NCBI GenBank assembly: GCA_900618795.1
Contig: UYJD01000003.1
Location: 220,262 to 284,261, forward strand
Direction: 5' to 3'
DNA from: Cyanodermella asteris
Lineage: Eukaryota; Ascomycota; Lecanoromycetes; Ostropales; Stictidaceae
DNA: 64,000 nt
Position 1 is the first letter of the stretch. Each line of letters begins with the position of its first letter. Of this stretch, positions 1 through 64,000 are shown one piece after another. The notes under the pieces were generated by a model that saw nothing but the letters and a program-made list of their open reading frames with translations, ran no database searches and was not told the origin of the DNA. A program made the position numbers and the translations under genes.

Positions 1-736
1 ATTGCGAATATTTATCGAAATGAGCAAGACTTGGAATTTCCTGGCGGCGAGCTGGCAGGATGTTGCGGAGCTGCTGCAACAATCATTTCTTGCAGGTTAC
101 ATACTTGGTCGTCTGCCTTGGAGGGGAACATTTCGGGAAAGAAAATGTAGAGTGGTATGGCTTTGCACAGGACAGCATCAGGGCCCCGAATCGGGTATAA
201 CTTCCAGATCGCTCATCGCTGGTTAACATAAACGAGCATAAACTCAACCGACCAGCCATTCCCCACTTGACAACATTGATCGACGCGTCATGAGGCTGTG
301 TGTGTGTGTGAGTGGACTGGAACTTTTTGGCAGCCGCTATTACATAAGTTGTGAGTGGGACACTTAGCAATGAGCTAGTCTCTATGCTGTCAACATTCTG
401 TGATATGATCATGGAAAGAAATCGATGGTGGCGAAAATGGGGCAAATTGCTTTGGACATGAAGTTCAGTCGTGCCCCACAATGGGCGTGCTGCATCGTAC
501 GTCGTTCGGCAGAGATGCGGTGGAGGTCAAGCGTTAACGGGGGATCATCAGAAATTTGGTGATTTACAACGGTCAAGCCAATGACGCGTACAGATTGCGA
601 CCCAGGACACGGCTTCAGGATGTTGGTTTCTGCCTGGATTTGTCTACCAAGGTAACTTTGCCACGTAAGATGCGGCGTCTCGCGTCGTACGGCCTTGGGA
701 AGAAGAGCTGAGTCAACCACCACCCCGGCATCTTCT
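1..736. other. intergenic, no supported gene
   Basis: No reading frame here has a recognisable domain or a convincing start. A short GT microsatellite lies at about 297-311. Partial exons of a gene outside the window cannot be excluded. Confidence 0.5.
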
Positions 737-746
737 ATTCGCTTTC
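737..746 (+). repeat. target site duplication, left copy
   Basis: ATTCGCTTTC directly abuts the left arm of the MITE and is repeated exactly at 1164-1173. Confidence 0.85.
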
Positions 747-1163
747 CGGTAAAAGACTTCAAACCCCTGCAATCCTCCAGAAAAGACTTCGGGCCTAGAA
801 AAGACTTTGGACCTCCCGCAACACCCGCGGCGGTTAGTCAACCGAGCATAGCGAGTGTTTGTGGAGGTTAGTTGAGGAGCGTTAGCGAGTGATTAGGGGG
901 TTAGGTGGCTAGTATTAGGGGCTAGGGTTCGGGTTATTTGGAGTATCTTTGGCGCGAAGCGCCTTGGTTAGGAGGTCAGTAGTGCTACTTAGAATTACTT
1001 GAATTAGTTGACTCGATAGTTGACGCTTTAGTTGACGATTCTAGGTGGCTAATAGGCGGGTGTTAGCTAACCTCCAGGTGCTACTCGCCGGCTTGGGGTC
1101 CGAAGTCTTTTCTGGGCCCGAAGTCTTTTATTTGACTTTGCAGGGGTTTGAAGTCTTTTGCCG
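747..1163. mobile_element. MITE, Mutator-like, with 73-bp terminal inverted repeats
   Basis: This 417-bp non-autonomous DNA transposon has inverted arms at 747-819 and 1091-1163. The first 26 bp of the arms differ at one base, and the whole 73 bp match at about 80 %. Each arm carries three copies of AAAAGACTT. The element is flanked by a perfect 10-bp direct repeat, ATTCGCTTTC, at 737-746 and 1164-1173. That length of duplication with long arms is typical of Mutator-like elements. The core has no coding capacity. It is rich in TTAGG-like words and contains small hairpins, for example GGCGCGAAGCGCC. The intact duplication suggests a fairly recent insertion. Superfamily assignment is an inference from duplication length and arm length only. 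Confidence 0.85.
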
Positions 1164-1173
1164 ATTCGCTTTC
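1164..1173 (+). repeat. target site duplication, right copy
   Basis: Exact copy of 737-746, directly after the right arm of the MITE. Confidence 0.85.
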
Positions 1174-1897
1174 ATCAAGCCAGCGCTAGCACGCTGCAGA
1201 CCCGTAAGCGGCACGGACGGCCACGCATTCGCGCCAGTCCGGGATGATAATACTGCCTTTGTAGGCATTTTCTGCTACCGACCTGCCGGATGCGGGCCAG
1301 CGGCGCAGCTTTAGCTTTAGCCTTTTCGGCCACGGACTTCCACGCTTTTCCTGCGCTCTGGCGGCGGTGGGGAAGCTGGCTACAGTACAGTGCTTTGGCG
1401 AAGACAGTAGTGCTGCTTAACAATTATCATTCCATGCACAGACTCGCAGTCCTGCAGCCCGACAGGGCTGTCTAGATGTCTTCGCACGCTGCAGCCAATG
1501 GCAGCAAGCTTACTTGTTCGCCGGGAAGCAAGTCGGGCCCGTCTTCCAGCTCCCAGTCCGTCACCGTTTTGATCGCGACTTCGCCAACTCGGCCCTGGGA
1601 ATAGCAAAACCCCGAGATCTGTACCAGCATCATAGATACTTATTCCAACCAAGTGTCTCACCCACTAATGCCATTTTCTCCATTCACATCTTACTGCCCA
1701 CCCAACACGTATCGTTAGTCAGTAATTCTTGTGCCTTCTCTGCTCTCCTCCCTCTCGTGCGACTTTCGACATATCCCACTGCCTTTCACCTCTGTTCTCC
1801 CCGAGCCAGTCCGGCCATGCCATCTTTGCCGTAGTCACATATCGTGCCTGTCCGTGTTACTGCTGCACCTCTACACACCAGGCCACTCGGCACCACC
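1174..1897 (+). promoter_or_regulatory. upstream region and leader of the ABC transporter gene
   Basis: No gene is supported here. From about 1640 to 1890 the + strand is rich in C and T, as is usual for fungal promoters and 5' leaders. The MITE sits about 730 bp upstream of the start codon, so it could lie within the promoter. No specific operator was recognised. Confidence 0.4.
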
Positions 1898-4800
1898 ATG
1901 GCCGCCCCAGAGAAGGGCCCGTCCGCCGTCGACGGCCCGCAGCTCCGTGACGCTTTCGCCGATCCCATGGCACAAGCCCAGAACTCCAACATTGATGAAC
2001 CTGCCGTTGCAGAGCCCAGGCCAGAGTATGAGCAGGCCTCTTCGTCGGGTTCTTCCCTGCATACTCCAACGGACAAGGACATTGAGAAAGAGCTGGGACA
2101 GTTACGAACCGACAACGACGACCGACCTCGAGCATACCGTACTGTCACAACCGCCACAGAACAGTCCGCCGTGTCCCTCAATGCAGCCGAGAAAGCACAG
2201 AACGTTCGCGATGCTTTGCCCTGGTACAGAAAGCTCAACCCTTTGCGATGGGGCAAGGTTCCGACCCTACCCGAAGAGCGCCAGATCTCGCGGGAATATG
2301 GCGCCAACTTCTTCAGCAAGCTCACCTTCCAGTGGATGGCCCCGATCATGACTGCTGGATATAGAAGGCCTCTCGAAATCGAGGATATATGGAAGGTCAA
2401 CCCAGATCGTGGAGCTGACCTAATAGCCAGCTGTCTGCAAAAGAACTTTCACACGCGGGTGGACAGTGGAAACAGCGAACCCTTGGTCATGGCACTGTAC
2501 GACACATTCAAATTCGAGTTCATTCTTGGAGGTCTGTGCCAGCTGTCGAGTACCATTTTTCAGGTCATGACTCCTTTTGCCTTACGATTCCTCATTCAGT
2601 TTGCGACCGAGCTTTATGATGCTTCTCACGGTATTGAGACAGGATCAACGCCGTCGACCGGCCAAGCGATTGGGCTGGTCATCGGGATTTTCGCCATGCA
2701 GGTGCTACAGAGCACCGGCACCAACCATTTCATCTACCGGGGTATGATGGTAGGTGGCCAGTCTCGAGCGGCGCTCATTGCTTTGATTCTCGAGAAGAGC
2801 ATGAAGCTGAGTGGTAGAGCCAGAGCTGGTGGTTCAGTCAGTGCCGAACAGGAGCGGCTAAAAGCTTTGCAGGCCGAGAGGCACGCGAAAAGAAGTTTTG
2901 TGAAGCGGTTGATCGTAAAGTATGTCTTCAAAAAGGACCAAAAGCCGGGGGCTCCGAAACAGGTAGAGCAGGGTTGGTCCAATGGTCGGATCGTCAATCT
3001 GATGTCCACCGACACTTACCGTATCGATCAGGCTAGTGGTCTGTTCCATATGCTGTGGACTAGCCCTGTTGCCATCGTCCTCACCCTTGTCTTGCTGCTG
3101 ATCAACTTGGAATACTCTGCTCTTGCCGGATTTGCTCTGCTGGTCGTCGGCGTGCCATTGTTGACGAAGGCAGTCAAATCCTTGATTGTGCGTCGAAAAG
3201 CCATCAACAAAATAACTGACCAGCGGGTCTCTCTCACGCAGGAAATACTCCAGTCCGTGCGCTTCGTCAAGTACTTTGGCTGGGAGAGCAGTTTCCTGAA
3301 CCGACTGTACGTGCTTCGGAAGAAGGAAATATCCGGTGTGCAGAAGTTGCTCACAATCCGAAACGCTATCCTGGCTGTCTCCATGTCCCTTCCCACCCTG
3401 GCTTCCATGTTGTCATTCATAACGTACAAGGGCACACACAAAGCCTTCAATTACTCGACAGTGTTCTCATCACTTGCACTTTTCAATGCTTTGCGCATGC
3501 CCCTGAACTTGCTGCCAATGGTCATAGGTCAAGTCACAGATGCAGCTGATTCCATCGATCGTATTCAGGAATTCATGCTGGCCGAAGAACAAGGCGATGA
3601 TGTGGAATGGGACATGAACTTGAAGAATGGAATCGAAGTCAAGAATGGCGATTTTGCTTGGGAGAGGACATCTGAGAAGGAAAAGGATACCGTGAAGGAC
3701 AAATCGAACTCGCCAAGTCGGTCAGCACAGAAAGCTTTTGACGAAAAGGCGACTGACGACTCTTCAAGCGAAGAGACCCAGATTGAACCATTCAAGCTGC
3801 AAAATATTAATCTGGAAGTCGACCGGAAAGAGCTAATTGCTGTTATTGGCACAGTAGGCTCAGGAAAAAGCTCTCTTCTGGCAGCTTTGGCCGGAGATAT
3901 GCGCCAAACCTCCGGTTCCATCAAAATGGGGGCGTCTCGCGCGTTCTGTCCACAGTATGCATGGATTCAGAATGCCACCGTCAAAGACAACATACTGTTC
4001 GGAAAGGATATGAATCGACAATGGTATGAGGAGGTCATTGATGCTTGCGCATTAAGGCCTGACCTGGACATGTTGCCAGCCGGTGAACTCACGGAGATTG
4101 GCGAGCGTGGTATTACGGTCTCTGGAGGTCAGAAACAACGTCTCAACATTGCAAGGGCAATCTACTTTGACAGCGACATTGTCCTCCTGGACGACCCACT
4201 TTCAGCTGTGGATGCCCATGTTGGCCGCCACATTTTCGACAATGCCATTTGCGGACTGTTGAAAGACAAATGCAGAATCTTGGCCACCCATCAGCTCCAC
4301 GTGCTTCACCGATGTGATCGCATCGTCTGGTTGGAAGACGGAAAAATTGTTGCAATTGACACTTTTGACAATTTGATGGAGAACAATCCGGAATTTCAGA
4401 AGATGCTCGCCACAACTGCCCAAGAAGAGGAGAAAGAAAAGGACAAGGAGAAGGTCAATGACGAAGTCGAAGAAGAGAAGAAGGATCTCAACAAGTCGGC
4501 GAAGAAAAAGAAGAAACAAGCTGCCCTGATGCAGCAGGAAGAACGCGCCGTAAAATCGGTTTCGTGGGATGTCTATGCCGGCTACATAAAAGCTGCCGGC
4601 GGTCTGTGGATCGCACCCATTTGCATTGTCCTTCTCATCACTTCTCAAGGTTCAAACATCGTCACCTCTCTGTGGTTGTCTTTCTGGACATCTAACAGGT
4701 GGGGCTACACTGATGGCCAATATATAGGTGTTTATGTTGGCCTGGCCTTCGCACAGGCGGCTCTGATGTTCCTCTTTACAGTATCTCTAGCCGTCTTTGG

Positions 4801-6409
4801 CACGAATGCTTCGAGACAACTCCTTCAAAATGCCATGCACCGAGTTCTCCGTGCCCCTATGCAATTCTTCGATACAACCCCCCTTGGCCGCATTACGAAC
4901 CGATTCGCCAAGGATGTTGATACAATGGACAACACCCTTACGGACGCAATCCGAATGTTCGCAATGACAATGGCCAACATTGTGGCTGTGTTCATCCTGG
5001 TGGTAGCGTATTACTACTATTTTGCGATTGCCCTAGGGCCACTTATTGTCATGTTTGTATTCTCGGCCAACTTTTACCGATCCAGTGCCCGAGAGATGAA
5101 GCGTCACGAGGCCGTCTTACGATCCGATGTCTTTGCAAAGTTCTCTGAAACGGTTTCCGGCATTTCCAGCATTCGCGCATACGGTCTTCAAAAGCACTTC
5201 AACACGGTTTTCAGGCGCAGCCTCGATAATATGAATAGCGCCTACTTCCTCACTTACGCCAATCAGCGATGGCTGGGTGTCAGAATCGATGCGATTGGTA
5301 ACCTCATGGTGCTCGTTGTCGGTATCCTGGTTGCTACCAATACTTTCCAGGTCGGGCCCAGCATTGCCGGGTTGGTCTTGAGTTATATCCTTTCTGTTGT
5401 GCAGCTGATGCAGTTCACTGTCCGCCAGCTGGCCGAAGTCGAGAACGCCATGAATGCCACCGAACGAATCCAGTACTACGCCACCTCACTGGACGAGGAA
5501 GCACCAGCCCACCTGAAGGAAGTTGAAAAGTCATGGCCGCAGAAGGGAGATATTGTTTTCGACAATGTTCAGATGCGCTACCGGGCTGGCCTCCCCCTTG
5601 TACTCAAGGGCTTTGACATGCACGTACGCGGTGGCGAGCGAATCGGTATCGTCGGCCGCACTGGGGCCGGCAAGTCCTCAATCATGTCGACGCTGTTCCG
5701 CCTCGTTGAATTATCTGGTGGCAAGATAAGCATCGACGGCAAGAACATTGCCGAGCTAGGCCTCCAGGACCTCCGCAGTGGCTTGTCCATCATCCCGCAG
5801 GATCCTACACTCTTCAAGGGCACCATTCGCAGCAATCTTGACCCCTTCAATCAACATACCGATCTCGCCTTGTGGGCTGCGCTTCGCCAAGCCGGTCTCG
5901 TCGAGACACCAAGCCCCGAAGAAGCCAACGCATCTCGCAACTCAGTGGAGGTGTCGATAGAAAAGCCTCTCACCACCAATGCCCAACCGTCCGCTGCCTC
6001 TCGCATTCACCTCGACTCTGTTGTCGAAGAAGAGGGTCTCAACTTCTCCCTCGGCCAGCGCCAGCTCATGGCCCTCGCCCGCGCCCTCGTCCGTGGCTCA
6101 CAGATCATTGTCTGCGATGAGGCGACGTCCAGCGTCGACATGGAGACGGACCAAAAGATCCAGCGCACCATAGCAACGGCGTTCCGTGGCAAGACGCTGC
6201 TTTGCATCGCTCATCGTCTCAAGACGATTATCGGGTATGATCGGATCTGTGTCATGGATGCAGGCCGCATCGTGGAGCTGGACGAGCCGTTGGCGCTCTG
6301 GGAGAAAGGTGGCATCTTCAGGGCAATGTGCGAGCGGAGTGGCATTCGCAAGGAGGATTTCGAAGAGATGAGGGTGGAGTTCGGAGCGGCGGACAGGACT
6401 ACGGAGTAA
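1898..6409 (+). CDS. Yor1-type ABCC multidrug exporter
   Basis: Full-size ABC exporter of the ABCC (MRP/Yor1) subfamily, intronless, 1503 aa. The order is a soluble N-terminus of about 160 residues, membrane domain 1, NBD1, a charged lysine-rich linker (about 840-885), membrane domain 2, then NBD2. NBD1 has Walker A GTVGSGKSS (about 651), signature VSGGQKQR (about 741) and Walker B VLLDDP (about 761). The Asp replacing the usual catalytic Glu is characteristic of the degenerate first site in this family. NBD2 has Walker A GRTGAGKSS (about 1254), an altered signature FSLGQRQ and a canonical Walker B IIVCDEATSSVD. Yeast Yor1 exports oligomycin and many organic anions at the plasma membrane; the substrate here is not known. 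The ATG at 1898 follows CACCACC, a good initiation context; no in-frame ATG lies further upstream in the open frame. Confidence 0.93.
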   Translation: MAAPEKGPSAVDGPQLRDAFADPMAQAQNSNIDEPAVAEPRPEYEQASSSGSSLHTPTDKDIEKELGQLRTDNDDRPRAYRTVTTATEQSAVSLNAAEKAQNVRDALPWYRKLNPLRWGKVPTLPEERQISREYGANFFSKLTFQWMAPIMTAGYRRPLEIEDIWKVNPDRGADLIASCLQKNFHTRVDSGNSEPLVMALYDTFKFEFILGGLCQLSSTIFQVMTPFALRFLIQFATELYDASHGIETGSTPSTGQAIGLVIGIFAMQVLQSTGTNHFIYRGMMVGGQSRAALIALILEKSMKLSGRARAGGSVSAEQERLKALQAERHAKRSFVKRLIVKYVFKKDQKPGAPKQVEQGWSNGRIVNLMSTDTYRIDQASGLFHMLWTSPVAIVLTLVLLLINLEYSALAGFALLVVGVPLLTKAVKSLIVRRKAINKITDQRVSLTQEILQSVRFVKYFGWESSFLNRLYVLRKKEISGVQKLLTIRNAILAVSMSLPTLASMLSFITYKGTHKAFNYSTVFSSLALFNALRMPLNLLPMVIGQVTDAADSIDRIQEFMLAEEQGDDVEWDMNLKNGIEVKNGDFAWERTSEKEKDTVKDKSNSPSRSAQKAFDEKATDDSSSEETQIEPFKLQNINLEVDRKELIAVIGTVGSGKSSLLAALAGDMRQTSGSIKMGASRAFCPQYAWIQNATVKDNILFGKDMNRQWYEEVIDACALRPDLDMLPAGELTEIGERGITVSGGQKQRLNIARAIYFDSDIVLLDDPLSAVDAHVGRHIFDNAICGLLKDKCRILATHQLHVLHRCDRIVWLEDGKIVAIDTFDNLMENNPEFQKMLATTAQEEEKEKDKEKVNDEVEEEKKDLNKSAKKKKKQAALMQQEERAVKSVSWDVYAGYIKAAGGLWIAPICIVLLITSQGSNIVTSLWLSFWTSNRWGYTDGQYIGVYVGLAFAQAALMFLFTVSLAVFGTNASRQLLQNAMHRVLRAPMQFFDTTPLGRITNRFAKDVDTMDNTLTDAIRMFAMTMANIVAVFILVVAYYYYFAIALGPLIVMFVFSANFYRSSAREMKRHEAVLRSDVFAKFSETVSGISSIRAYGLQKHFNTVFRRSLDNMNSAYFLTYANQRWLGVRIDAIGNLMVLVVGILVATNTFQVGPSIAGLVLSYILSVVQLMQFTVRQLAEVENAMNATERIQYYATSLDEEAPAHLKEVEKSWPQKGDIVFDNVQMRYRAGLPLVLKGFDMHVRGGERIGIVGRTGAGKSSIMSTLFRLVELSGGKISIDGKNIAELGLQDLRSGLSIIPQDPTLFKGTIRSNLDPFNQHTDLALWAALRQAGLVETPSPEEANASRNSVEVSIEKPLTTNAQPSAASRIHLDSVVEEEGLNFSLGQRQLMALARALVRGSQIIVCDEATSSVDMETDQKIQRTIATAFRGKTLLCIAHRLKTIIGYDRICVMDAGRIVELDEPLALWEKGGIFRAMCERSGIRKEDFEEMRVEFGAADRTTE

Positions 6410-7297
6410 GCGGTGGAGCTGAGATTGGAATTTTGCATATTAGCGAATCATCAAGGATCAGGCCTTTGCATACAACAATTATGCGTGCTGTCCTGAATTG
6501 TCTGGACTATCCAGGCAAAGACATGGCTGGAATCAGGAGCGAGCTTATGTGAGGGGTCTTCAGCTTCTCACGAAACAGTCACGAGGTGATGAAATCAGGA
6601 ACGGAGAATGGCTGGCAACGGACACGTTATAGATTTATGATAGGAGTTAAAATCACGCAAGTCGCAAGACAATTGCACCATAGCATTAGCGAACGCTTGA
6701 TTTCCAACGACCAGAATGGCATCATCGAATCCTTGCGCCCTGCTCATGTGACTTGACGATAAGGAGATTGACCGTCGGCTTGTGGACTAGCGGAAAGCAC
6801 TGCCCATGCCAACATGAATCGTTCCTGACCAGCCGTTGATCGCAATCAATCCACCAGGGCTGTCATCGCCGGCTCACAGGCAGTAGAGTCCCACCTGCCG
6901 AAGCCCGTTGCAGAGGCTTTCTCAACCGAGATGGTGCCCCCGGCGGATGTAGGTGAGCAGATCAGGGCAGAGCTGCCCGACGGCTTTTTGCTGACACAGT
7001 TGCAGATATTAGGCGTCCACATACAAAGTTGGCACCATGCGCAGCGCCAACGACCGCACAGTATAAAAGCTCTTGGTCGAGTATACCCAGGTGTACAGTA
7101 TCGGTGGCCTCTGTTCCTTGAACTGGGTTCGTGGCCTGAGGTGTCTCGACAAGATCGCCAATTGTCTCCGCGTCCGCATTGATTTTACCCTCAAGCAGAT
7201 TCGGAGGACTCTCAAACTCTGTGTGATGGCCGAACGTGGTCACATGCCGTCGTATTCTGGAGATGCAGTATGCTGCTACGGATCCCATTCGTGGATC
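6410..7297. other. intergenic between ABC gene and HET relic
   Basis: Contains the 3' flank of the ABC gene. No convincing reading frame. The low-similarity tail of the HET relic may extend into the right end. Confidence 0.4.
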
Positions 7298-8837
7298 TCA
7301 GCCCACGCTGAAGCCTCCTCGCTGACGGAGATGCGAAGAATGTGCGCACTGACACGCAGCATGGCGGTCGCCATCAGACCAGAGTGATTGTGGAGATCTT
7401 GTGGTTACGACGTCGATGCAGAAGATGCCCATTATCGGCTCATGGGGGGCTCGAGTTTCGTCAAGATCCATCGGTATGCAGAGAGTGGAGGCCATGAGGA
7501 AATGAACACGTTTGAATTCGCTGTGACGGCTTGAGGTCCGCTGATACAGTATCTCCATCGTATGCCGGCTTTCCGGGACTCGTCCTGAGATTGTGCGCCC
7601 AAACACCAAAGCAGTAAATCGAATGTCTACTCTCAGCTGCAAATAGAGCTCCAGGAACCACGCTGCCAATCCGGTGAGAGCGCACACTCGATCCTTTCTG
7701 ATAGGTTGCGAAAGTGCTTCATGTAGTCTTTGAACAGATGGGACCAGAGCATGTCGAGCTCGTTGGCGCTCGGAGGAGTTGCTTGTTGCATACGCAGTTG
7801 TAGTTTGCCAGGTTTCCGTGAACGAACGCGTCTTCTAGCTCACGTTGTAGTCCAACGCGGCAAGCCCAGACCAAATGATTCCCCGTGAGGAAAAGACATC
7901 GTGAAGCCAAAAACATTTCTCGAATGCACCAGCTCCGTCGGAAAGCTGCTTGACGGTGCCACGTATTGGCTGGTTGATCGAGTAAATAAATGCCCAGGCC
8001 ACCCTGCTTTGGACCTCTCGCCCATGGAAGGTCAAATTCTAGATCTCGAAGCAATACTTCCGGCTGCAAATGACGAATCAAACCTTGATCGCAGGACAAC
8101 GATGCCAGCGCCACAATATCCAAGCTTGAGTCCTCGTAGACGAGGTTCATGATACCGGCATGACCCAGCCAGTCCTCGCCACCAACAGGATCTTCGATGA
8201 GGAATGCACAAGGAGTATGTCCAAAGGTAATGAATGTCGAGGTCATCACAAAGCTTGATCATTTCCCGAAATGTTCGTCCGAGGCTCGAGAGATCTACAT
8301 TCTGGTGGCATTCATGGACCGTCGAGAGTGTGAGCGTCTTTAACCGCTTCGAGCCCCAACAACGATTCAATGCGGCGCATTCGACGTCCTGATAAGAGCT
8401 TGAACATGACGAATCCACCAAAGTCACGTCAAGTTGACCGAAAACAGATTTGATGCGTAGTAGACGTTTCGGTACCAAAGCGCTCGCCTGTGTTCGAGGC
8501 AATTGTGGCTTTAATGACAGTCCTTTGACCATTCTCTCAAAGTGCTGATGCGTACCGCAGGCAGATGTTCTGTGTGGTATAAACGCTCTGCATATTTGAC
8601 TCCTGCCAAGCAATCTGATCTAGTCTCCAGCTTATGAGGATTTGCGTCGAAAGAATAGGTCTCTGGTCCCACGCTTAAGGAGCCATGACTGCTCCCATTG
8701 ATGGTATAGCGAAATGGAGCGATCAGCTTTTGCCTGGGTATTTTACCGCATCTAAAGCCATCAAACCGCCGTCGTAGACCGGCTTCAGTTGGTAGACTGC
8801 TTGAAGATCCTGGTCGTCCTGCCCAGAATGTTTCCAC
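7298..8837 (-). pseudogene. HET-domain (heterokaryon incompatibility) gene relic
   Basis: The minus strand carries recognisable blocks of a HET-domain protein spread over different frames. In order they are an N-terminal stretch ending TLREWSKDCH (about 8515), the core with CWGS (about 8360), a block resembling the family's LPKTFRDAI and YLWIDSLCI motifs (SLGRTFREM, YLWTYSLCI; about 8280-8230), then GGEDWLGHAGIMNLVYEDSS with following ALAS (about 8190-8110), a WCIREMFLASR block equal to the family's RAWxLQERLL (about 7920), and a CALTGLAAWF block (about 7680). Successive blocks lie in three different frames without good splice signals between them. Key residues are also altered: the usual ALSYCWG reads ALNRCWG. 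HET proteins trigger death of incompatible heterokaryons; this copy looks inactive. Introns may explain one of the frame changes but not all. Confidence 0.75.
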
Positions 8838-9852
8838 TCAAAGTTGAATTTCTGACTGCCGACACCAAGCGGAGCAAGGCGGGTAATCGAAAGTCGTGGC
8901 GCACATATAGTCGAGAACACCTGTTAATATCCTGCGTCAACTACTATGTATCAACCCCTAGTAATGCGTTGTGAAGCACGTAGGCCTCAACGTCTATAGG
9001 TACCTATAGTAGTGGTTATCAAGGTGGTTATGAACGTAGTAGCGCAAGTAGATGTTCCAGGACATGCGCAACGCTTTTGATTACCCGCCTTGGGCATTGA
9101 TTCTAGATCAATGGTCTTGTTGCCGGTAGAATCAAACAGTTCTTCAGTGAACCTGTACTCGAAGCGGGCCTTGCGGCGAAAGCGTAACCAGCAACTGACG
9201 TCGAGAGCGTTCCTCGTTTCTTCAATGCTACGGTTATTTGGTCGGCGATTCTGATTGAATCTCATCAAAGACCATGCGTCTGAGCATATAGACCTTTCTG
9301 GCATTAGTCTCAGGGCCTCATCAATTCAGGTCTTACAGAAGCGACAGAGCGGCTCAAGCAAGTTGTCCATGACGCGGAAGATGAATATCCTCCCAGTGCT
9401 GAAACACAAGGCTGGCGGTCGAGCATTGTCGAAAAACAAAAAAGAGGGGCAAAAGTTCCGACTGAATGCTGATGGGCCCATTTCAGGTCGAGGCTGTGGT
9501 AGCACAAACTATTTCAACTTGCATGCGACTTGCATGTGTAATTCCAGGGCTGAGGTGGCTAACAACAACCGTTGCATACAGACGTTTACGCCCTAAACAA
9601 ACTTGTTGCATGGGCAGCAGATGCCAATGAATCGTAGATGCAAGGTTGTCGGTGGGAAGACACTCGGTGTGTTGTTACTGTAGATGGGCAGATTCCTGCC
9701 GCAGGTGTTGTGACGTTGTGCGGGGCGGAAGCATCTCCTGCTGTTCCGCCCGCTCCGCAGAAATCTTTTGTAAGGCCTTCGATACAAGCAGAGACAGCGT
9801 CCTTATATTCGAACCAAATCAAGAAAACATCCCGTATCATATCACCAACAGC
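8838..9852. other. intergenic, no supported gene
   Basis: No recognisable coding region. A 16-bp perfect palindrome lies at 8994-9009. The right end contains the promoter and leader of the PBDC1-like gene. Confidence 0.4.
8994..9009. repeat. 16-bp perfect palindrome
   Basis: CTATAGGTACCTATAG reads the same on both strands. It lies in an otherwise empty stretch and its role is unknown. Confidence 0.6.
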
Positions 9853-10369
9853 ATGGCAGTCGCACAGGCCAACGCCGGGTTCGACCCGGAAACAGCTGAC
9901 AACCTCGAAGATGTATGCGCTCCATCGACTTGTGCGCCACACGACATACTGACATGGCCTGCAGATGGAGAAGCAGTTCGCCGTCAAAGCCGTCCAACAC
10001 ATGATGACCTACTGGAACATACTCGAGAAGATGCGGGGGTCGAGGTTACGACTAACGAAAATGGACGACGAGATCTACGAACATTTCAGGAAAGAGTTCC
10101 CAGACTTCGACGTCGCTGGGACGATCAATGAGGACGAGATGAAGAACAAGGCGGGCAAAGAGAAGTGGCGAAATTTCATGATGCAATACGAGAAGAAGGT
10201 CGAAGACTACAACTTCGGTACCATGCTGCGCAACAACCCCAAGGAGGAGTACGAGGAGAAATCGACCATTTTTGCCGTTCGCATGCAGTTCTACGCTATC
10301 GAGATTGCGAGGAATAGGGCGGGATTGAACGACTGGATATACGAAAAAGGGCACCAGGACGCAAAGTGA
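9853..10369 (+). CDS. PBDC1-like conserved protein (YPL225W family)
   Basis: Two exons, 9853-9912 and 9965-10369, give 154 aa. The 52-bp intron has GTATGC at the donor, CTGAC near 9947 and GCAG at the acceptor; it is phase 0. The protein matches the PBDC1 (CXorf26/YPL225W) family over its whole length. Recognised blocks are MEKQFAVKA, DDEIYEHFRKEFPD, KEKWRNF, VEDYNFGTMLR and the C-terminal FYAIEIARNRAGLN. Family members are small cytosolic proteins; yeast YPL225W has been linked to biogenesis of translation factor eEF1A. Function here is inferred from family membership only. The gene is convergent with the mS26 gene, with 195 bp between their ends. Confidence 0.9.
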
Positions 10370-10564
10370 TCAAATAAGCGGTGGCTGTCTATGCGGTCGG
10401 AGGCGCCTTGGATTGGAAAAATGATACCCATGAGAAAGGATCTCTTGAATGATCGATGAAATATGATACAGGTGGAACCCTACCCGGCAAGAGCTCAAGG
10501 CAACGTATAATAGACGGGTCGGGATCTGTGATGTACAATATGGCAACGCCTCAAAGCAGAGCAT

Positions 10565-11518
10565 TCAAAGCTCTGGAAGTTCCGCTTTACCTGCTCGCTT
10601 ATCTATTCTGGCCTGCGACTCCATCTTCCCGCCTGTAAGCTCTTCTGCGATAGCCCGCAGTCGATCCCTGGTGATCATAGTGTAGTTCTCGTTTCGTGTT
10701 ATATTTGCACCCTTCTTTCCGGTCTGTGCGGCGATGATATCCTGGACATTTTCAGGTATGCCCTCCTTGGCCCAGATGCTTGGATCAGCCCTCTCGGCGA
10801 AGAATTCGTCATCAAAGACCTCATCGATCTTCTGGTTCAGCTGTTCTTCCGTGACAATGAAATCGCGCGCGTTCATGTACAGCGTGTGCAGGTTGTTGCG
10901 CTTCTCTTCTTCTTTCGCCCACTCTTTTGCCTCAAAACGCGCTCGCTTAGCAGTGATTTCCTCTTCTGTCAAAGGCGTCGATACCATGTTTTGTATCGTC
11001 GGAAGCACCGTCGGACTTGTCAGTTGATCGTCGAGTCGGGCCGGCCGATGAATATTTTCGAGGTTCTGTTGCTGTCTTTGCTTGCTTTTTGCTGACATGG
11101 CCCGAGTCGCCCTCTCTTCTCGCTTTTTCAATTCGCTAAGGCCCTCGCGGATGCTGCGTTTTCGCATTTCTGACAGACGCGCTTTGTACTCCGCGAACTC
11201 CTTCTCCTTGCCTATCGGTACTGGCCGAGCAGTTGACGGTAAACGGCTAGTTCGAGCGATGTGCCTTTCGAGGTCTACAGGCTGACCAGTCTTTGGATCG
11301 GACTGAAACAGTGATTTGGGAACAGGCAATACGCCCTTGACGATAGGTTTTGTACGAGCTTGAGGTTGGGGTGGTCGAGGTACATCGACAAAAGCCGGCG
11401 ATTCCGGAGGAACGTCGCTGGAGATGGAGGATAGAGATCGGGAGGACTGGCCTTGTTTGAGGCACCGCCATTTGGCAGCCTGCCTGATGCATAGGCTGCG
11501 CGGCGTACACGAAGCCAT
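10565..11518 (-). CDS. mitochondrial small-subunit ribosomal protein mS26 (Pet123-like)
   Basis: Single-exon model of 317 aa. The N-terminus is rich in Arg and Ser and lacks acidic residues, as expected for a mitochondrial targeting sequence. The middle is a long charged helical stretch. The best family signature is LYMNARDFIVTEEQL followed by KIDEVFDDE, which matches the yeast Pet123 block around HVANEFIVTESQL and KIDKVFNDE. The segment KGVLPVPKSLF upstream is also typical of fungal members. It acts in the mitochondrial ribosome small subunit. The ATG at 11518 was chosen because it begins the presequence-like segment. A TTTTCAG just upstream on the coding strand could be the acceptor of a leader intron. 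An alternative in-frame ATG lies at 11575. Divergent from NOG2. Confidence 0.82.
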   Translation of the reverse strand: MASCTPRSLCIRQAAKWRCLKQGQSSRSLSSISSDVPPESPAFVDVPRPPQPQARTKPIVKGVLPVPKSLFQSDPKTGQPVDLERHIARTSRLPSTARPVPIGKEKEFAEYKARLSEMRKRSIREGLSELKKREERATRAMSAKSKQRQQQNLENIHRPARLDDQLTSPTVLPTIQNMVSTPLTEEEITAKRARFEAKEWAKEEEKRNNLHTLYMNARDFIVTEEQLNQKIDEVFDDEFFAERADPSIWAKEGIPENVQDIIAAQTGKKGANITRNENYTMITRDRLRAIAEELTGGKMESQARIDKRAGKAELPEL

Positions 11519-11910
11519 GACTGCCGGAGCTGAAAAGCAAATGCAATTAGAGGCGGTTGAGGATCTTGCTGGCATGGAATCTGCAACGGTTCCGGCTCCG
11601 CAGATTTGAGCTGACTCAGCGGCTTTAGCGCTGCCGGGCCAAAATAATTTTCGGAAAATCCCACCAACTGCGCGGACCAGCTTCGCTGGATGCGTGAGAA
11701 TCTCCGTGTGCACTCCCCCTTCAAAGCACACTGGCTACACATTGCATAGATAGTGGCAAATCCTGAGCTGTCGCCAGAGGGACTGTCGCTGCTGTCTTTG
11801 TGCAGGCACATTGAAAGAGAGGTCAACAGCTCTGCGCCGCCTTACGAAAACCCGCCACTTCTACCCGTACGGCTCTTCATTGCCAGCGTCAAAGCCTCGT
11901 ATTGGCGAAG
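11519..11910. promoter_or_regulatory. divergent promoter of mS26 and NOG2 genes
   Basis: The 392 bp between two divergently read ribosome-related start codons must hold both promoters. No clear PAC or RRPE box was recognised by eye. Confidence 0.5.
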
Positions 11911-13842
11911 ATGGGAAACTTCAAGAAAGAGGCGTCCCGAAAGGACAGACAAGGGCAGACGGGAGATGGCATGAACAATGTCAAGGTCAAGGGCGAGAAC
12001 TTCTACCGCAATGCGAAGAAGGTCAAGCAGTTGAATATGTTCAAGGACGGTAAAGCACAACGTAACGCCGACGGAAAGATTGTCAAAGCCGCTTCTTATC
12101 AGAGTCGGGATATCCCAAAAGCTCGGGTCGAGCCTAATCGCAAGTGGTTCTCGAATACCAGAGTCATCTCACAAGATGCTCTTGATTCCTTCCGCAACGC
12201 CATGGCCGACCGGGAGAAGGATCCGTTCCAGGTTCTGCTAAAGACAAATAAGCTTCCTATGAGCTTGATCCACGACAACAAAGGCCCCAATGGGATCAAA
12301 GAACATCAAGCCAAGATTGCTGTCCAATCAGCTCCGTTTGCAGAAACATTTGGACCGAAAGCGCGGAGAAAAAGAGTCAAGCTGACTGCTTCGTCGTTTG
12401 ATGATCTGGCTGGGCATGTCACAAAATCAGGCGAAGAGTACGTCGAGCAGCTCGCCCGGAACAGGCTGTTGAGTGGACAATCAGGCGAGGAACAGGCAGG
12501 CGAGGCAGCACCGATTGACGAGGGGACGCTCACAACGGCACGTGAGCCAATCTTTTCCAAGGGCCAGAGCAAGCGAATATGGAACGAGCTCTACAAGGTC
12601 ATTGACTCGTCAGATGTGGTGATACATGTACTCGACGCAAGAGATCCTCTTGGTACACGATGCAGGAGCGTGGAGAAGTACATTCGGGAGGAAGCGCCTC
12701 ACAAACACCTCATCTTTGTGCTGAACAAATGCGACTTGGTGCCGACACGGGCAGCTGTAAGTCTATCCCTTTTCCTTTCATTCTAAGTCGTGCTTCCATC
12801 GTTAAGTCAAGGCGCCATCCGCACTCTGTGCATCCAGTGGAAGGCTCGTCTGTTACAACTTTGGTAGATTGAGGACGCCTCGCCTTCAGACTTGCTGCCG
12901 TTATGGTGGACGTCGCCAGAGGTCGTACTCGTGCGCTTTTGAGTAGAATGCTTCCCTGCTTCGGCAAAGTTTATGGAAGATTTCTTAGTAGCGCTTCGGA
13001 CACTAATCGTTTCTTAGGCATCCTGGGTATATGCGCTATCGAAAGAATATCCGACACTGGCTTTCCATGCTTCGATTAACAATTCATTTGGAAAGGGCTC
13101 CCTCATTCAGCTGCTGAGGCAGTTCTCGTCATTACATTCGGACCGGAAGCAAATCTCAGTCGGCTTTATTGGTTACCCAAACACAGGTAAATCGTCAATC
13201 ATCAACACATTGCGGAAGAAGAAGGTTTGCACCGTGGCTCCAATCCCTGGTGAGACCAAGGTTTGGCAGTACATCACGTTGATGAAGAGGATATACTTGA
13301 TCGATTGTCCTGGAGTTGTGCCTCCGAATCAGAACGATACCGAGCAAGATATTCTTCTCCGAGGTGTCGTACGGGTGGAGAACGTGGAACATCCAGAACA
13401 GTATATTGCTGCCGTCCTCGACAAGGTGAAGCCCCGACACATCGAGAGAACATATGAGATCCGCGGCTACAACACACCCACCGAGTTTCTGGAGCTGCTT
13501 GCACGTAAGGGAGGTCGGTTGCTCAAGGGCGGCGAAGCAGATCTGGACGGTGTGGCGAAGATGGTGCTCAACGATTTCATGAGAGGAAAGATTCCCTGGT
13601 ATACGCCGCCGCCCGTAGAGGCTGATGCAGAACGAAAGGAGCCCGTTGAAGGCCGGTCTGGACGGCTCGGCGAGATGAGAAAAAGAAAGATCGAGGAGAC
13701 AGAGCCGGAGTCGAGCGATTTTGGTGGATTCAGCGACGATGACAGCGAATCCGAGAGAGGAGAAGCTGCCGACGAGGGCGGGGAAGCCAGCGGAGAGGAC
13801 TCAGAAGGTGGCATTGCTCTTGAACCCGAGTCGAAGACGTAG
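11911..13842 (+). CDS. NOG2: nucleolar GTP-binding protein 2
   Basis: Two exons, 11911-12756 and 13018-13842, give 556 aa. The 261-bp intron starts GTAAGT, has CACTAATC near 13000 and ends TTAG. It is a circularly permuted GTPase: G4 NKCD (about 272) precedes G1 GYPNTGKSS (about 334) and G3 DCPG (about 378). The N-terminus carries the NOG2 block [14 protein letters not shown], and exon 2 has [20 protein letters not shown]. The C-terminus is acidic. Nog2/Nug2 is an assembly factor of nucleolar and nucleoplasmic pre-60S particles; its release precedes recruitment of the export factor Nmd3. The start ATG at 11911 gives [11 protein letters not shown], matching the family's MGTGKKEK start. The domain order and almost unbroken identity in the GTPase core make the call secure. 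Confidence 0.96.
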
Positions 13843-14979
13843 AACGCAAGAATGCTCAAACGAGAGCTGAGAGTTTTTGATGCATGAAAACGAGATACCC
13901 CGGCATACATTACGAACCTGTAATACAGTCATGATAACGACCTTCCGTGAGAAGTTCAAAGCTATCAGTGATCTCTGAGAATATGCTGGAAGTAATTTCC
14001 GCCCTGCCGGCGCTGATTGGCGCACTTCTCACTGAAGAGCGACTGAGCGCTCTGCTGCCTGAACTTTGATCATGTTGTGCTCGTTCACCGTTGGCTCAGC
14101 ACGCTCGTTACGGATTGTAGAAAGAAGCAATGCGATTGGCGCATCAGCGGAGGTGTTCGGTCTCCACAGTGCGTGAAGATCTTGGTAAGCAGATGTCGCT
14201 TTTCTTCGCCTTTCTCGCTTCGAAGCCACGACTTCAAAGAGTCATAACAAATGCAAATTTCAAAGCATCATGTGTACTATGACAGAATTCGCGAGGATGC
14301 AGCATACTCTTCATTTGCAGAAACCCACGGGCTCCGCGCGACGCGTTGTGTTTTCCACGGTTTATTGCTCATATAGGTAGCACGCGGCACAAGCAGACAC
14401 TGCCGCTTGCGGCATAGGTCCCTTAGCAAGGGCTGGTGCGCTACAACGACAAGCTTTTACCAGCCCGACCACTGACAAGGGCTGACCCGGATCACCATTG
14501 GTAAGCAGAAACCACCAGCCCAAAGCTGTCATACGTTTTCCATGCCACCAAACGCCCTGACTCACAACTCGAACATGTCAGAACTCAATGCCTCACTTGC
14601 CTCATACGGGACGAAAGCTTGTCTAATGATGGCTTGTAATGAGTCTAGTCTTGGTGACACCACCGCGGGAGACGGCGGCTGAGGTGTTTACCGCTCTGCG
14701 AGGTGGTCAGTCAGTCGGCCTGAACAGGCTTCAGAGGTTTACGCAGGCTGATTCAGCTCAACGAGATGAACAGACATAAGAAGGCTAGCTGCATTGTCTT
14801 TCCAGGCAGCAATCGCGTCATCAGTCCTGAACGTCAACAAGTTAGCTGCTTATTTCAACCTTGTGTTCCTCATCATTACTGTCGAATTGGTGTACTTCTG
14901 TTACGCGGCCGTGAAGCCAGAACCCACCACCAAACTGTCCTTTCACATTTCATCTCTCAATCTTTTTCAGCCTTACAAA
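13843..14979. other. intergenic, no supported gene
   Basis: About 1.1 kb with only short frames. GGGCTGGT/ACCAGCCC words recur at 14430-14525 but form no clean long inverted repeat. The CT-rich right end is probably the leader of the next gene. Confidence 0.4.
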
Positions 14980-15402
14980 ATGCACGGACTTGGAGGGCAC
15001 AGACCTCATGCCGTTGAATCGGCCAAAGCATCGACTGCACATGCCAAAGGTTCGTAATATCGATTCCAATCCATGATGTGAGCCGGTCCAGGTACAAGGC
15101 TGTTTGGACTCTTTGGCCTCAACACAATCCAAGAAGCGGCTCCCTCAATGCCAAATACTGAAAGAAGAATGTGGAAGCTGTTTTCGCCAGTATGCGGCTC
15201 AGTGCTGACTCTTGATATAGCACAGCGAGAGGCGAAGAAGCAGGCGAAGGAACAGGCGTCCGCCGGATCCGCGAAGGTTGATGCAGCAGCAGAATCAAGT
15301 CGAAGAACATCGCTTTCATCGGACATGACCGACTTGAAAGCGGAGGCTCAAACTTCACAAGGAAACAAGAAGAATCTACTGCAAAGGATATTCAAGTCTT
15401 GA
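14980..15402 (+). CDS. small uncharacterised two-exon protein
   Basis: Exons 14980-15049 and 15221-15402 join in frame (phase 1) to give 83 aa. The 171-bp intron has a weak donor, GTTCGT, a CTGAC near 15204 and the acceptor TATAG. The ATG follows ACAAA. The protein starts MHGLGGHRPH, continues with an alanine/lysine/glutamate-rich helix (EAKKQAKEQ), a serine-rich stretch (SSRRTSLSSD) that could be phosphorylated, and a basic hydrophobic end, LLQRIFKS. No family is recognised, and there is no signal peptide or membrane segment. The frame continuity across the junction and the biased composition support a real gene, but the weak donor leaves doubt. Confidence 0.5.
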
Positions 15403-16184
15403 AACTGAGAATATGATGTCAAATGATGATTTCTCAAAGTTTACGTTTGAGAGCTCTGGTGTTTCCGGATGAGCCTGCGGGCTTGCAAGATGCCGAGAAG
15501 GGTGCTCGTTGAGTATATGGCTTGGCGCCTGAGTTGCCGCTTCGGGTACTGAATAGAGCTTTTCATGTCACACAGTGCTTTCAGATCGACCGTCCCCTCT
15601 CTTATCCGAGCAGTGAAAATGCGGCTATTTGCGACCGTCTCGTCTGTCATGTCTATTTCCACCCTTGGCCTGCTGGGGGAGACTCTGACAATGCTGTCGG
15701 CGGAGGTGGCGTTCTTTGCATCTGGGAACAACTCCTGCCACGTGGAAGCCATAGGTTTGATCGGATAGAGTAGGCCGCTCCCGCCAATCCAGTTCTTTTC
15801 TTGGCTGCCTCTTCTGCTTTTCCTGTTCATTGTCTCCTCGGTGGAGCCCGTTCGAGCGGGCGAGACGGCCGCAAATCTAGTCGACCTCAAAGACCTTTGC
15901 GCTATACTCTTTATAATCTTCTCTATTCAACACCATATGCGAGCTGTTGATTCCCTGGGCCACTCAAAACGCATTGACAGCATGGCTAGCTTGATGAAGC
16001 ACTGTCGTATACAAAAGGCGAGGCAGTGTCCATGTTGTCCAAATCTTCATCCCGACTCGCATCTCCGGATCTTCCTCTCGCTCATAACAATCAAGTTCAC
16101 GGTCACCGACCCTCCTTGCACAGTCTACCAACTACAATTCTTTCGTTACCAGCAGAGTAAAGCAAAACTTCGAACTCGGTCAAA
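15403..16184. other. intergenic, with one doubtful minus-strand frame
   Basis: The right end is the promoter and leader of the pheromone-like gene. A 129-codon minus-strand frame (listed separately) is the only candidate gene. Confidence 0.4.
15441..15830 (-). CDS. doubtful hypothetical protein
   Basis: An open frame of 129 aa from the ATG at 15830, starting MNRKSRRGSQEK. It contains a stretch (MASTWQELFPDAKN, then SIVRVSPSRPRVEIDMTDE) that looks like normal protein sequence. No family, signal peptide or membrane segment is recognised. It could equally be a chance frame; no splice evidence supports it. Confidence 0.22.
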   Translation of the reverse strand: MNRKSRRGSQEKNWIGGSGLLYPIKPMASTWQELFPDAKNATSADSIVRVSPSRPRVEIDMTDETVANSRIFTARIREGTVDLKALCDMKSSIQYPKRQLRRQAIYSTSTLLGILQARRLIRKHQSSQT

Positions 16185-16790
16185 ATGCAGTTCTCCGTTG
16201 TCACCATCATTGCGTTCATCGCCGCCACGACCGTCGCCGCTCCTTCCGCCAGAAGCAATTGTGAGAGACGTGGTGAACCATGCTCCAAGGTGAAGCGTGA
16301 GGCTATATCCGCCGCCCGTTCAAACTGCTTCAGAGTTGGTGAACCATGTTCCAAGCTGAAGCGTGCCGCCGACCTCGTCGACGACATTCTGGAGGAAACC
16401 CACAACAGCACCGAAAACGCCTTCGAGCACGTCGAGGGGGGCGAGTACGCCCTCGCCAAGCGCAACGCTCTCATGATCCGTGAGGCCATCGCTGAGGCCG
16501 AGGCAATTGCTCTTCCCGAAAGTCGATCGTCTTGCTTCCGTATTGGTGAGCCCTGCAGCAAGGCGAAGCGTGAGGCACTGGCTTCGGCCGAAGCCGAAGC
16601 AAGGTCCAATTGCTCGAGACGTGGGGAGCCCTGCAGCAAGGTTAAGCGTGATGCCGATGCCAGGTCCAATTGCAACCGCCGGGGTGAGCCCTGCACCAAG
16701 CTGAAGAGGGCTGTCGAGATCATTGACGAGCTTACCACCGGCGACGACGAGGCGCTCGCTCACGTCAAGGCTGCCATCAGCAAGCTCTAG
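16185..16790 (+). CDS. secreted five-repeat peptide precursor, alpha-pheromone-like
   Basis: Intronless, 201 aa, ATG in the context CAAAATG. Residues 1-19 are a secretion signal (hydrophobic core, then TVAAPSA). Five 15-residue repeats follow at 24-38, 46-60, 115-129, 141-155 and 161-175, each of the form S-N/S-C-x-R-x-G-E-P-C-S/T-K-x-K-R. Each repeat ends in KR, the Kex2 cleavage site. The following spacers begin with Ste13-type dipeptides (EA, AA, DADA). An extra KR lies at 92-93 and an N-glycosylation site NST at 74-76. This is the layout of an ascomycete alpha-factor precursor. The core CxRxGEPC resembles known mature peptides such as Trichoderma WCYRIGEPCW, but the flanking tryptophans are missing. 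It may therefore be the mating pheromone of this lineage or another Kex2-processed repeat peptide (for example a RiPP precursor). A 23-A tract follows at 16900. Confidence 0.82.
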   Translation: MQFSVVTIIAFIAATTVAAPSARSNCERRGEPCSKVKREAISAARSNCFRVGEPCSKLKRAADLVDDILEETHNSTENAFEHVEGGEYALAKRNALMIREAIAEAEAIALPESRSSCFRIGEPCSKAKREALASAEAEARSNCSRRGEPCSKVKRDADARSNCNRRGEPCTKLKRAVEIIDELTTGDDEALAHVKAAISKL

Positions 16791-16899
16791 GCGTTTACGC
16801 TACTGTGGGAGGTCAAGTGAGAGTCACAGGCGTTATCTGTTTCCATTCAGTTCTTAGTACTAGCCCCATTCATAGAAATTTTATTTTATTTTTGGTTTG

Positions 16900-16922
16900 A
16901 AAAAAAAAAAAAAAAAAAAAAA
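16900..16922 (+). repeat. poly-A tract downstream of the peptide precursor gene
   Basis: Twenty-three consecutive A, 110 bp after the stop codon of the pheromone-like gene and preceded by a T-rich stretch. It could be a simple homopolymer or the genomic trace of a poly-A tail. Confidence 0.9.
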
Positions 16923-17779
16923 GTAAAGCTTAAGGAAAATTTTGCTAAAATATAAGCGTTCTCTCATAAATCCATAGTCCTTCCAAGTATTCCAAACCCT
17001 GCCCCTATGCAGAAAACGAAAACGACTGTCTTCCTTAAATCTTAAGAGTCAGATATGTGTATGCATCAGGCATACATTCCTCCACGCCCACGGGAAGAGA
17101 GGAGGGGAGCCGCGATCTTAAGGTAAAATCATACGGCCAGTCAAGGGCACTGTTCACGAGGACAGTGGTAGTTCTTTACAGAAACAATGTGATTGTCAAG
17201 TTCGGCAAAATGCTTGAGCCAAATTTAAACTACCTCAAGGGATAGTAAATTGCAGTACCTATAGAAATTGATGCTCGCGTCATAACAGTAAGGGACTATT
17301 GCGAGTCGGTTCATAAGTCGTTAAACAAGGACGTTCAGAGGTTTTCTTACTTGTATGTGCCCCACGACTTCTGCCTACCCGCCTTGATACAACTATACGT
17401 CATCGGGATCTGCAGGGCAAGCGCGTAGCTGCTAGTCAGCCGGCTAAACTGCTGCAGAAACAAGCTCACGCACCATGTCTTTGACAGCCATTCACGCCAC
17501 TCAGGTGGGCAGGCACCACTCACACATATTTCAGGGACCTGCCCACCATATTCTAGACTCCTAACAAGACCAGAACATACTACTACGCAAAAAACGTGAC
17601 ACGATCAAAAGTCCACTATCACGACGGCTTCCTACAAGATAAACCTAAGGCGATCCGCTCTGAACCACCTCCTCGACATTCCTTCCTCATTACGTCGAAA
17701 ACTCATCCCTGCGAAACGGTATCTCTATCTCGGTGTCATTCTTCGAAAGCAGCGACTCCATACGTCCGCCAAATCGACC
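16923..17779. other. intergenic, AT-richer, no supported gene
   Basis: No coding region. A 10-bp inverted repeat, GGTGGGCAGG at 17504-17513 and its complement at 17538-17547, could form a hairpin with a 24-base loop. The right end is the leader of the RGGP-repeat gene. Confidence 0.4.
17504..17547. repeat. 10-bp inverted repeat with 24-base loop
   Basis: GGTGGGCAGG and CCTGCCCACC are perfect complements. It lies about 235 bp upstream of the RGGP-repeat gene; the role is unknown. Confidence 0.5.
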
Positions 17780-18184
17780 ATGTCCGCCCCTACAGACAGC
17801 CAGACCCAGCCTGCCAACGGCGGCGTCAAGATTCGAGGCGGACCACACAAGATCCAAGGCATCCAAAAGTCCGCTCAAGAAGCCCAGGCCGAGCGCGAAC
17901 GCTTCGCACACGAGCAAGGCACGACCAAAGAGCCGGGAGAGGGCGAACAAGCCAACCCCGCGATTTCGCACATTCGGGGCGGACCGAACAAGATCCAGGG
18001 AATCAAAGACTCGGTTGCTACGGCTGAAAAGGAGAGGGAGGCGGACGGCGAACAAGGTGGACAGCCGCACCCGGCTATTGCCAAATTGAGAGGTGGACCG
18101 AATAAGATCCAGGCGATTAAGGAGAGTGCTGCCAGGGCGGAGGAGGAGAGGAAGAAGTCTGCGCAAGAGGGAGATGGTTGTTGA
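17780..18184 (+). CDS. small soluble protein with three RGGP-KIQ repeats
   Basis: Intronless, 134 aa, starting MSAPTDSQ. It consists of three copies of a unit of about 25 residues at 18-43, 65-88 and 103-127. The unit is I/L-RGGP-H/N-KIQ-G/A-I followed by a charged, alanine- and glutamate-rich helix (for example KESAARAEEERK). The units are separated by Gly/Glu/Gln-rich linkers. There is no signal peptide or membrane segment. The composition (polar, Gly, Glu, Lys, Ala) recalls hydrophilin-like stress proteins, but that is only an analogy. No named family is recognised. The strong repeat conservation argues that it is a real, selected gene. Confidence 0.8.
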   Translation: MSAPTDSQTQPANGGVKIRGGPHKIQGIQKSAQEAQAERERFAHEQGTTKEPGEGEQANPAISHIRGGPNKIQGIKDSVATAEKEREADGEQGGQPHPAIAKLRGGPNKIQAIKESAARAEEERKKSAQEGDGC

Positions 18185-19004
18185 TGATTTGACGAATCCA
18201 GGCACGAGGCATGCTCAGCTTACGAGTATGATTTAGCGATGAATTCATGGATGAATGACAAATGCTATATATCGAAGACGAAACATTGTGCCGACCTTTC
18301 GTTTGATGCTTTGATCAATTTAGAGCTCGCTTGATGCCCGCGACTTTTGTAAGAACCAAGACGGCGGAAATTCTTGTCGAGGGCCAGTTAATCTCCCCTA
18401 ATCACTACTGCCGTCGTTCCTCAGATTTGCGATCTTGTATTGATGGAACTATTACAATGACGCACCTATGCCGGTGTCGAGATTGGAGGTGTATGCATTC
18501 GTCACCCTGAGCACATCTGAACGGATGGCGATTGAAGCATTCCCACGCGAATTTCTCTCAGTCTATCCTGTGAAGGCAATGAGCGGAAGATGAGCTACCA
18601 AGTCCACCGCTAGCATCTGGTTGCAAAATCCTACGGACTATGTTCTCGTTGCGCCGCAGAGCCTCGCACAGTGGTCGCAGAGTCATGGCCCGGTGTGGCG
18701 CTCAATCCGAGTCAAGCTCAGAGTCACAAAGTAGTAAACCAACATCAGTAAGGGCCGCCTGAGGTATAAGGTTGACAGAACCAAGTTTCAAGCAGCTATC
18801 AGTCCGAAACACCGATGCCAAAAGCAACTTTAACGATCCTTGTTTCACGGCGTCAGCAGCGGTCGGGGGACCAGCTCGGGCTCCACCAACAGCGACGTCC
18901 ATGCATGACACAACAATGCAGCAGTCAGCCCCATGAACCAACCACCTTCAGCTCTTCGCTAAAGCAACACACCCTATTCTTAAATACCGACATGATCTCT
19001 CACA
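18185..19004. other. intergenic, no supported gene
   Basis: 820 bp with no recognisable coding region. It holds the promoter of the NmrA-like gene. Confidence 0.4.
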
Positions 19005-20009
19005 ATGTCGGTTCCAGCAGCCCTTCAAGTCCTGGAGTCTGAAGAAGCAGAAACATACAACGACCCCTTCACCACCATGCAGCGGACGATCCTCGTCATG
19101 GGCGCCACGGGCAAGCAAGGCGGAGCCACCGTCGCCCAGCTCTGCGCGCTACCGAATTCGAAATCCGAGCTGAGGATCGTCGCCGTCATGAGGAACATGG
19201 CGTCTGATGCCGCGTACGAACTCAAACGGAAACACCCTCAGGTCGAGCTGCTTCAGGGATACTACAATGATCTGGGAGCCCTCTTCGATTCGCTGCCTGC
19301 GACGCCGCATGCCTTGTTCAGTGTTCAGCCGTCCATGTACCGAGGCTACACGCCGGAGAAGGAAATCCAGCAAGGCAAGAGCCTTCATGAGGCGGCAATT
19401 GATGTCGGAGTCGGGCATATTGTGTACGCAAGCGTCGATCGGCATGGTGTCGATAGCGATAAGTCTACTGGCGTTCCGCACTTCGACTCAAAGTGGGATA
19501 TCGAGCGGCACCTGACGGCGGAATGTGCTCGATCCAAAAAGACGACCTGGACGATTTTGCGGCCGACAACCTTCTTTGACAATTACACGCCAGACATGCA
19601 GGGACGAGTCGTGGCAGCGACGTTTGGGCAGGCGACAAAAGGACAGCAATTCGTTGCCTGCAAAGATGTTGGGTGGTTCGCAGCTCGAGCTCTAGCTGAT
19701 CCTGAGAAGTACTCACACCGTAAGATATCGTTGGCTGGAGACCATATTACGTTGCCTTCGATGCGAGAGCGATTCTATGAGAAGATGGGCTATGCTATGC
19801 CAGAGGGGTATGCGTGGATGGGAAGTGGAGCGCTGTGGGCGATGAAGGAACTGGGGATGATGTACAAGTGGTTGAACGAGGTTGGGTATAACGCGGACAT
19901 TGAGGCGCTTCGAAAAGAATACCCAGGGATGCTGAGCTTTTCGCAGTGGATTGAGAAGGAGAGTAGATTTACAAAGGGCGGAGAGGTTTTGGGTAATTGG
20001 TTGCAATGA
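19005..20009 (+). CDS. NmrA-like atypical short-chain dehydrogenase family protein
   Basis: Intronless, 334 aa. An N-terminal Rossmann fold has the dinucleotide motif GATGKQGG (33-40) after ILVM. Further family blocks are VVAVMRN-type, HIVYASVDRHG, HFDSKWDIERHL, TILRPTTFFDNY and a C-terminal FSQWIEKES. Members of the NmrA/HSCARG group bind NAD(P)(H); some sense redox state and control nitrogen regulators, others are reductases. The typical YxxxK catalytic pair of classical SDRs is not evident, which fits a sensor or an atypical enzyme. The exact role is unknown. The ATG at 19005 gives a 26-residue extension before a second ATG at 19077, which lies closer to the usual start of the fold; either could be used. 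Confidence 0.88.
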   Translation: MSVPAALQVLESEEAETYNDPFTTMQRTILVMGATGKQGGATVAQLCALPNSKSELRIVAVMRNMASDAAYELKRKHPQVELLQGYYNDLGALFDSLPATPHALFSVQPSMYRGYTPEKEIQQGKSLHEAAIDVGVGHIVYASVDRHGVDSDKSTGVPHFDSKWDIERHLTAECARSKKTTWTILRPTTFFDNYTPDMQGRVVAATFGQATKGQQFVACKDVGWFAARALADPEKYSHRKISLAGDHITLPSMRERFYEKMGYAMPEGYAWMGSGALWAMKELGMMYKWLNEVGYNADIEALRKEYPGMLSFSQWIEKESRFTKGGEVLGNWLQ

Positions 20010-20626
20010 AGACATGATGGTGGAGTTTGGGCAAGCCCATAGCGAGCTGTGGGATGAAGTTGCCAAACTACAGGATCCTGTGACATCAATATTCGTAGTC
20101 TGTGACCAGGGAGGACAAACAGTGCATGCAAGACATACTTTCCACTACCGATTGAGTCGACAGCCAGGAAGGTTAAGCTCTCCGGAGTGGAGATGAGGCT
20201 GAAGCGGGCGGGCTTATCGATAAAGCAGGGCTGCAGCCACACTTCCGACCCCACGTGAGCCAGTCGATATGCATGACCTCCAGCCCGTGTAGTCACTTAA
20301 CCTACTTGGGTACCTCCTCAGTCGCTCCAAGCTGCAGGCCCTCCAGGCAAGCACACACGACATCACGCTCTGCCCTTACTGCCCCGTTCGTTAAGTCACG
20401 CCCGCTACCCGTCATATGCCAGACGTCAACCGTTGCGAGGCCCCAGCCCGCGGGCAACCCATACTACCACAGTCACTTTCAGCTGGCAGCTTGCTCGTCC
20501 TCCTAGATACTCTCGTCCCGCCATATCAGCCCTAGCAGGAGCGTGGCACTTTTGGACGGTTCTTTACTGATTGTACCACTGTTTGTGGCTGTGAAAACGT
20601 AGCAATTCAACAGCTAAGCTGCCAGC
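20010..20626. other. intergenic, no supported gene
   Basis: 617 bp with no coding region recognised. It holds the promoter of the F-box-like gene. Confidence 0.4.
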
Positions 20627-22592
20627 ATGACGACGCTGCCGGTCTCACCAATCCCGCACTTCGGTGCAACGGCTTTGGTTGACTACCAGTTTACCTATTC
20701 TTCAGAGATTCCCTCCAGGCCGAGAGATTCGGACGATTCCGGTTCTTCCGCTGCCATGAACGATGGCCAGAGTTCCGCAATAGGGCTACTCGAGCTTCCG
20801 CCGGAGATCAGACGCATGATCTACCACCAACTTGGCTTCAGCACCAATCATAGGAGAAAGGTCCAGACGTCCAGATACGCATCCGGTGGGATTGCTGTCA
20901 GGGCCTCATACTTCTTCACATCCGGCGACGGCCAGCACAATCAAAGGGGCGTTCAGCGGCCCCTCCGACCACTCGTCAAAGGCAAAGGTATTGTCACTCC
21001 GATCATGAGAGTCTGCAAGCAGCTTGCCCACGAGACATACGAACTCCTCTACGGAGATACAAACATCGGTATCGGCTGGGACATGGCTACGGAAAGGGGA
21101 TGGTATGTCGGCAAGAACGTACCCGCTCCCTACCCGGAAATTCCCGTCAACACCCTTCCATTTGCGCCAGAGCCGTGCCCTACTTTCCTCGGTACGAGAG
21201 CCATGTCGTATCTCACCCACATCACTCTTGGTCCTCTCTCGCACCCTGACTACGCGGACCCGTTGGAGATCTACATCCGGATGTTGGATTACATTGCGTT
21301 CAGGTGCCGCAAGCTGCAGTTTCTCGGCATTCACCTGTCCGACAAATGCAAAATACCAAGTGAAGGGGCGCAGAAACTTGAATCGCTCATCGATGCCCTA
21401 TCCAACATCATGCGGTGTTGTCAAATCCAGAAACTATGGATCGGGTCGGCGAAGTATCCTCACGATAATCTCGATGTCGATGTGGCGCGCCGACTCGTGG
21501 CTAAGAATCAGAGCGTCGAGATGGACGAGATCCTGGCCACTGCTCGTCGACGACAAGGTGAGAAATGCAAAGACTTGATCTCCGCTGATCAGCTTTTGAC
21601 TACCAGGATATCGGACTATGAACTACGTCGAAACAATCTCGAGAAGGCCGTGGACAATGATTATAGGGTCCGGAACAAGAAGCAGCAGCTGATGGGTGAA
21701 ATGAACCACCTCTTACGCAACTGGCGACGCGATATGAACGCCTGTACACAAAGCTGGATTCCTCCGACGATTGTGGCTGCAATGAACCTGCAGCTGTCGA
21801 GCTATAATCAAATCAGCATCGCACAAGAGTCTCTGGCGGCTCGCATGATGACCCTCCTGATCACTGACGCGATTCTTGCGTTCGCTGAGAAGCAGCGCCG
21901 GGAAAGGTCTTCAGAATTCGAGGATGCGGCTCAGCAAGCTCTCGAAAGGAGGTTTCGGGCAGCTCTCGATACAATAAGTGAGTAAAACACAGCCTGCAAT
22001 CCTTGCAATCCAGATGATCACAGAATGTTTATCTTTCTCACATCTCTTGGCTTTGTAATTTCAAATGATATGATACTGACGTTACCTAGACAAATCATTC
22101 GAACCCGAAACCCAGGCCTTTTCCAAACTCACACGAGTTACAGAACTACTACCCGAGCTAATCCTCCACCTCCCCTCCGGCTTTGACCCCGTCTTCCTCG
22201 AGACCCTACCCAGCCCGATCGACCTTCCCGGCCCCTCCTTCTCTCAAACGACAGTAAAAACAATCACCGACCTCACAACCTACTCCAGCCACGAAGCCGA
22301 ACAAGCGTCCCGCCGTACCAGATTCACCGATTTACGCACCTCGATGGTCTCTGCAGCACGGACCGCGCAGGAAACCGAGTCCTCTCACTCCTCAACCGAG
22401 CACATGACAGCCGCGGAAGCGCGCAAGGTGCTAGCCGACCAGATCGGGAAGCTGATGAGCAGCATGGGCTTCAAGACGGCGCCGCCGGCGAGTCCGCAGA
22501 GAGTGGGTAGTCCGGGGCTCTTGCTCGGAGGAAAGATTCTTCCGACTGCAGTGTATGGGCTGGGGCCGAGTTTGGATGATGGGACGAGGTAG
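20627..22592 (+). CDS. F-box-like fungal protein of unknown target
   Basis: Two exons, 20627-21977 and 22090-22592, give 617 aa. The 112-bp intron has GTGAGT, CTGAC near 22077 and ACCTAG, and is phase 1. After about 50 low-complexity residues, an F-box-like motif LLELPPEIRRMIY (54-66) leads into a region typical of fungal proteins that begin with such a motif (for example GIVTPIMRVCKQLAHETYELLYG, where the stretch up to the Leu-Leu-Tyr is the usual family landmark). The middle contains a charged helical stretch. The C-terminus has no known domain. F-box proteins usually link substrates to SCF ubiquitin ligases, but many of these fungal LPxEIR proteins are uncharacterised. No leucine-rich or WD repeats are seen. 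Confidence 0.8.
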
Positions 22593-23489
22593 GAAATGGC
22601 GTTCCGGTCGCGCTCGGTGAGGGTGCGACGGATCAAATATCTGCGGATGAGTTGAGCATTGGGTACTCGAATGGTCTTCTGAGCTGAATGCTCGGGGCGG
22701 TGAAGACCGAGCTGAGACGAGGGCCCGTCAAGGCGCATACAGTGAGCTAATAGAAATGGCTTGCAGTGGGGTGGCGGCCCTTTGCGAGAATTGCGGCTCA
22801 TCAGGCGGCGGAGACGGGTGAACGGATGCAATCGATGGCGACACAGAGTCTTACGTGATGGTGGTTGCAGGACGCATGTCAGGTGACGGTTGCTACACTA
22901 GCACAAAGCGACGCGGTGTGTTGCAGCGCAGGAGAACCAATTTCAGGGGTCGTGTCGATCATTCAGACCGGGGAAACGAGGCTGGCGAGCATACACTACA
23001 GTAATACGGGCGCAAAGCCCTCCAAAGGTTCGGGGAGTACTTGGGCATCTCTATTTTAACGAAGCAAGGAGCTAGGCACTGAAGAAGCAGAAGCAGTAGC
23101 ACCCACAGGCATAATTGAAACAGGTTCATGTAGAGATAATCTATTCCGGGTTTTTTAGTCTTTCCTAGTCCCTTTCCGTCATTTCCGCGGCCGTTGCTGT
23201 ATGCTCATGACTTCTTTCAATCATCTCATACTGTATCGACCAGATGCATCTATTCAATGCGCCATCGTCCAAGTTCCATCGTACAGTCGCTAAGAATATA
23301 TACAAGTCGCTGCTGCGCAATTGGCTGCGAAGTATGTGTCGTTCAGCCAAAAGCGGCGCGGCGCACTGATCTACCCGCTCGGGAGCGGTTGCGGCGTAGG
23401 AGCTGCTTGTTGGCTTAGCTCATCGTCACATCGACGACGACTTCAGCAACCTCACGCCAACCGAACCCCCCTGAAGTTCAGTTGGGTCT
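22593..23489. other. intergenic between convergent genes
   Basis: About 900 bp between the 3' ends of the F-box-like and PTH11-like genes. No coding region recognised. Confidence 0.4.
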
Positions 23490-24728
23490 CTAAATTGGCA
23501 GGCCCAGAGGGTTTGGTTGCGAGAAATTGACATGCGCTGACGGGCTGACCACCTCGCTGCTCGTTTCGATCTGAATAGTCTTGACGATACCGCCGTAAGT
23601 CGGCTCGTCTAGGCTGCTCCCATCCCTGTCACTTTCCGCCGAGCTCGTCACCGTCCCCTTGGCAGCCGAGGTTGTCATCGTTGTCGCCACATCGCTGTCC
23701 TTGAGCTCGATCCAGGGATCCCTCATCCCTGTCCCTGGTCTGGGACCAGTACGGGGACTTCCCGGCCATCCACTAAGTGGTCTCGCACTTTGTCGATTCG
23801 CGGTCCCGCGGCCATATGTCCTGGCGTCAGGGTAGCTGAAGCTGTTGTCCGTCTTGCCCCTGACGTTACGAATGAATCTGGGCAAGATCATGGCATTTGC
23901 GATGAGAATGCCGGCGCAGATTTCAGCGTTGGCCCACAGCTGATTCTCGAAGATCAAGGTCGTCTCGTCGCCAGACATGCTGAGGCGCTCACTGTAAATG
24001 AGTCGGACTGCACTGCAGATGCAGCCGAATAGGCCGACGGCGAAGGCGCAGCAGACTTCCACTCTCTTTCTTATCGGCAACTGTAGCTGCCAGATGGCAT
24101 AGATCGGAAGGAGGAATATGAGGAAGTCGGAAGCAATATTAAATGGACCAGAGCTGGCAAGTAAAGAGTCCTGGTCCAGACATGTGCCCGGGACAGAGGC
24201 ATCCCAACCTTTCGATATGGGTGTGCACTGGAAGATCAGCGCAAAGGAAAGAGCGACGTAGAATGCTATGTTAACAAGGATGAGGAAGACAATAGCCCAA
24301 TAGAAGCGGTTGCGGCGCCCATTGCCTGCGAAAATGGCGCGTAGTTGCAATAGGATTGCGACCTTGGCTCCTGTGATGGCGACGTCGTATATCACGAAAT
24401 CTATGAAGAGCAGGAATTTGATCTCATAATAGTTGGTCAAGTTGACGTCCCACTGATGTCGGCCGGCGCCATACGGGAGGCATGCGTAAAGTAATGCCGC
24501 GAAAACGACATGTGAAGCCCAAGCAAGGATTGTCCAGAGATCTGCCCAGATCAACCTCTTGAACAGGTACCACTGAGCGAAGACTCGTAAGATGGCAGAG
24601 ATTGTCGACAATCCCAAGCATACTGTCAAACCAGCTATGATGGCAGGGGCTATTGTAGGAGGGTTGACGAAATTGGTTTGATAGCCATCAGGGGCCGTCA
24701 ACGCCGGGGTCGTGTCATCCGAAGACAT
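23490..24728 (-). CDS. PTH11-like seven-helix membrane receptor (fungal rhodopsin-domain family)
   Basis: Intronless, 412 aa from the ATG at 24728 (MSSDDTTPAL). Seven hydrophobic helices are visible: PAIIAGLTVCLGLSTI, LWTILAWASHVVFAAL, FLLFIDFVIYDVAITG, IVFLILVNIAFYVAL, ASDFLIFLLPIYAI, CCAFAVGLFGCICSAV and AEICAGILIANAMIL. The fungal landmarks R-V/FAQW after helix 1, FQCTPISKGWD after helix 4 and RLIY in helix 6 are present. A polar tail of about 110 residues follows. There is no N-terminal CFEM domain. Related proteins include Magnaporthe Pth11, needed for surface sensing and appressorium formation, but the family is large and most members have no known ligand. Confidence 0.88.
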   Translation of the reverse strand: MSSDDTTPALTAPDGYQTNFVNPPTIAPAIIAGLTVCLGLSTISAILRVFAQWYLFKRLIWADLWTILAWASHVVFAALLYACLPYGAGRHQWDVNLTNYYEIKFLLFIDFVIYDVAITGAKVAILLQLRAIFAGNGRRNRFYWAIVFLILVNIAFYVALSFALIFQCTPISKGWDASVPGTCLDQDSLLASSGPFNIASDFLIFLLPIYAIWQLQLPIRKRVEVCCAFAVGLFGCICSAVRLIYSERLSMSGDETTLIFENQLWANAEICAGILIANAMILPRFIRNVRGKTDNSFSYPDARTYGRGTANRQSARPLSGWPGSPRTGPRPGTGMRDPWIELKDSDVATTMTTSAAKGTVTSSAESDRDGSSLDEPTYGGIVKTIQIETSSEVVSPSAHVNFSQPNPLGLPI

Positions 24729-27230
24729 CCTTGCTCTCGGGTGCGCGATCGGTGTGGAGGGTTGGGATGGATGCAGATAGGATCGTGCGATCAGGAGCTG
24801 ATGTTTAAAGGATTTGTCGAGCAGGGGATCAAGTTGAATCTGTGACGGCTCCACCAAGATCAGTCTTCTGAGACGGCGTGGCAGGTCTCACAAGTTCTCA
24901 GCTGATTGAACGAGCGGTAGGTCGTATCACTTCCTGATTCTGAGAAGCTGTGGCGTGCGAATTGTCGTCGCCTCGACAGTCACACGAGCAGTCGACTGTG
25001 TATCAAAACTTCACGAGCGCAAATAGAGTGGGTCACTTGACGTGCTGTCCCGAGAGCCAGGACGAGCCCGTGGCATCTCAAAAAGAAGAGAGCGCGGTAA
25101 CAGGATGGCGACGAGGGGCGTGGAAAATGAACGATACTTGGGCCATGACAGAGTTAAGAATGGACAGCGACGAAAACAAGGCTGATTGCAAAACGATGCG
25201 ATACTGCACAGGTCGGACCATATGCTAAGAATGCAGGAGCATAATGTGGTGGCATTTTTACACACCCCAGCGGCGCAAGACCTCTCACAGACGACCTCTT
25301 TCGACATGGCTAAAGTTACCGGCACGCGGAGCGACGATGATAGGTGCAAATTCCGCGGCATGTGTGGGTCGATGGGGCGAAGTGGGACGTTTGAGCTGAT
25401 CTCGCGAGGTGTTCCATTGACGGAGAGCAGACCACGACCAGACGCACGGGCGTGTACATGGTGAAGATTTTCTCACTCCCGCATCCTTGCCACGACGGGC
25501 TCGGCGATCGGCAGGCTTGAAGTCAAAACAGGGATCCGAGGTTGGATGGCGTCAAACAAAAAAGGCGGACAAAGGAGAAGGGTGTGAGTTACAATGGTGC
25601 TTGCCGGTCTCCGGGCATAATCTGGTGGCGCAATGGTGGGAGGTTGCGGCGGGGGGAACAAGGCAATTAATTAGCAAATCCAGTAAGATGGTTGGTGACG
25701 GCGACGTCGTTCGACATTCGGATGGCGCGTACATCCCGCCGGTGGTGGCAGTTGCTGCCAGCGGGACCAGCATTTGGTGTAATAATGCGTAGCTAAGCAA
25801 TCACCAACATGCAAAGCATTTCGGATTCGCAGTAGATGCAACCAACGTTCGAGGCACAGCAAGCTGCTGTGCGACGAGAAACTTGCGCAAGACTGTTCAT
25901 GGCTCCACGAGGTTGGCGTAGTCGTGCATGAATTTATTCGAGCTGGGACCACGGTTTTGCGACGAACGCTTTCGATGGAGGTGCTGAATCCTGACAGGCA
26001 CGATAAGGAGGATCAGCTTCTCGAAGAGCTCTGCTCCGTGGACGAGCCAACGGTAGACAGGCGATCGCAGCCGTTGCGGGCAGAGCAAACCTCAAATTTG
26101 ATGGTCATGATACCTCGAAACCTCGCCGCACGGATATATCTGCGCATATCGTCTGAAGCACTGGGCGAGCTCATCGCCTGTCAGCCGATAACCCTTGTTC
26201 GGCCACTCCCGATCTAGGCGTAGCCGGATAGATGCTCACGCATTGTATAGTGGTGGAAAAAGAAAACGCCCGAGCATAAGTCGCTCTTTTCCGCGACACT
26301 CAGCAGGGGCTTCATGGAGCTCAAATCCTTCTGTGGCTGGCGAATTGCTGGATCGGATAGCGAAAAAAGAAATGAGTAGTCGGCGGGTTGTCATGGCGTC
26401 GACGAGGGCAGATAAGAGCTCACGGAATTGGCCAAATCAGGAGAGGTCGAGCGAAAGAAGGAAGGGAAGAATTTGAGGCTGTTTGGCTTGGTGGCTCCAC
26501 CGCTACTAGTAGCAGGCCAGCAGAACTTGGGAAGGCGCGATGCTGCGGGGCCGGCTAGCCCGGAATGCTACAGGGGCTCCCGAGGCGTGGCTACCCATTC
26601 GCCAACCGGAACGATGACCAATGTCGCTCGCCGGGAAGCCGCGGTGGAAGAAGCACGCAAGGGCCGCGCTCGGGCCAGGCAATGTCATCTTCACACACTC
26701 TTTTTCGCCCGCTGCGACTCTGCGATGGGGCAGAAGCCAAAGCCAGCGAGGACCGGTGATCCACGCGTGCAGACCCGCCATGTCTCAACTCAGCGACCTC
26801 GTTCGCCAGTTGCATCATGCTGCTTTGCTAGTGTTTCGCTCGCGTGGAAAGGGCCACAGTGGACGATAGCGTGACCCGCCGTGTTGCAACGAGCTCCACG
26901 TTGTTGGAACGCCTCTAGCGCAAACCCTTTCGCCAGTCATGAAGCCTCTTCATTCTTGATGCTCGTCGCAGAAAATTCGCCCCTTCGTGCACGCTACAAA
27001 GACTTGAGCGTCCTGGCCGCCCTTTATTTTGCTTGTCTCATCCAAGGCAGTGCGTGACCGGACAGGCCGGCCAACCAACACACCGCACAAAGCACGCAGG
27101 TTGCCCGATCTAGGGAGAGAAGGAGCTACTCACGTTCTCAGCTGCGTCTTGTCCGCACCTGCTTCTTTTCTTTCTAGATTTGCTCTCTTTATTTCTCTTC
27201 AGCCCTCTCTTGGTGCATTCGGAGACCAGC
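24729..27230. promoter_or_regulatory. 2.5-kb divergent intergenic region, PTH11-like and purine permease genes
   Basis: No gene is supported: frames in this stretch are short and without recognisable domains on either strand. The ends hold the promoters of the two divergent genes; the right end (27150-27230) is CT-rich. AreA-type GATA words such as CGGATAGA (26226) and GCGATAGC occur but are common by chance. Confidence 0.4.
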
Positions 27231-29042
27231 ATGTCATCGCCCGACTTCCAGTCCCCTCGCACGATGCAGGGCGGCTTCAGACGCGTCGTTCATTACTTCA
27301 CCACCAGGTACGTTCCTCTGTGTATATACTTGTTTTCGGACGTCCCGAACGTTAGTAGCTCCGGTGGCTGACTCTGGTGCAGAGATGGTCTCATTGGCGA
27401 CTACGATTATGCCTTTCTCTTCAGACCAAACCTCCCCTTCATGCGCAAGCCTGACCAGGCGGCGCCATTTTTCGGTCTGAATGACAAGATGCCGCTGTTC
27501 CTTGGCTTGCTCCTGGGTCTACAGCATGCACTTGCAATGCTGGCTGGTATCATCACGCCTCCGATCATCTTCGCTGGCCAGGTCAATCTCGATGCTCTTA
27601 CCAGCCAGTACCTCGTGTCAACGTCGTTGATCGTGGCCGCCATTCTCTCCACTATTCAGATCACTCGCTTCCACATTTGGGGGACACCATACTACCTAGG
27701 AACTGGTCTTCTGTCGGTCGTTGGTACCTCTTTCAACTCACTGCCAGTTGCCTCCGCAACGTTCAGCCAGATGTATGCTAATGGTTTCTGTCCGGTTGAT
27801 GCGGATGGCACAAAACTGCCTTGCCCGTCAGGCTATGGTGCATTCATTGGAACCACCATTGTTTGTGCTCTGCTTCAGATGCTCATCTCTTTCATCCCGC
27901 CTAAGCTGCTCCAGAAGATTCTACCTCCATTGGTCACTGGCCCGGTAGTTCTGCTCATTGGTGTAGCCCTGGTCGCCTCTGGTCTCGAAGATTGGGTCGG
28001 TGGTAGTGGCAATTGCATGTCTCGTCCGACGTCTGGCGATTACCAACTTTGCCCATCGAACTCTGCTCCTCACGCTTTGCCCTGGGGTAGCGCTGAGTTC
28101 ATCGGACTTGGATTCTCTGCCTTCGTTACTCTCATTCTCTGCGAGCGCTTTGGAAGCCCTATCATGAGGTCGTCCTCAATCGTCATTGGTCTGCTTGTTG
28201 GTTGCATCATTGCCGCAGCGTGTGGGTACTTTGACCGCTCTGGTATCGATGTCGCTCCGGTTGCGTCGTTCATCTGGGTCAAAACCTTTCCTCTCACAGT
28301 CTACGGTCCGGCGGTCCTCCCAGCTCTGGCCGTCTATCTGGTCAACACCATGGAGGCGATGGGTGACGTGACTGCAACCTGTGATGTGAGCAGACTGGAC
28401 ATCGAGGGCAAGGAATTCGATTCCCGCATTCAAGGTGGTATTTTGGCCGATGGCTTCAACAGTTTGATCGCTGGTCTCATGACCATCACGCCCATGTCCG
28501 TTTTTGCCCAAAATAACGGTGTCATTGCCCTCACTCGCTGTGCAAACCGATATGCTGGGTACTTCGCCTGCTTCCTACTCCTCATCATGGGCATATTCGC
28601 CAAATTTGCCGCAGCTTTGGTCGCCATCCCAGCACCCGTGCTTGGCGGTGTCACGACCTTCTTATACACGGCCGTGGCCGTTTCCGGTATCCGCATTCTG
28701 TCCACGGTCAGATTCACTCCCCGCAACCGTTTCATCATGACGGCTGCACTGGCTCCCGGTATCGGAGCCATTCTGGTGCCCAAGTGGTTCAGCTACTTCT
28801 TCACCTACACGGGAGGCGGAGCGAAGGGTGGTCTCCTTGATGCTGTCACTATCGTCATGCAGACCGGCTTCGCCTTGACCGGTCTGCTTGGTGTTATCTT
28901 GAACCTCTTGCTGCCGCAAGAGATTGACAGCACGATTGACGTATTCCAGCGACATGCGCCAGCGTTGCCGGTCAGCGAGCCAAAATTTTCCGACGAGCAG
29001 TCATTCGACAAACAGGGCGTCCCAGCTGCTGTTGGCCGCTAA
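27231..29042 (+). CDS. uric acid/xanthine-type purine permease (UapA/UapC-like)
   Basis: Two exons, 27231-27307 and 27383-29042, give 578 aa. The 75-bp intron has GTACGT, CTGAC and GCAG and is phase 2. The protein belongs to the nucleobase-ascorbate transporter family. The N-terminal block RDGLIGDYDYAFLF and NLPFM is characteristic of UapA/UapC. GLQHALAML holds the QH pair of the first helix, and QNNGVIALTR is the family signature controlling substrate recognition and specificity. About 14 membrane helices are expected. It should import purines with protons at the plasma membrane. In Aspergillus the orthologues are induced by uric acid (UaY) and nitrogen limitation (AreA); regulation here is only inferred. 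The ATG at 27231 follows ACCAGC. Confidence 0.93.
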
Positions 29043-32000
29043 AGATGCCGATACGAGGAGGAAATTATTATTGCAAGCGTTTTTTTAGTGTATACTTATA
29101 CCCCCGGGCTGGATATCAATATTGCTTACTTGCATTTCTTCATAGCTACGGCATGGGAAATTATATGTTTTCTTACATACGTTCGCATTCCGCGGTGCGA
29201 TGTACGGGTTGGCATGTTCGGCACGAGTGACTTCCATTGCTGGCAAAGCATCGACTGAAATTGATTATTTCCATTCCAGCCCAGGATAGAAGCTTGCCGT
29301 GCACACATCATCACTTCCTACGTTTAGACCCTCCAAGACAGACCTACCAGCAGTGATAAGCACGCATACTGCACGGTCATTTTGTCACAATCGGCGGTGA
29401 TCCCATATCGGACTCGACCTCTACCAAAAACCTGCGCATGGCGGTAGTCCTTCAGACCCTCACTTCACTGGCTTGGCACGTTTCATGTCGCGTCCAGGCA
29501 CAACCTGCTACCAACCGCGATTTCGAGACTCCAGATCGATTGCCTCGCAGGGAGTTCCCGTGTCTCAGAGGCGCCGCAAGACTTCGTGACCACGGGAAGG
29601 AGAGCTAGCAAATTGTACAGGATCAAAGTGAGACGGAAAAAGGGCGAGACGTGTTTGCATTTTCTCTACGGACAAGGCGTATGGTGTTCTCTAACGATGG
29701 TTGCCTTGTGACTGCCTACACTATGCTGTGACCCAAATGGTTTATCAAAGTCGCGTTGCTCGTATACGCCGAACGAGTGGCGGTACTCGCTGTCATATGA
29801 TTTTCATCGCCCTGGCGCCGAACAGGCGACGAAACACGTTTAGATCTGCACATCATCGCAATTGTATTGAAACGGCCATCGCCCTTTCATTAGGACAAAA
29901 CTCGTGACCTGGCATCTATCTGTGAAGAGAAGAGCGCGATGGTCTGTGGCTGCAGTGGTGAAAGCGGGTGCGCCACGTGCGTCGCCAAAGGCGGCGCCGT
30001 CTCACAAGCAAGCAAGGGCGACAAGCGTCATCTGCATAAGCTCTCCATACTTTCATAATGCACGACCTTGCATGGACTGCAGCTCCGCATTGACCGTTTT
30101 GACACTGCGTGGTGCTTCGCGTCTTGTGTGTGGGAGCTGCTGTAGCTAAAAGTTAATGCAGAGAATGGAACTCCCCTAGCTGGCCTTCTGAGACTTCCTG
30201 AGATAAGCTCATCTGCGCTCAATAAACGGGGTTTCGTCAAACCACTGTGAGACCAGTACGAGCTTGCACAGAGTATCATTAGAACACGTCGAGCACATCA
30301 GAAGGCAGAACTGATAGGGAATGCAGAGAAAGTCGTGCTCCCGCAGCACAAGAGCTTCGCGAGTCTGTACGTATCTTGCGTGTCAAGCTACGGGGGATCT
30401 GAGCGTCCGCGTAAGGAACGCCAGGAAGCGGGTCCTGGGATCTGCTGTTGGCGACGCGGATCAACAGGGCCAAAGCCATATCAGTGCAAGACGCCAAGGA
30501 CACGACGATAGGGTAACCTCAAGGAGCCATGATCCTCTGCCTTCAGTCAGCACTCCCCAAAGAGTACAGAAACTGAGGAACGTGCTGTCGAAAAGCAGCA
30601 CGGGCACAATGTACGACGACGACATACTCGGCAGCAACCTGCATGCAGCTTGTTGTCCGTAGCATTCGCTTGGAACCCATCCGAAGTGGTTCTGAGGTCG
30701 CGGCCAAGACGGCGGTCATCTGGGACTGGGATCACTTGCGTAAGAGCCTTCATGTCGCGTAGAAGCTGGTCCGGCGCAAGCGCATAAACGGCTCGCAGGG
30801 ACGGGAAGCTTTTGCAGCTTCGGAAAACGGTGCAGGCAGAAGTCAATGATGCTGGGATGTACTGCAGATAAACCTTGATAAGGGCAGAGTGGTTAGCGGT
30901 GGTGGCGGTGGTGGTGGTGATGGGGAGGCATGCGTACATATATTTGCCTGCCAAGGATAGGAACAGCTTCCGGCAACCGAAATCATTGACCCGCGTTCGT
31001 TGTACGCTGCATTTCGATCCTCCTCTAGTGGTCTTTCGAAATGAGGACGACCCGTGTCGTCGCCGATAGAAATGCAAGCGCCTCAAGGTGAGCGCCTCAG
31101 TTCGAGGCCGCAAGCGGCATCCACCGACTGGCATCCCGACCCTTGATCTCGCATCATGGGCTACTGTCCAATCATGACATCCAACTGCTGTGCACGGCGA
31201 GAACTTCGGAACCCTATCTGTCTCCGTGGCTGGTCGGAAGTAAAAGCACAACGCGGGACGCGATTTAACTTCCGTTTGCCAGACTGCTAGTGCGGCACTA
31301 TCAGCTCATCATAGAATATGAGTGGGAAAGGCTGGCTGGTGGCAGCCTCATACGAGGCATGATGCAGATTTGCTATCATCACTCTATTCTAAAACCTGTT
31401 CATTGACCGGAAATTGTTCCATGAGCGGGCCCACGGCCTGGCCAAGCGATCTGGAGCCAGAAACGCGCGTGAAGGCGGACTCCAACCCGTGGCCAATCTT
31501 CTGAAGCCACGACGCATCCTGTATTGCTTCATTATCTGCTCGTTATCAGCCCTGTAAATATGCTGCGAACTTCGCGGCTTGATCGCACAGCCTCGCCTTT
31601 GGCCTTCAAGAGCTAGCCGATCTGAGACTGCAAGACCGAGGATTCACAGTTCACAATCACGATTTGCCAGCAGCGACTAGCGCAGATTCTGTAAAGACGC
31701 CCCTAGGATGCTGGAACTTGAACTGACATACCTGCTTCGACGATTGTGCACTTGCAGCATCGTTAGCAGATGATCGGCGAGTGATAGCGAAGCTTTCAAG
31801 GTGTGGTCGGAGCTATGACCATGACGCAAGCTTGCCAAATAAGTCGATGCTTGTTCATCCTCGTACTCACGCTCTCTGCGTAGCATCAAAACGTGCGTCG
31901 GAGCGTTTCGCCTGCCAACATTCAGGGCAAGATGATAGGATCATTCGCACAAGTTATTTCTCCCCGTCTGTCATTCATGTTGTGGTTGAACATGATTGTC

Positions 32001-34028
32001 GGGAACTCACGACTTTCCAACAATTGATCTCAGCTCTATCAGCACGCCAGTGGAACCCATACTGCTAGAACCACAGAGAGGATGCCCATTCGAGGTCGGC
32101 TCCTGAGTCGTGCCAAAGACGCGTTACCGCTACTTCCAAAGCAAAACCATGTGTCTGAGCTCTTGTCGTGAGGGATGATTCGACAACAGGCTTGGCAAAC
32201 TCCTGGCGCACAAGAACGATGGAGCTTCGGGCCTTCGGCAGCCATCGCGTGCAATGATACAGACGCAGGAGCCATGCAGGCGTGTGCAACCGCTTGATCT
32301 ACATTCCACAAGATGCATGCAGATTCTTCATGCGTATGCGGCCAGACGACCACCAGTCTGGCGAGCCGGACGTGTCCGTATTAACCTATTCGAGGTTATA
32401 ATGGTGATGAATATATCTGATAGTGATGTCGCGTCTCACGGCACGATGTCAGTCGAAGGTGCGGAAGGTTTGGCCGATAACGAAAATTTGACGAAAAGGG
32501 TTCCCATAGCCTTCCGGCTATATCGGTAGTATACGGGACAGTGGCGTTCTAGAGGGTGTCGTCGCGAAGGTTCATGATAGCGCCCAATGCAGGCCTAGGG
32601 CCCACGAGTGCGGTAGACCCTGGTGTTTCGTCCTGCAAAGTGCAATAACCGGCCATTGCCGTCCAAAGGGGCGGGCGACAATTGGCTCGTCTTGGAGCGA
32701 CGCAGCAGCCAACGTCGAGGCAGTCGAGGGATCCCCGCAGCAGCAGCTCCATCGAAGGCGTCGCGCCCCAGAGGATCCCCTGCTAGAGCGGCATGGCCGT
32801 ATGCAGGCCTTGCAGGGAATCGCATTCTTTTCGCGGCTTTGCGGGTATCCGTTGCTGAATTTGCTCTTGCGCGTGTGGCCGCAAATCCGGTCGTCGTATC
32901 CAAGCGGCTCCACAGTGCACCCGGCGAGTATCGAGAGCTGGCGCAAGGAGTGCATGTCAGCGCGTGGCCGCTGAAAAGTCTACTCGTGCCGCTGGAAAAA
33001 ACGGGCGTGTGGCTCTGCGAGAAATCCAGGCCTAGGGGCGCCCGTGCCACGGATTCCGGCTGGCAGAGCGGAGCCAGCGTGCCATGGAGAGGAGCGACGC
33101 CATCGTCATGGCCTGTGTTGAATGCCTCTAGCGGACGACGAGATGGTAAAACCAATGCCGGGGCGCGAGCGGCAAGAGAGCGATGGTGAGGCTAGTCGAG
33201 GGCAGAGCGGATGGCGCTGACAGCTCATGGGCCTCTTGGTCGACACGTCTTCCGAAGCGCTGGTATTGATTCAGCAGCGGCGTGAGACAAGGAATCGCCA
33301 AACAGAGCAGTGTGACGCCCGTGTGGACGACAGGGAAGCAGGGTCTTGTTTAGGAGAGAGTTGGGAGCTAGAAGGTCAATTTCCCCGCGTCGTGGCATGC
33401 GCTGCGATAGGCGATCGAGCTGACGCTTGCAGTCATCTCACTCCCAACTCGCGCATCGAACCTCGACCGCGACTGCGACCTCTGCCATACCGCACGTACA
33501 TCCAGTACACTAGACTACCTTGCTCTGAGCAACGATCTCCCGGGCCATCACCTCCGGCCATCTCCCCCAACAATATACCCGTCCGTCCTCCCGAGCACCC
33601 TCTCATACCTCGACCCTGAGCCTATACACCTCTTTTTCACGCATCCTGTTGACCCGATCCGACAAAGTCACCAGCACGGCACGAGATAGCACTCAACAAC
33701 CCGCTCTCGCTCACAATTCGCCTTCGCCCTATTGCCATCTTTATCGACGATCTGCACGTTTTGACTTCGCTCATCCTCCCCGGATTCTCACAAGACTTAC
33801 AACCGCAACTCAAAGGGTTGACCGCCTCCGAGGCCAATAGTCGAAACTCTTTACTCACCCACCTCTGCAGTCCGCCCTGATTCGCACCCTCTTCCCTGCG
33901 TGGCTTCACCGTAGACGCTCGCCTCCCCACAACCGCTTAGCAGACACTCGTTTCGTACATGGGCTGAGGCCCGGAGGAGGGCGTTGGAGTTTTCGGTTTC
34001 TTCGTGGTCGCCTTTGCCTAACATAGTC
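29043..34028. other. 5-kb gene-free region, promoter of the Reg1-like gene at its right end
   Basis: No recognisable coding region on either strand. A GGT-type microsatellite lies at about 30898-30923. From 32595 to 33189 both strands are open in overlapping frames, but neither protein resembles a family and the composition is GC-driven. From about 33440 to 33980 the + strand is CT-rich, as in long fungal 5' leaders. Confidence 0.4.
30898..30923 (+). repeat. GGT-rich microsatellite
   Basis: Mostly (GGT)n with a GGC and a GAT interruption. Confidence 0.8.
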
Positions 34029-35786
34029 ATGGCACAGGTCCTTGCCGTCTCCCAGTCAGAACAAAACTTCGGCTCTTCGATACGTCGAAGCACCTCACAG
34101 CCATCACTCCTCTTCGATTCTCAACAGCAGTCTTCTTCTTCCGGCAGACCAGACTACAAGTCTGCGTATCGATTACGAGACCCTCGTGGAGGCTCTCTAT
34201 CGCATTCCTCTTCGGCCCCGTCATCACCTCCTTTGGGCCGCGTCGACTTCTCCAACACAGCTTCATACCTCTCTACACCTTCCAGCAGCCTATCTCTGGA
34301 GGACGCATGCGTCGAGGACAACGGTGACGACCGCTTCAACTTTCCAATTTACGGGTCTTCTGACCGTGACGCTCCCCTTGGTTCTGTGGTGAACTTGAAA
34401 GAAGTCTCGCACGTTGTGACACGCCACAAGGATATACACGATCTGCGATCAGAATCTTTGGACATACAGACGCCGGCGACCGACGCTTCAAGAACAGGCT
34501 CCGTCACTTTGAGCACGATTGCGGACGACACTGCGGTCAAGCCACAGCCCACGCGGCATGTGGACTATCTCTCACATGATTGGAAAGAGGAGGATATATG
34601 GTCATCATGGAGACACATTGTCGGCAAAAGGGGAGAGCTCGATAACTGGGAGCGTCTGGAGAACGCTTCATGGCGAACGTGGATGAAGTCTCAGAAATCC
34701 CTGAGCACTATCAATCCGGAGAAACTAAATTGGATGAAGGATCATGATGTGACGTGGCTGTACGGACCTCTTCAGACAGGCTCGAGTCACATCAAGAAAG
34801 AGGACACATCCCACCGGGGCTCTTTCTCGAGGGCCGATTCCTTTCTTGGCAAGAAGAAGCCAATTCTCAAACGCCGCAGTGCGTCGGAAATCATGCTGGC
34901 ACGATCTCTCTCAACGCAATCCTTAATGAGACAGGCAACAGACGCGATCAGGGCTCAGGAAGCCGCCGCCAGTGCCTTCAGACCGACTCTTGGCGTCAGG
35001 ACCTACTCCGACATGTGTTCAGGACCGAGCCCTGCTAACTCGAGCAATCGAACTGTGCCGGAATCGCCTTCTCCATTTGCCTCGTCAACGTCTTCAGGCT
35101 CCGAGACACCTGATGATGGGAGGCATATTCATTTCAACGAGACTGTCGAGCAATGCATTGCTATCTCCTCGGACAGCGATGAGATTGAATACGATGATGA
35201 CGCCATGGCAGAAGACGAAGAGCACTCATCTGATGAGGAATTCCTGACCATGAAGACGGACCGTACGTTGGAGCGCAAACTCAGTCGACATGCCACACCA
35301 CGAGGGAGCTTTTCCGAACAAGGCGGGAAGACCATCGCGATGCTCCCTGCCACGACCTTGAAATACCGCTCGAATACGCCTGAGCTCGCAACACAGAGAG
35401 GTTCCCCTGCAAGTCCGGGCTCCAGTGGCCTTCACGAATCATCGAGCCAGGAGACATTACGACCATCCCGCCCATCGGCCAATTTCCTACTTGGTGGAGA
35501 TAACGACGACGAGCCAATGGATCCTCAATGGTCATTATCGACACCAAAAGCCATCCATGGGCCTGATAGCTCGCACCCAAGTCAATTGGGTTTGGATCTT
35601 TATCGAGATGACAACGATGAGCTCCAGCGCACAGGGATGAGACGCACTCCAAGCGGCATGTTCATGCCTTACGACGAAAATGAACCAGGCCCTGATGGTG
35701 CAGGTCTTTTTGGCAAGGTTGTCGATACTTACAATACGGCCAGGGACATTGCACATGTGATTTGGAATGTTGGCTGGCGGCGATGA
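34029..35786 (+). CDS. Reg1-type regulatory subunit of protein phosphatase 1
   Basis: Intronless, 585 aa, starting MAQVLAVSQSEQ. Most of the protein is Ser/Pro-rich and looks disordered. Two conserved islands identify it. The DUF1752-type block DYLSHDWKEEDIWSSWRHI (about 179) continues to LNWMKDHDVTWLYGPL. The block RHIHFNETVEQCIAI (about 367), whose IHF is an RVxF-like docking site for PP1 (Glc7), is followed by acidic patches. The extreme end, YNTARDIAHVIWNVGWRR, is also conserved. In yeast, Reg1-Glc7 dephosphorylates Snf1 and sustains glucose repression. By family this protein should target PP1 to carbon-regulation substrates. The long CT-rich upstream region suggests a long 5' leader. Confidence 0.9.
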   Translation: MAQVLAVSQSEQNFGSSIRRSTSQPSLLFDSQQQSSSSGRPDYKSAYRLRDPRGGSLSHSSSAPSSPPLGRVDFSNTASYLSTPSSSLSLEDACVEDNGDDRFNFPIYGSSDRDAPLGSVVNLKEVSHVVTRHKDIHDLRSESLDIQTPATDASRTGSVTLSTIADDTAVKPQPTRHVDYLSHDWKEEDIWSSWRHIVGKRGELDNWERLENASWRTWMKSQKSLSTINPEKLNWMKDHDVTWLYGPLQTGSSHIKKEDTSHRGSFSRADSFLGKKKPILKRRSASEIMLARSLSTQSLMRQATDAIRAQEAAASAFRPTLGVRTYSDMCSGPSPANSSNRTVPESPSPFASSTSSGSETPDDGRHIHFNETVEQCIAISSDSDEIEYDDDAMAEDEEHSSDEEFLTMKTDRTLERKLSRHATPRGSFSEQGGKTIAMLPATTLKYRSNTPELATQRGSPASPGSSGLHESSSQETLRPSRPSANFLLGGDNDDEPMDPQWSLSTPKAIHGPDSSHPSQLGLDLYRDDNDELQRTGMRRTPSGMFMPYDENEPGPDGAGLFGKVVDTYNTARDIAHVIWNVGWRR

Positions 35787-36976
35787 GTACGACATTTACT
35801 AAAGAGCTAGCGGCATTGCTTAATGAGCCTCAACGACCGTCCCGAATGAGAGTCCCACGAGGGTGCCAGGCATCTGCACCTCATTTTCGAATGTTCTACA
35901 TGTTTTGTCCACTATACCATCACACAGTGAGACTAGGTGGAGTTTACAGGTCATCGTTTACGACGACATGATCAATTGAATAATATGATTGCTACATGGC
36001 ATGGTTCTATTGGCGGGAACGTTTGCTTGTGATGCTGTTGGCGGGAGATTCTGGTTTCAGCTGGTCGTTTGGGTGCGAGGAAGTTCCAGGATGAGCTTAG
36101 ACAAGGATGATGACAAACCTGTACCACCATAGCCGGCCCCCTCTCACAGATGCTGGAGGCTAAAGGCGACCGTGGTCGCCTTTGAATGAACTTGATTTTC
36201 AAACGCTCAGAGTCCTCGAGTCTTTCCTTGCTTATGCTATGTACCAGTCATGGAATCTGCTTGAGTCCTGTGGCTTCGGGTTTTTGCTCGTCCCGAGTAC
36301 GTTGCAGCATATTCCAGTGCCGATGTTGACTTGCTTCCGAGCGACCGATCTGCGTGTGAAAACCGGACTTTGATCTACCCATACCAATGACCATGTAGAT
36401 GCTGGGTCGTTCAACGGGAGTTCCAATCAAACAATCTCGAGCAGAAGAGGTGGCTGCACCGCAATGAGGGACCATGAGCATTGCTGACTCCAAAATCTCT
36501 CGATTGTCGAGGTGATATACTATTATGCGCATATCATTAGAATTCATCGGATTTTCCTATCCTCGACTCCGGATTTCTGCCGGTGAATCGACATGTCAAT
36601 TAGACTCTGATGTCGCGCCACAAACTTGTGGTCAACTCACAGCTGGCGGCTCTACCTAGTCTTTGACCGTTCGCGACTGCTGTTAGCGGGCATATGTATG
36701 AAGTTGACAGCATGACCCAGAGATCGCTGGAATCCAGGCACAAGTCATGTTGAATAACGAACGGACCCGTAAATGTTGCGACGACTCAGTGGTTGACCTG
36801 CGCTCCACTGATCAGCCATTTCACTTGAGCACTTTATTTCTACGGGAGCCCACCCGCCAAGATGCATCGGCTTGCAAAATTAGGGCTTGCACCACCTCCC
36901 CACATGCGCATGGCCAGCGCAAACTTTCTCACGACGCAGCATCAACTCCACGACAAGGTCTCGACAACCAGCCAAG
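35787..36976. other. intergenic, RPL5 promoter at right end
   Basis: About 1.2 kb with no gene recognised. An ATG at 36862 lies about 115 bp upstream of the RPL5 start; whether it is in the transcript depends on the unknown start site. Confidence 0.4.
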
Positions 36977-38087
36977 ATGGTGAGTACTCTTCAGACTCGC
37001 GTGAGGCAATGTCCTTGCATATCAGCGAGTTCACGTTGTTTGCCCACATGAGAAGTCATCGCAAAATGCTTCGGACTTGGGCCCTGAAGCTTGCAGACTG
37101 CTAACTCGTGTGCCTTCAACAGCCTTTCACCAAGACCGTCAAGAGCAGCGCATACTACAGTCGCTTCCAGACCAAGTACAAGCGCCGTAGGTCAGGAAAG
37201 ACCGGTATGTTCATCCCATTCAACGCAAGTGAGCATTGCTGATACCTTCTGCAGACTACTACGCCCGCAAGCGCCTCATCACCCAGGCCAAGAACAAGTA
37301 CAACTCGCCCAAGTACCGCCTGGTCGTCCGCTTCACCAACCGCGACATTGTTTGCCAAATTATCTCCAGCGAGTTGACCGGCGACAAGGTTTTCGCCTCA
37401 GCTTACGCCCACGAGCTCAAGCGCTATGGCATCCAGCACGGCCTGACCAACTGGGCTGCCGGCTACGCCGTTGGTCTGCTCATCGCTCGTCGCGCCCTCA
37501 CCAAGCTTGGAATTGCCGACACTTTCACCGGTGTTGAGGAGGCTGATGGCGAGTACACGGTGACTGAGGCCGCAGAGGGTGAGGACGGTGAGGAGCGCCG
37601 ACCATTCAAGTGCTACCTTGACGTTGGCCTGGCCCGTACCTCCACTGGCGCCCGCGTCTTCGGTGTCATGAAGGGTGCTTCCGACGGTGGCATCTTCGTC
37701 CCCCACAGCGAGAACCGTTTCCCCGGTTTCGACATCGAGACCAAGGAGCTTGACGCCGAGACTCTGCGAAAGTACATTTTCGGTGGTCACGTCGCTGAGT
37801 ACATGGAGACTCTTGCCGATGACGACGAGGAGCGATACAAGAGCCAGTTCCAGCAGTACCTTGACGACGACATTGAGGCTGAGGGTCTCGAGGAGCTTTA
37901 CGAGGAGGCCCACAAGGCCATCCGTGAGGACCCCTTCAAGAAGGACGAGGATGCCGGTGAGAAGAAGAGCAAGGACTTCTGGAAGGCCGAGTCCCAGAAA
38001 TACCGCACCAAGAAGCTCAGCAAGGCCGAGAAGGAGAAGAGGATCCAGGAGAAGATCGAGCAGGTCAAGACCGAGCTGGAGTCATAG
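36977..38087 (+). CDS. RPL5: 60S ribosomal protein uL18 (L5)
   Basis: Three exons, 36977-36979, 37123-37204 and 37255-38087, give 305 aa, starting MPFTKTVKSSAYYSRFQ. The first exon is the ATG alone. Intron 1 (143 bp) runs GTGAGT..CAACAG with CTAAC near 37110; intron 2 (50 bp) runs GTATGT..GCAG. The protein matches uL18 end to end: KYKRRRSGKTDYYARKRL, VRFTNRD, AGYAVGLLIARR, VFGVMKGASDGG and IPH-type VPHSENRFPGFD. uL18 binds 5S rRNA with uL5 and forms the central protuberance of the 60S subunit; in yeast the 5S RNP is chaperoned by Syo1 and joined by Rpf2-Rrs1. High codon bias (C-ending codons) fits heavy expression. Confidence 0.97.
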
Positions 38088-38441
38088 GGCACGCTTTGCG
38101 ACTGGTGCTTCATTTGGCGTCCAAGGCTGTCATAGGGTTAATGATGATGAGTTCATATCAAAAAGGTTTAGGGATGATGACGAAGTTCAGCTCCGAATGC
38201 AATTGACCATAAGAGCCACGATACCCAAATTTGTTCTAATTTCATACATTGCGATCTCTATCCGGCTCGTGCTGGTCGTCTACACGATCATCTCCCGTTT
38301 GTACTTGGTCGTAATATTTTAGCGGAGAGCTGCAGTTTCATGAATTTCGTTCTACTGGACTCGAAGGTAAAACGAAACTTATCATTGGACTGGATTGAAA
38401 AGTGTTGAGTCATGTCATCATTGCAATTGAAACACTGTCCC
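38088..38441. other. short intergenic region between convergent RPL5 and bleomycin hydrolase genes
   Basis: 354 bp holding two 3' ends. No gene or clear structure seen. Confidence 0.5.
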
Positions 38442-39995
38442 TTAAGCCAATGCACCCATGGGGTCCCACAGGTTCAAGACCTTGGGCTTTTGCTTCAACA
38501 CGTCCCTGATTTCCTGATCAACGACGCTCGGATCAACCACGGCCTGGTAGCAGAACTCATCCATCCAGCGATCGCTCATGACAAAGTATCCCGCCTCACC
38601 CGCCGTAGCGCCCCACGAGTTCTGCACCCTCCACCTCACGGGCAGGCCCTTCTCATTCAAATGCACCGCCGTCAAGACCATGGCATGCGTCATGGCACTC
38701 TCCCCCGTCATCAGCCTCTCCGCCTTGGACAGACCGAGCTTGACGTTGAATCCCAACTCGTAGTCAACGAGATCAGTATCCATGATGCCCTTACCGCTGT
38801 CACTGTACTTGCCAACATCACTGCCAAAGAAAATCGGCCAGCCCTTCTTCAGCATCGCAACACACGCCGTCTTCATCGTCTTCTTGTCCACGTTGACGTA
38901 GGTGATCGGGCGCCCGCCCCATACGTTGCCCAGCCTGTTCACGGTCAAGAGCTGGTTGTACTCGTTCCTCGGGTCGTGGACCAAGCTGAACAGCGACTGC
39001 ACGTCCGTCCCGCCGCACGCACGCACGCCGTGCGTGTCGTGTAGCGAGTCTGCAAACTCTACGGGTGAGAGCTTGAAGGACTTGAATTTGCCGTCCTTGG
39101 TGTAGAACTCCCACGAGAACTGGTCGTGAGCCGATGGCGGTGGGCCGAGCGTCAGCGTCAAGATGCGAACAATCTCTTCCATCATCTTCTCTTTTGCGGA
39201 GGCGATCGATGTCGCTGCGGTGGGGGAGCCAGATGTCTTCAACGCTCGGAGACGAAGGGCGTCTTCGCGGAGCTTCGTCGTCAGGAGTCTGTCCATGGTG
39301 CTCGAATTCTGTGCGTTCCACGAGTCGGGGTAGAGAGCCTGAGGCACGAGGCCGTATTTGGCGACGAGATTGGCGACCATGTCCCATTGTCCGTCATCAC
39401 CGACCGGACTAGCCATCAGAGCAGAGATGATTCGGCTATCGGTGGCCTCATCCGCCGTCTCGAGGATGTTCTCGAGGAAGTAATTCGCCTTCTCGACCTT
39501 GTCCCAGAAGAACAGGTACGACTGGCTCAACTCGAAGGCATCGAGGTTATACTTCTTCATAATCGCAACCCGAAACACATTCGTAGACGCAAACAGCCAG
39601 CAACGGCCCGACGACCGCTGGTTCGTGACGGGCCCGCCCTCGAATGGGATTTTGACGTTGAAGACGTGCGAGTCTTTGAGGATCGCGGATGGTTTCTCGA
39701 GGATGGCGGCGGGGTTGTTGGTCGATAGCGCTGCGAAGGCGAGCTTGTTCTTGGGGTCTTGCAGGGTGTGCTTGACCCAGGCGTCGGCCTTGGTGGACGA
39801 GACGTGCGTCTCGCGCTCGCGGTTCCTTTCGATCAGCATGCTGTTTGTCTCGGGGTCCTCGACGACGCGGAATTGGTCGAACTTCTCTTGCAAGGCGGCA
39901 GGGTTGTAGGAGTCTCTGTGGCGAGTGCTACAGTGGGTGGCCGACCTCTGCAGCGTGCGAGGCTCGTGATACTCGCGGGACTCGGCGGCACCCAT
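38442..39995 (-). CDS. bleomycin hydrolase, C1-family cysteine aminopeptidase
   Basis: Intronless, 517 aa from the ATG at 39995. The papain-type triad is complete: Cys132 in SSGRCWLFA, His437 in MTHAMVL and Asn459 in VQNSWG. The C-terminus LNLWDPMGALA matches the family's end, which sits in the active site and gives aminopeptidase behaviour. The enzyme forms a hexamer with an internal chamber; it degrades peptides and homocysteine thiolactone and inactivates bleomycin. Length is close to the yeast enzyme (about 480-490) plus an N-terminal extension. That extension begins MGAAES, a possible N-myristoylation site, whereas yeast has a mitochondrial form by alternative starts. The location here is therefore uncertain. 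Confidence 0.95.
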   Translation of the reverse strand: MGAAESREYHEPRTLQRSATHCSTRHRDSYNPAALQEKFDQFRVVEDPETNSMLIERNRERETHVSSTKADAWVKHTLQDPKNKLAFAALSTNNPAAILEKPSAILKDSHVFNVKIPFEGGPVTNQRSSGRCWLFASTNVFRVAIMKKYNLDAFELSQSYLFFWDKVEKANYFLENILETADEATDSRIISALMASPVGDDGQWDMVANLVAKYGLVPQALYPDSWNAQNSSTMDRLLTTKLREDALRLRALKTSGSPTAATSIASAKEKMMEEIVRILTLTLGPPPSAHDQFSWEFYTKDGKFKSFKLSPVEFADSLHDTHGVRACGGTDVQSLFSLVHDPRNEYNQLLTVNRLGNVWGGRPITYVNVDKKTMKTACVAMLKKGWPIFFGSDVGKYSDSGKGIMDTDLVDYELGFNVKLGLSKAERLMTGESAMTHAMVLTAVHLNEKGLPVRWRVQNSWGATAGEAGYFVMSDRWMDEFCYQAVVDPSVVDQEIRDVLKQKPKVLNLWDPMGALA

Positions 39996-41021
39996 GATTG
40001 CTATCGAACAGAAGAGAGAACAGCACAATTTCGAACGAGTGAGCGATGGAAGGGGACAGCAGTAAACGGGATGGGAGGACAGCTATAGGAGGTGCTTAGG
40101 GCGAAGGATGGGGCCCAATGAGGTGGTCATGCGGGCGATGTGGCGGGAGCTCAAGCTCAAGCCGAGCCCCGGATTGGTGCCGCATGACTGCGAGCGTGAG
40201 CACGTTTCTGATTGCCTGAGTGGGTTGCTGATAACCAGCCGACATGGAATAGATGATGGAGCAGAAGACGTGGCCGCCTCTTGGTGGATAATGGGACTGG
40301 GATGCGACACTCAATTGGCATTCGGGTCTGACGGCGCGTTTGCGGGGCGACTTTGTCTAGGAGTCGAGATCCGATTCCTGCTGGCATCACCTTCCGTCTC
40401 CAGGTAATATCATGGGGCGACGTGCCAGTTCTAACAGTCCGTCTGCGGCTCGAGAACTCAGTCTTGTCTTTCAAGTATAACAAACCAGTCATTGAGAACT
40501 TCAACGCGATTTGTTTATCTGTACTAAAAGAGCTCTGTCTCACGCCGAGCCATCACAGGGCGTTTCTGCTACCCATGCTTTGAGCACTGGCATTTACCTC
40601 GCCCGTTCCAAGTCACCAAAGTCGTTTCACGGTCCTGCAATTTCTTTACACTTCTGTACAAAGGTCGATGCCACTGTTGTGTTCGTCGCTACACCCTCAC
40701 TTCTACACTCTGAAGTAGCAGGCGGACATCACGAACAGGACGACTTTCCTGGGCCTCGGCAAATGAGCTCTCTTGCACTTTGGCTCGGGACATACTACGC
40801 ATTCGGCCGTCAGTCTATTCACGACCTGTGGAACACAGCGTGATCGGCAATAACGGCATCCAGACCCATAACGAAGTACGACAAAACATAACATTAGATA
40901 CAAAGGTAAGCAAGGTGGGCAGATCTCCTCCTTCATGAAGTCCCATCACATTCCTCCAAAACCAACTACATCTCATCACCCGAATTTTCCATAAATTTTC
41001 ATCCTCAAAGAAGCATCAAAA
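39996..41021. promoter_or_regulatory. divergent intergenic region, bleomycin hydrolase and HsbA-like genes
   Basis: About 1 kb with no supported gene; it must hold both promoters. The right end (40960-41020) is rich in C, T and A. Confidence 0.4.
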
Positions 41022-41564
41022 ATGTACGCCTTCAAGCTTCATCTCCTCCTCCTCATCCCCCTCGCCCTAGCCTCTGCCGTTCATCCCGGACAATCCTCCG
41101 GCGCGCAGCAAATCCTACAATCAATCACCGACATCGACACCGCCGTGCAATCCCTCATAACCTCCCTCAACGCGTACGCCGGCGGCATCAACGAATCCCT
41201 CCCCGTCGTCGCCTCCAGCCTGGAAATCCACCGCGTCAACCGCGCCGGCTACAACGCCACCATGGCCGTCCAAGGCCCACTCTCCTCGGCCGACGGCCAG
41301 GCAATTGACCAGCGCGTCGACGACACGGTGGCGGTCAGCATCCCCAAAGCGACCAAGATCATCGAGGCGAAGAAGCCGTTGTTCGACGCGGCGGGGATCA
41401 GCAGCTTGGTGTTGGGTACGATCAATCTGCTGAGGTATGATCATGAGACGTTCAGTGCGATTGTGGGCGAGAAGTTGAGCTTGGATAAGATTGTGGATGG
41501 GTTGGAGGGCGCGGGGAAGATCGAGGCGGTTTTGATTGAGGCGGCTGCGTACTATTCGCTCTGA
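41022..41564 (+). CDS. secreted HsbA/Mp1-type hydrophobic surface-binding protein
   Basis: Intronless, 180 aa, ATG in the context AAAAATG. Residues 1-18 form a signal peptide (KLHLLLLIPLALASA). The rest is an all-helical domain without cysteines, with the family pattern IL(Q)SITDIDTAVQSL near the start and heptad-like alanines and isoleucines. N-glycosylation sites NES and NAT are present. This fits the hydrophobic surface-binding protein A family. Aspergillus HsbA adsorbs to hydrophobic solids and recruits cutinase; the related Talaromyces Mp1p binds fatty acids of the host. A length near 180 is normal for a single-domain member. There is no GPI signal. Confidence 0.82.
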   Translation: MYAFKLHLLLLIPLALASAVHPGQSSGAQQILQSITDIDTAVQSLITSLNAYAGGINESLPVVASSLEIHRVNRAGYNATMAVQGPLSSADGQAIDQRVDDTVAVSIPKATKIIEAKKPLFDAAGISSLVLGTINLLRYDHETFSAIVGEKLSLDKIVDGLEGAGKIEAVLIEAAAYYSL

Positions 41565-41984
41565 TGTCGTGCGGCGGCAATATATTCAATGAAATGTCCA
41601 TGCGTGTGTTTGTGTATGGATATGTGAATTTTTATTTTTTATTTTCTTTCTTTCTCGAATTGGTTTGCACAGTACGTGTTCACTCTCCCGAAGCGATTGT
41701 CCAAATACCTCGTAGCGGGATCTAGCTGGTGCAACTTACCCAAGCAAGTGTAAATCCTAAACGGGTTCTTCGGGGATGCGGCATCAAGTCCTTGAATGAT
41801 ACCTCTGTGGCTTCGACTACCTGTTCGAGCACTGTCAGAACCCACTGTGCCAGTCAAAACACATCGGTGTTGAGAACGTTAATTGCAAACGCCTTTTAGG
41901 CCTGGAAGAATTCTGAAGAAAAAAAAAATTGCAGACGGGAGGCTCCTTGTTGAGCCTCCCATACAATCAACACATCACGAGCAC
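41565..41984. other. intergenic between convergent genes
   Basis: 420 bp between the 3' ends of the HsbA-like and DUF2235 genes. No gene seen. Confidence 0.45.
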
Positions 41985-43907
41985 TCACTTTGCGCTCTTC
42001 TTTTTTGACAAACTCTTCTTCTCGCCATTGATATGCCTATTCCCATTCTCCGTCTCCCCCTCTTCTGTTCTCCGCCGCACCATGCACTCCCCAATCGGGC
42101 TACCCTGTTCCCTAACAATATCCCAGTGTCCGATTCCGTACTTTTCAGGCGCGACACGGACTCCGCGGCCTCCGCCACCGATAATCAAATTACCCGGCCT
42201 GTATCTGGGATTCGCGTTCATCCGTCTCAGCGCGGACGTATGGATGAGCGCCGTCTCGGGTATATCGCGAACCTCACCTCGCGGCAACGGCCAGCGGATG
42301 GCACGCCACGAGTTGTCCGGCTGCAGATCCATGCGCGTGAACGGCATCCATTCCATGACTTTCCAGCCCAGCACACCGGCCGCCGGTGTTCCTTGCCTGA
42401 ACTGCAGGCAATCGTGTAGCATGCCCTTTTCCGCTGCGATCGCCAGCGTCTCGTCGACGCGCATATCCTTGGCTCCGGGCCGGCCGGCGAGGCTTGGGAG
42501 CGCGTCGTTGGCTGTCGGTTGTGCCGCTTCGGTGCGCTCGGGCGAGGGGGCCGAAACTTGGAGTTGAGGTAGCTGTTGGCCGTTGTCCAGCGGATCGGGC
42601 TCGTAGGCGTAGTCTCGAGCGTCGGTTGTTTCGAGCTCGTCGTCGATGACCTTTAATTTCACCATTTGTTCGTGCACGAAGCGCAGACCAGCTTTTTGCG
42701 CTTCGCGTACCATCCAGACTAGTGGTGTGTGGGAGAGTGGGAAGGTTTCGCTGTCGTCGAGGGGCCAGCCGCCTCCAATATCAGCGTGTCCGCCCGGAAA
42801 CCAAACTTCCTGAATGTCTTGGGGCAGATTCTCGTCCTCGTCGTCTTCGTCGACGTGTGCGCGAGTGGGAAAGACCGAAGATACGACTGATGCTGTGTCA
42901 GCCGTTTCGGAATCTCCGGCAAAATGCAAGCTTTGCCCTTCCTTGATGCCTTCGAGAGACTTTGTCGTCTTGGGCTTTGGCTCTGGTGAGCGGCCACGAC
43001 TTTGTGATCGTGGTCTCGTTCCTGCGACGCTTCCCTTCCTTCGGTAACGAATCTGTGGCGATATGTTTTCCTCGTGTTTCTCTACCCGTGCCATCTCGTG
43101 TCCAAGGCCACCGCTCCGGTTGCGACTGACGGTGGCATGCTTTGTCGAATGCTTGCGATGAGTTTCGCCTAACAAATCTTGGCGAAACTTTGCGCGTCGT
43201 TCGTCAATGGCAACTGCATGACGGATGACGATGGCGCTTGATTTCGCAGTGTAGGGGAATTTGCTGCGCTTCAAGAAGCTTGCTTCGAACCTTGGCACGC
43301 TGTTGACTGTATCGAAGAGACCTAAGAAGCGAATGCGGCGAATCGGCCGAGAGAACGTCTCTCGAAACCCGGTCATGAACTCGAACATCTCCTTCTTCTC
43401 CTTCTTCTCTTCCTCTGTGCCATCGAGACGTCGCTGCCATCGCGCAAAGGACTTGAACGCGAATCGCGCCATCTCCTCGTTACCCGCAGGTAGAAGTCCA
43501 ACCATGTCCAACATCTCAGCAAGGAACCGAGCCGTATAACTACCACGCGAGAAGCCGAAGATATAGATGTCGTCGCCTTGATTGTAGTACCGCATGAGAA
43601 ACTTGTAGCCGGCCATCAGATGTTGGTCGAAGCTGCTGCCGATCATCGAGTCTCGTGTTTTCTGAACCCATGAATATGTCTTTGTGAAGAGTGAGGTGTG
43701 CGAGTAGGATTGGCTCTGTACATATGTGCCGATACCGGGCTGGTAGTAGACATGGTAGTTCGGGTCGCCGGCGTCTAGCATGCGGAAGATTTTGAGGATG
43801 TTACTGTCGGCAGGCGTGTTGTTGAACTTGTTGCCGGTGCCGTCGAAACATAAGACGAAGGATTTTCGAGGTTTCTCCGGTCCATAGAAGGGATTTCCAG
43901 CCATCAT
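41985..43907 (-). CDS. DUF2235 alpha/beta-hydrolase (Tle1-like catalytic fold)
   Basis: Intronless, 640 aa from the first of two adjacent ATGs at 43907. The N-terminal block VLCFDGTGN (18-26) and the nucleophile elbow GFSRGS (118-123) are the DUF2235 hallmarks, with Ser as nucleophile. VWFPGGHADIGGGW further on supplies the conserved His-Ala-Asp segment. A Ser/Pro/Lys-rich insertion separates the catalytic blocks, and the tail is basic (KKSLSKKKSAK). The family includes bacterial type VI phospholipase effectors (Tle1); the many fungal members are cytosolic and mostly uncharacterised, so a lipase or esterase activity is inferred. No signal peptide. Confidence 0.9.
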   Translation of the reverse strand: MMAGNPFYGPEKPRKSFVLCFDGTGNKFNNTPADSNILKIFRMLDAGDPNYHVYYQPGIGTYVQSQSYSHTSLFTKTYSWVQKTRDSMIGSSFDQHLMAGYKFLMRYYNQGDDIYIFGFSRGSYTARFLAEMLDMVGLLPAGNEEMARFAFKSFARWQRRLDGTEEEKKEKKEMFEFMTGFRETFSRPIRRIRFLGLFDTVNSVPRFEASFLKRSKFPYTAKSSAIVIRHAVAIDERRAKFRQDLLGETHRKHSTKHATVSRNRSGGLGHEMARVEKHEENISPQIRYRRKGSVAGTRPRSQSRGRSPEPKPKTTKSLEGIKEGQSLHFAGDSETADTASVVSSVFPTRAHVDEDDEDENLPQDIQEVWFPGGHADIGGGWPLDDSETFPLSHTPLVWMVREAQKAGLRFVHEQMVKLKVIDDELETTDARDYAYEPDPLDNGQQLPQLQVSAPSPERTEAAQPTANDALPSLAGRPGAKDMRVDETLAIAAEKGMLHDCLQFRQGTPAAGVLGWKVMEWMPFTRMDLQPDNSWRAIRWPLPRGEVRDIPETALIHTSALRRMNANPRYRPGNLIIGGGGRGVRVAPEKYGIGHWDIVREQGSPIGECMVRRRTEEGETENGNRHINGEKKSLSKKKSAK

Positions 43908-45857
43908 GTACTGCTGGTCCTAGGTAAGTCGGAAAATCAGACGTGAAAACTTTCCAACACTTGCCGAGTCAGGCCAGTCGTGGCTGTCAGAATTGACCTT
44001 CGGCGCAGGCCCAAGTGAGCCACTTTAGGTCTGATCTAGCCTTGGAAGCCGCAACCGGTACACAACCCCCGAGATGAGGACCTTGTCCAAGATGCTGCAG
44101 GAAAATTCGACCTTGCGAAAAGAAGAAGAGTCCTTGGGAGAAGCAGAGATTTCGATGGAGGAACGTAGCGGAGCGCATCCACGAAAGAGAAGACGCACAT
44201 ATCCTCGGTCAGGAGAACAAGAGCAAACCGGGTACAACAAGATGCTGCACGCCCAAAGTGCCACGAGTGGACCCTTCCAGCACAAACAATGTATACTATT
44301 CCCAGAAAACCATAGTTCGAAATGCAAGCTGACAACTGGCTTCCTGGGCCAACGTATCTTTTCGAGCACGGCCCCACCAGATTGGCACCACTATGCCGCA
44401 TTCACATCGGGAAGCTAACGAACGGAACATCGAGGGAGAGGGTGATCATCAACGCAATGCCCCGAATTGGACGAGATCAACGTGCGACGTACGATAATTC
44501 AAAATCCGCTTGTAGCTGTCGAGTCTAGCGGTGCTTCTTCCGAGCCCCCCGAGGTTGTTCTGACGTCTGTGGCAGAATTGGAGATACGGCGAGCCGCCTC
44601 ATATCGGAATTATGCTTGGGAAAAGCAAATAATCTGAGGGGTTGACAAGCTAGGTGTGCGTCTATCGGAGCAGAAGTTCTGCATCGGACGGCGATGCAAC
44701 TAAAGCTGCAGTGTGTAGCGCTTGCACGGCGAATCCTGCCGGCAGGACACGGTCAGATTTGAAGCTTGGGCAAAGCCAGATCTATTATGCATTCACCACG
44801 ACCCCATGTCGCTGCAGCAACCTTCGGATGACACTTGACACTGACAGGCTGTGGTACGTCGGCGGATGAAGAGCTGTCAGGAAATACTGCCGCCAGGCAA
44901 GACAGACAGGGAAGATGAAGCCGAGCGGGGAGCTCACGAGAGGGCACGAGAATCGAGCGGAATCATCAGAAGCTTGACCGTAAGGGTTCAAGTGGTGCGG
45001 CGCCATGCAGAAGTATGTTCAACGTGAGCTGTCGTGTCAATTTTAGGCGAGCCTATCAACGTCGATTTAGAGTTTGGTTGGCGGGAACATCCCAGTTCTG
45101 CGCGACGCTCGACTCTGGTCTTCTGCGTCCGCGAACCGAGACATGTCGAACAGCTGTCGAATGCTGCATGAACCTTCCCGCGTCCCACGATTCGGGGTTG
45201 AAGATGAGAATACACGTTGATATGGGCTTTGGGCGAGAAACTCCATCTCCCGGTTGACGGCGTGGGCAAAAAATTCTTCTTCTGTTTTCCGTCAGTACTG
45301 CCGTGGCGATCCTTCCGTGGGTCGATCCGTTCCAGATTGGATCGGACAAGCCACAGTCTTCGCTCCAAGCTTAAATCAGAGAAGCTCAAGCGGGATGAAA
45401 GAAGTCGCTGCCGATGCTCCCACGCTCCGTCCACACCAGCCAGAAACCTGGCCAAACACCTGGCCGAATAACCAGTCAAATACCTAGCTAAGTATATAAC
45501 TAGTGATCTAGCTTAATACCTAATTACGTGCCTAAATAAGTACCCAGCTAAGTACCCACTGCAGGAGGACGCCGGCAGAGACCTTTTCCCACCCGCCTTG
45601 AGCTTGCACCTATAATGCTGGAACTTGATTTCATTGCTCGTGGTAGTATATCCTCGTCATCATCATTTCCATTACGTGGGTGCTCGTAGGAAGTTAGGAT
45701 GATCATTTCGTCCGCAACTCCAAATACGTATCAGAGAACCGCAGATTGCTGAGCTCTACTGAAAACCTCTGCCAAGCCGACTACTGGCTCACCTGCTCAC
45801 CGCCTCTTGTCTCGCTTTCCAGACCACATTACTTGCTCAATTTCAACTTCAGCCATT
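43908..45857. other. intergenic, no supported gene; 12-bp minisatellite near right end
   Basis: About 1.95 kb with only short frames. The left end should contain the promoter of the DUF2235 gene. The degenerate 12-bp array at 45444-45563 is listed separately. Confidence 0.4.
45444..45563 (+). repeat. degenerate 12-bp minisatellite, about ten units
   Basis: Ten consecutive units of exactly 12 bp can be aligned, with consensus near RTACCTAGCTAA; for example ATACCTAGCTAA (45480-45491) and GTACCCAGCTAA (45540-45551). The period is kept without indels although units differ at several positions. Confidence 0.7.
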
Positions 45858-48091
45858 TTAACGGCTTTTCTTTCCCTCAGCTGGAGCCAGCGTTTCAATC
45901 AGTCTCCTGTCAACCTGCACCGTCTCCTCCCATCCTTGTTGCCTTGCCCAGAATCTGTCTGATGGCTTGCTTCCCTGCAGACTAGCCTGGCGCTGCTCTT
46001 CTTCCAGACTGCTGCGGGTGATGGCCTCGATCTGACTCTTAGGAGGCAGCTCCTCGGTGGCATTGGCACCAAATTGTTCTTGCAGGTAACGTTTGCGTAC
46101 CTGATAGCGCTCTGCCCGCTCCTTCTGCATCCCGGACGTGTCCATGTGTGAGATGGCGAATTGCACGCCAAGACGGACCAGGATGTACAAGTGTTCAGCG
46201 CCTGCAATGGTCAGAAGAAGAGCCCATCCCTGGATGTTGTTCGGTACACCGCCAGGTCCAGCAATCTCGTCGCCGGAAAAGAGGTAGACCAATGCCGACA
46301 TGGTAATGCTGCCAAGCCATGAGAGAAGAGCCAGCGAATCCAGCGACGGGCCGATGCTATCGGCACGATGGGGCGTCGGGCGCTGCATCTCCACACATAT
46401 CTTGAAAGCATCCGACCGCAATTCGATCCAGTTATTGATCAGGAAGCTAACCGGAGCAAGCGGCCAAACCACACTGAACAAGGCCAGGTAGCCAAATTGC
46501 ACGACCATTTCGCGGAGGTCCCCAGTCACGTCGTAGATATCGAGAGTGGCCTCGTTACGGACACGAGCGAGGAAATCGGCCTCTTCTGCTGGATCTTGCG
46601 CGGTGTCAGCGGGTGCTCCTCCTTTCTTGGCCGCTTGTGACGACTTGAAAGATTGGTAGTTTGTGAAGGTCTTGCGCTTGACAAAGGGCATAACCACTTC
46701 AAGTGCGAAGTTTACAATTTGCGCAGTGACCGTAAAGTAGACAACCTGGTTGTGCAGACGCTTCGTGTTAATCTGAAAGCCGACCTTGGGCGAGACTAAT
46801 TGAGCACCGTTCTCGGCGAATGGCTGTACTGTAAGACTGAACACGTCGAGATACGGCACAATCAGGCTTCCGAAAGGCACATATACAAATGCAGTCAGGA
46901 AGATCGGCAAATAGGAGGTGATGAAGTTGAGGACAAATGTCTTGGCCGTCAATGCGTTGTCGTACTCCTCTTTGGTCTCGTAGTTTTCAAAGTCGTTCAG
47001 GCGCTTAGCCAGACTGCTCATAAGGGCCGTGAGCGTAGGCAGGACGGTGGTAAGAATGCCGGTGGGAAGATAGATCAAGGCGCTCTTGAAAGGTCCGTTG
47101 TAGACTTCTGAGATGAAGATTTCTATTCCAAAGGTGATGGAGATCAAACCTCCAAGGACAACAGCCGCGAGTATGGCAAACGGGATTTGCAGAGCTTGTC
47201 TCGCCAGTCGCTTCGTAGAGGGAAAGAAGAGTTTGGTCTCCCCCGTGATGGGGTCTTTGACCTCCTTTTCGTGTCTGAAATCTTTGTGCTTCTCTTCTAT
47301 AGATGACACGCCTCGTACGCCCCATCTGATGCCTAGGTCAATCTCCTGATGTTTCCAGTACTCGACAAAGGTGACAGTCCAAAGCGAAGCGACCAAGGCG
47401 TAGATCGGGGAGAAGGAACCCAGCATGAGCCAGCACGAGAATCCGAAGAGGGCCGGAAAGAAGAGAAAGGTAAAGTATGACTGAGTGAAAGCAAAGTAGA
47501 AGGCAATCTTTTCTCCAAATCGATCTCGAATTTCGTCCAGATCCTCCGGCTTCAGGGTGGTTTGGCGACTCCACTTGGTCATAAAGCTCTTGTTGAAAGC
47601 ATGGTCATGGAGCGGGAAGACGCTCTCTACATTTTCCCACGGCGCCTGCTTGGGTGTAATGCCAGCTCCGCCCTCGTTCTTCGGCCTTGTAATCAAATGG
47701 TGGAGTATACGATAGCGCTCGGCTTCGGTGAGGTGGTCTTTGGTGAGGGCCTCTGCTGTTTCCGCAGGAGGCTGAGCCGCCCGAACACCGTGCAACCAGT
47801 CCTGAACTCTTGACTTGTATAACTCATTGCTGAAGCGACGGGGATCGCTGACTCGAACGAATATGAGCAGCGAGTGGCTGTCGCCGTTGCGAACTTCGGT
47901 CTGCAAGCCCACGCGTGCGAGGTCCTGAACGAGCCTTTCGTACTCGAGTATGGCAGAGGCTCTGCCTACGATGGAGGTCAGCGGAAGCAGTACGAAGGGA
48001 TCTCGAAAGACTTACCCTCATCGGTAAATCTATAGCTTATGACATAGTCAACATCCATATTGGTGTTCAGAGCTGGCTTCGTGGCAGCCAT
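45858..48091 (-). CDS. Ist2-like anoctamin (TMEM16 family) membrane protein
   Basis: Two exons on the minus strand, 48091-48016 and 47965-45858, give 727 aa. The 50-bp intron runs GTAAG..CGTAG with CTGAC near its end, phase 1. The N-terminal soluble domain begins MDVDYVISYRF and continues GLQTEVRNGDSHSLLIFVRV, a hallmark of fungal Ist2/AnoA. About ten membrane helices follow from SYFTFLFFPALFGFSCWLML onwards. The tail ends in KKSR. Yeast Ist2 sits in cortical ER and tethers it to the plasma membrane through a long C-terminal tail; other fungal homologues (Aspergillus, Nectria) are lipid scramblases. The tail here is short (about 90 residues after the last helix) and lacks the yeast cortical signal, so a scramblase role is at least as likely as tethering. 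Confidence 0.92.
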
Positions 48092-48520
48092 TGTGGACTG
48101 CGGATATAAGGATATGAGCTGAGAGTCAGGTCAAAGGCTCTAGCAAGCCTACGTCCGGCACAACGAGCATAGGGATCAAGAAAGGAGGGTTTCTGGGTCA
48201 GAGATCTTGCAATGATTGAGTTCAGAAAGTGGGCCAGACTTGCAGCGAAGCTGGCAGCCGCCAGGGAACACGCGCGAGCCACATCGACGTCATTTCTCCA
48301 GCTTCATCGACTCTTCCGTCTTAGCGCCCTCGAGCTTCAGATAGCCTATTGCGCTTCTTCATCAAACGTTCGCGATCATGTTCGTTATATCCTAATTGAC
48401 CGTAGCATTGACGAGCGGACAAAAAAGCCAGATATCCTCGACCACAGATGATTTGACGTTGACCACCCTCGTGATCCCGCCTCCCGTATCTTCCATCCAG
48501 TAACAAGCACAAACCACCTG
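48092..48520. other. intergenic, upstream of the anoctamin gene
   Basis: About 430 bp holding the anoctamin promoter and the lost 3' end of the MFS relic. No gene seen. Confidence 0.45.
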
Positions 48521-49720
48521 CTACATATGGCCTACGAGCGGAAAGGTAAAGCCGGTATGGCTACGTACAAAGTTGAAGTCCGCAAGATCGCTGGCTGAAT
48601 ATCTCAAATACGCGTCGATGGTGTAGGCCATGACAGCCTGCGTTGACATACCGCAGCCGGCCATAAAAAGCGCATCAACGATGTTGGGTCCAAACCTTTG
48701 GCACTGGCCTGCCCAGCCATAGACGAGCAAACCTGCGGTACAGAGCAGAGTTCTTGGTACGACCAATGGAATTCGGAACTCTGGCCTGTGAGCACCATCG
48801 CTGCTGTGGTTCTTCAAAGGGCAGAGATCATTTCATTGACACGACCTGGTTTCGCGGTCAGCCACAGTCCATCGAATGCGCTCCGAAAGAACTCACCCTG
48901 AGTGCCGAAAACAAACTCGACCGAGGTTGAGATGTGGTTCAATCCAAATTCACCAGTCGACCGGTGATACTTTATTTGCCACAGCAGATGATACAAGAAC
49001 AGTAACAGACACATGGTGCCATCTGCGACGGCGAAATACGCGCATAAAGTGACAATGATCATCTGGGTCGTGAGCAGGCGAACGGGTCGCACAAAGTTGA
49101 CAGCCAATTTTGATGCTAGTGTGCTCCGAATATCAGTCCCGTATATCGTTGCGTGTGGCCACCCATCTCTTCGGCTGAGTGACTGAGCTGTTCGCCGCAA
49201 CACGACCGGGGCACATGTTTCTTGGAGCCAAATCAATGCGGCATTGAACAGTCGACAGTCGACGATGGAAACACCACAAGGCACCCAGCCCCAGCTCGAG
49301 TAGTGTGTCATCTAACCGGCAGCAATGGGTCCGAGTCCGAGACCCACGTATTGACCTATAGTCATGATTGTGAGCGCCGTTTCCTTCGAGTCGGGAAGGA
49401 ACAAGTCTCAAAGCGTCGGGTTCAACATAGACAAAGAGGCGCTCGATCTGATACCAAAAAAGAAGTGACAGACAATCAGCTCAGCTTTGTTCGATGCGAA
49501 GCCGCATCCAGTATTCCAAGCCATAAAGGAAAGGTTGCCGAGCATCAGGAGAGGGGATCGACCATACGTCTCAGATACCGGCCCAAGCACCAATGGACTC
49601 AGTCCCACACCAAGCACAAAGATGGAGAGACTGATTTCTGCCGTGACAGAATCAGTAATATGTAGCTCTCTTGATATACTTTGGAGCGATGGAGAAAAAA
49701 CTAAGCTGCAAAGGGAGAAG
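48521..49720 (-). pseudogene. DHA1-type MFS drug:H+ antiporter, dead copy
   Basis: Reading the minus strand from about 49720, one frame gives normal MFS sequence: SLQSISRELHITDSV, then LGVGLSPLVLGPVSETYGR (the helix 2-3 loop motif), CHFFFG, LFLPDSKETALTIMTIGQ, VGLGLGPIAAG and WLQETCAPVVLRR. This frame is interrupted by an in-frame TGA (about 49408-49410) and a TAG (49312-49314). After about 48814 the homology moves to another frame (HRPEFRIPLVVPRTLL, then AYTIDAYLRYSASDLADFN) and stops at 48521, before the last helices. The N-terminus runs toward the assembly gap. Family members export drugs or polyamines. The sequence is little decayed, so inactivation seems recent. An intron might explain the last frame change but not the stops. 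Confidence 0.8.
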
Positions 49721-49815
49721 ATCGAGTAGGTTTCAGTCTGGCGCGAGCCTGGTAGGCTAACTCCGTCGGCTGACCTTCATGCTTGCATGCTCCATAGCCC
49801 TTCGAGACGGGTGAA

Positions 49816-49976
49816 NNNNNNNNNNNNNNNNNNNNNNNNNNNNNNNNNNNNNNNNNNNNNNNNNNNNNNNNNNNNNNNNNNNNNNNNNNNNNNNNNNNNN
49901 NNNNNNNNNNNNNNNNNNNNNNNNNNNNNNNNNNNNNNNNNNNNNNNNNNNNNNNNNNNNNNNNNNNNNNNNNNNN
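49816..49976. other. assembly gap, 161 N
   Basis: Run of N; the real length is unknown. It may hide the start of the dead MFS gene. Confidence 0.99.
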
Positions 49977-50397
49977 ACCTTCACTGGTCGCCTACACAGT
50001 CACAACCAACCCGTGCCCGCGTTACAAAGCGCCGCCCACGTGGGGCGTGCAGAAAGGCGTCTCTGCCGACCTGCAATTCTGTCGATATCGCTACTTATCC
50101 AGATACTCAGCTGGGCACCAGGCTGGGTCCACGGTTAAGTGTTCAATTCGATAGCCGGCTGGATACTCACTTGAGAACGGATTGTTTCCCTGCGCATCCT
50201 ATCACACTAAGTCGCGTGAGTGTCGGGTTCTAGCTGGCTACTGAATGCCCTCGTACAGCGGCGGACCGAGCTCACGGAGAATCGAGAGTGTTTGATAAAT
50301 ACTCAGGCTCTGGAAAGGTTTCTTACAGCATTTGGTTCATAAGAGCTAAGATATCGGATGCAGTTAATCTTGCTTACTTTGCAACCTCCCTTTTCTG
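49977..50397. other. intergenic between gap and P450 gene
   Basis: No gene seen. A short degenerate 12-bp array lies at 50103-50174 (listed separately). Confidence 0.45.
50103..50174 (+). repeat. degenerate 12-bp minisatellite, about six units
   Basis: Units ATACTCAGCTGG, GCACCAGGCTGG, GTCCACGGTTAA, GTGTTCAATTCG, ATAGCCGGCTGG and ATACTCACTTGA follow each other with a fixed 12-bp period. The consensus resembles that of the array at 45444. Confidence 0.5.
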
Positions 50398-52186
50398 CTA
50401 GGCAGGTGTCAATTTCACTTTCACCCCAAACTTACTCCTCATGGTGAATTTCAACCCCTCCGTCCAAGGTCTATCATCCGCAGCCTCAATCCTCACGAAT
50501 CGCCTCGCCAGTTCAACAAGCATGTAGCTCGCCTCGGCATGTACATATTGCTGCGCAACACAAATTCTGGGACCACCATTGAAAGGCAGGAATCGCCAGT
50601 CCGGCCGCTCGCTGGCCCAACGTTCGGGCACAAACTCTTCGGCGTCGGGACCCCAAAGCTCCGGGTCGCGTTGGAGAGCAAAGTAGGAGAAGTTGACGAT
50701 AGTGCCTTTTGTGACCGAGATGGATGATTTCTCGTGGGGGCGACCGCCTGTGGGTAGGGAGGTGTCGCACAAGGCGATGCGTTTGCTGCCGATGATGGGT
50801 GGATATAAGCGGAGTGCTATGAAGAAAGATAGTGTAAGCATCGCACCCAATGGTTTGGTGTAGGCTTTGAGTGAGTTAAGGACAGATTTCTTTCTTATGG
50901 CGTTGCTTACCTTCTTGAATGACCCACCGCAGATACGCAATGTTCCTGACTTTCTCATATGTGTACGCGCCTCCAATATTTCCCAACACTTCGGCTCTCA
51001 GTTTGGCCCATACCTCCGGCTTCCTCGCCAATGCAAACAGCGCAGAGCCGACCAGAGTTCCTGTGGCTTCGCTTGCGGGCATGAACATATGCAACAACTG
51101 GCTGCGGATCGCGGCCACATCATCACTGGTTTCGGCTAGGACGTTGACGGCAATGACACGCTGCTCCTCTCTGTCGACAGTCTCGTCCACATAGCCTCCT
51201 TTCTCTCTAACTCGATTCTTCTGGTCAATTGCGCACCGCACTCGTTTGTCTACAAAGTCATGTATTGCCCTCGTCGATTCGTCACCATACTCCCTGTCGT
51301 CGATTTGCGGTCTGCCGAGTAGTCGCGAATACCAGCGTGGCTTCTGCATACCTGTTTGTCGCTTCGCGCCAGTCATGACCGAGATCTCCTCAAAGGCTTT
51401 CATGAAGGCCTGACCCTCGTTAATTGAAGCATCAGGGTCTGCTTGCAAGTCTTCCTCTCCAGAATCCTCCATCTGAGCTCCAACGGCTTCTCCGAACAGA
51501 AACTCTGTCGAAGTATCCAACGCATAACGACGCAATAGTGGCTCCAAATCAACGCCATCCTTGACTCTCAGCCGCTTCTCGATGTTACGCATCAACTGCT
51601 CGATATGCGGCGTAAAGAGCGCTGTATTGCCAAATTCTGTGCGTTTGAAGATCGGCCTCAGCAAGCTCCTTTCATGCTTCCAGACCGCTCCATCAGAATT
51701 GAGGATGCCTTTACCCCAAAATGCTCGTTGGCTCTCTCTTCGCAGAGGCTCAAAGCCAAAGTCCTCGAACCTGGTAGCCAAGATGGTTTGTAGGTTCGAG
51801 GGCTCGATGGTATGGATCTCGGTGTTGCCTCTCGTACAGGCGGCAAAGGTCCGGCCGTAGATTTTGTAGCGGGCTGCGGTGTCGTTGAGAAAAGTGTTTG
51901 AGCGGACCCCTTGCTCGATTTTGGGCTGCAGATCCGTCGCAATAAATGTGAGTTGCCGTTGAAGACTGCGGCGTCTTTTGTAGAGCTGGATAGAGGACCG
52001 TGAACAGTGCCAAATTACTGTGACAGATAGTACCAGAAGAGCTGTGATTGCACATGGCAGCAGCGCTGGGTAAGGTGGTCTGATGTAGCTGCGTTGCAAA
52101 AACATCTTTTGCTCTCGCAAGACATCTATACTTCGATATTGATCGCGGAACCAGGTCGGGTCACGAGGTGCTTCGTATGTATTCAT
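50398..52186 (-). CDS. cytochrome P450, CYP52-like
   Basis: Two exons on the minus strand, 52186-50911 and 50816-50398, give 564 aa. The 94-bp intron runs GTAAGC..CATAG, phase 1, and splits the K-helix. An N-terminal membrane anchor (LLPCAITALLVLSVTVIW, about 40-57) precedes the catalytic domain. The splice restores the K-helix ExxR as EALR (425-428). The heme loop FNGGPRICVAQQ has its cysteine at 511. PERW and RDPELWGPDAEEF are typical. The pattern ALRLYPP plus PFNGGPRIC resembles CYP52-type alkane/fatty-acid hydroxylases of fungi. The I-helix reads PASEATG where the usual A/G-G-x-D/E-T motif is expected, which is unusual. It acts in the ER with a P450 reductase; the substrate is unknown. 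Confidence 0.92.
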
Positions 52187-52687
52187 AGTGGCAGCTCAAA
52201 GCGGCGACGCACAGGTCATGATATCGAGCATAGAGACTCGGGCTGAAAGGGAATGAGACAGTCTTGCGGCTCCGTGGCAAACCCAGAATGAGAGTTGCGG
52301 CAGCAGCGTATTTGGTTTATGTTCGGCGTGGTCTGGCAGTGGGGGAGTTGACTACTGATAAGCCGACCGCTTTGGAGGCCACACCCAACAGTACTAATCT
52401 GGCCAAGATCTTCAATTGACCCTACCGGGATACAAAAATGAAGCAATGAGAACGGAAGGATCCAATCAGCAATTCAGGAATCTCCTGCATCTGAAATGCG
52501 TGTACATATCAGGACCAAGGTCTCGTTTCGCATACATGATGGATATTGTCCAGCTCTGCCAAGATTGACTGGAAAGGGCTTCAGACTCGTATGTGTACGT
52601 GGCCTTGCTCAAAGCTCGTAATGAGATATATAACGCTGAAGGATATGCATGTGAGGGTTCGTTGAGTACTTTTCCGATCTCACTAGG
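52187..52687. promoter_or_regulatory. upstream region of the P450 gene
   Basis: 501 bp between the 3' end of the dioxygenase gene and the P450 start. No gene or distinct element seen. Confidence 0.45.
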
Positions 52688-54139
52688 CTACAGCCCCGCC
52701 TCGAAGGCGCGTAGTCTGGCTCGAAACGAGTTCCCATCAACGTACGCCCCTTTTAGCCACCGCTCCCCACCGACAGCGGTGAAAGCTTTGCGGGCATGCA
52801 CGACTCGTCTATTGTCGAAAACAGCGCACGTGCCTTCCTCCATCTTGGTCTCGTACATGTTTTCGGGAGCTTCGATCATAGACCGGAAGATCTTAGCCAT
52901 CTTCAGGTAGTTCCTGAGACCTGGCTGGGAAGCTCCATTGAGTCTGTATTCGCCTGCATCCCAGAGCAATGGCCCCTGAAATGGTGGCGACCAGTTCACT
53001 GCGTCGAAATGACGACCCCACACAAGAGCTGCTTGACTTGAAGACAATTCATTCGTCACTCCAAGGCCTTGCTGCGCTCGCCAAGTGCTATAGAGCTTAT
53101 CGGCCTCACTCATCCCAGGCCCCTCTAGCATAGCTCGTGAGTATTGGAACCATTTCCCGTCATTCTTGTATCTGTAAGTCACCGGAAAGTGCCACATGGA
53201 CGGAGCCAGGTCGGGATGCTCGCGTTGGATGGTATAACAAGGATGCAGAGTGTCACTCCATAGACTCTCGCCTCCCTGGGCGCTTTGCTTTAGAAAATGG
53301 AGGTATTGTAGGCCTGGCGGGTCCTTCATGTAGAGCAAATCCATGTGGAATCCTAGGTGAGTCGAGGTATAGGCGACGTTCTTGGCATCAGGAACAGACC
53401 GAACATCCCATGTCTCGCCATAAAAGGTGTGCTGCAACGGGCCAATGCGTTCTGACATTCCATTTACGGCCTTCTCGTCCTGAGGAACTCCTTTGACAAA
53501 TGCCAGACCATGATCTCGTAGCATGCGGAGCACTTTATGCAAAGTATGGTCAGAATGCATGTACTCGTCGTAGTCCACGTATAGCTCTGGCTCAATTGCC
53601 ATCAGATCCTTTCGGGTCCAAGGTTGAACGAGCTTGGCATCGTGTGACAGTGCATGCCTCTTCAGTGGGCTTGCGCTCTGCTCCCAAAAGTCGACGTCAA
53701 GCACCGTCTTGTGTGCATCGAAACCAGCTATGTCGTTGGTCCATTGGATTTCCACTTTCGACCCAGGGAGCTCCTTCAATGAGGATATGTTGATATCCAG
53801 CGGGATATCGGTCGTATCAAATTCCTTCTGGCTAGTGGAAGGATTCACACATCTCGAACACGAGCAAGAATCACGAAGGAAAACAAGATCATGATATCTT
53901 GGCTCCTTCTGCGAAGATGTCCAGCCAAGATATCGCCCATTGTGATCGTCTAAAAACTGAAAAGTGCGGCTGGTTTGTTGAACGCTGGAGTTCGCCTTTG
54001 CTGCAGTCGACTGAAGACGGCGACCGCCGAATTCTGCACTCCGGATTGAACGAGGATGATCCTGGCGGCGTACGATGCGTGCTAAGCTTGATGATAGGCC
54101 GGACCGACCCGCAAAGCGAAAGCTTATATGTCGATGCAT
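52688..54139 (-). CDS. gamma-butyrobetaine-type 2-oxoglutarate dioxygenase
   Basis: Intronless, 483 aa from the ATG at 54139. The first 45 residues are rich in Arg and Ser without acidic clusters (MHRHISFRFAGRSGLSSS), fitting mitochondrial import. An N-terminal domain carries zinc ligands Cys92, Cys94 and Cys97 (SCSCSRC). The TauD-type double-stranded beta helix has the iron ligands His265 and Asp267 (GFHMDLLY) and His448 (NRRVVHAR). This architecture is shared by gamma-butyrobetaine dioxygenase and trimethyllysine dioxygenase, the last and first steps of carnitine synthesis. The two are hard to tell apart by eye; the butyrobetaine enzyme is my preference. Carnitine would support acyl and acetyl transfer into mitochondria. 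Divergent from the TPC1-like gene. Confidence 0.86.
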   Translation of the reverse strand: MHRHISFRFAGRSGLSSSLARIVRRQDHPRSIRSAEFGGRRLQSTAAKANSSVQQTSRTFQFLDDHNGRYLGWTSSQKEPRYHDLVFLRDSCSCSRCVNPSTSQKEFDTTDIPLDINISSLKELPGSKVEIQWTNDIAGFDAHKTVLDVDFWEQSASPLKRHALSHDAKLVQPWTRKDLMAIEPELYVDYDEYMHSDHTLHKVLRMLRDHGLAFVKGVPQDEKAVNGMSERIGPLQHTFYGETWDVRSVPDAKNVAYTSTHLGFHMDLLYMKDPPGLQYLHFLKQSAQGGESLWSDTLHPCYTIQREHPDLAPSMWHFPVTYRYKNDGKWFQYSRAMLEGPGMSEADKLYSTWRAQQGLGVTNELSSSQAALVWGRHFDAVNWSPPFQGPLLWDAGEYRLNGASQPGLRNYLKMAKIFRSMIEAPENMYETKMEEGTCAVFDNRRVVHARKAFTAVGGERWLKGAYVDGNSFRARLRAFEAGL

Positions 54140-54723
54140 CTCGAGCAGCTTGCTGACTTTGCAGGGCACTTCAGCGTCAGGAACAACAACAAGCGAAATC
54201 GGACGGCGGCGCTCGATGGTTATATAGCTTCCGTCCGAGCTTGTCCCACACGTGCTTGACGGATCACGGCCCTGACTTACAGGATCATTGATGGAGAAGT
54301 AGCTTCTGGTCAAGTTGCCCTAGTGGATGGAACAGCCTGTGAAACCCCACCTCAGTTGTGGAGAGAGTTCATGGCAATCCGGCATAGATCAGATCATTGT
54401 GCCTCCGACGGCTGTGAGTTTGCTGTCAGCCATGTAACTGTTCGTGCTCCATAGCCTGAAATATCAGCATGCACTTGTCTCTTCCCGGCCGTAACAGTAA
54501 ATTGCTGCTGAAGACGCGATTGTCATTAGATGCGTGTGCAGCCTGCAATGGATGAGCCGCGGCAAATGGACTCAAGCTCTGACCTTCGCGGCCTTCGGAG
54601 CCGAGTTTGGCCGGGCCTCGTTCTGCGTGGCTTGCGCTCGAGATTGGCTGGCAATGCTCCTCATGCACAAAGGGCTTGATACCACCACGTCGCTCATTTA
54701 CACTTTCATGTGAGACTGGCTGA
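54140..54723. promoter_or_regulatory. divergent promoter of dioxygenase and TPC1-like genes
   Basis: 584 bp between two divergent start codons of genes for mitochondrial proteins. No gene seen, and no known operator recognised. Confidence 0.5.
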
Positions 54724-55795
54724 ATGTCTGCTGGCGGCGCTCATCTGAAAGATGAGGTAATTGATCCCCCCAGTGCTCAGTGACTAAGGGTCCATACTTA
54801 TCTGCGATCTCAGGGCTCCCAATGGCAGGTCACTTCGGCTGGTGCTGTCGCCGGCTTGGTGTCTAGGTATACTGAAATAGTTTCACCCTATCGAAGCATT
54901 GCGCTGACATTTTGATGCAGGTTTTGTATAGCGCCGCTCGATGTTGTTAAAATCCGTCTACAACTTCAAACAAAAAGCGCCGAGGACGGTATTCTGCAGG
55001 CCAAAACTACCGTACAAACTGCGAAGAATATCTTGTATCAAGAAGGCATTCGAGTGAGTGTACCGCAAGATCAATACAAGCAACCTCTGACATGTACAGG
55101 GCTTTTGGCGTGGCAATGTTCCAGCCGAATTCTTGTACGTCGGTTATGGCGCTGCGCAATTCACAGCCTACCGTACAACGGCCAAGTTTTTCGACAGGCT
55201 ACATCTGCCATTGTCGGTTTCATCCTTCCTCTCCGGAGGTACGGCAGGAGCGTTTGCAACGACAGTGACTTACCCACTTGACCTGCTGAGGACACGCTTC
55301 GCTGCTCAAGGCGCCAACCAGGTGTACACCAGCATTCTCGGAAGTTTCACGTCTATCTATAAAGAGGAAGGCTTTGGTGGGTTCTTTCGTGGACTGCCCG
55401 TGACGATTGGCCAGATTGCACCCTATATGGGACTTTTTTTCAGTACGTATGAGGCTTTTCGTCCCATAACGGCGGAAATGCCGCTGCCTTTTGGTTCCAA
55501 TGATGCGGTGGCTGGTGTTATGGCGAGCACGATTTCCAAAACAGGGGTCTTTCCCCTCGACCTGGTACGGCGCAGAATGCAAGTCCAAGGCCCATTGAGG
55601 CAGAAGTTTGCGGAGGGTTCAGTTCCTGAATACGGACGGGGAGCGAGGCGAGTGGCCCGGCAGGTGATCGCTCAAGAGGGTTGGAGAGGTCTTTATAGGG
55701 GCTTGGGAATCAGCCTCATCAAGGCGGCGCCGGCCAGTGCAGTGACTATGTGGACATACGAGCACGCGCTGAAGATAATCCAGGAGAACAGTTGA
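54724..55795 (+). CDS. TPC1: mitochondrial thiamine pyrophosphate carrier
   Basis: Four exons, 54724-54756, 54814-54866, 54921-55053 and 55100-55795, give 304 aa. The introns are 57, 54 and 46 bp, all GT..AG with frame kept. The three carrier repeats show the signatures PLDVVKIRL (34-42), PLDLLRTRF and PLDLVRRRM, each the expected P-x-D/E-x-x-K/R. Fungal TPC1 landmarks include VSRFCIAPLDVVKIRLQLQ, FWRGNVPAE and YGAAQFTAY. Six membrane helices are expected in the inner membrane. Tpc1 imports thiamine pyrophosphate in exchange for nucleotides, feeding pyruvate and 2-oxoglutarate dehydrogenases. The first exon encodes only 11 residues. Length matches the yeast protein (314). Confidence 0.92.
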
Positions 55796-56651
55796 CAGGA
55801 AGCTTTATGACCGGAATCACTTTCCCGTGAGGGTGCATGTTTGCTCTTTAATATGAAGGGAGGATGTCCGTAATGCGTAAGTGGTCATCCCGGCCGTGGT
55901 TAACGGTCAGTACAGGCGCTGTTATATGTCATCCGCCTCTGGCACGCAATACGTGGGCAATCTGGATGCCTTGAGATAGTCGCAAAGGGTGAAGCGCACA
56001 TGTGTGGTGTTGTGCTGAAAACGGCCCCTCCTACTGCAACCCCGAAAGAAGGTGGCATTGTGCCCCTCCGCGGTCGATTAGCCGTAGATAGGCGACAAAG
56101 CGGACAGAGCGTGACAAACATACAGGACTTTTCAGCTTCATAGTCGCAAGTACTGGCTTTCCTGTTGTAGTGAGTGCTCTCGTGCTCGAAAGCAGTGCGG
56201 AATTGGCAGAACGGCGTCAGTCCCAGAAGGTGCTGGTCGGTGACGAGCGAAAGAGCAGAGCTTACCTATTACCGGCGCTTTACTGCACGCTTGGGCAGTA
56301 CCACCTAAACACACATCACGCTCTATCCCAAATCCCCTCCAGCAGCACTCACGACCCTCGTGAGCTGGCTACTGCATCCGACATCCGCCTCATTACACCC
56401 TTCGTACACTCGTTTGCGATCCTCGTCTTGTGGTGATATCACGCCGGTCCGATTCGGAAACCGCCCGCCAGTCTGCCTACACCTCTTCTTTGTTCCCGGT
56501 ACTCGAACTGTCAGCCCGATCAACACGCGACCAATCTCCCTTCGCACCGCGCCGTATCTCGACATCCCTCCAGTCATACGCCTAGGCCCCGTTTGAGTGG
56601 TCGGCATCTCCATCGCACCTTCGAAGCTCCGCCGTCGGCTCTTCATCGAAA
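55796..56651. promoter_or_regulatory. intergenic, promoter of the PP2A B-subunit gene
   Basis: 856 bp with no gene recognised. From about 56280 to 56640 the + strand is rich in C and T, suggesting a long leader. Confidence 0.4.
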
Positions 56652-58271
56652 ATGGTGGAGGGGGGAGAAACAAGTCCGACATGGAAGTTCACGCAGTATG
56701 GAGCTTTGCAACCAACCCCTGAAGAACAAATACTGACATTGTCGCAGGTGCTTTGGCGATAAAGGCGATGTCGAGGATATCACGGAAGGTATTTTATATC
56801 CCCTTGGCCGTTCTACGTCCGCTAACAGGCTCGCAAGCCGATATCATAAGCACCGTCGAGTTCGACCACACAGGGAACTATCTCGCGACTGGAGACAAAG
56901 GCGGAAGAGTAGTGCTGTTCGAGAGGAATGAGACAGTATGTGATCACGGAACATCTACATGGGGCAATGCTAATGCCCTGGTAGAAAAAGACGTGTGAAT
57001 ACAAATTCCACACCGAGTTCCAGTCCCACGAGCCAGAATTCGACTATCTCAAGTCGCTGGAAATTGAAGAGAAGATTAACAAGATCAAGTGGTGCCGACG
57101 ACAAAACGCGTCCCATTACCTACTCTCCACAAACGACAAGACAATCAAGCTATGGAAAGTCTTTGAGAAGTCTTTGAAGGTCGTGGCGGAGAACAACCTA
57201 TCTCACGATCTGACGCCTGGTGGGCTAGGTGGTGGTGCCCCTCGTCCCAATGCTCACTTCAAGGACCCCTCTCAGCTGAAGCTCCCGCGCCTGACGCATC
57301 ACGACACGGTAGTTGCTGCTGTACCCCGAAGGACCTACGCCAACGCGCATGCATATCACATCAATAGTATTTCGGTGAACAGCGATGGCGAAACATTCAT
57401 CAGTAGTGACGACCTTCGGATCAACCTATGGAATCTCAACATCCAAGATCAGAGCTTCAACATTGTCGACATCAAGCCCGTCAATATGGAGGAGCTAACG
57501 GAGGTCATTACAGCAGCAGAGTTCCACCCGCAAAGCTGCAACTGGTTCACGTACGCTAGTTCGAAGGGTACCATCAAGCTGGCAGATATGCGTGAAAGCG
57601 CGCTGTGCGATCAGCACGCCAAGCAGTTCGAGCAAGAGGAGGACCCAACATCGCGTTCCTTCTTCTCTGAGATCATTTCGTCCATCTCTGACGTTCGCTT
57701 CTCCTACGACGGGCGATATATCTTGTCTCGTGACTATCTGACGGTCAAGATTTGGGATGTCAATATGGAACGTCAACCTGTCAAGACCATCCCTATTCAC
57801 GAACATCTCCGACCAAGGCTGTGCGACACCTACGAAAATGATAGCATTTTCGACAAGTTTGAAGTCGTTTTCTCTGGGGATGCCAAGAATGTCATGACCG
57901 GAAGCTACAACAACAACTTCATGATATATCCATCGGACCCCGAGAAAGAAACGGAGGTCGTACTACAAGCAGACAAGTCTGCATTCAAGGCCAAGAAGGT
58001 TGGCGTGCCGACACCGATCAATTCGAGCCCTACCAATGGTGCCGGTAAGAAGGGCTCGAGGGCAAACAGTCCCGCAGGCCAAGGCCAGAGAATGCGCAAA
58101 GAGACGGATGCGGATCAAATCGATTTCAATAAGAAGATTTTGCACATGAGCTGGCATCCATTCGAGGACAGCATTGCAATTGCCGCCACAAACAATGTAA
58201 GTTTCGAGATGCCTTGTTCGTTGTTACTGCCAGCTAATCTCGTACAGTTGTTTGTATTCTCCGCATTGTGA
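56652..58271 (+). CDS. protein phosphatase 2A regulatory B subunit, PR55/Cdc55 type
   Basis: Five exons, 56652-56695, 56748-56788, 56838-56935, 56985-58196 and 58248-58271, give 472 aa. Introns are 52, 49, 49 and 51 bp. The protein is a seven-bladed WD-type propeller of the PR55 family. Landmarks are [79 protein letters not shown] and the end IAATNNLFVFSAL. An insertion of Ser/Gly/Lys-rich residues precedes the last blade, as in other fungal members. It directs the PP2A A/C core to substrates in mitosis, morphogenesis and nutrient signalling. The last exon encodes only the final seven residues, and its intron is readable in frame. Confidence 0.95.
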
Positions 58272-59059
58272 GCAAGCAAGGCTTCGCAAATCATGGGCGG
58301 AACAATTCGATTCGCAACGAGCTCGATGATAATGACTCGGCATGACCTGCATGATCCTGAGACGCAATACAGGGCGTAGGCAGGACATCTAGACTGAGAC
58401 GAGGTCGCGGTCAGCTCGTGGTCAGCTGTACCTGCACAGGGATCCAAGGATCGCAAATAAGGGAGGCTTTGAGCCAGATGCCTGGGAATGTGCCAGTTTG
58501 ACCAAGGCATGTTTCGTCTTGAACCTCAAACTGGTCTTCACGACTAGGCATTACCCAGAACTTGCAAGTTCAATGGGCCAAAGCAATAAACGAGATGACA
58601 AAATTGTAGACCATATACACTAGACTCTGCTTTTCAATCATCTTAATTGAGTAGAGGCCTCTCTAGATATCGGCACATTTTTTTTTCGATTCGACGTTCA
58701 GTAGCGTGAATTGGACCCTTGGCGGCATACCTGCAAGTCCTCGGCGACCTTGCTAGCGAAGTTATGGGAGTAGTCTCCAATGTGCCATGTGTTGTCCACA
58801 ATACTAGCATGCCGTGGGCGCGCAGTTTGTTGTTTGCTTGTTTGTACAATGATCGGAGTCCCTCAGTCTTTGCGGTGAATTTTGCGCCCCTTGAGTGCCG
58901 CGCAGGCAGGCATCGCGTGTCCAGTGCGAATGATTATGTCCCAAAGTAACCACTGCCTACTAGTACTTGCGATTTCACACCTCGCCAGTATTTCACAATT
59001 GTCATCATACCTCGACCTTTAGGAGCCATCGGAAATCACTCTGGGCCTCTTCCATAACT
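58272..59059. other. intergenic, promoter of the UDP-GlcNAc transporter gene
   Basis: 788 bp; only short frames and no recognisable gene. Confidence 0.4.
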
Positions 59060-60352
59060 ATGCCAAATGATACTGCTCGAAAGTGTGCTACCTATACACA
59101 AAATGGCTCCTTGGCCAAGGGTCCCCAAGCAACCCGAAACGACGACCTTCAGAAGCCAACTTCCAGGCTCTCGACTGCCGCCACCTCGATCACACCCAGC
59201 CTCCTCCTCATCTGGGGCAGCATAATATTCTACATCTTCGGCGGCTGCTGCTCCAACGTCTACACCCTCGAAACCCTGATCTCCCACTCCTCGGACTCGG
59301 GCTACCTGATCACGTTCACGCAGTTCCTCCTCACCGCTGCCGTCTCCTCGTACCCACAACTCCAGCTTTCCGGCCAGTTTCCCTGGGTTCTGAAGAGACC
59401 CGCCGTGCCGCTGGTCGAATGGATACCGAACATTGTGCTCTTCTTGCTGGTGAATGTGCTGAATAATGTGGCGTTTGGGTACAGGATTTCGGTGCCGGTG
59501 CATATTATCCTTAGGAGCGGTGGGAGTGTCACTACGATGGTGGTGGGTGCCTTGATGGGGAGGAGGTATCAGAGGGGTCAGGTTGCGGGTGTGGTTGTTT
59601 TGACTGGAGGCGTGGTGCTTGCGGCGATGGCGGACGCACAGACGAAGGTATGCATCTTTGAGTGAGCTCTCTTTTTTGATTCATCTGTGTCACTACCATC
59701 GAGTTGTACACGAAGCATTGCGTCAACCGTCTTTACTCTATTGGAGATTCTCAGTCGCAATACCGCCAGACTGACAGCATATTAGGGCAAAATGTCGTCC
59801 GGCTCCGACACCGATCTCAACTCCTTCCTCACCGGCCTTCTGATCCTTTTCGTAGCCCAAGTGCTCTCCGCCCTGATGGGCATCCGTACCCAGGCCATCT
59901 ACGCCAAACACGGTCCACACTGGCAGGAGAACCTCTTTTACTCACATCTCCTCTCGCTACCCTTTTTCGCCTTCTTTCCCACCAAGATCCTCAACCCACT
60001 ACGTCAGCTTCTCGACTCCAGGCCGACCACCCTCACCCTCAGTAACCTCGGCAAAATCCAGATTCCATCACAAGTGGCAATGTTGTTCGCAAATGCGACG
60101 ACGCAGCTGTTCTGCATCCTCGGAGTCAATCGGTTGGGCGCAGTTACGAGCGCACTTGGGGTGACGATTGTGCTGAATATACGCAAGCTAGTGAGCTTGC
60201 TGCTGAGCACTTGGATCTTCGGGAACAAGTTGGCGACATTCGTCTGGGTTGGGGCAGGCTTAGTCTTTGTTGGAGGAGGGATATATGCTGGCGGAGACCG
60301 GTGGTTGCAAACGAGAAACGAGAAGACAGAAGAGACCAAGAAAGAATTATAG
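59060..60352 (+). CDS. UDP-N-acetylglucosamine transporter, Yea4/SLC35B type
   Basis: Two exons, 59060-59647 and 59786-60352, give 384 aa. The 138-bp intron runs GTATGC..ATTAG with CTGACAGC, phase 0. About ten hydrophobic helices are visible. Family landmarks are GCCSNVYTLE, LITFTQFLL, NNVAFGYRISVPVHIILRSG, ALMGRRYQRGQ, HWQENLFYSHLLSLP and GVTIVLNIRKLVSLLLS. This matches the SLC35B4/Yea4 branch of the drug/metabolite superfamily. Yeast Yea4 sits in the ER and carries UDP-GlcNAc for chitin and glycan synthesis. The transcript ends 117 bp from the convergent lunapark gene. Confidence 0.9.
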
Positions 60353-60469
60353 ACACATAGGAAGCGGGCAGGATAGAATGATGGATGCGCATGAATCTAC
60401 TGAACAAGATAGAAAAATGGCACTGGTATGCTTTATATATTCATACAAAGAAGATACTCATCAAAGATT

Positions 60470-61727
60470 TCAACTGGCCTTCTTTGGTCTGCCTCGCTTC
60501 TTGGGAGTGGAGATGACCTCTGCGGCGGCCTCCGGAGCGGCTTCGCTTTCCGAGTAAACTGTGTGATCGCTTTCCTGTTCGTCCTCGCCAATCTGCGGTT
60601 CATTCACAACCGGCAATGAGGACTGCGAGCTTGTTGCTTGAGCTTGTATTTTGGCGACAAGTCTCTGTGCCTCGCTCTCTTCTCCATTCATCTCACCGCA
60701 AGCAGAGCACTTCCACTTGCCCAGATCTTCCAAAGTCTTGATTCCTGGAGGTGCTTGCCCGTTGACAAGCCTGCAGTTATGGCAAATGAGAGCTATCCGA
60801 TTCTTGGGATTCGACTCGTCCTCGCCGAGGACAACATCCATGAGCCGGTCATACCATTTCGGTCCCTCATTGTGACCGGCGTAGACGCGGGGCTCGCTGA
60901 AGGCATTTGGAGCAAATTCAGCGCCAGCGCTGACCTGCGGTTGACGCTCATCTTGGCGCCATGGTGCAACAGCTGCGGCGGCACTTTGAGGAATTGGTGG
61001 CCGTTCATGTTGACCGTCAGGCGGTAGTTGAGGGCTTCCCGGAACCGACGCCGAGGCTATCCTACGGCCTGGGATATTCGCTGTCGGCGGGGGCACGAAT
61101 CCGGTCGTCTCCCGTCGCTTCTTTGGGTTCAAGATATTATCCTGCTGCTGGCCATCGCTCTTCTCTTTCTTGTGCTTCGGCGCCGGCTTTTGTGGTGTGC
61201 CACCGTATTTCTCGAGCAGCTGCTGTGTCGTGTTATATTTCGTGGCATCCTTCAGCTTCGCAATCGTATCATCGCGCTGTTTCTGCAAGGCTTGAAGGTA
61301 GGTCTGCTGGCTTGATGTACGATAGTCGTAATAGCTTGTGATACCGTACCGAACGAGGTAAATACTGCTTGAGGTCAGCGTGAGAACTGAATCGGCGTCT
61401 CCCAAACAACTTACGCAACAGGAGCACCAGATACCGCGGTGTACTCGACCGGACCCCAGCTCTGGAAACCAACGACCAGCCCGGCAATCATGAGGTAGAG
61501 GACATAGGCGAAGCTCGTGTACAACGTCCAAAGCGCCATGTATCTTCGGCCGCGTTGGCGAGTTGCTTCAAGATTTCCAGAGGCTTTGCCGATACGCGAA
61601 GACAAGTCAGACAATGTCTTCTCGAACGCCGCCGGTGAGCTGTCATCGCCCTAGGACACTGTTAGACGGCCAACGGAGCTTGAGTGGTTTGCGGAGCGCT
61701 AACCTTCCATGGCCAGAATGACGGCAT
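60470..61727 (-). CDS. lunapark, ER three-way-junction protein
   Basis: Three exons on the minus strand, 61727-61704, 61650-61415 and 61364-60470, give 384 aa. Introns are 53 bp (GTTAGC..CCTAG) and 50 bp (GTAAG..AGCAG). The first exon encodes only MPSFWPWK. Two hydrophobic segments (LYTSFAYVLYLMIAGLVVG and a weaker one around AVSGAPVAIYLV) form the membrane hairpin, flanked by helical segments. The lunapark zinc finger follows: CHNC, then LVNGQAPPGIKTLEDLGKW, then CSAC, four cysteines in all. The tail is Ala/Glu-rich and ends in a basic stretch, STPKKRGRPKKAS. Lnp1 stabilises three-way junctions of the tubular ER opposite to Sey1/atlastin. Confidence 0.93.
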
Positions 61728-62061
61728 GGTGAGAGCTGCTCAGTGGTTCGAAACAACTTCAGCAGAGGCCTACAGGGATGGACAAAGCTTCCCTGCAAGC
61801 CCTGCGGTGTAGGAAGAGAGCTGCAGGTCAGGCAGCCGATTATAGAGTTTCTGCGGAGTCGTCGATCTTCAACGGCCTTGTTGTGTGACGCCCCAGCGGA
61901 TTGCATCTCCGCCTAATGCCAAGCTGATTCCCGGATGCGACTGAGGAGCCGCATCGGCCAGCTCACGCACACCATTATATTCAGTACGACCACGTGTAGC
62001 CCCTGCAGCTTGGTTGTCCCACGGTTGAAGCAGGCCGAAGGAGGCTTGCACGGCGAGCAAT
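61728..62061. promoter_or_regulatory. divergent promoter of lunapark and Imh1-like genes
   Basis: 334 bp between two divergent start codons of genes for ER and Golgi structure. No specific site recognised. Confidence 0.5.
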
Positions 62062-64000
62062 ATGTTCAACGTAAGTAAATGCCATATCAATGTAGCACCC
62101 CGGAGGCGGACGGCAGATCGATCGATGAAGCTAGGAGTAACTGACTTGTTCGCAGCGACTGAAAGGGGCTATAGACAGCTTGGACCAGCGCTTTCAGGAG
62201 GAGCAGGCCCGCGCAAGAGCTGCACAAGGCTCACCTGCAAGGCCCAGCTCTGCGGCACGAAGGCCAGCGCAAGGCTCACGAACCGCCTCCGCTACTGCGA
62301 GAGACGGTACAGCCAAAGGTCCGGATCCTACGGAATTCGATGGGGAACTCGGCGATGAATCAGAACCCAGCAGGACAGGGACTCCGGGGCCCGCCAAGCA
62401 GAGCGAAGGACAGTCGAATGGGTCTGAAGACGGAGACAGCAAATCGACGGAGCTACCTCGCGATGTTCAGCAGAAGCTTCAGAAGCTGGGCAAGTTGGAA
62501 TACAGATACCAGGAGCTGCTACGGTCGTACAGGATTGCCCATGCAAGGGTTACTGCCATTGAACCGTTCGAGGCGGCCCTACGGGAGAATACACCCTTAA
62601 CATCGATTGCCGACCCTACAGCGTTCACCGAGTACCTCAATCAACTGAATCTGAAAGGCGGCATGATGTTGGACGAGCTGAAGCGAGTGTCTGGACAAAA
62701 GAATGAGTCCGAGAAGAAACTCAAGGAGGCTGAAAATGACGCACGCAGAGCCTGGGACGAGGTTGCTCAACTAAAGGCCAAGCAGCCCGATGCCTCAATA
62801 GACAAAGAAGGCCAGGAGGAATCGGGTGACAAGGAAGAGACCAAGACGGAACAGCGGTCAAGTTCGGAGGCCACTGATAATGACAAGAGCACTGGCGCAG
62901 ACGCTCCTAAAACACAACCTGATGCCTCGAAATCGCCGCCATTGACTTCCATAATGAAGATCCCAAACTTCTTTTCGCCCAGCCAAAAGGCTGCCGAACC
63001 GGCCGCCGCTCCTGAGTCAGAGGATCTCTTCTCATACGACAGTGAACTGCCACGACTGGAGAGCGAGCTGAAAGAAAAGCAGGAAGAAGTGGAGAGTCTG
63101 CAAAGCGAGGTAGAGAGCTTGAAGAAAGATATCGCCACTGCCCGGGATACCGCGGAAAGCATGTCGAAGAGTCTTGAGCAGACAACAAAAGAGCTGACTG
63201 CCCTCAAAAAATCCCACAAAGATTCGGAGAACCAGGTCACTCGGTTGATGTCCGAACTTGAGGCAGCAGATACGAAGCTTCGACGACTCGAGCATGAGCA
63301 GTCTTCCAATGTGGAGAGTTCCGGTGCTTTGGACAAAGCTAGGCAAGATCTGGAGGAGCTACGCAGATCGAAAGCTGAACAATCTGAGAAGCTCAAATCG
63401 TTGGAGACCCTTCAAGCTGATCTTGACAAGGCAACTGCAGAACTCTCAGCCCTCCAAAGTCAAGGCGGAAAGCAAGATGCCACCTCTAAAAAGCTCGTAT
63501 CTGAGCTCAAAAGTCAGTTGGACAAAGCAAATGACGACGTCAAGGCGCTGAGCACGTCGAAGGTAGAGTACGAGAAGAGGCTCGAGGGTTTACAAGCCGA
63601 GCTCAAGAAAGCGGAAGCGTTAAAAGCAACTCCAGCCCTCGAGAAGCAAGAAACTGGAGATGGAGAGGATGAAGAGGCTGAGAAGCCGGTTGCTGGAGAG
63701 GCTGAGAAGTCAGGTGGTGCGAAGAAGAACAAGAAAAAGAAGAAGAAGGGAGGAAAGGCCGGTGGTACTGCTGAGAACGCACCCGCCACTGCCGATGCCT
63801 CTACCACTGGCTTTTCCAAGCAGACCGAACAGGCTGGAGGCAGTGATATCGCCGAACGCCTGGAGAAGGCTCTCGTAGAGCTGGAGGAGAAACAAGCTGC
63901 GATTGATCGTCTTTCAGTAAAGATAAAAGACCAAGATGGCCTTAGGGAAGAGATTGACTCCCTCCGCGACGATCTGATAAATGTTGGCCAAGAACACGTG
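62062..64000 (+). CDS. Golgi coiled-coil protein, Imh1-type golgin (5' part)
   Basis: Exon 1 is 62062-62070, encoding only MFN. The 85-bp intron runs GTAAGT..TTCGCAG with CTGAC near 62140. Exon 2 starts at 62156 and is open to the window end, so the gene is partial at its 3' side. The start MFNRLKGAIDSLDQRFQEEQ and the block ENTPLTSIADP followed by EYLNQLNLKGGMMLDELKRV are the N-terminal landmarks of fungal Imh1. Long coiled coil follows (from about residue 290), with a basic KKNKKKKKKGGK insertion. Imh1 is recruited to the trans-Golgi by Arl1 through a C-terminal GRIP domain and tethers vesicles returning from endosomes. The GRIP domain would lie beyond the window and was not seen. Confidence 0.88.

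What the first reader, a model, noticed from the sequence alone, without database searches (positions are those of the whole stretch)
16185..16790. Alpha-pheromone-like precursor with five tryptophan-free CxRxGEPC repeats
The frame encodes a signal peptide and five 15-residue repeats, each ending in KR and followed by Ste13-type dipeptides. This is the plan of ascomycete alpha-factor precursors. The core CxRxGEPC matches known mature peptides (Trichoderma WCYRIGEPCW), but each repeat begins S-N-C or S-S-C and ends in C-S/T-K, so the flanking Trp residues are absent. The five repeats are also not identical (x = E, F, F, S, N), whereas many pheromone precursors keep identical copies. It may be a diverged mating pheromone of this lineage or a separate Kex2-processed secreted peptide family.
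Basis: partly seen in the sequence, partly recalled or inferred. Interest (0 to 1): 0.75.

Follow-up and report, generated by a model that had tools for sequence, protein, structure and literature searches.

The report
Tryptophan-free fungal alpha-pheromone precursor
This gene most likely makes the alpha mating pheromone of an ascomycete fungus, a protein cut into five small two-cysteine signal peptides; it is an ordinary kind of gene with an unusual but not unprecedented peptide sequence.

Summary
An intronless 201-aa frame (16185-16790) has a hydrophobic signal-like start, five copies of RS[NS]CxR[RVI]GEPC[ST]K[VLA]KR and no Trp. It has one match, itself, in a 28.5-Mb fungal genome. Best reading: the alpha-type mating-pheromone precursor of this fungus (0.85). 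New support: between Kex2 sites and peptides, 16 of 20 in-phase second positions are Ala/Pro against 1 of 20 out of phase. Repeat codons differ mostly synonymously in all ten pairs. The genome holds one Ste2, one Ste3 and a probable MAT1-2 locus. Pattern scans found no second alpha-pheromone array (WC...C or Pleosporales PYGxPxG). The nearest UstYa match on the contig is about 355 kb away, against a RiPP. Loss of Trp is not new: Leotiomycete RCGHPGQPCG and Huntiella NSNGGLPGELL lack it; two-Cys alpha pheromones are reported for 13 Dothideomycetes. Copies 2 and 3 (CFR[VI]GEPC) differ from Trichoderma CYRIGEPC by two and one residues. Organism unidentified, expression untested, no relative alignable. 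A new member of a known kind.

The parts
16185..16790 (+). alpha-pheromone-type precursor gene, intronless, 201 aa plus stop
   Evidence: open frame; single match in own genome; repeat pairs show pS 0.47-0.79 against pN 0.16-0.35, pS larger in 10 of 10 pairs
16185..16238 (+). signal sequence MQFSVVTIIAFIAATTVA, cleavage inferred after A18
   Evidence: hydrophobic N terminus and T-V-A at -3 to -1, by inspection; no signal-peptide predictor was available; a cut after A19 would be out of register
16239..16250 (+). AP-SA, Ste13-type dipeptides before copy 1
   Evidence: sequence
16251..16298 (+). copy 1: RSNCERRGEPCSKV-KR
16299..16316 (+). EA-IS-AA spacer before copy 2
16317..16364 (+). copy 2: RSNCFRVGEPCSKL-KR
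16365..16463 (+). acidic central spacer AADLVDDILEETHNSTENAFEHVEGGEYALAKR with an N-glycosylation sequon (N-S-T, 16404-16412)
   Evidence: sequence; sequon by inspection
16464..16523 (+). NA-LM-IR-EA-IA-EA-EA-IA-LP-ES, Ste13-type run before copy 3
16524..16571 (+). copy 3: RSSCFRIGEPCSKA-KR, core one residue from T. reesei CYRIGEPC
   Evidence: T. reesei peptide from PMC3068285
16572..16601 (+). EA-LA-SA-EA-EA, perfect Ste13 run before copy 4
16602..16649 (+). copy 4: RSNCSRRGEPCSKV-KR
16650..16661 (+). DA-DA, perfect Ste13 run before copy 5
16662..16709 (+). copy 5: RSNCNRRGEPCTKL-KR
16710..16787 (+). C-terminal tail AVEIIDELTTGDDEALAHVKAAISKL, weakly similar to the central spacer (local score 29; 118 of 5000 shuffles as good)

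Best explanation
The gene encodes the alpha-type mating-pheromone precursor of this ascomycete. The protein enters the secretory pathway. Kex2 cuts after the KR pairs and Kex1 trims the KR. A Ste13-type dipeptidase removes X-Ala/X-Pro dipeptides in register up to the Arg, releasing five 14-residue peptides of the form RS[NS]CxR[RVI]GEPC[ST]K[VLA]. These act as ligands of the species' Ste2 receptor on the mating partner, with the central Gly-Glu turn and the two Cys in the places of Gly-Gln and Cys in known two-Cys alpha pheromones. Shown here: the precursor anatomy, the dipeptide register, codon-level constraint between repeats, a single match in the genome, and presence of Ste2, Ste3 and a probable MAT1-2 locus. 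Inferred: the processing itself, the exact peptide ends, secretion, receptor binding and mating role.
For: Signal-like start and five KR-ended repeats. Ste13 register: the four KR-to-Arg spacers all have even length, with Ala/Pro at 16 of 20 second positions against 1 of 20 first positions (Fisher p 1.1e-6; 0 of 200000 within-spacer shuffles); copy 1, not in that count, is preceded by AP-SA. Repeats: pS exceeds pN in 10 of 10 (non-independent) pairs. One match in 28.5 Mb. No other KR-spaced array among 22 further C-x3-G[QE]PC hits, none among 5 WC-x3-G[QE]xC hits (4 in the control), and 0 PYG[LM]P[IV]G hits. Ste2 present, E 3.2e-80, its first frame matching the solved yeast alpha-factor receptor, E 1.2e-12; Ste3 present, E 1.5e-66. 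An HMG-box gene lies between an ANTH and I/LWEQ gene (SLA2 type) and an Exo_endo_phos gene (APN2 type), with ANAPC5 and CIA30 beyond. Literature: T. reesei WCYRIGEPCW (PMC3068285, passages); 13 Dothideomycetes with two-Cys alpha pheromones and Xylona RFCHLPGQGCSK, which shares R..C...G..CSK in outline (PMC6339444 section 8); Trp-free RCGHPGQPCG (PMC10569646, passages).
Against: No relative could be aligned: the fungal collections needed are not held, and the prokaryote and viral scans gave none (29 and 4 pattern stretches, none confirmed). Pfam has no accepted match; its four weak hits (E 0.0025 to 0.1) are below cut-off. Copies 1, 4 and 5 carry RR inside the core, which Kex2 could cut. In-phase dipeptides IS, ES, LM and IR are poor Ste13 substrates (recalled). 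Kex1 trimming would leave V, L or A after SK, so the C terminus is less clean than in WC...CW peptides. The register test was devised after seeing the sequence. No expression or mating data; Kex2 and Ste13 genes were not searched for. The MAT1-2 call is not complete: the HMG profile matched 31 of 69 positions and the downstream 290 aa had no Pfam match. A precursor of quite different sequence elsewhere could have been missed by the patterns.
Confidence: 0.85

Rival explanations
1. A separate Kex2-processed repeat protein (KEP) whose peptides serve another secreted signal, for example hyphal communication or host contact, while the true alpha pheromone is elsewhere and unrecognised.
For: KEPs are widespread and their functions largely unknown (PMC9769878, start of abstract in the listing). 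The five copies are all different. [quoted passage not shown]
Against: The core matches the two-Cys alpha-pheromone pattern, no other array was found by pattern, and the one Ste2 gene looks intact apart from a presumed intron, so some ligand should exist.
Confidence: 0.1
2. A disulfide-stabilised small secreted protein or effector in which the five Cys pairs fold together rather than being cut apart.
For: Ten Cys in five evenly built pairs; sub-threshold Pfam hits, two of them to small Cys-rich families.
Against: AlphaFold2 on the single sequence gives mean pLDDT 49.7, 12 residues at 70-90 and none at 90 or more (weak evidence without an alignment). KR pairs end every copy and in-phase dipeptides precede them. 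No PDB relative: 2 hits up to E 1, best 0.3.
Confidence: 0.03
3. A ribosomal peptide natural product (dikaritin type) cyclised by UstYa proteins.
For: Kex2-processed repeats are the shared precursor plan; the genome has many UstYa-like places (68 matches).
Against: None of the 68 matches lies in the window; the nearest on the contig is about 355 kb away. The repeat cores contain no Tyr (the only Tyr is in the central spacer). In PMC7329392, 98.6% of 216 putative fungal pheromone genes had no DUF3328 gene beside them, as here (passage).
Confidence: 0.02

Closest known systems
PPG1 of Trichoderma reesei (Hypocrea jecorina), mature WCYRIGEPCW
   Same: secreted repeat precursor with Kex2 sites; core CYRIGEPC differs from copy 3 CFRIGEPC by one residue (PMC3068285, passages)
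   Different: four copies with flanking Trp; here five unlike copies, no Trp, Arg-Ser-Asn (or Ser) in front and Ser/Thr-Lys behind
Two-Cys alpha pheromones of 13 non-Pleosporalean Dothideomycetes and of Xylona heveae (RFCHLPGQGCSK)
   Same: two conserved Cys; the Xylona motif has six residues between the Cys, Arg in front and CSK at the end, as here (PMC6339444 section 8)
   Different: the Dothideomycete sequences are in a figure and supplement not held here, so identity with them could not be checked; Xylona has GQGC, not GEPC
Leotiomycete alpha factors such as RCGHPGQPCG, RCGARGQGCW, WCGRPGQPC
   Same: Trp absent in the first; N-terminal Arg in the first two; additional unique repeats occur in some species (PMC10569646, passages)
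   Different: GQ turn in place of GE; no Ser-Asn between Arg and Cys; copies identical in many families
Fusarium oxysporum alpha pheromone WCTWRGQPCW
   Same: six residues between the Cys and a central Gly-Gln/Glu turn (PMC7289986, passages)
   Different: three Trp that help bind membranes; none here

Membership tests
Ascomycete alpha-type pheromone precursor (ppg1 / ccg-4 / MFalpha-like) | N-terminal signal sequence | tested here: inconclusive
   hydrophobic stretch and -3/-1 residues fit by inspection; no signal-peptide predictor available
Ascomycete alpha-type pheromone precursor (ppg1 / ccg-4 / MFalpha-like) | repeats of a 9-14 residue peptide, each followed by a Kex1/2 site | tested here: met
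   five 14-residue repeats each followed by KR; definition from PMC10569646
Ascomycete alpha-type pheromone precursor (ppg1 / ccg-4 / MFalpha-like) | Ste13 dipeptides XA/XP before the repeats | tested here: met
   16 of 20 in phase against 1 of 20 out of phase, plus AP-SA before copy 1
Ascomycete alpha-type pheromone precursor (ppg1 / ccg-4 / MFalpha-like) | two-Cys core with central G[QE] turn (most filamentous types) | tested here: met
   C-x3-GE-P-C in 5 of 5 copies
Ascomycete alpha-type pheromone precursor (ppg1 / ccg-4 / MFalpha-like) | flanking Trp of the consensus WCxxGxxCW | tested here: not met
   no Trp in the protein; not defining across classes, since RCGHPGQPCG and NSNGGLPGELL lack it
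Ascomycete alpha-type pheromone precursor (ppg1 / ccg-4 / MFalpha-like) | sequence homology or synteny with a named ppg1 | not testable with these tools
   no fungal genome collection held; prokaryote and viral scans empty
Ascomycete alpha-type pheromone precursor (ppg1 / ccg-4 / MFalpha-like) | activates Ste2 and is needed for mating | not testable with these tools
   Ste2 gene present; function needs experiment
Yeast MFalpha (Pfam MF_alpha, MF_alpha_N) | Pfam match | tested here: not met
   not among the 4 families listed at E up to 10 (HMMER filters drop most weak matches)
Pleosporales PYG[LM]P[IV]G alpha pheromone | PYG[LM]P[IV]G motif | tested here: not met
   absent from this protein and 0 hits in the genome
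Dikaritin-type RiPP precursor | UstYa (DUF3328) gene close by | tested here: not met
   nearest of 68 matches on the contig about 355 kb away
Kex2-processed repeat protein (KEP), general class | secreted protein with repeats interspaced by Kex2 sites | tested here: met
   repeats and KR sites shown; secretion by inspection only

The most novel reading that the evidence does not exclude
One precursor makes two chemically different pheromones. Copies 2 and 3 (CFR[VI]GEPC, Trichoderma-like, no inner dibasic site) would be the main Ste2 ligand. Copies 1, 4 and 5 (CxRRGEPC) carry an inner RR that Kex2 can cut, so they would give either a switchable or inactive two-chain peptide or a second signal with another receptor or dose range.
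Probability: 0.12. Interest if true: 0.55.

Novelty: new member of a known kind. Interest (0 to 1): 0.3.

Why it matters
It gives a probable, directly testable ligand for the Ste2 receptor of a fungus whose genome holds a probable MAT1-2 locus. It is a case that Pfam as held does not recognise; a Cladosporium genome paper likewise reported that no pheromone genes were predicted (PMC4886633, passage). The Ste13 register offers a simple way to fix the mature N terminus of diverged alpha pheromones. The five unlike copies allow a test of how tolerant one receptor is of ligand variation.

Tried and rejected
RiPP reading: rejected, no UstYa match near. Folded Cys-rich protein: not supported, though the fold was from one sequence only. 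A second pheromone gene: pattern scans found none. MAT1-1 idiomorph: PF04769 gave no hit, but the tool warned that nothing rang in its control genomes either, so this is no proof of absence. MAT locus: of nine HMG-box matches (eight loci) I first fetched the surroundings of an exon pair on C6 and saw no SLA2/APN2-like frame there, then those of the C21 one, which has them. In one search I printed only + frames for seven of the eight loci, so the HMG frames of the minus-strand ones (L036-L039, L042) were not read; L043 was not looked at. Promoter scan uses bacterial consensus and says nothing here.

Organism: not identified. Rfam 5.8S gave nothing (39 of 1016 candidates scored), nor did a generic 5.8S probe; the SSU search failed on the machine. 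I did not assign a class; the SLA2-HMG-APN2-ANAPC5 order does not settle it.

Retroposition: a lone A23 tract (16900-16922), the only A or T run of 14 or more in the window and with none in 39 other loci (134,567 bases, some overlapping, one partly masked), lies about 110 bp past the stop. It is followed by GTAAAGC, which also starts 28 bp before the ATG (16157). A match this long arises in 500 of 20000 Markov controls and 49 of 1696 other window pieces, so it is too weak to claim.

Literature: nine strings in three searches (WCYRIGEPCW; RRGEPC, RIGEPC, RVGEPC, GEPCSK, GEPCTK, RSGEPC; GEPC, GQPC, with pheromone). One search returned only the T. reesei paper (RIGEPC) and a NOTCH3 paper (RVGEPC); of the 13 papers most were seen as listing only. 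Supplements and figures, where the Dothideomycete set lies, could not be read. Martin 2011 and the F. oxysporum structure-activity paper are not held (recalled only). The searches (listings) brought no closer relative; PMC4227064 (passages) names Ste2 and Ste3 in Aureobasidium but no pheromone sequence in what I saw. PMC6265332 (passages) reports that genome-inferred pheromones activate most of 45 receptors in yeast; PMC12582325 (one passage) holds no close relative in what I saw.

Full report
What is there. The frame 16185-16790 (+) is open for 201 aa with no intron. It reads as signal-like start, AP-SA, copy 1, EA-IS-AA, copy 2, a 33-residue acidic spacer with an N-glycosylation sequon, a long dipeptide run, copy 3, EA-LA-SA-EA-EA, copy 4, DA-DA, copy 5, and a 26-residue acidic tail. 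The unit is RS[NS]CxR[RVI]GEPC[ST]K[VLA]KR. Five C.R.G[EQ].C motifs occur in the six-frame window; 20 Markov shuffles gave one in total. In the whole genome C-x3-G[QE]-P-C occurs 27 times, 9 for the reversed control; 5 of 27 are here and the other 22 show no KR-spaced array by eye.

Why it looks like a real, selected precursor. Among the ten pairs of repeats, synonymous differences per site (0.47-0.79) exceed nonsynonymous ones (0.16-0.35) in every pair, so the copies are diverged in codons while the peptide is kept; the pairs are not independent. The four spacers from KR to the Arg before S-N-C or S-S-C are 6, 20, 10 and 4 residues, all even. Their second positions are Ala or Pro in 16 of 20 cases, the first positions in 1 of 20 (p 1.1e-6; 0 of 200000 shuffles). 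That is the register of a dipeptidase working from each Kex2 cut to the Arg. The four exceptions (IS, LM, IR, ES) fall in the spacers of copies 2 and 3. For copy 3 I counted from the KR that ends the central spacer; AP-SA before copy 1 was left out of the count. The register was noticed before it was tested, so the p value is descriptive.

Genome context. The window is C12:220262-284261 of a 28,543,958-base, 25-contig assembly. The precursor has one match there, itself. One Ste2 (C3, E 3.2e-80, one stop inside the match that I read as an intron), whose first frame matches the solved yeast alpha-factor receptor (E 1.2e-12), and one Ste3 (C6, E 1.5e-66) are present. An HMG-box gene on C21 lies between an ANTH and I/LWEQ gene (SLA2 type) and an Exo_endo_phos gene (APN2 type; a GRF match is below cut-off), followed by ANAPC5 and CIA30: a probable MAT1-2 locus, as SLA2 and APN2 flank MAT loci in passages of PMC10569646. 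The HMG profile matched only positions 2-32 of 69 there, and the downstream 290 aa had no Pfam match. No MAT1-1 alpha box was found, with the tool's caveat. No canonical WC-x3-G[QE]-x-C array (5 hits against 4 in the control, none in a KR context) and no PYG[LM]P[IV]G (0 hits) were found. Of 68 UstYa matches the nearest on this contig is about 355 kb away. Of ten neighbouring frames scanned, five had an accepted Pfam match: NGP1NT, NmrA, fungal rhodopsin, purine permease and AreA GATA-like domains. Frames were listed only for the first 36 kb of the window.

How it most likely works. Secretion, Kex2 and Kex1 at KR, then Ste13-type trimming to Arg, would release 14-residue peptides read by Ste2 on a partner cell. 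The anatomy and register are shown; the rest is inference from the alpha-factor pathway. In F. oxysporum the central Gly-Gln turn is needed. A D-Ala1,2 analogue is said to have kept Ste2-dependent chemotropism but failed to repress germination, and another passage of the same paper counts Ala1,2 versions among inactive ones (PMC7289986, passages). So the tolerance for losing the first Trp is uncertain from that source, and it says nothing of the last Trp. Three copies here contain RR within the core, and whether Kex2 cuts there is open.

Comparison with the known. Copy 3 CFRIGEPC and T. reesei CYRIGEPC differ by one residue (PMC3068285). Xylona RFCHLPGQGCSK shares Arg in front and CSK at the end, and 13 Dothideomycetes have two-Cys alpha pheromones (PMC6339444 section 8). 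Trp-free RCGHPGQPCG and RCGYPGQPCG, and species with additional unique repeats, are known in Leotiomycetes (PMC10569646); Huntiella has Trp-free and Cys-free NSNGGLPGELL (PMC10182648). So neither Trp loss nor repeat variation is unprecedented. The exact peptides did not appear in the searched text, but figures and supplements were not readable, so they may be in print there.

Results against. There is no alignable relative (those collections hold prokaryotes and viruses), no accepted Pfam or NCBIfam assignment, a poor single-sequence fold that neither helps nor hurts much, the inner RR sites, imperfect dipeptides, and an untidy C terminus. Kex2 and Ste13 genes were not searched for. The organism is unidentified.

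Verdict. This is an alpha-type pheromone precursor with high probability, a new member of a known kind. Interest is modest, higher only if the two repeat subtypes prove to be distinct signals.

Noticed in passing
window 17780-18184 (+): Short frame without an evident signal sequence, with three repeats of the form [IL]RGGPxKIQ[GA]I[QK]xSA; no Pfam or NCBIfam match.
   Followed up: partly
window 16900-16922, with GTAAAGC at 16157 and 16923: Lone A23 tract past the gene's stop with a 7-bp repeat on both sides of the gene: a possible retroposition mark, chance match about 2.5-3%.
   Followed up: partly
G000 genome-wide: 68 UstYa (DUF3328) matches in a 28.5-Mb genome, several in groups on C7, C17, C18 and C19; matches are counted exon by exon.
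   Followed up: no
L046, L047 (G000:C21): Probable MAT1-2 locus with order SLA2-type, HMG gene, APN2-type, ANAPC5, CIA30.
   Followed up: partly
window 16103-16738 (-): Long antisense open frame (211 aa, GTG start) opposite the precursor, most likely a by-product of its codon use.
   Followed up: no
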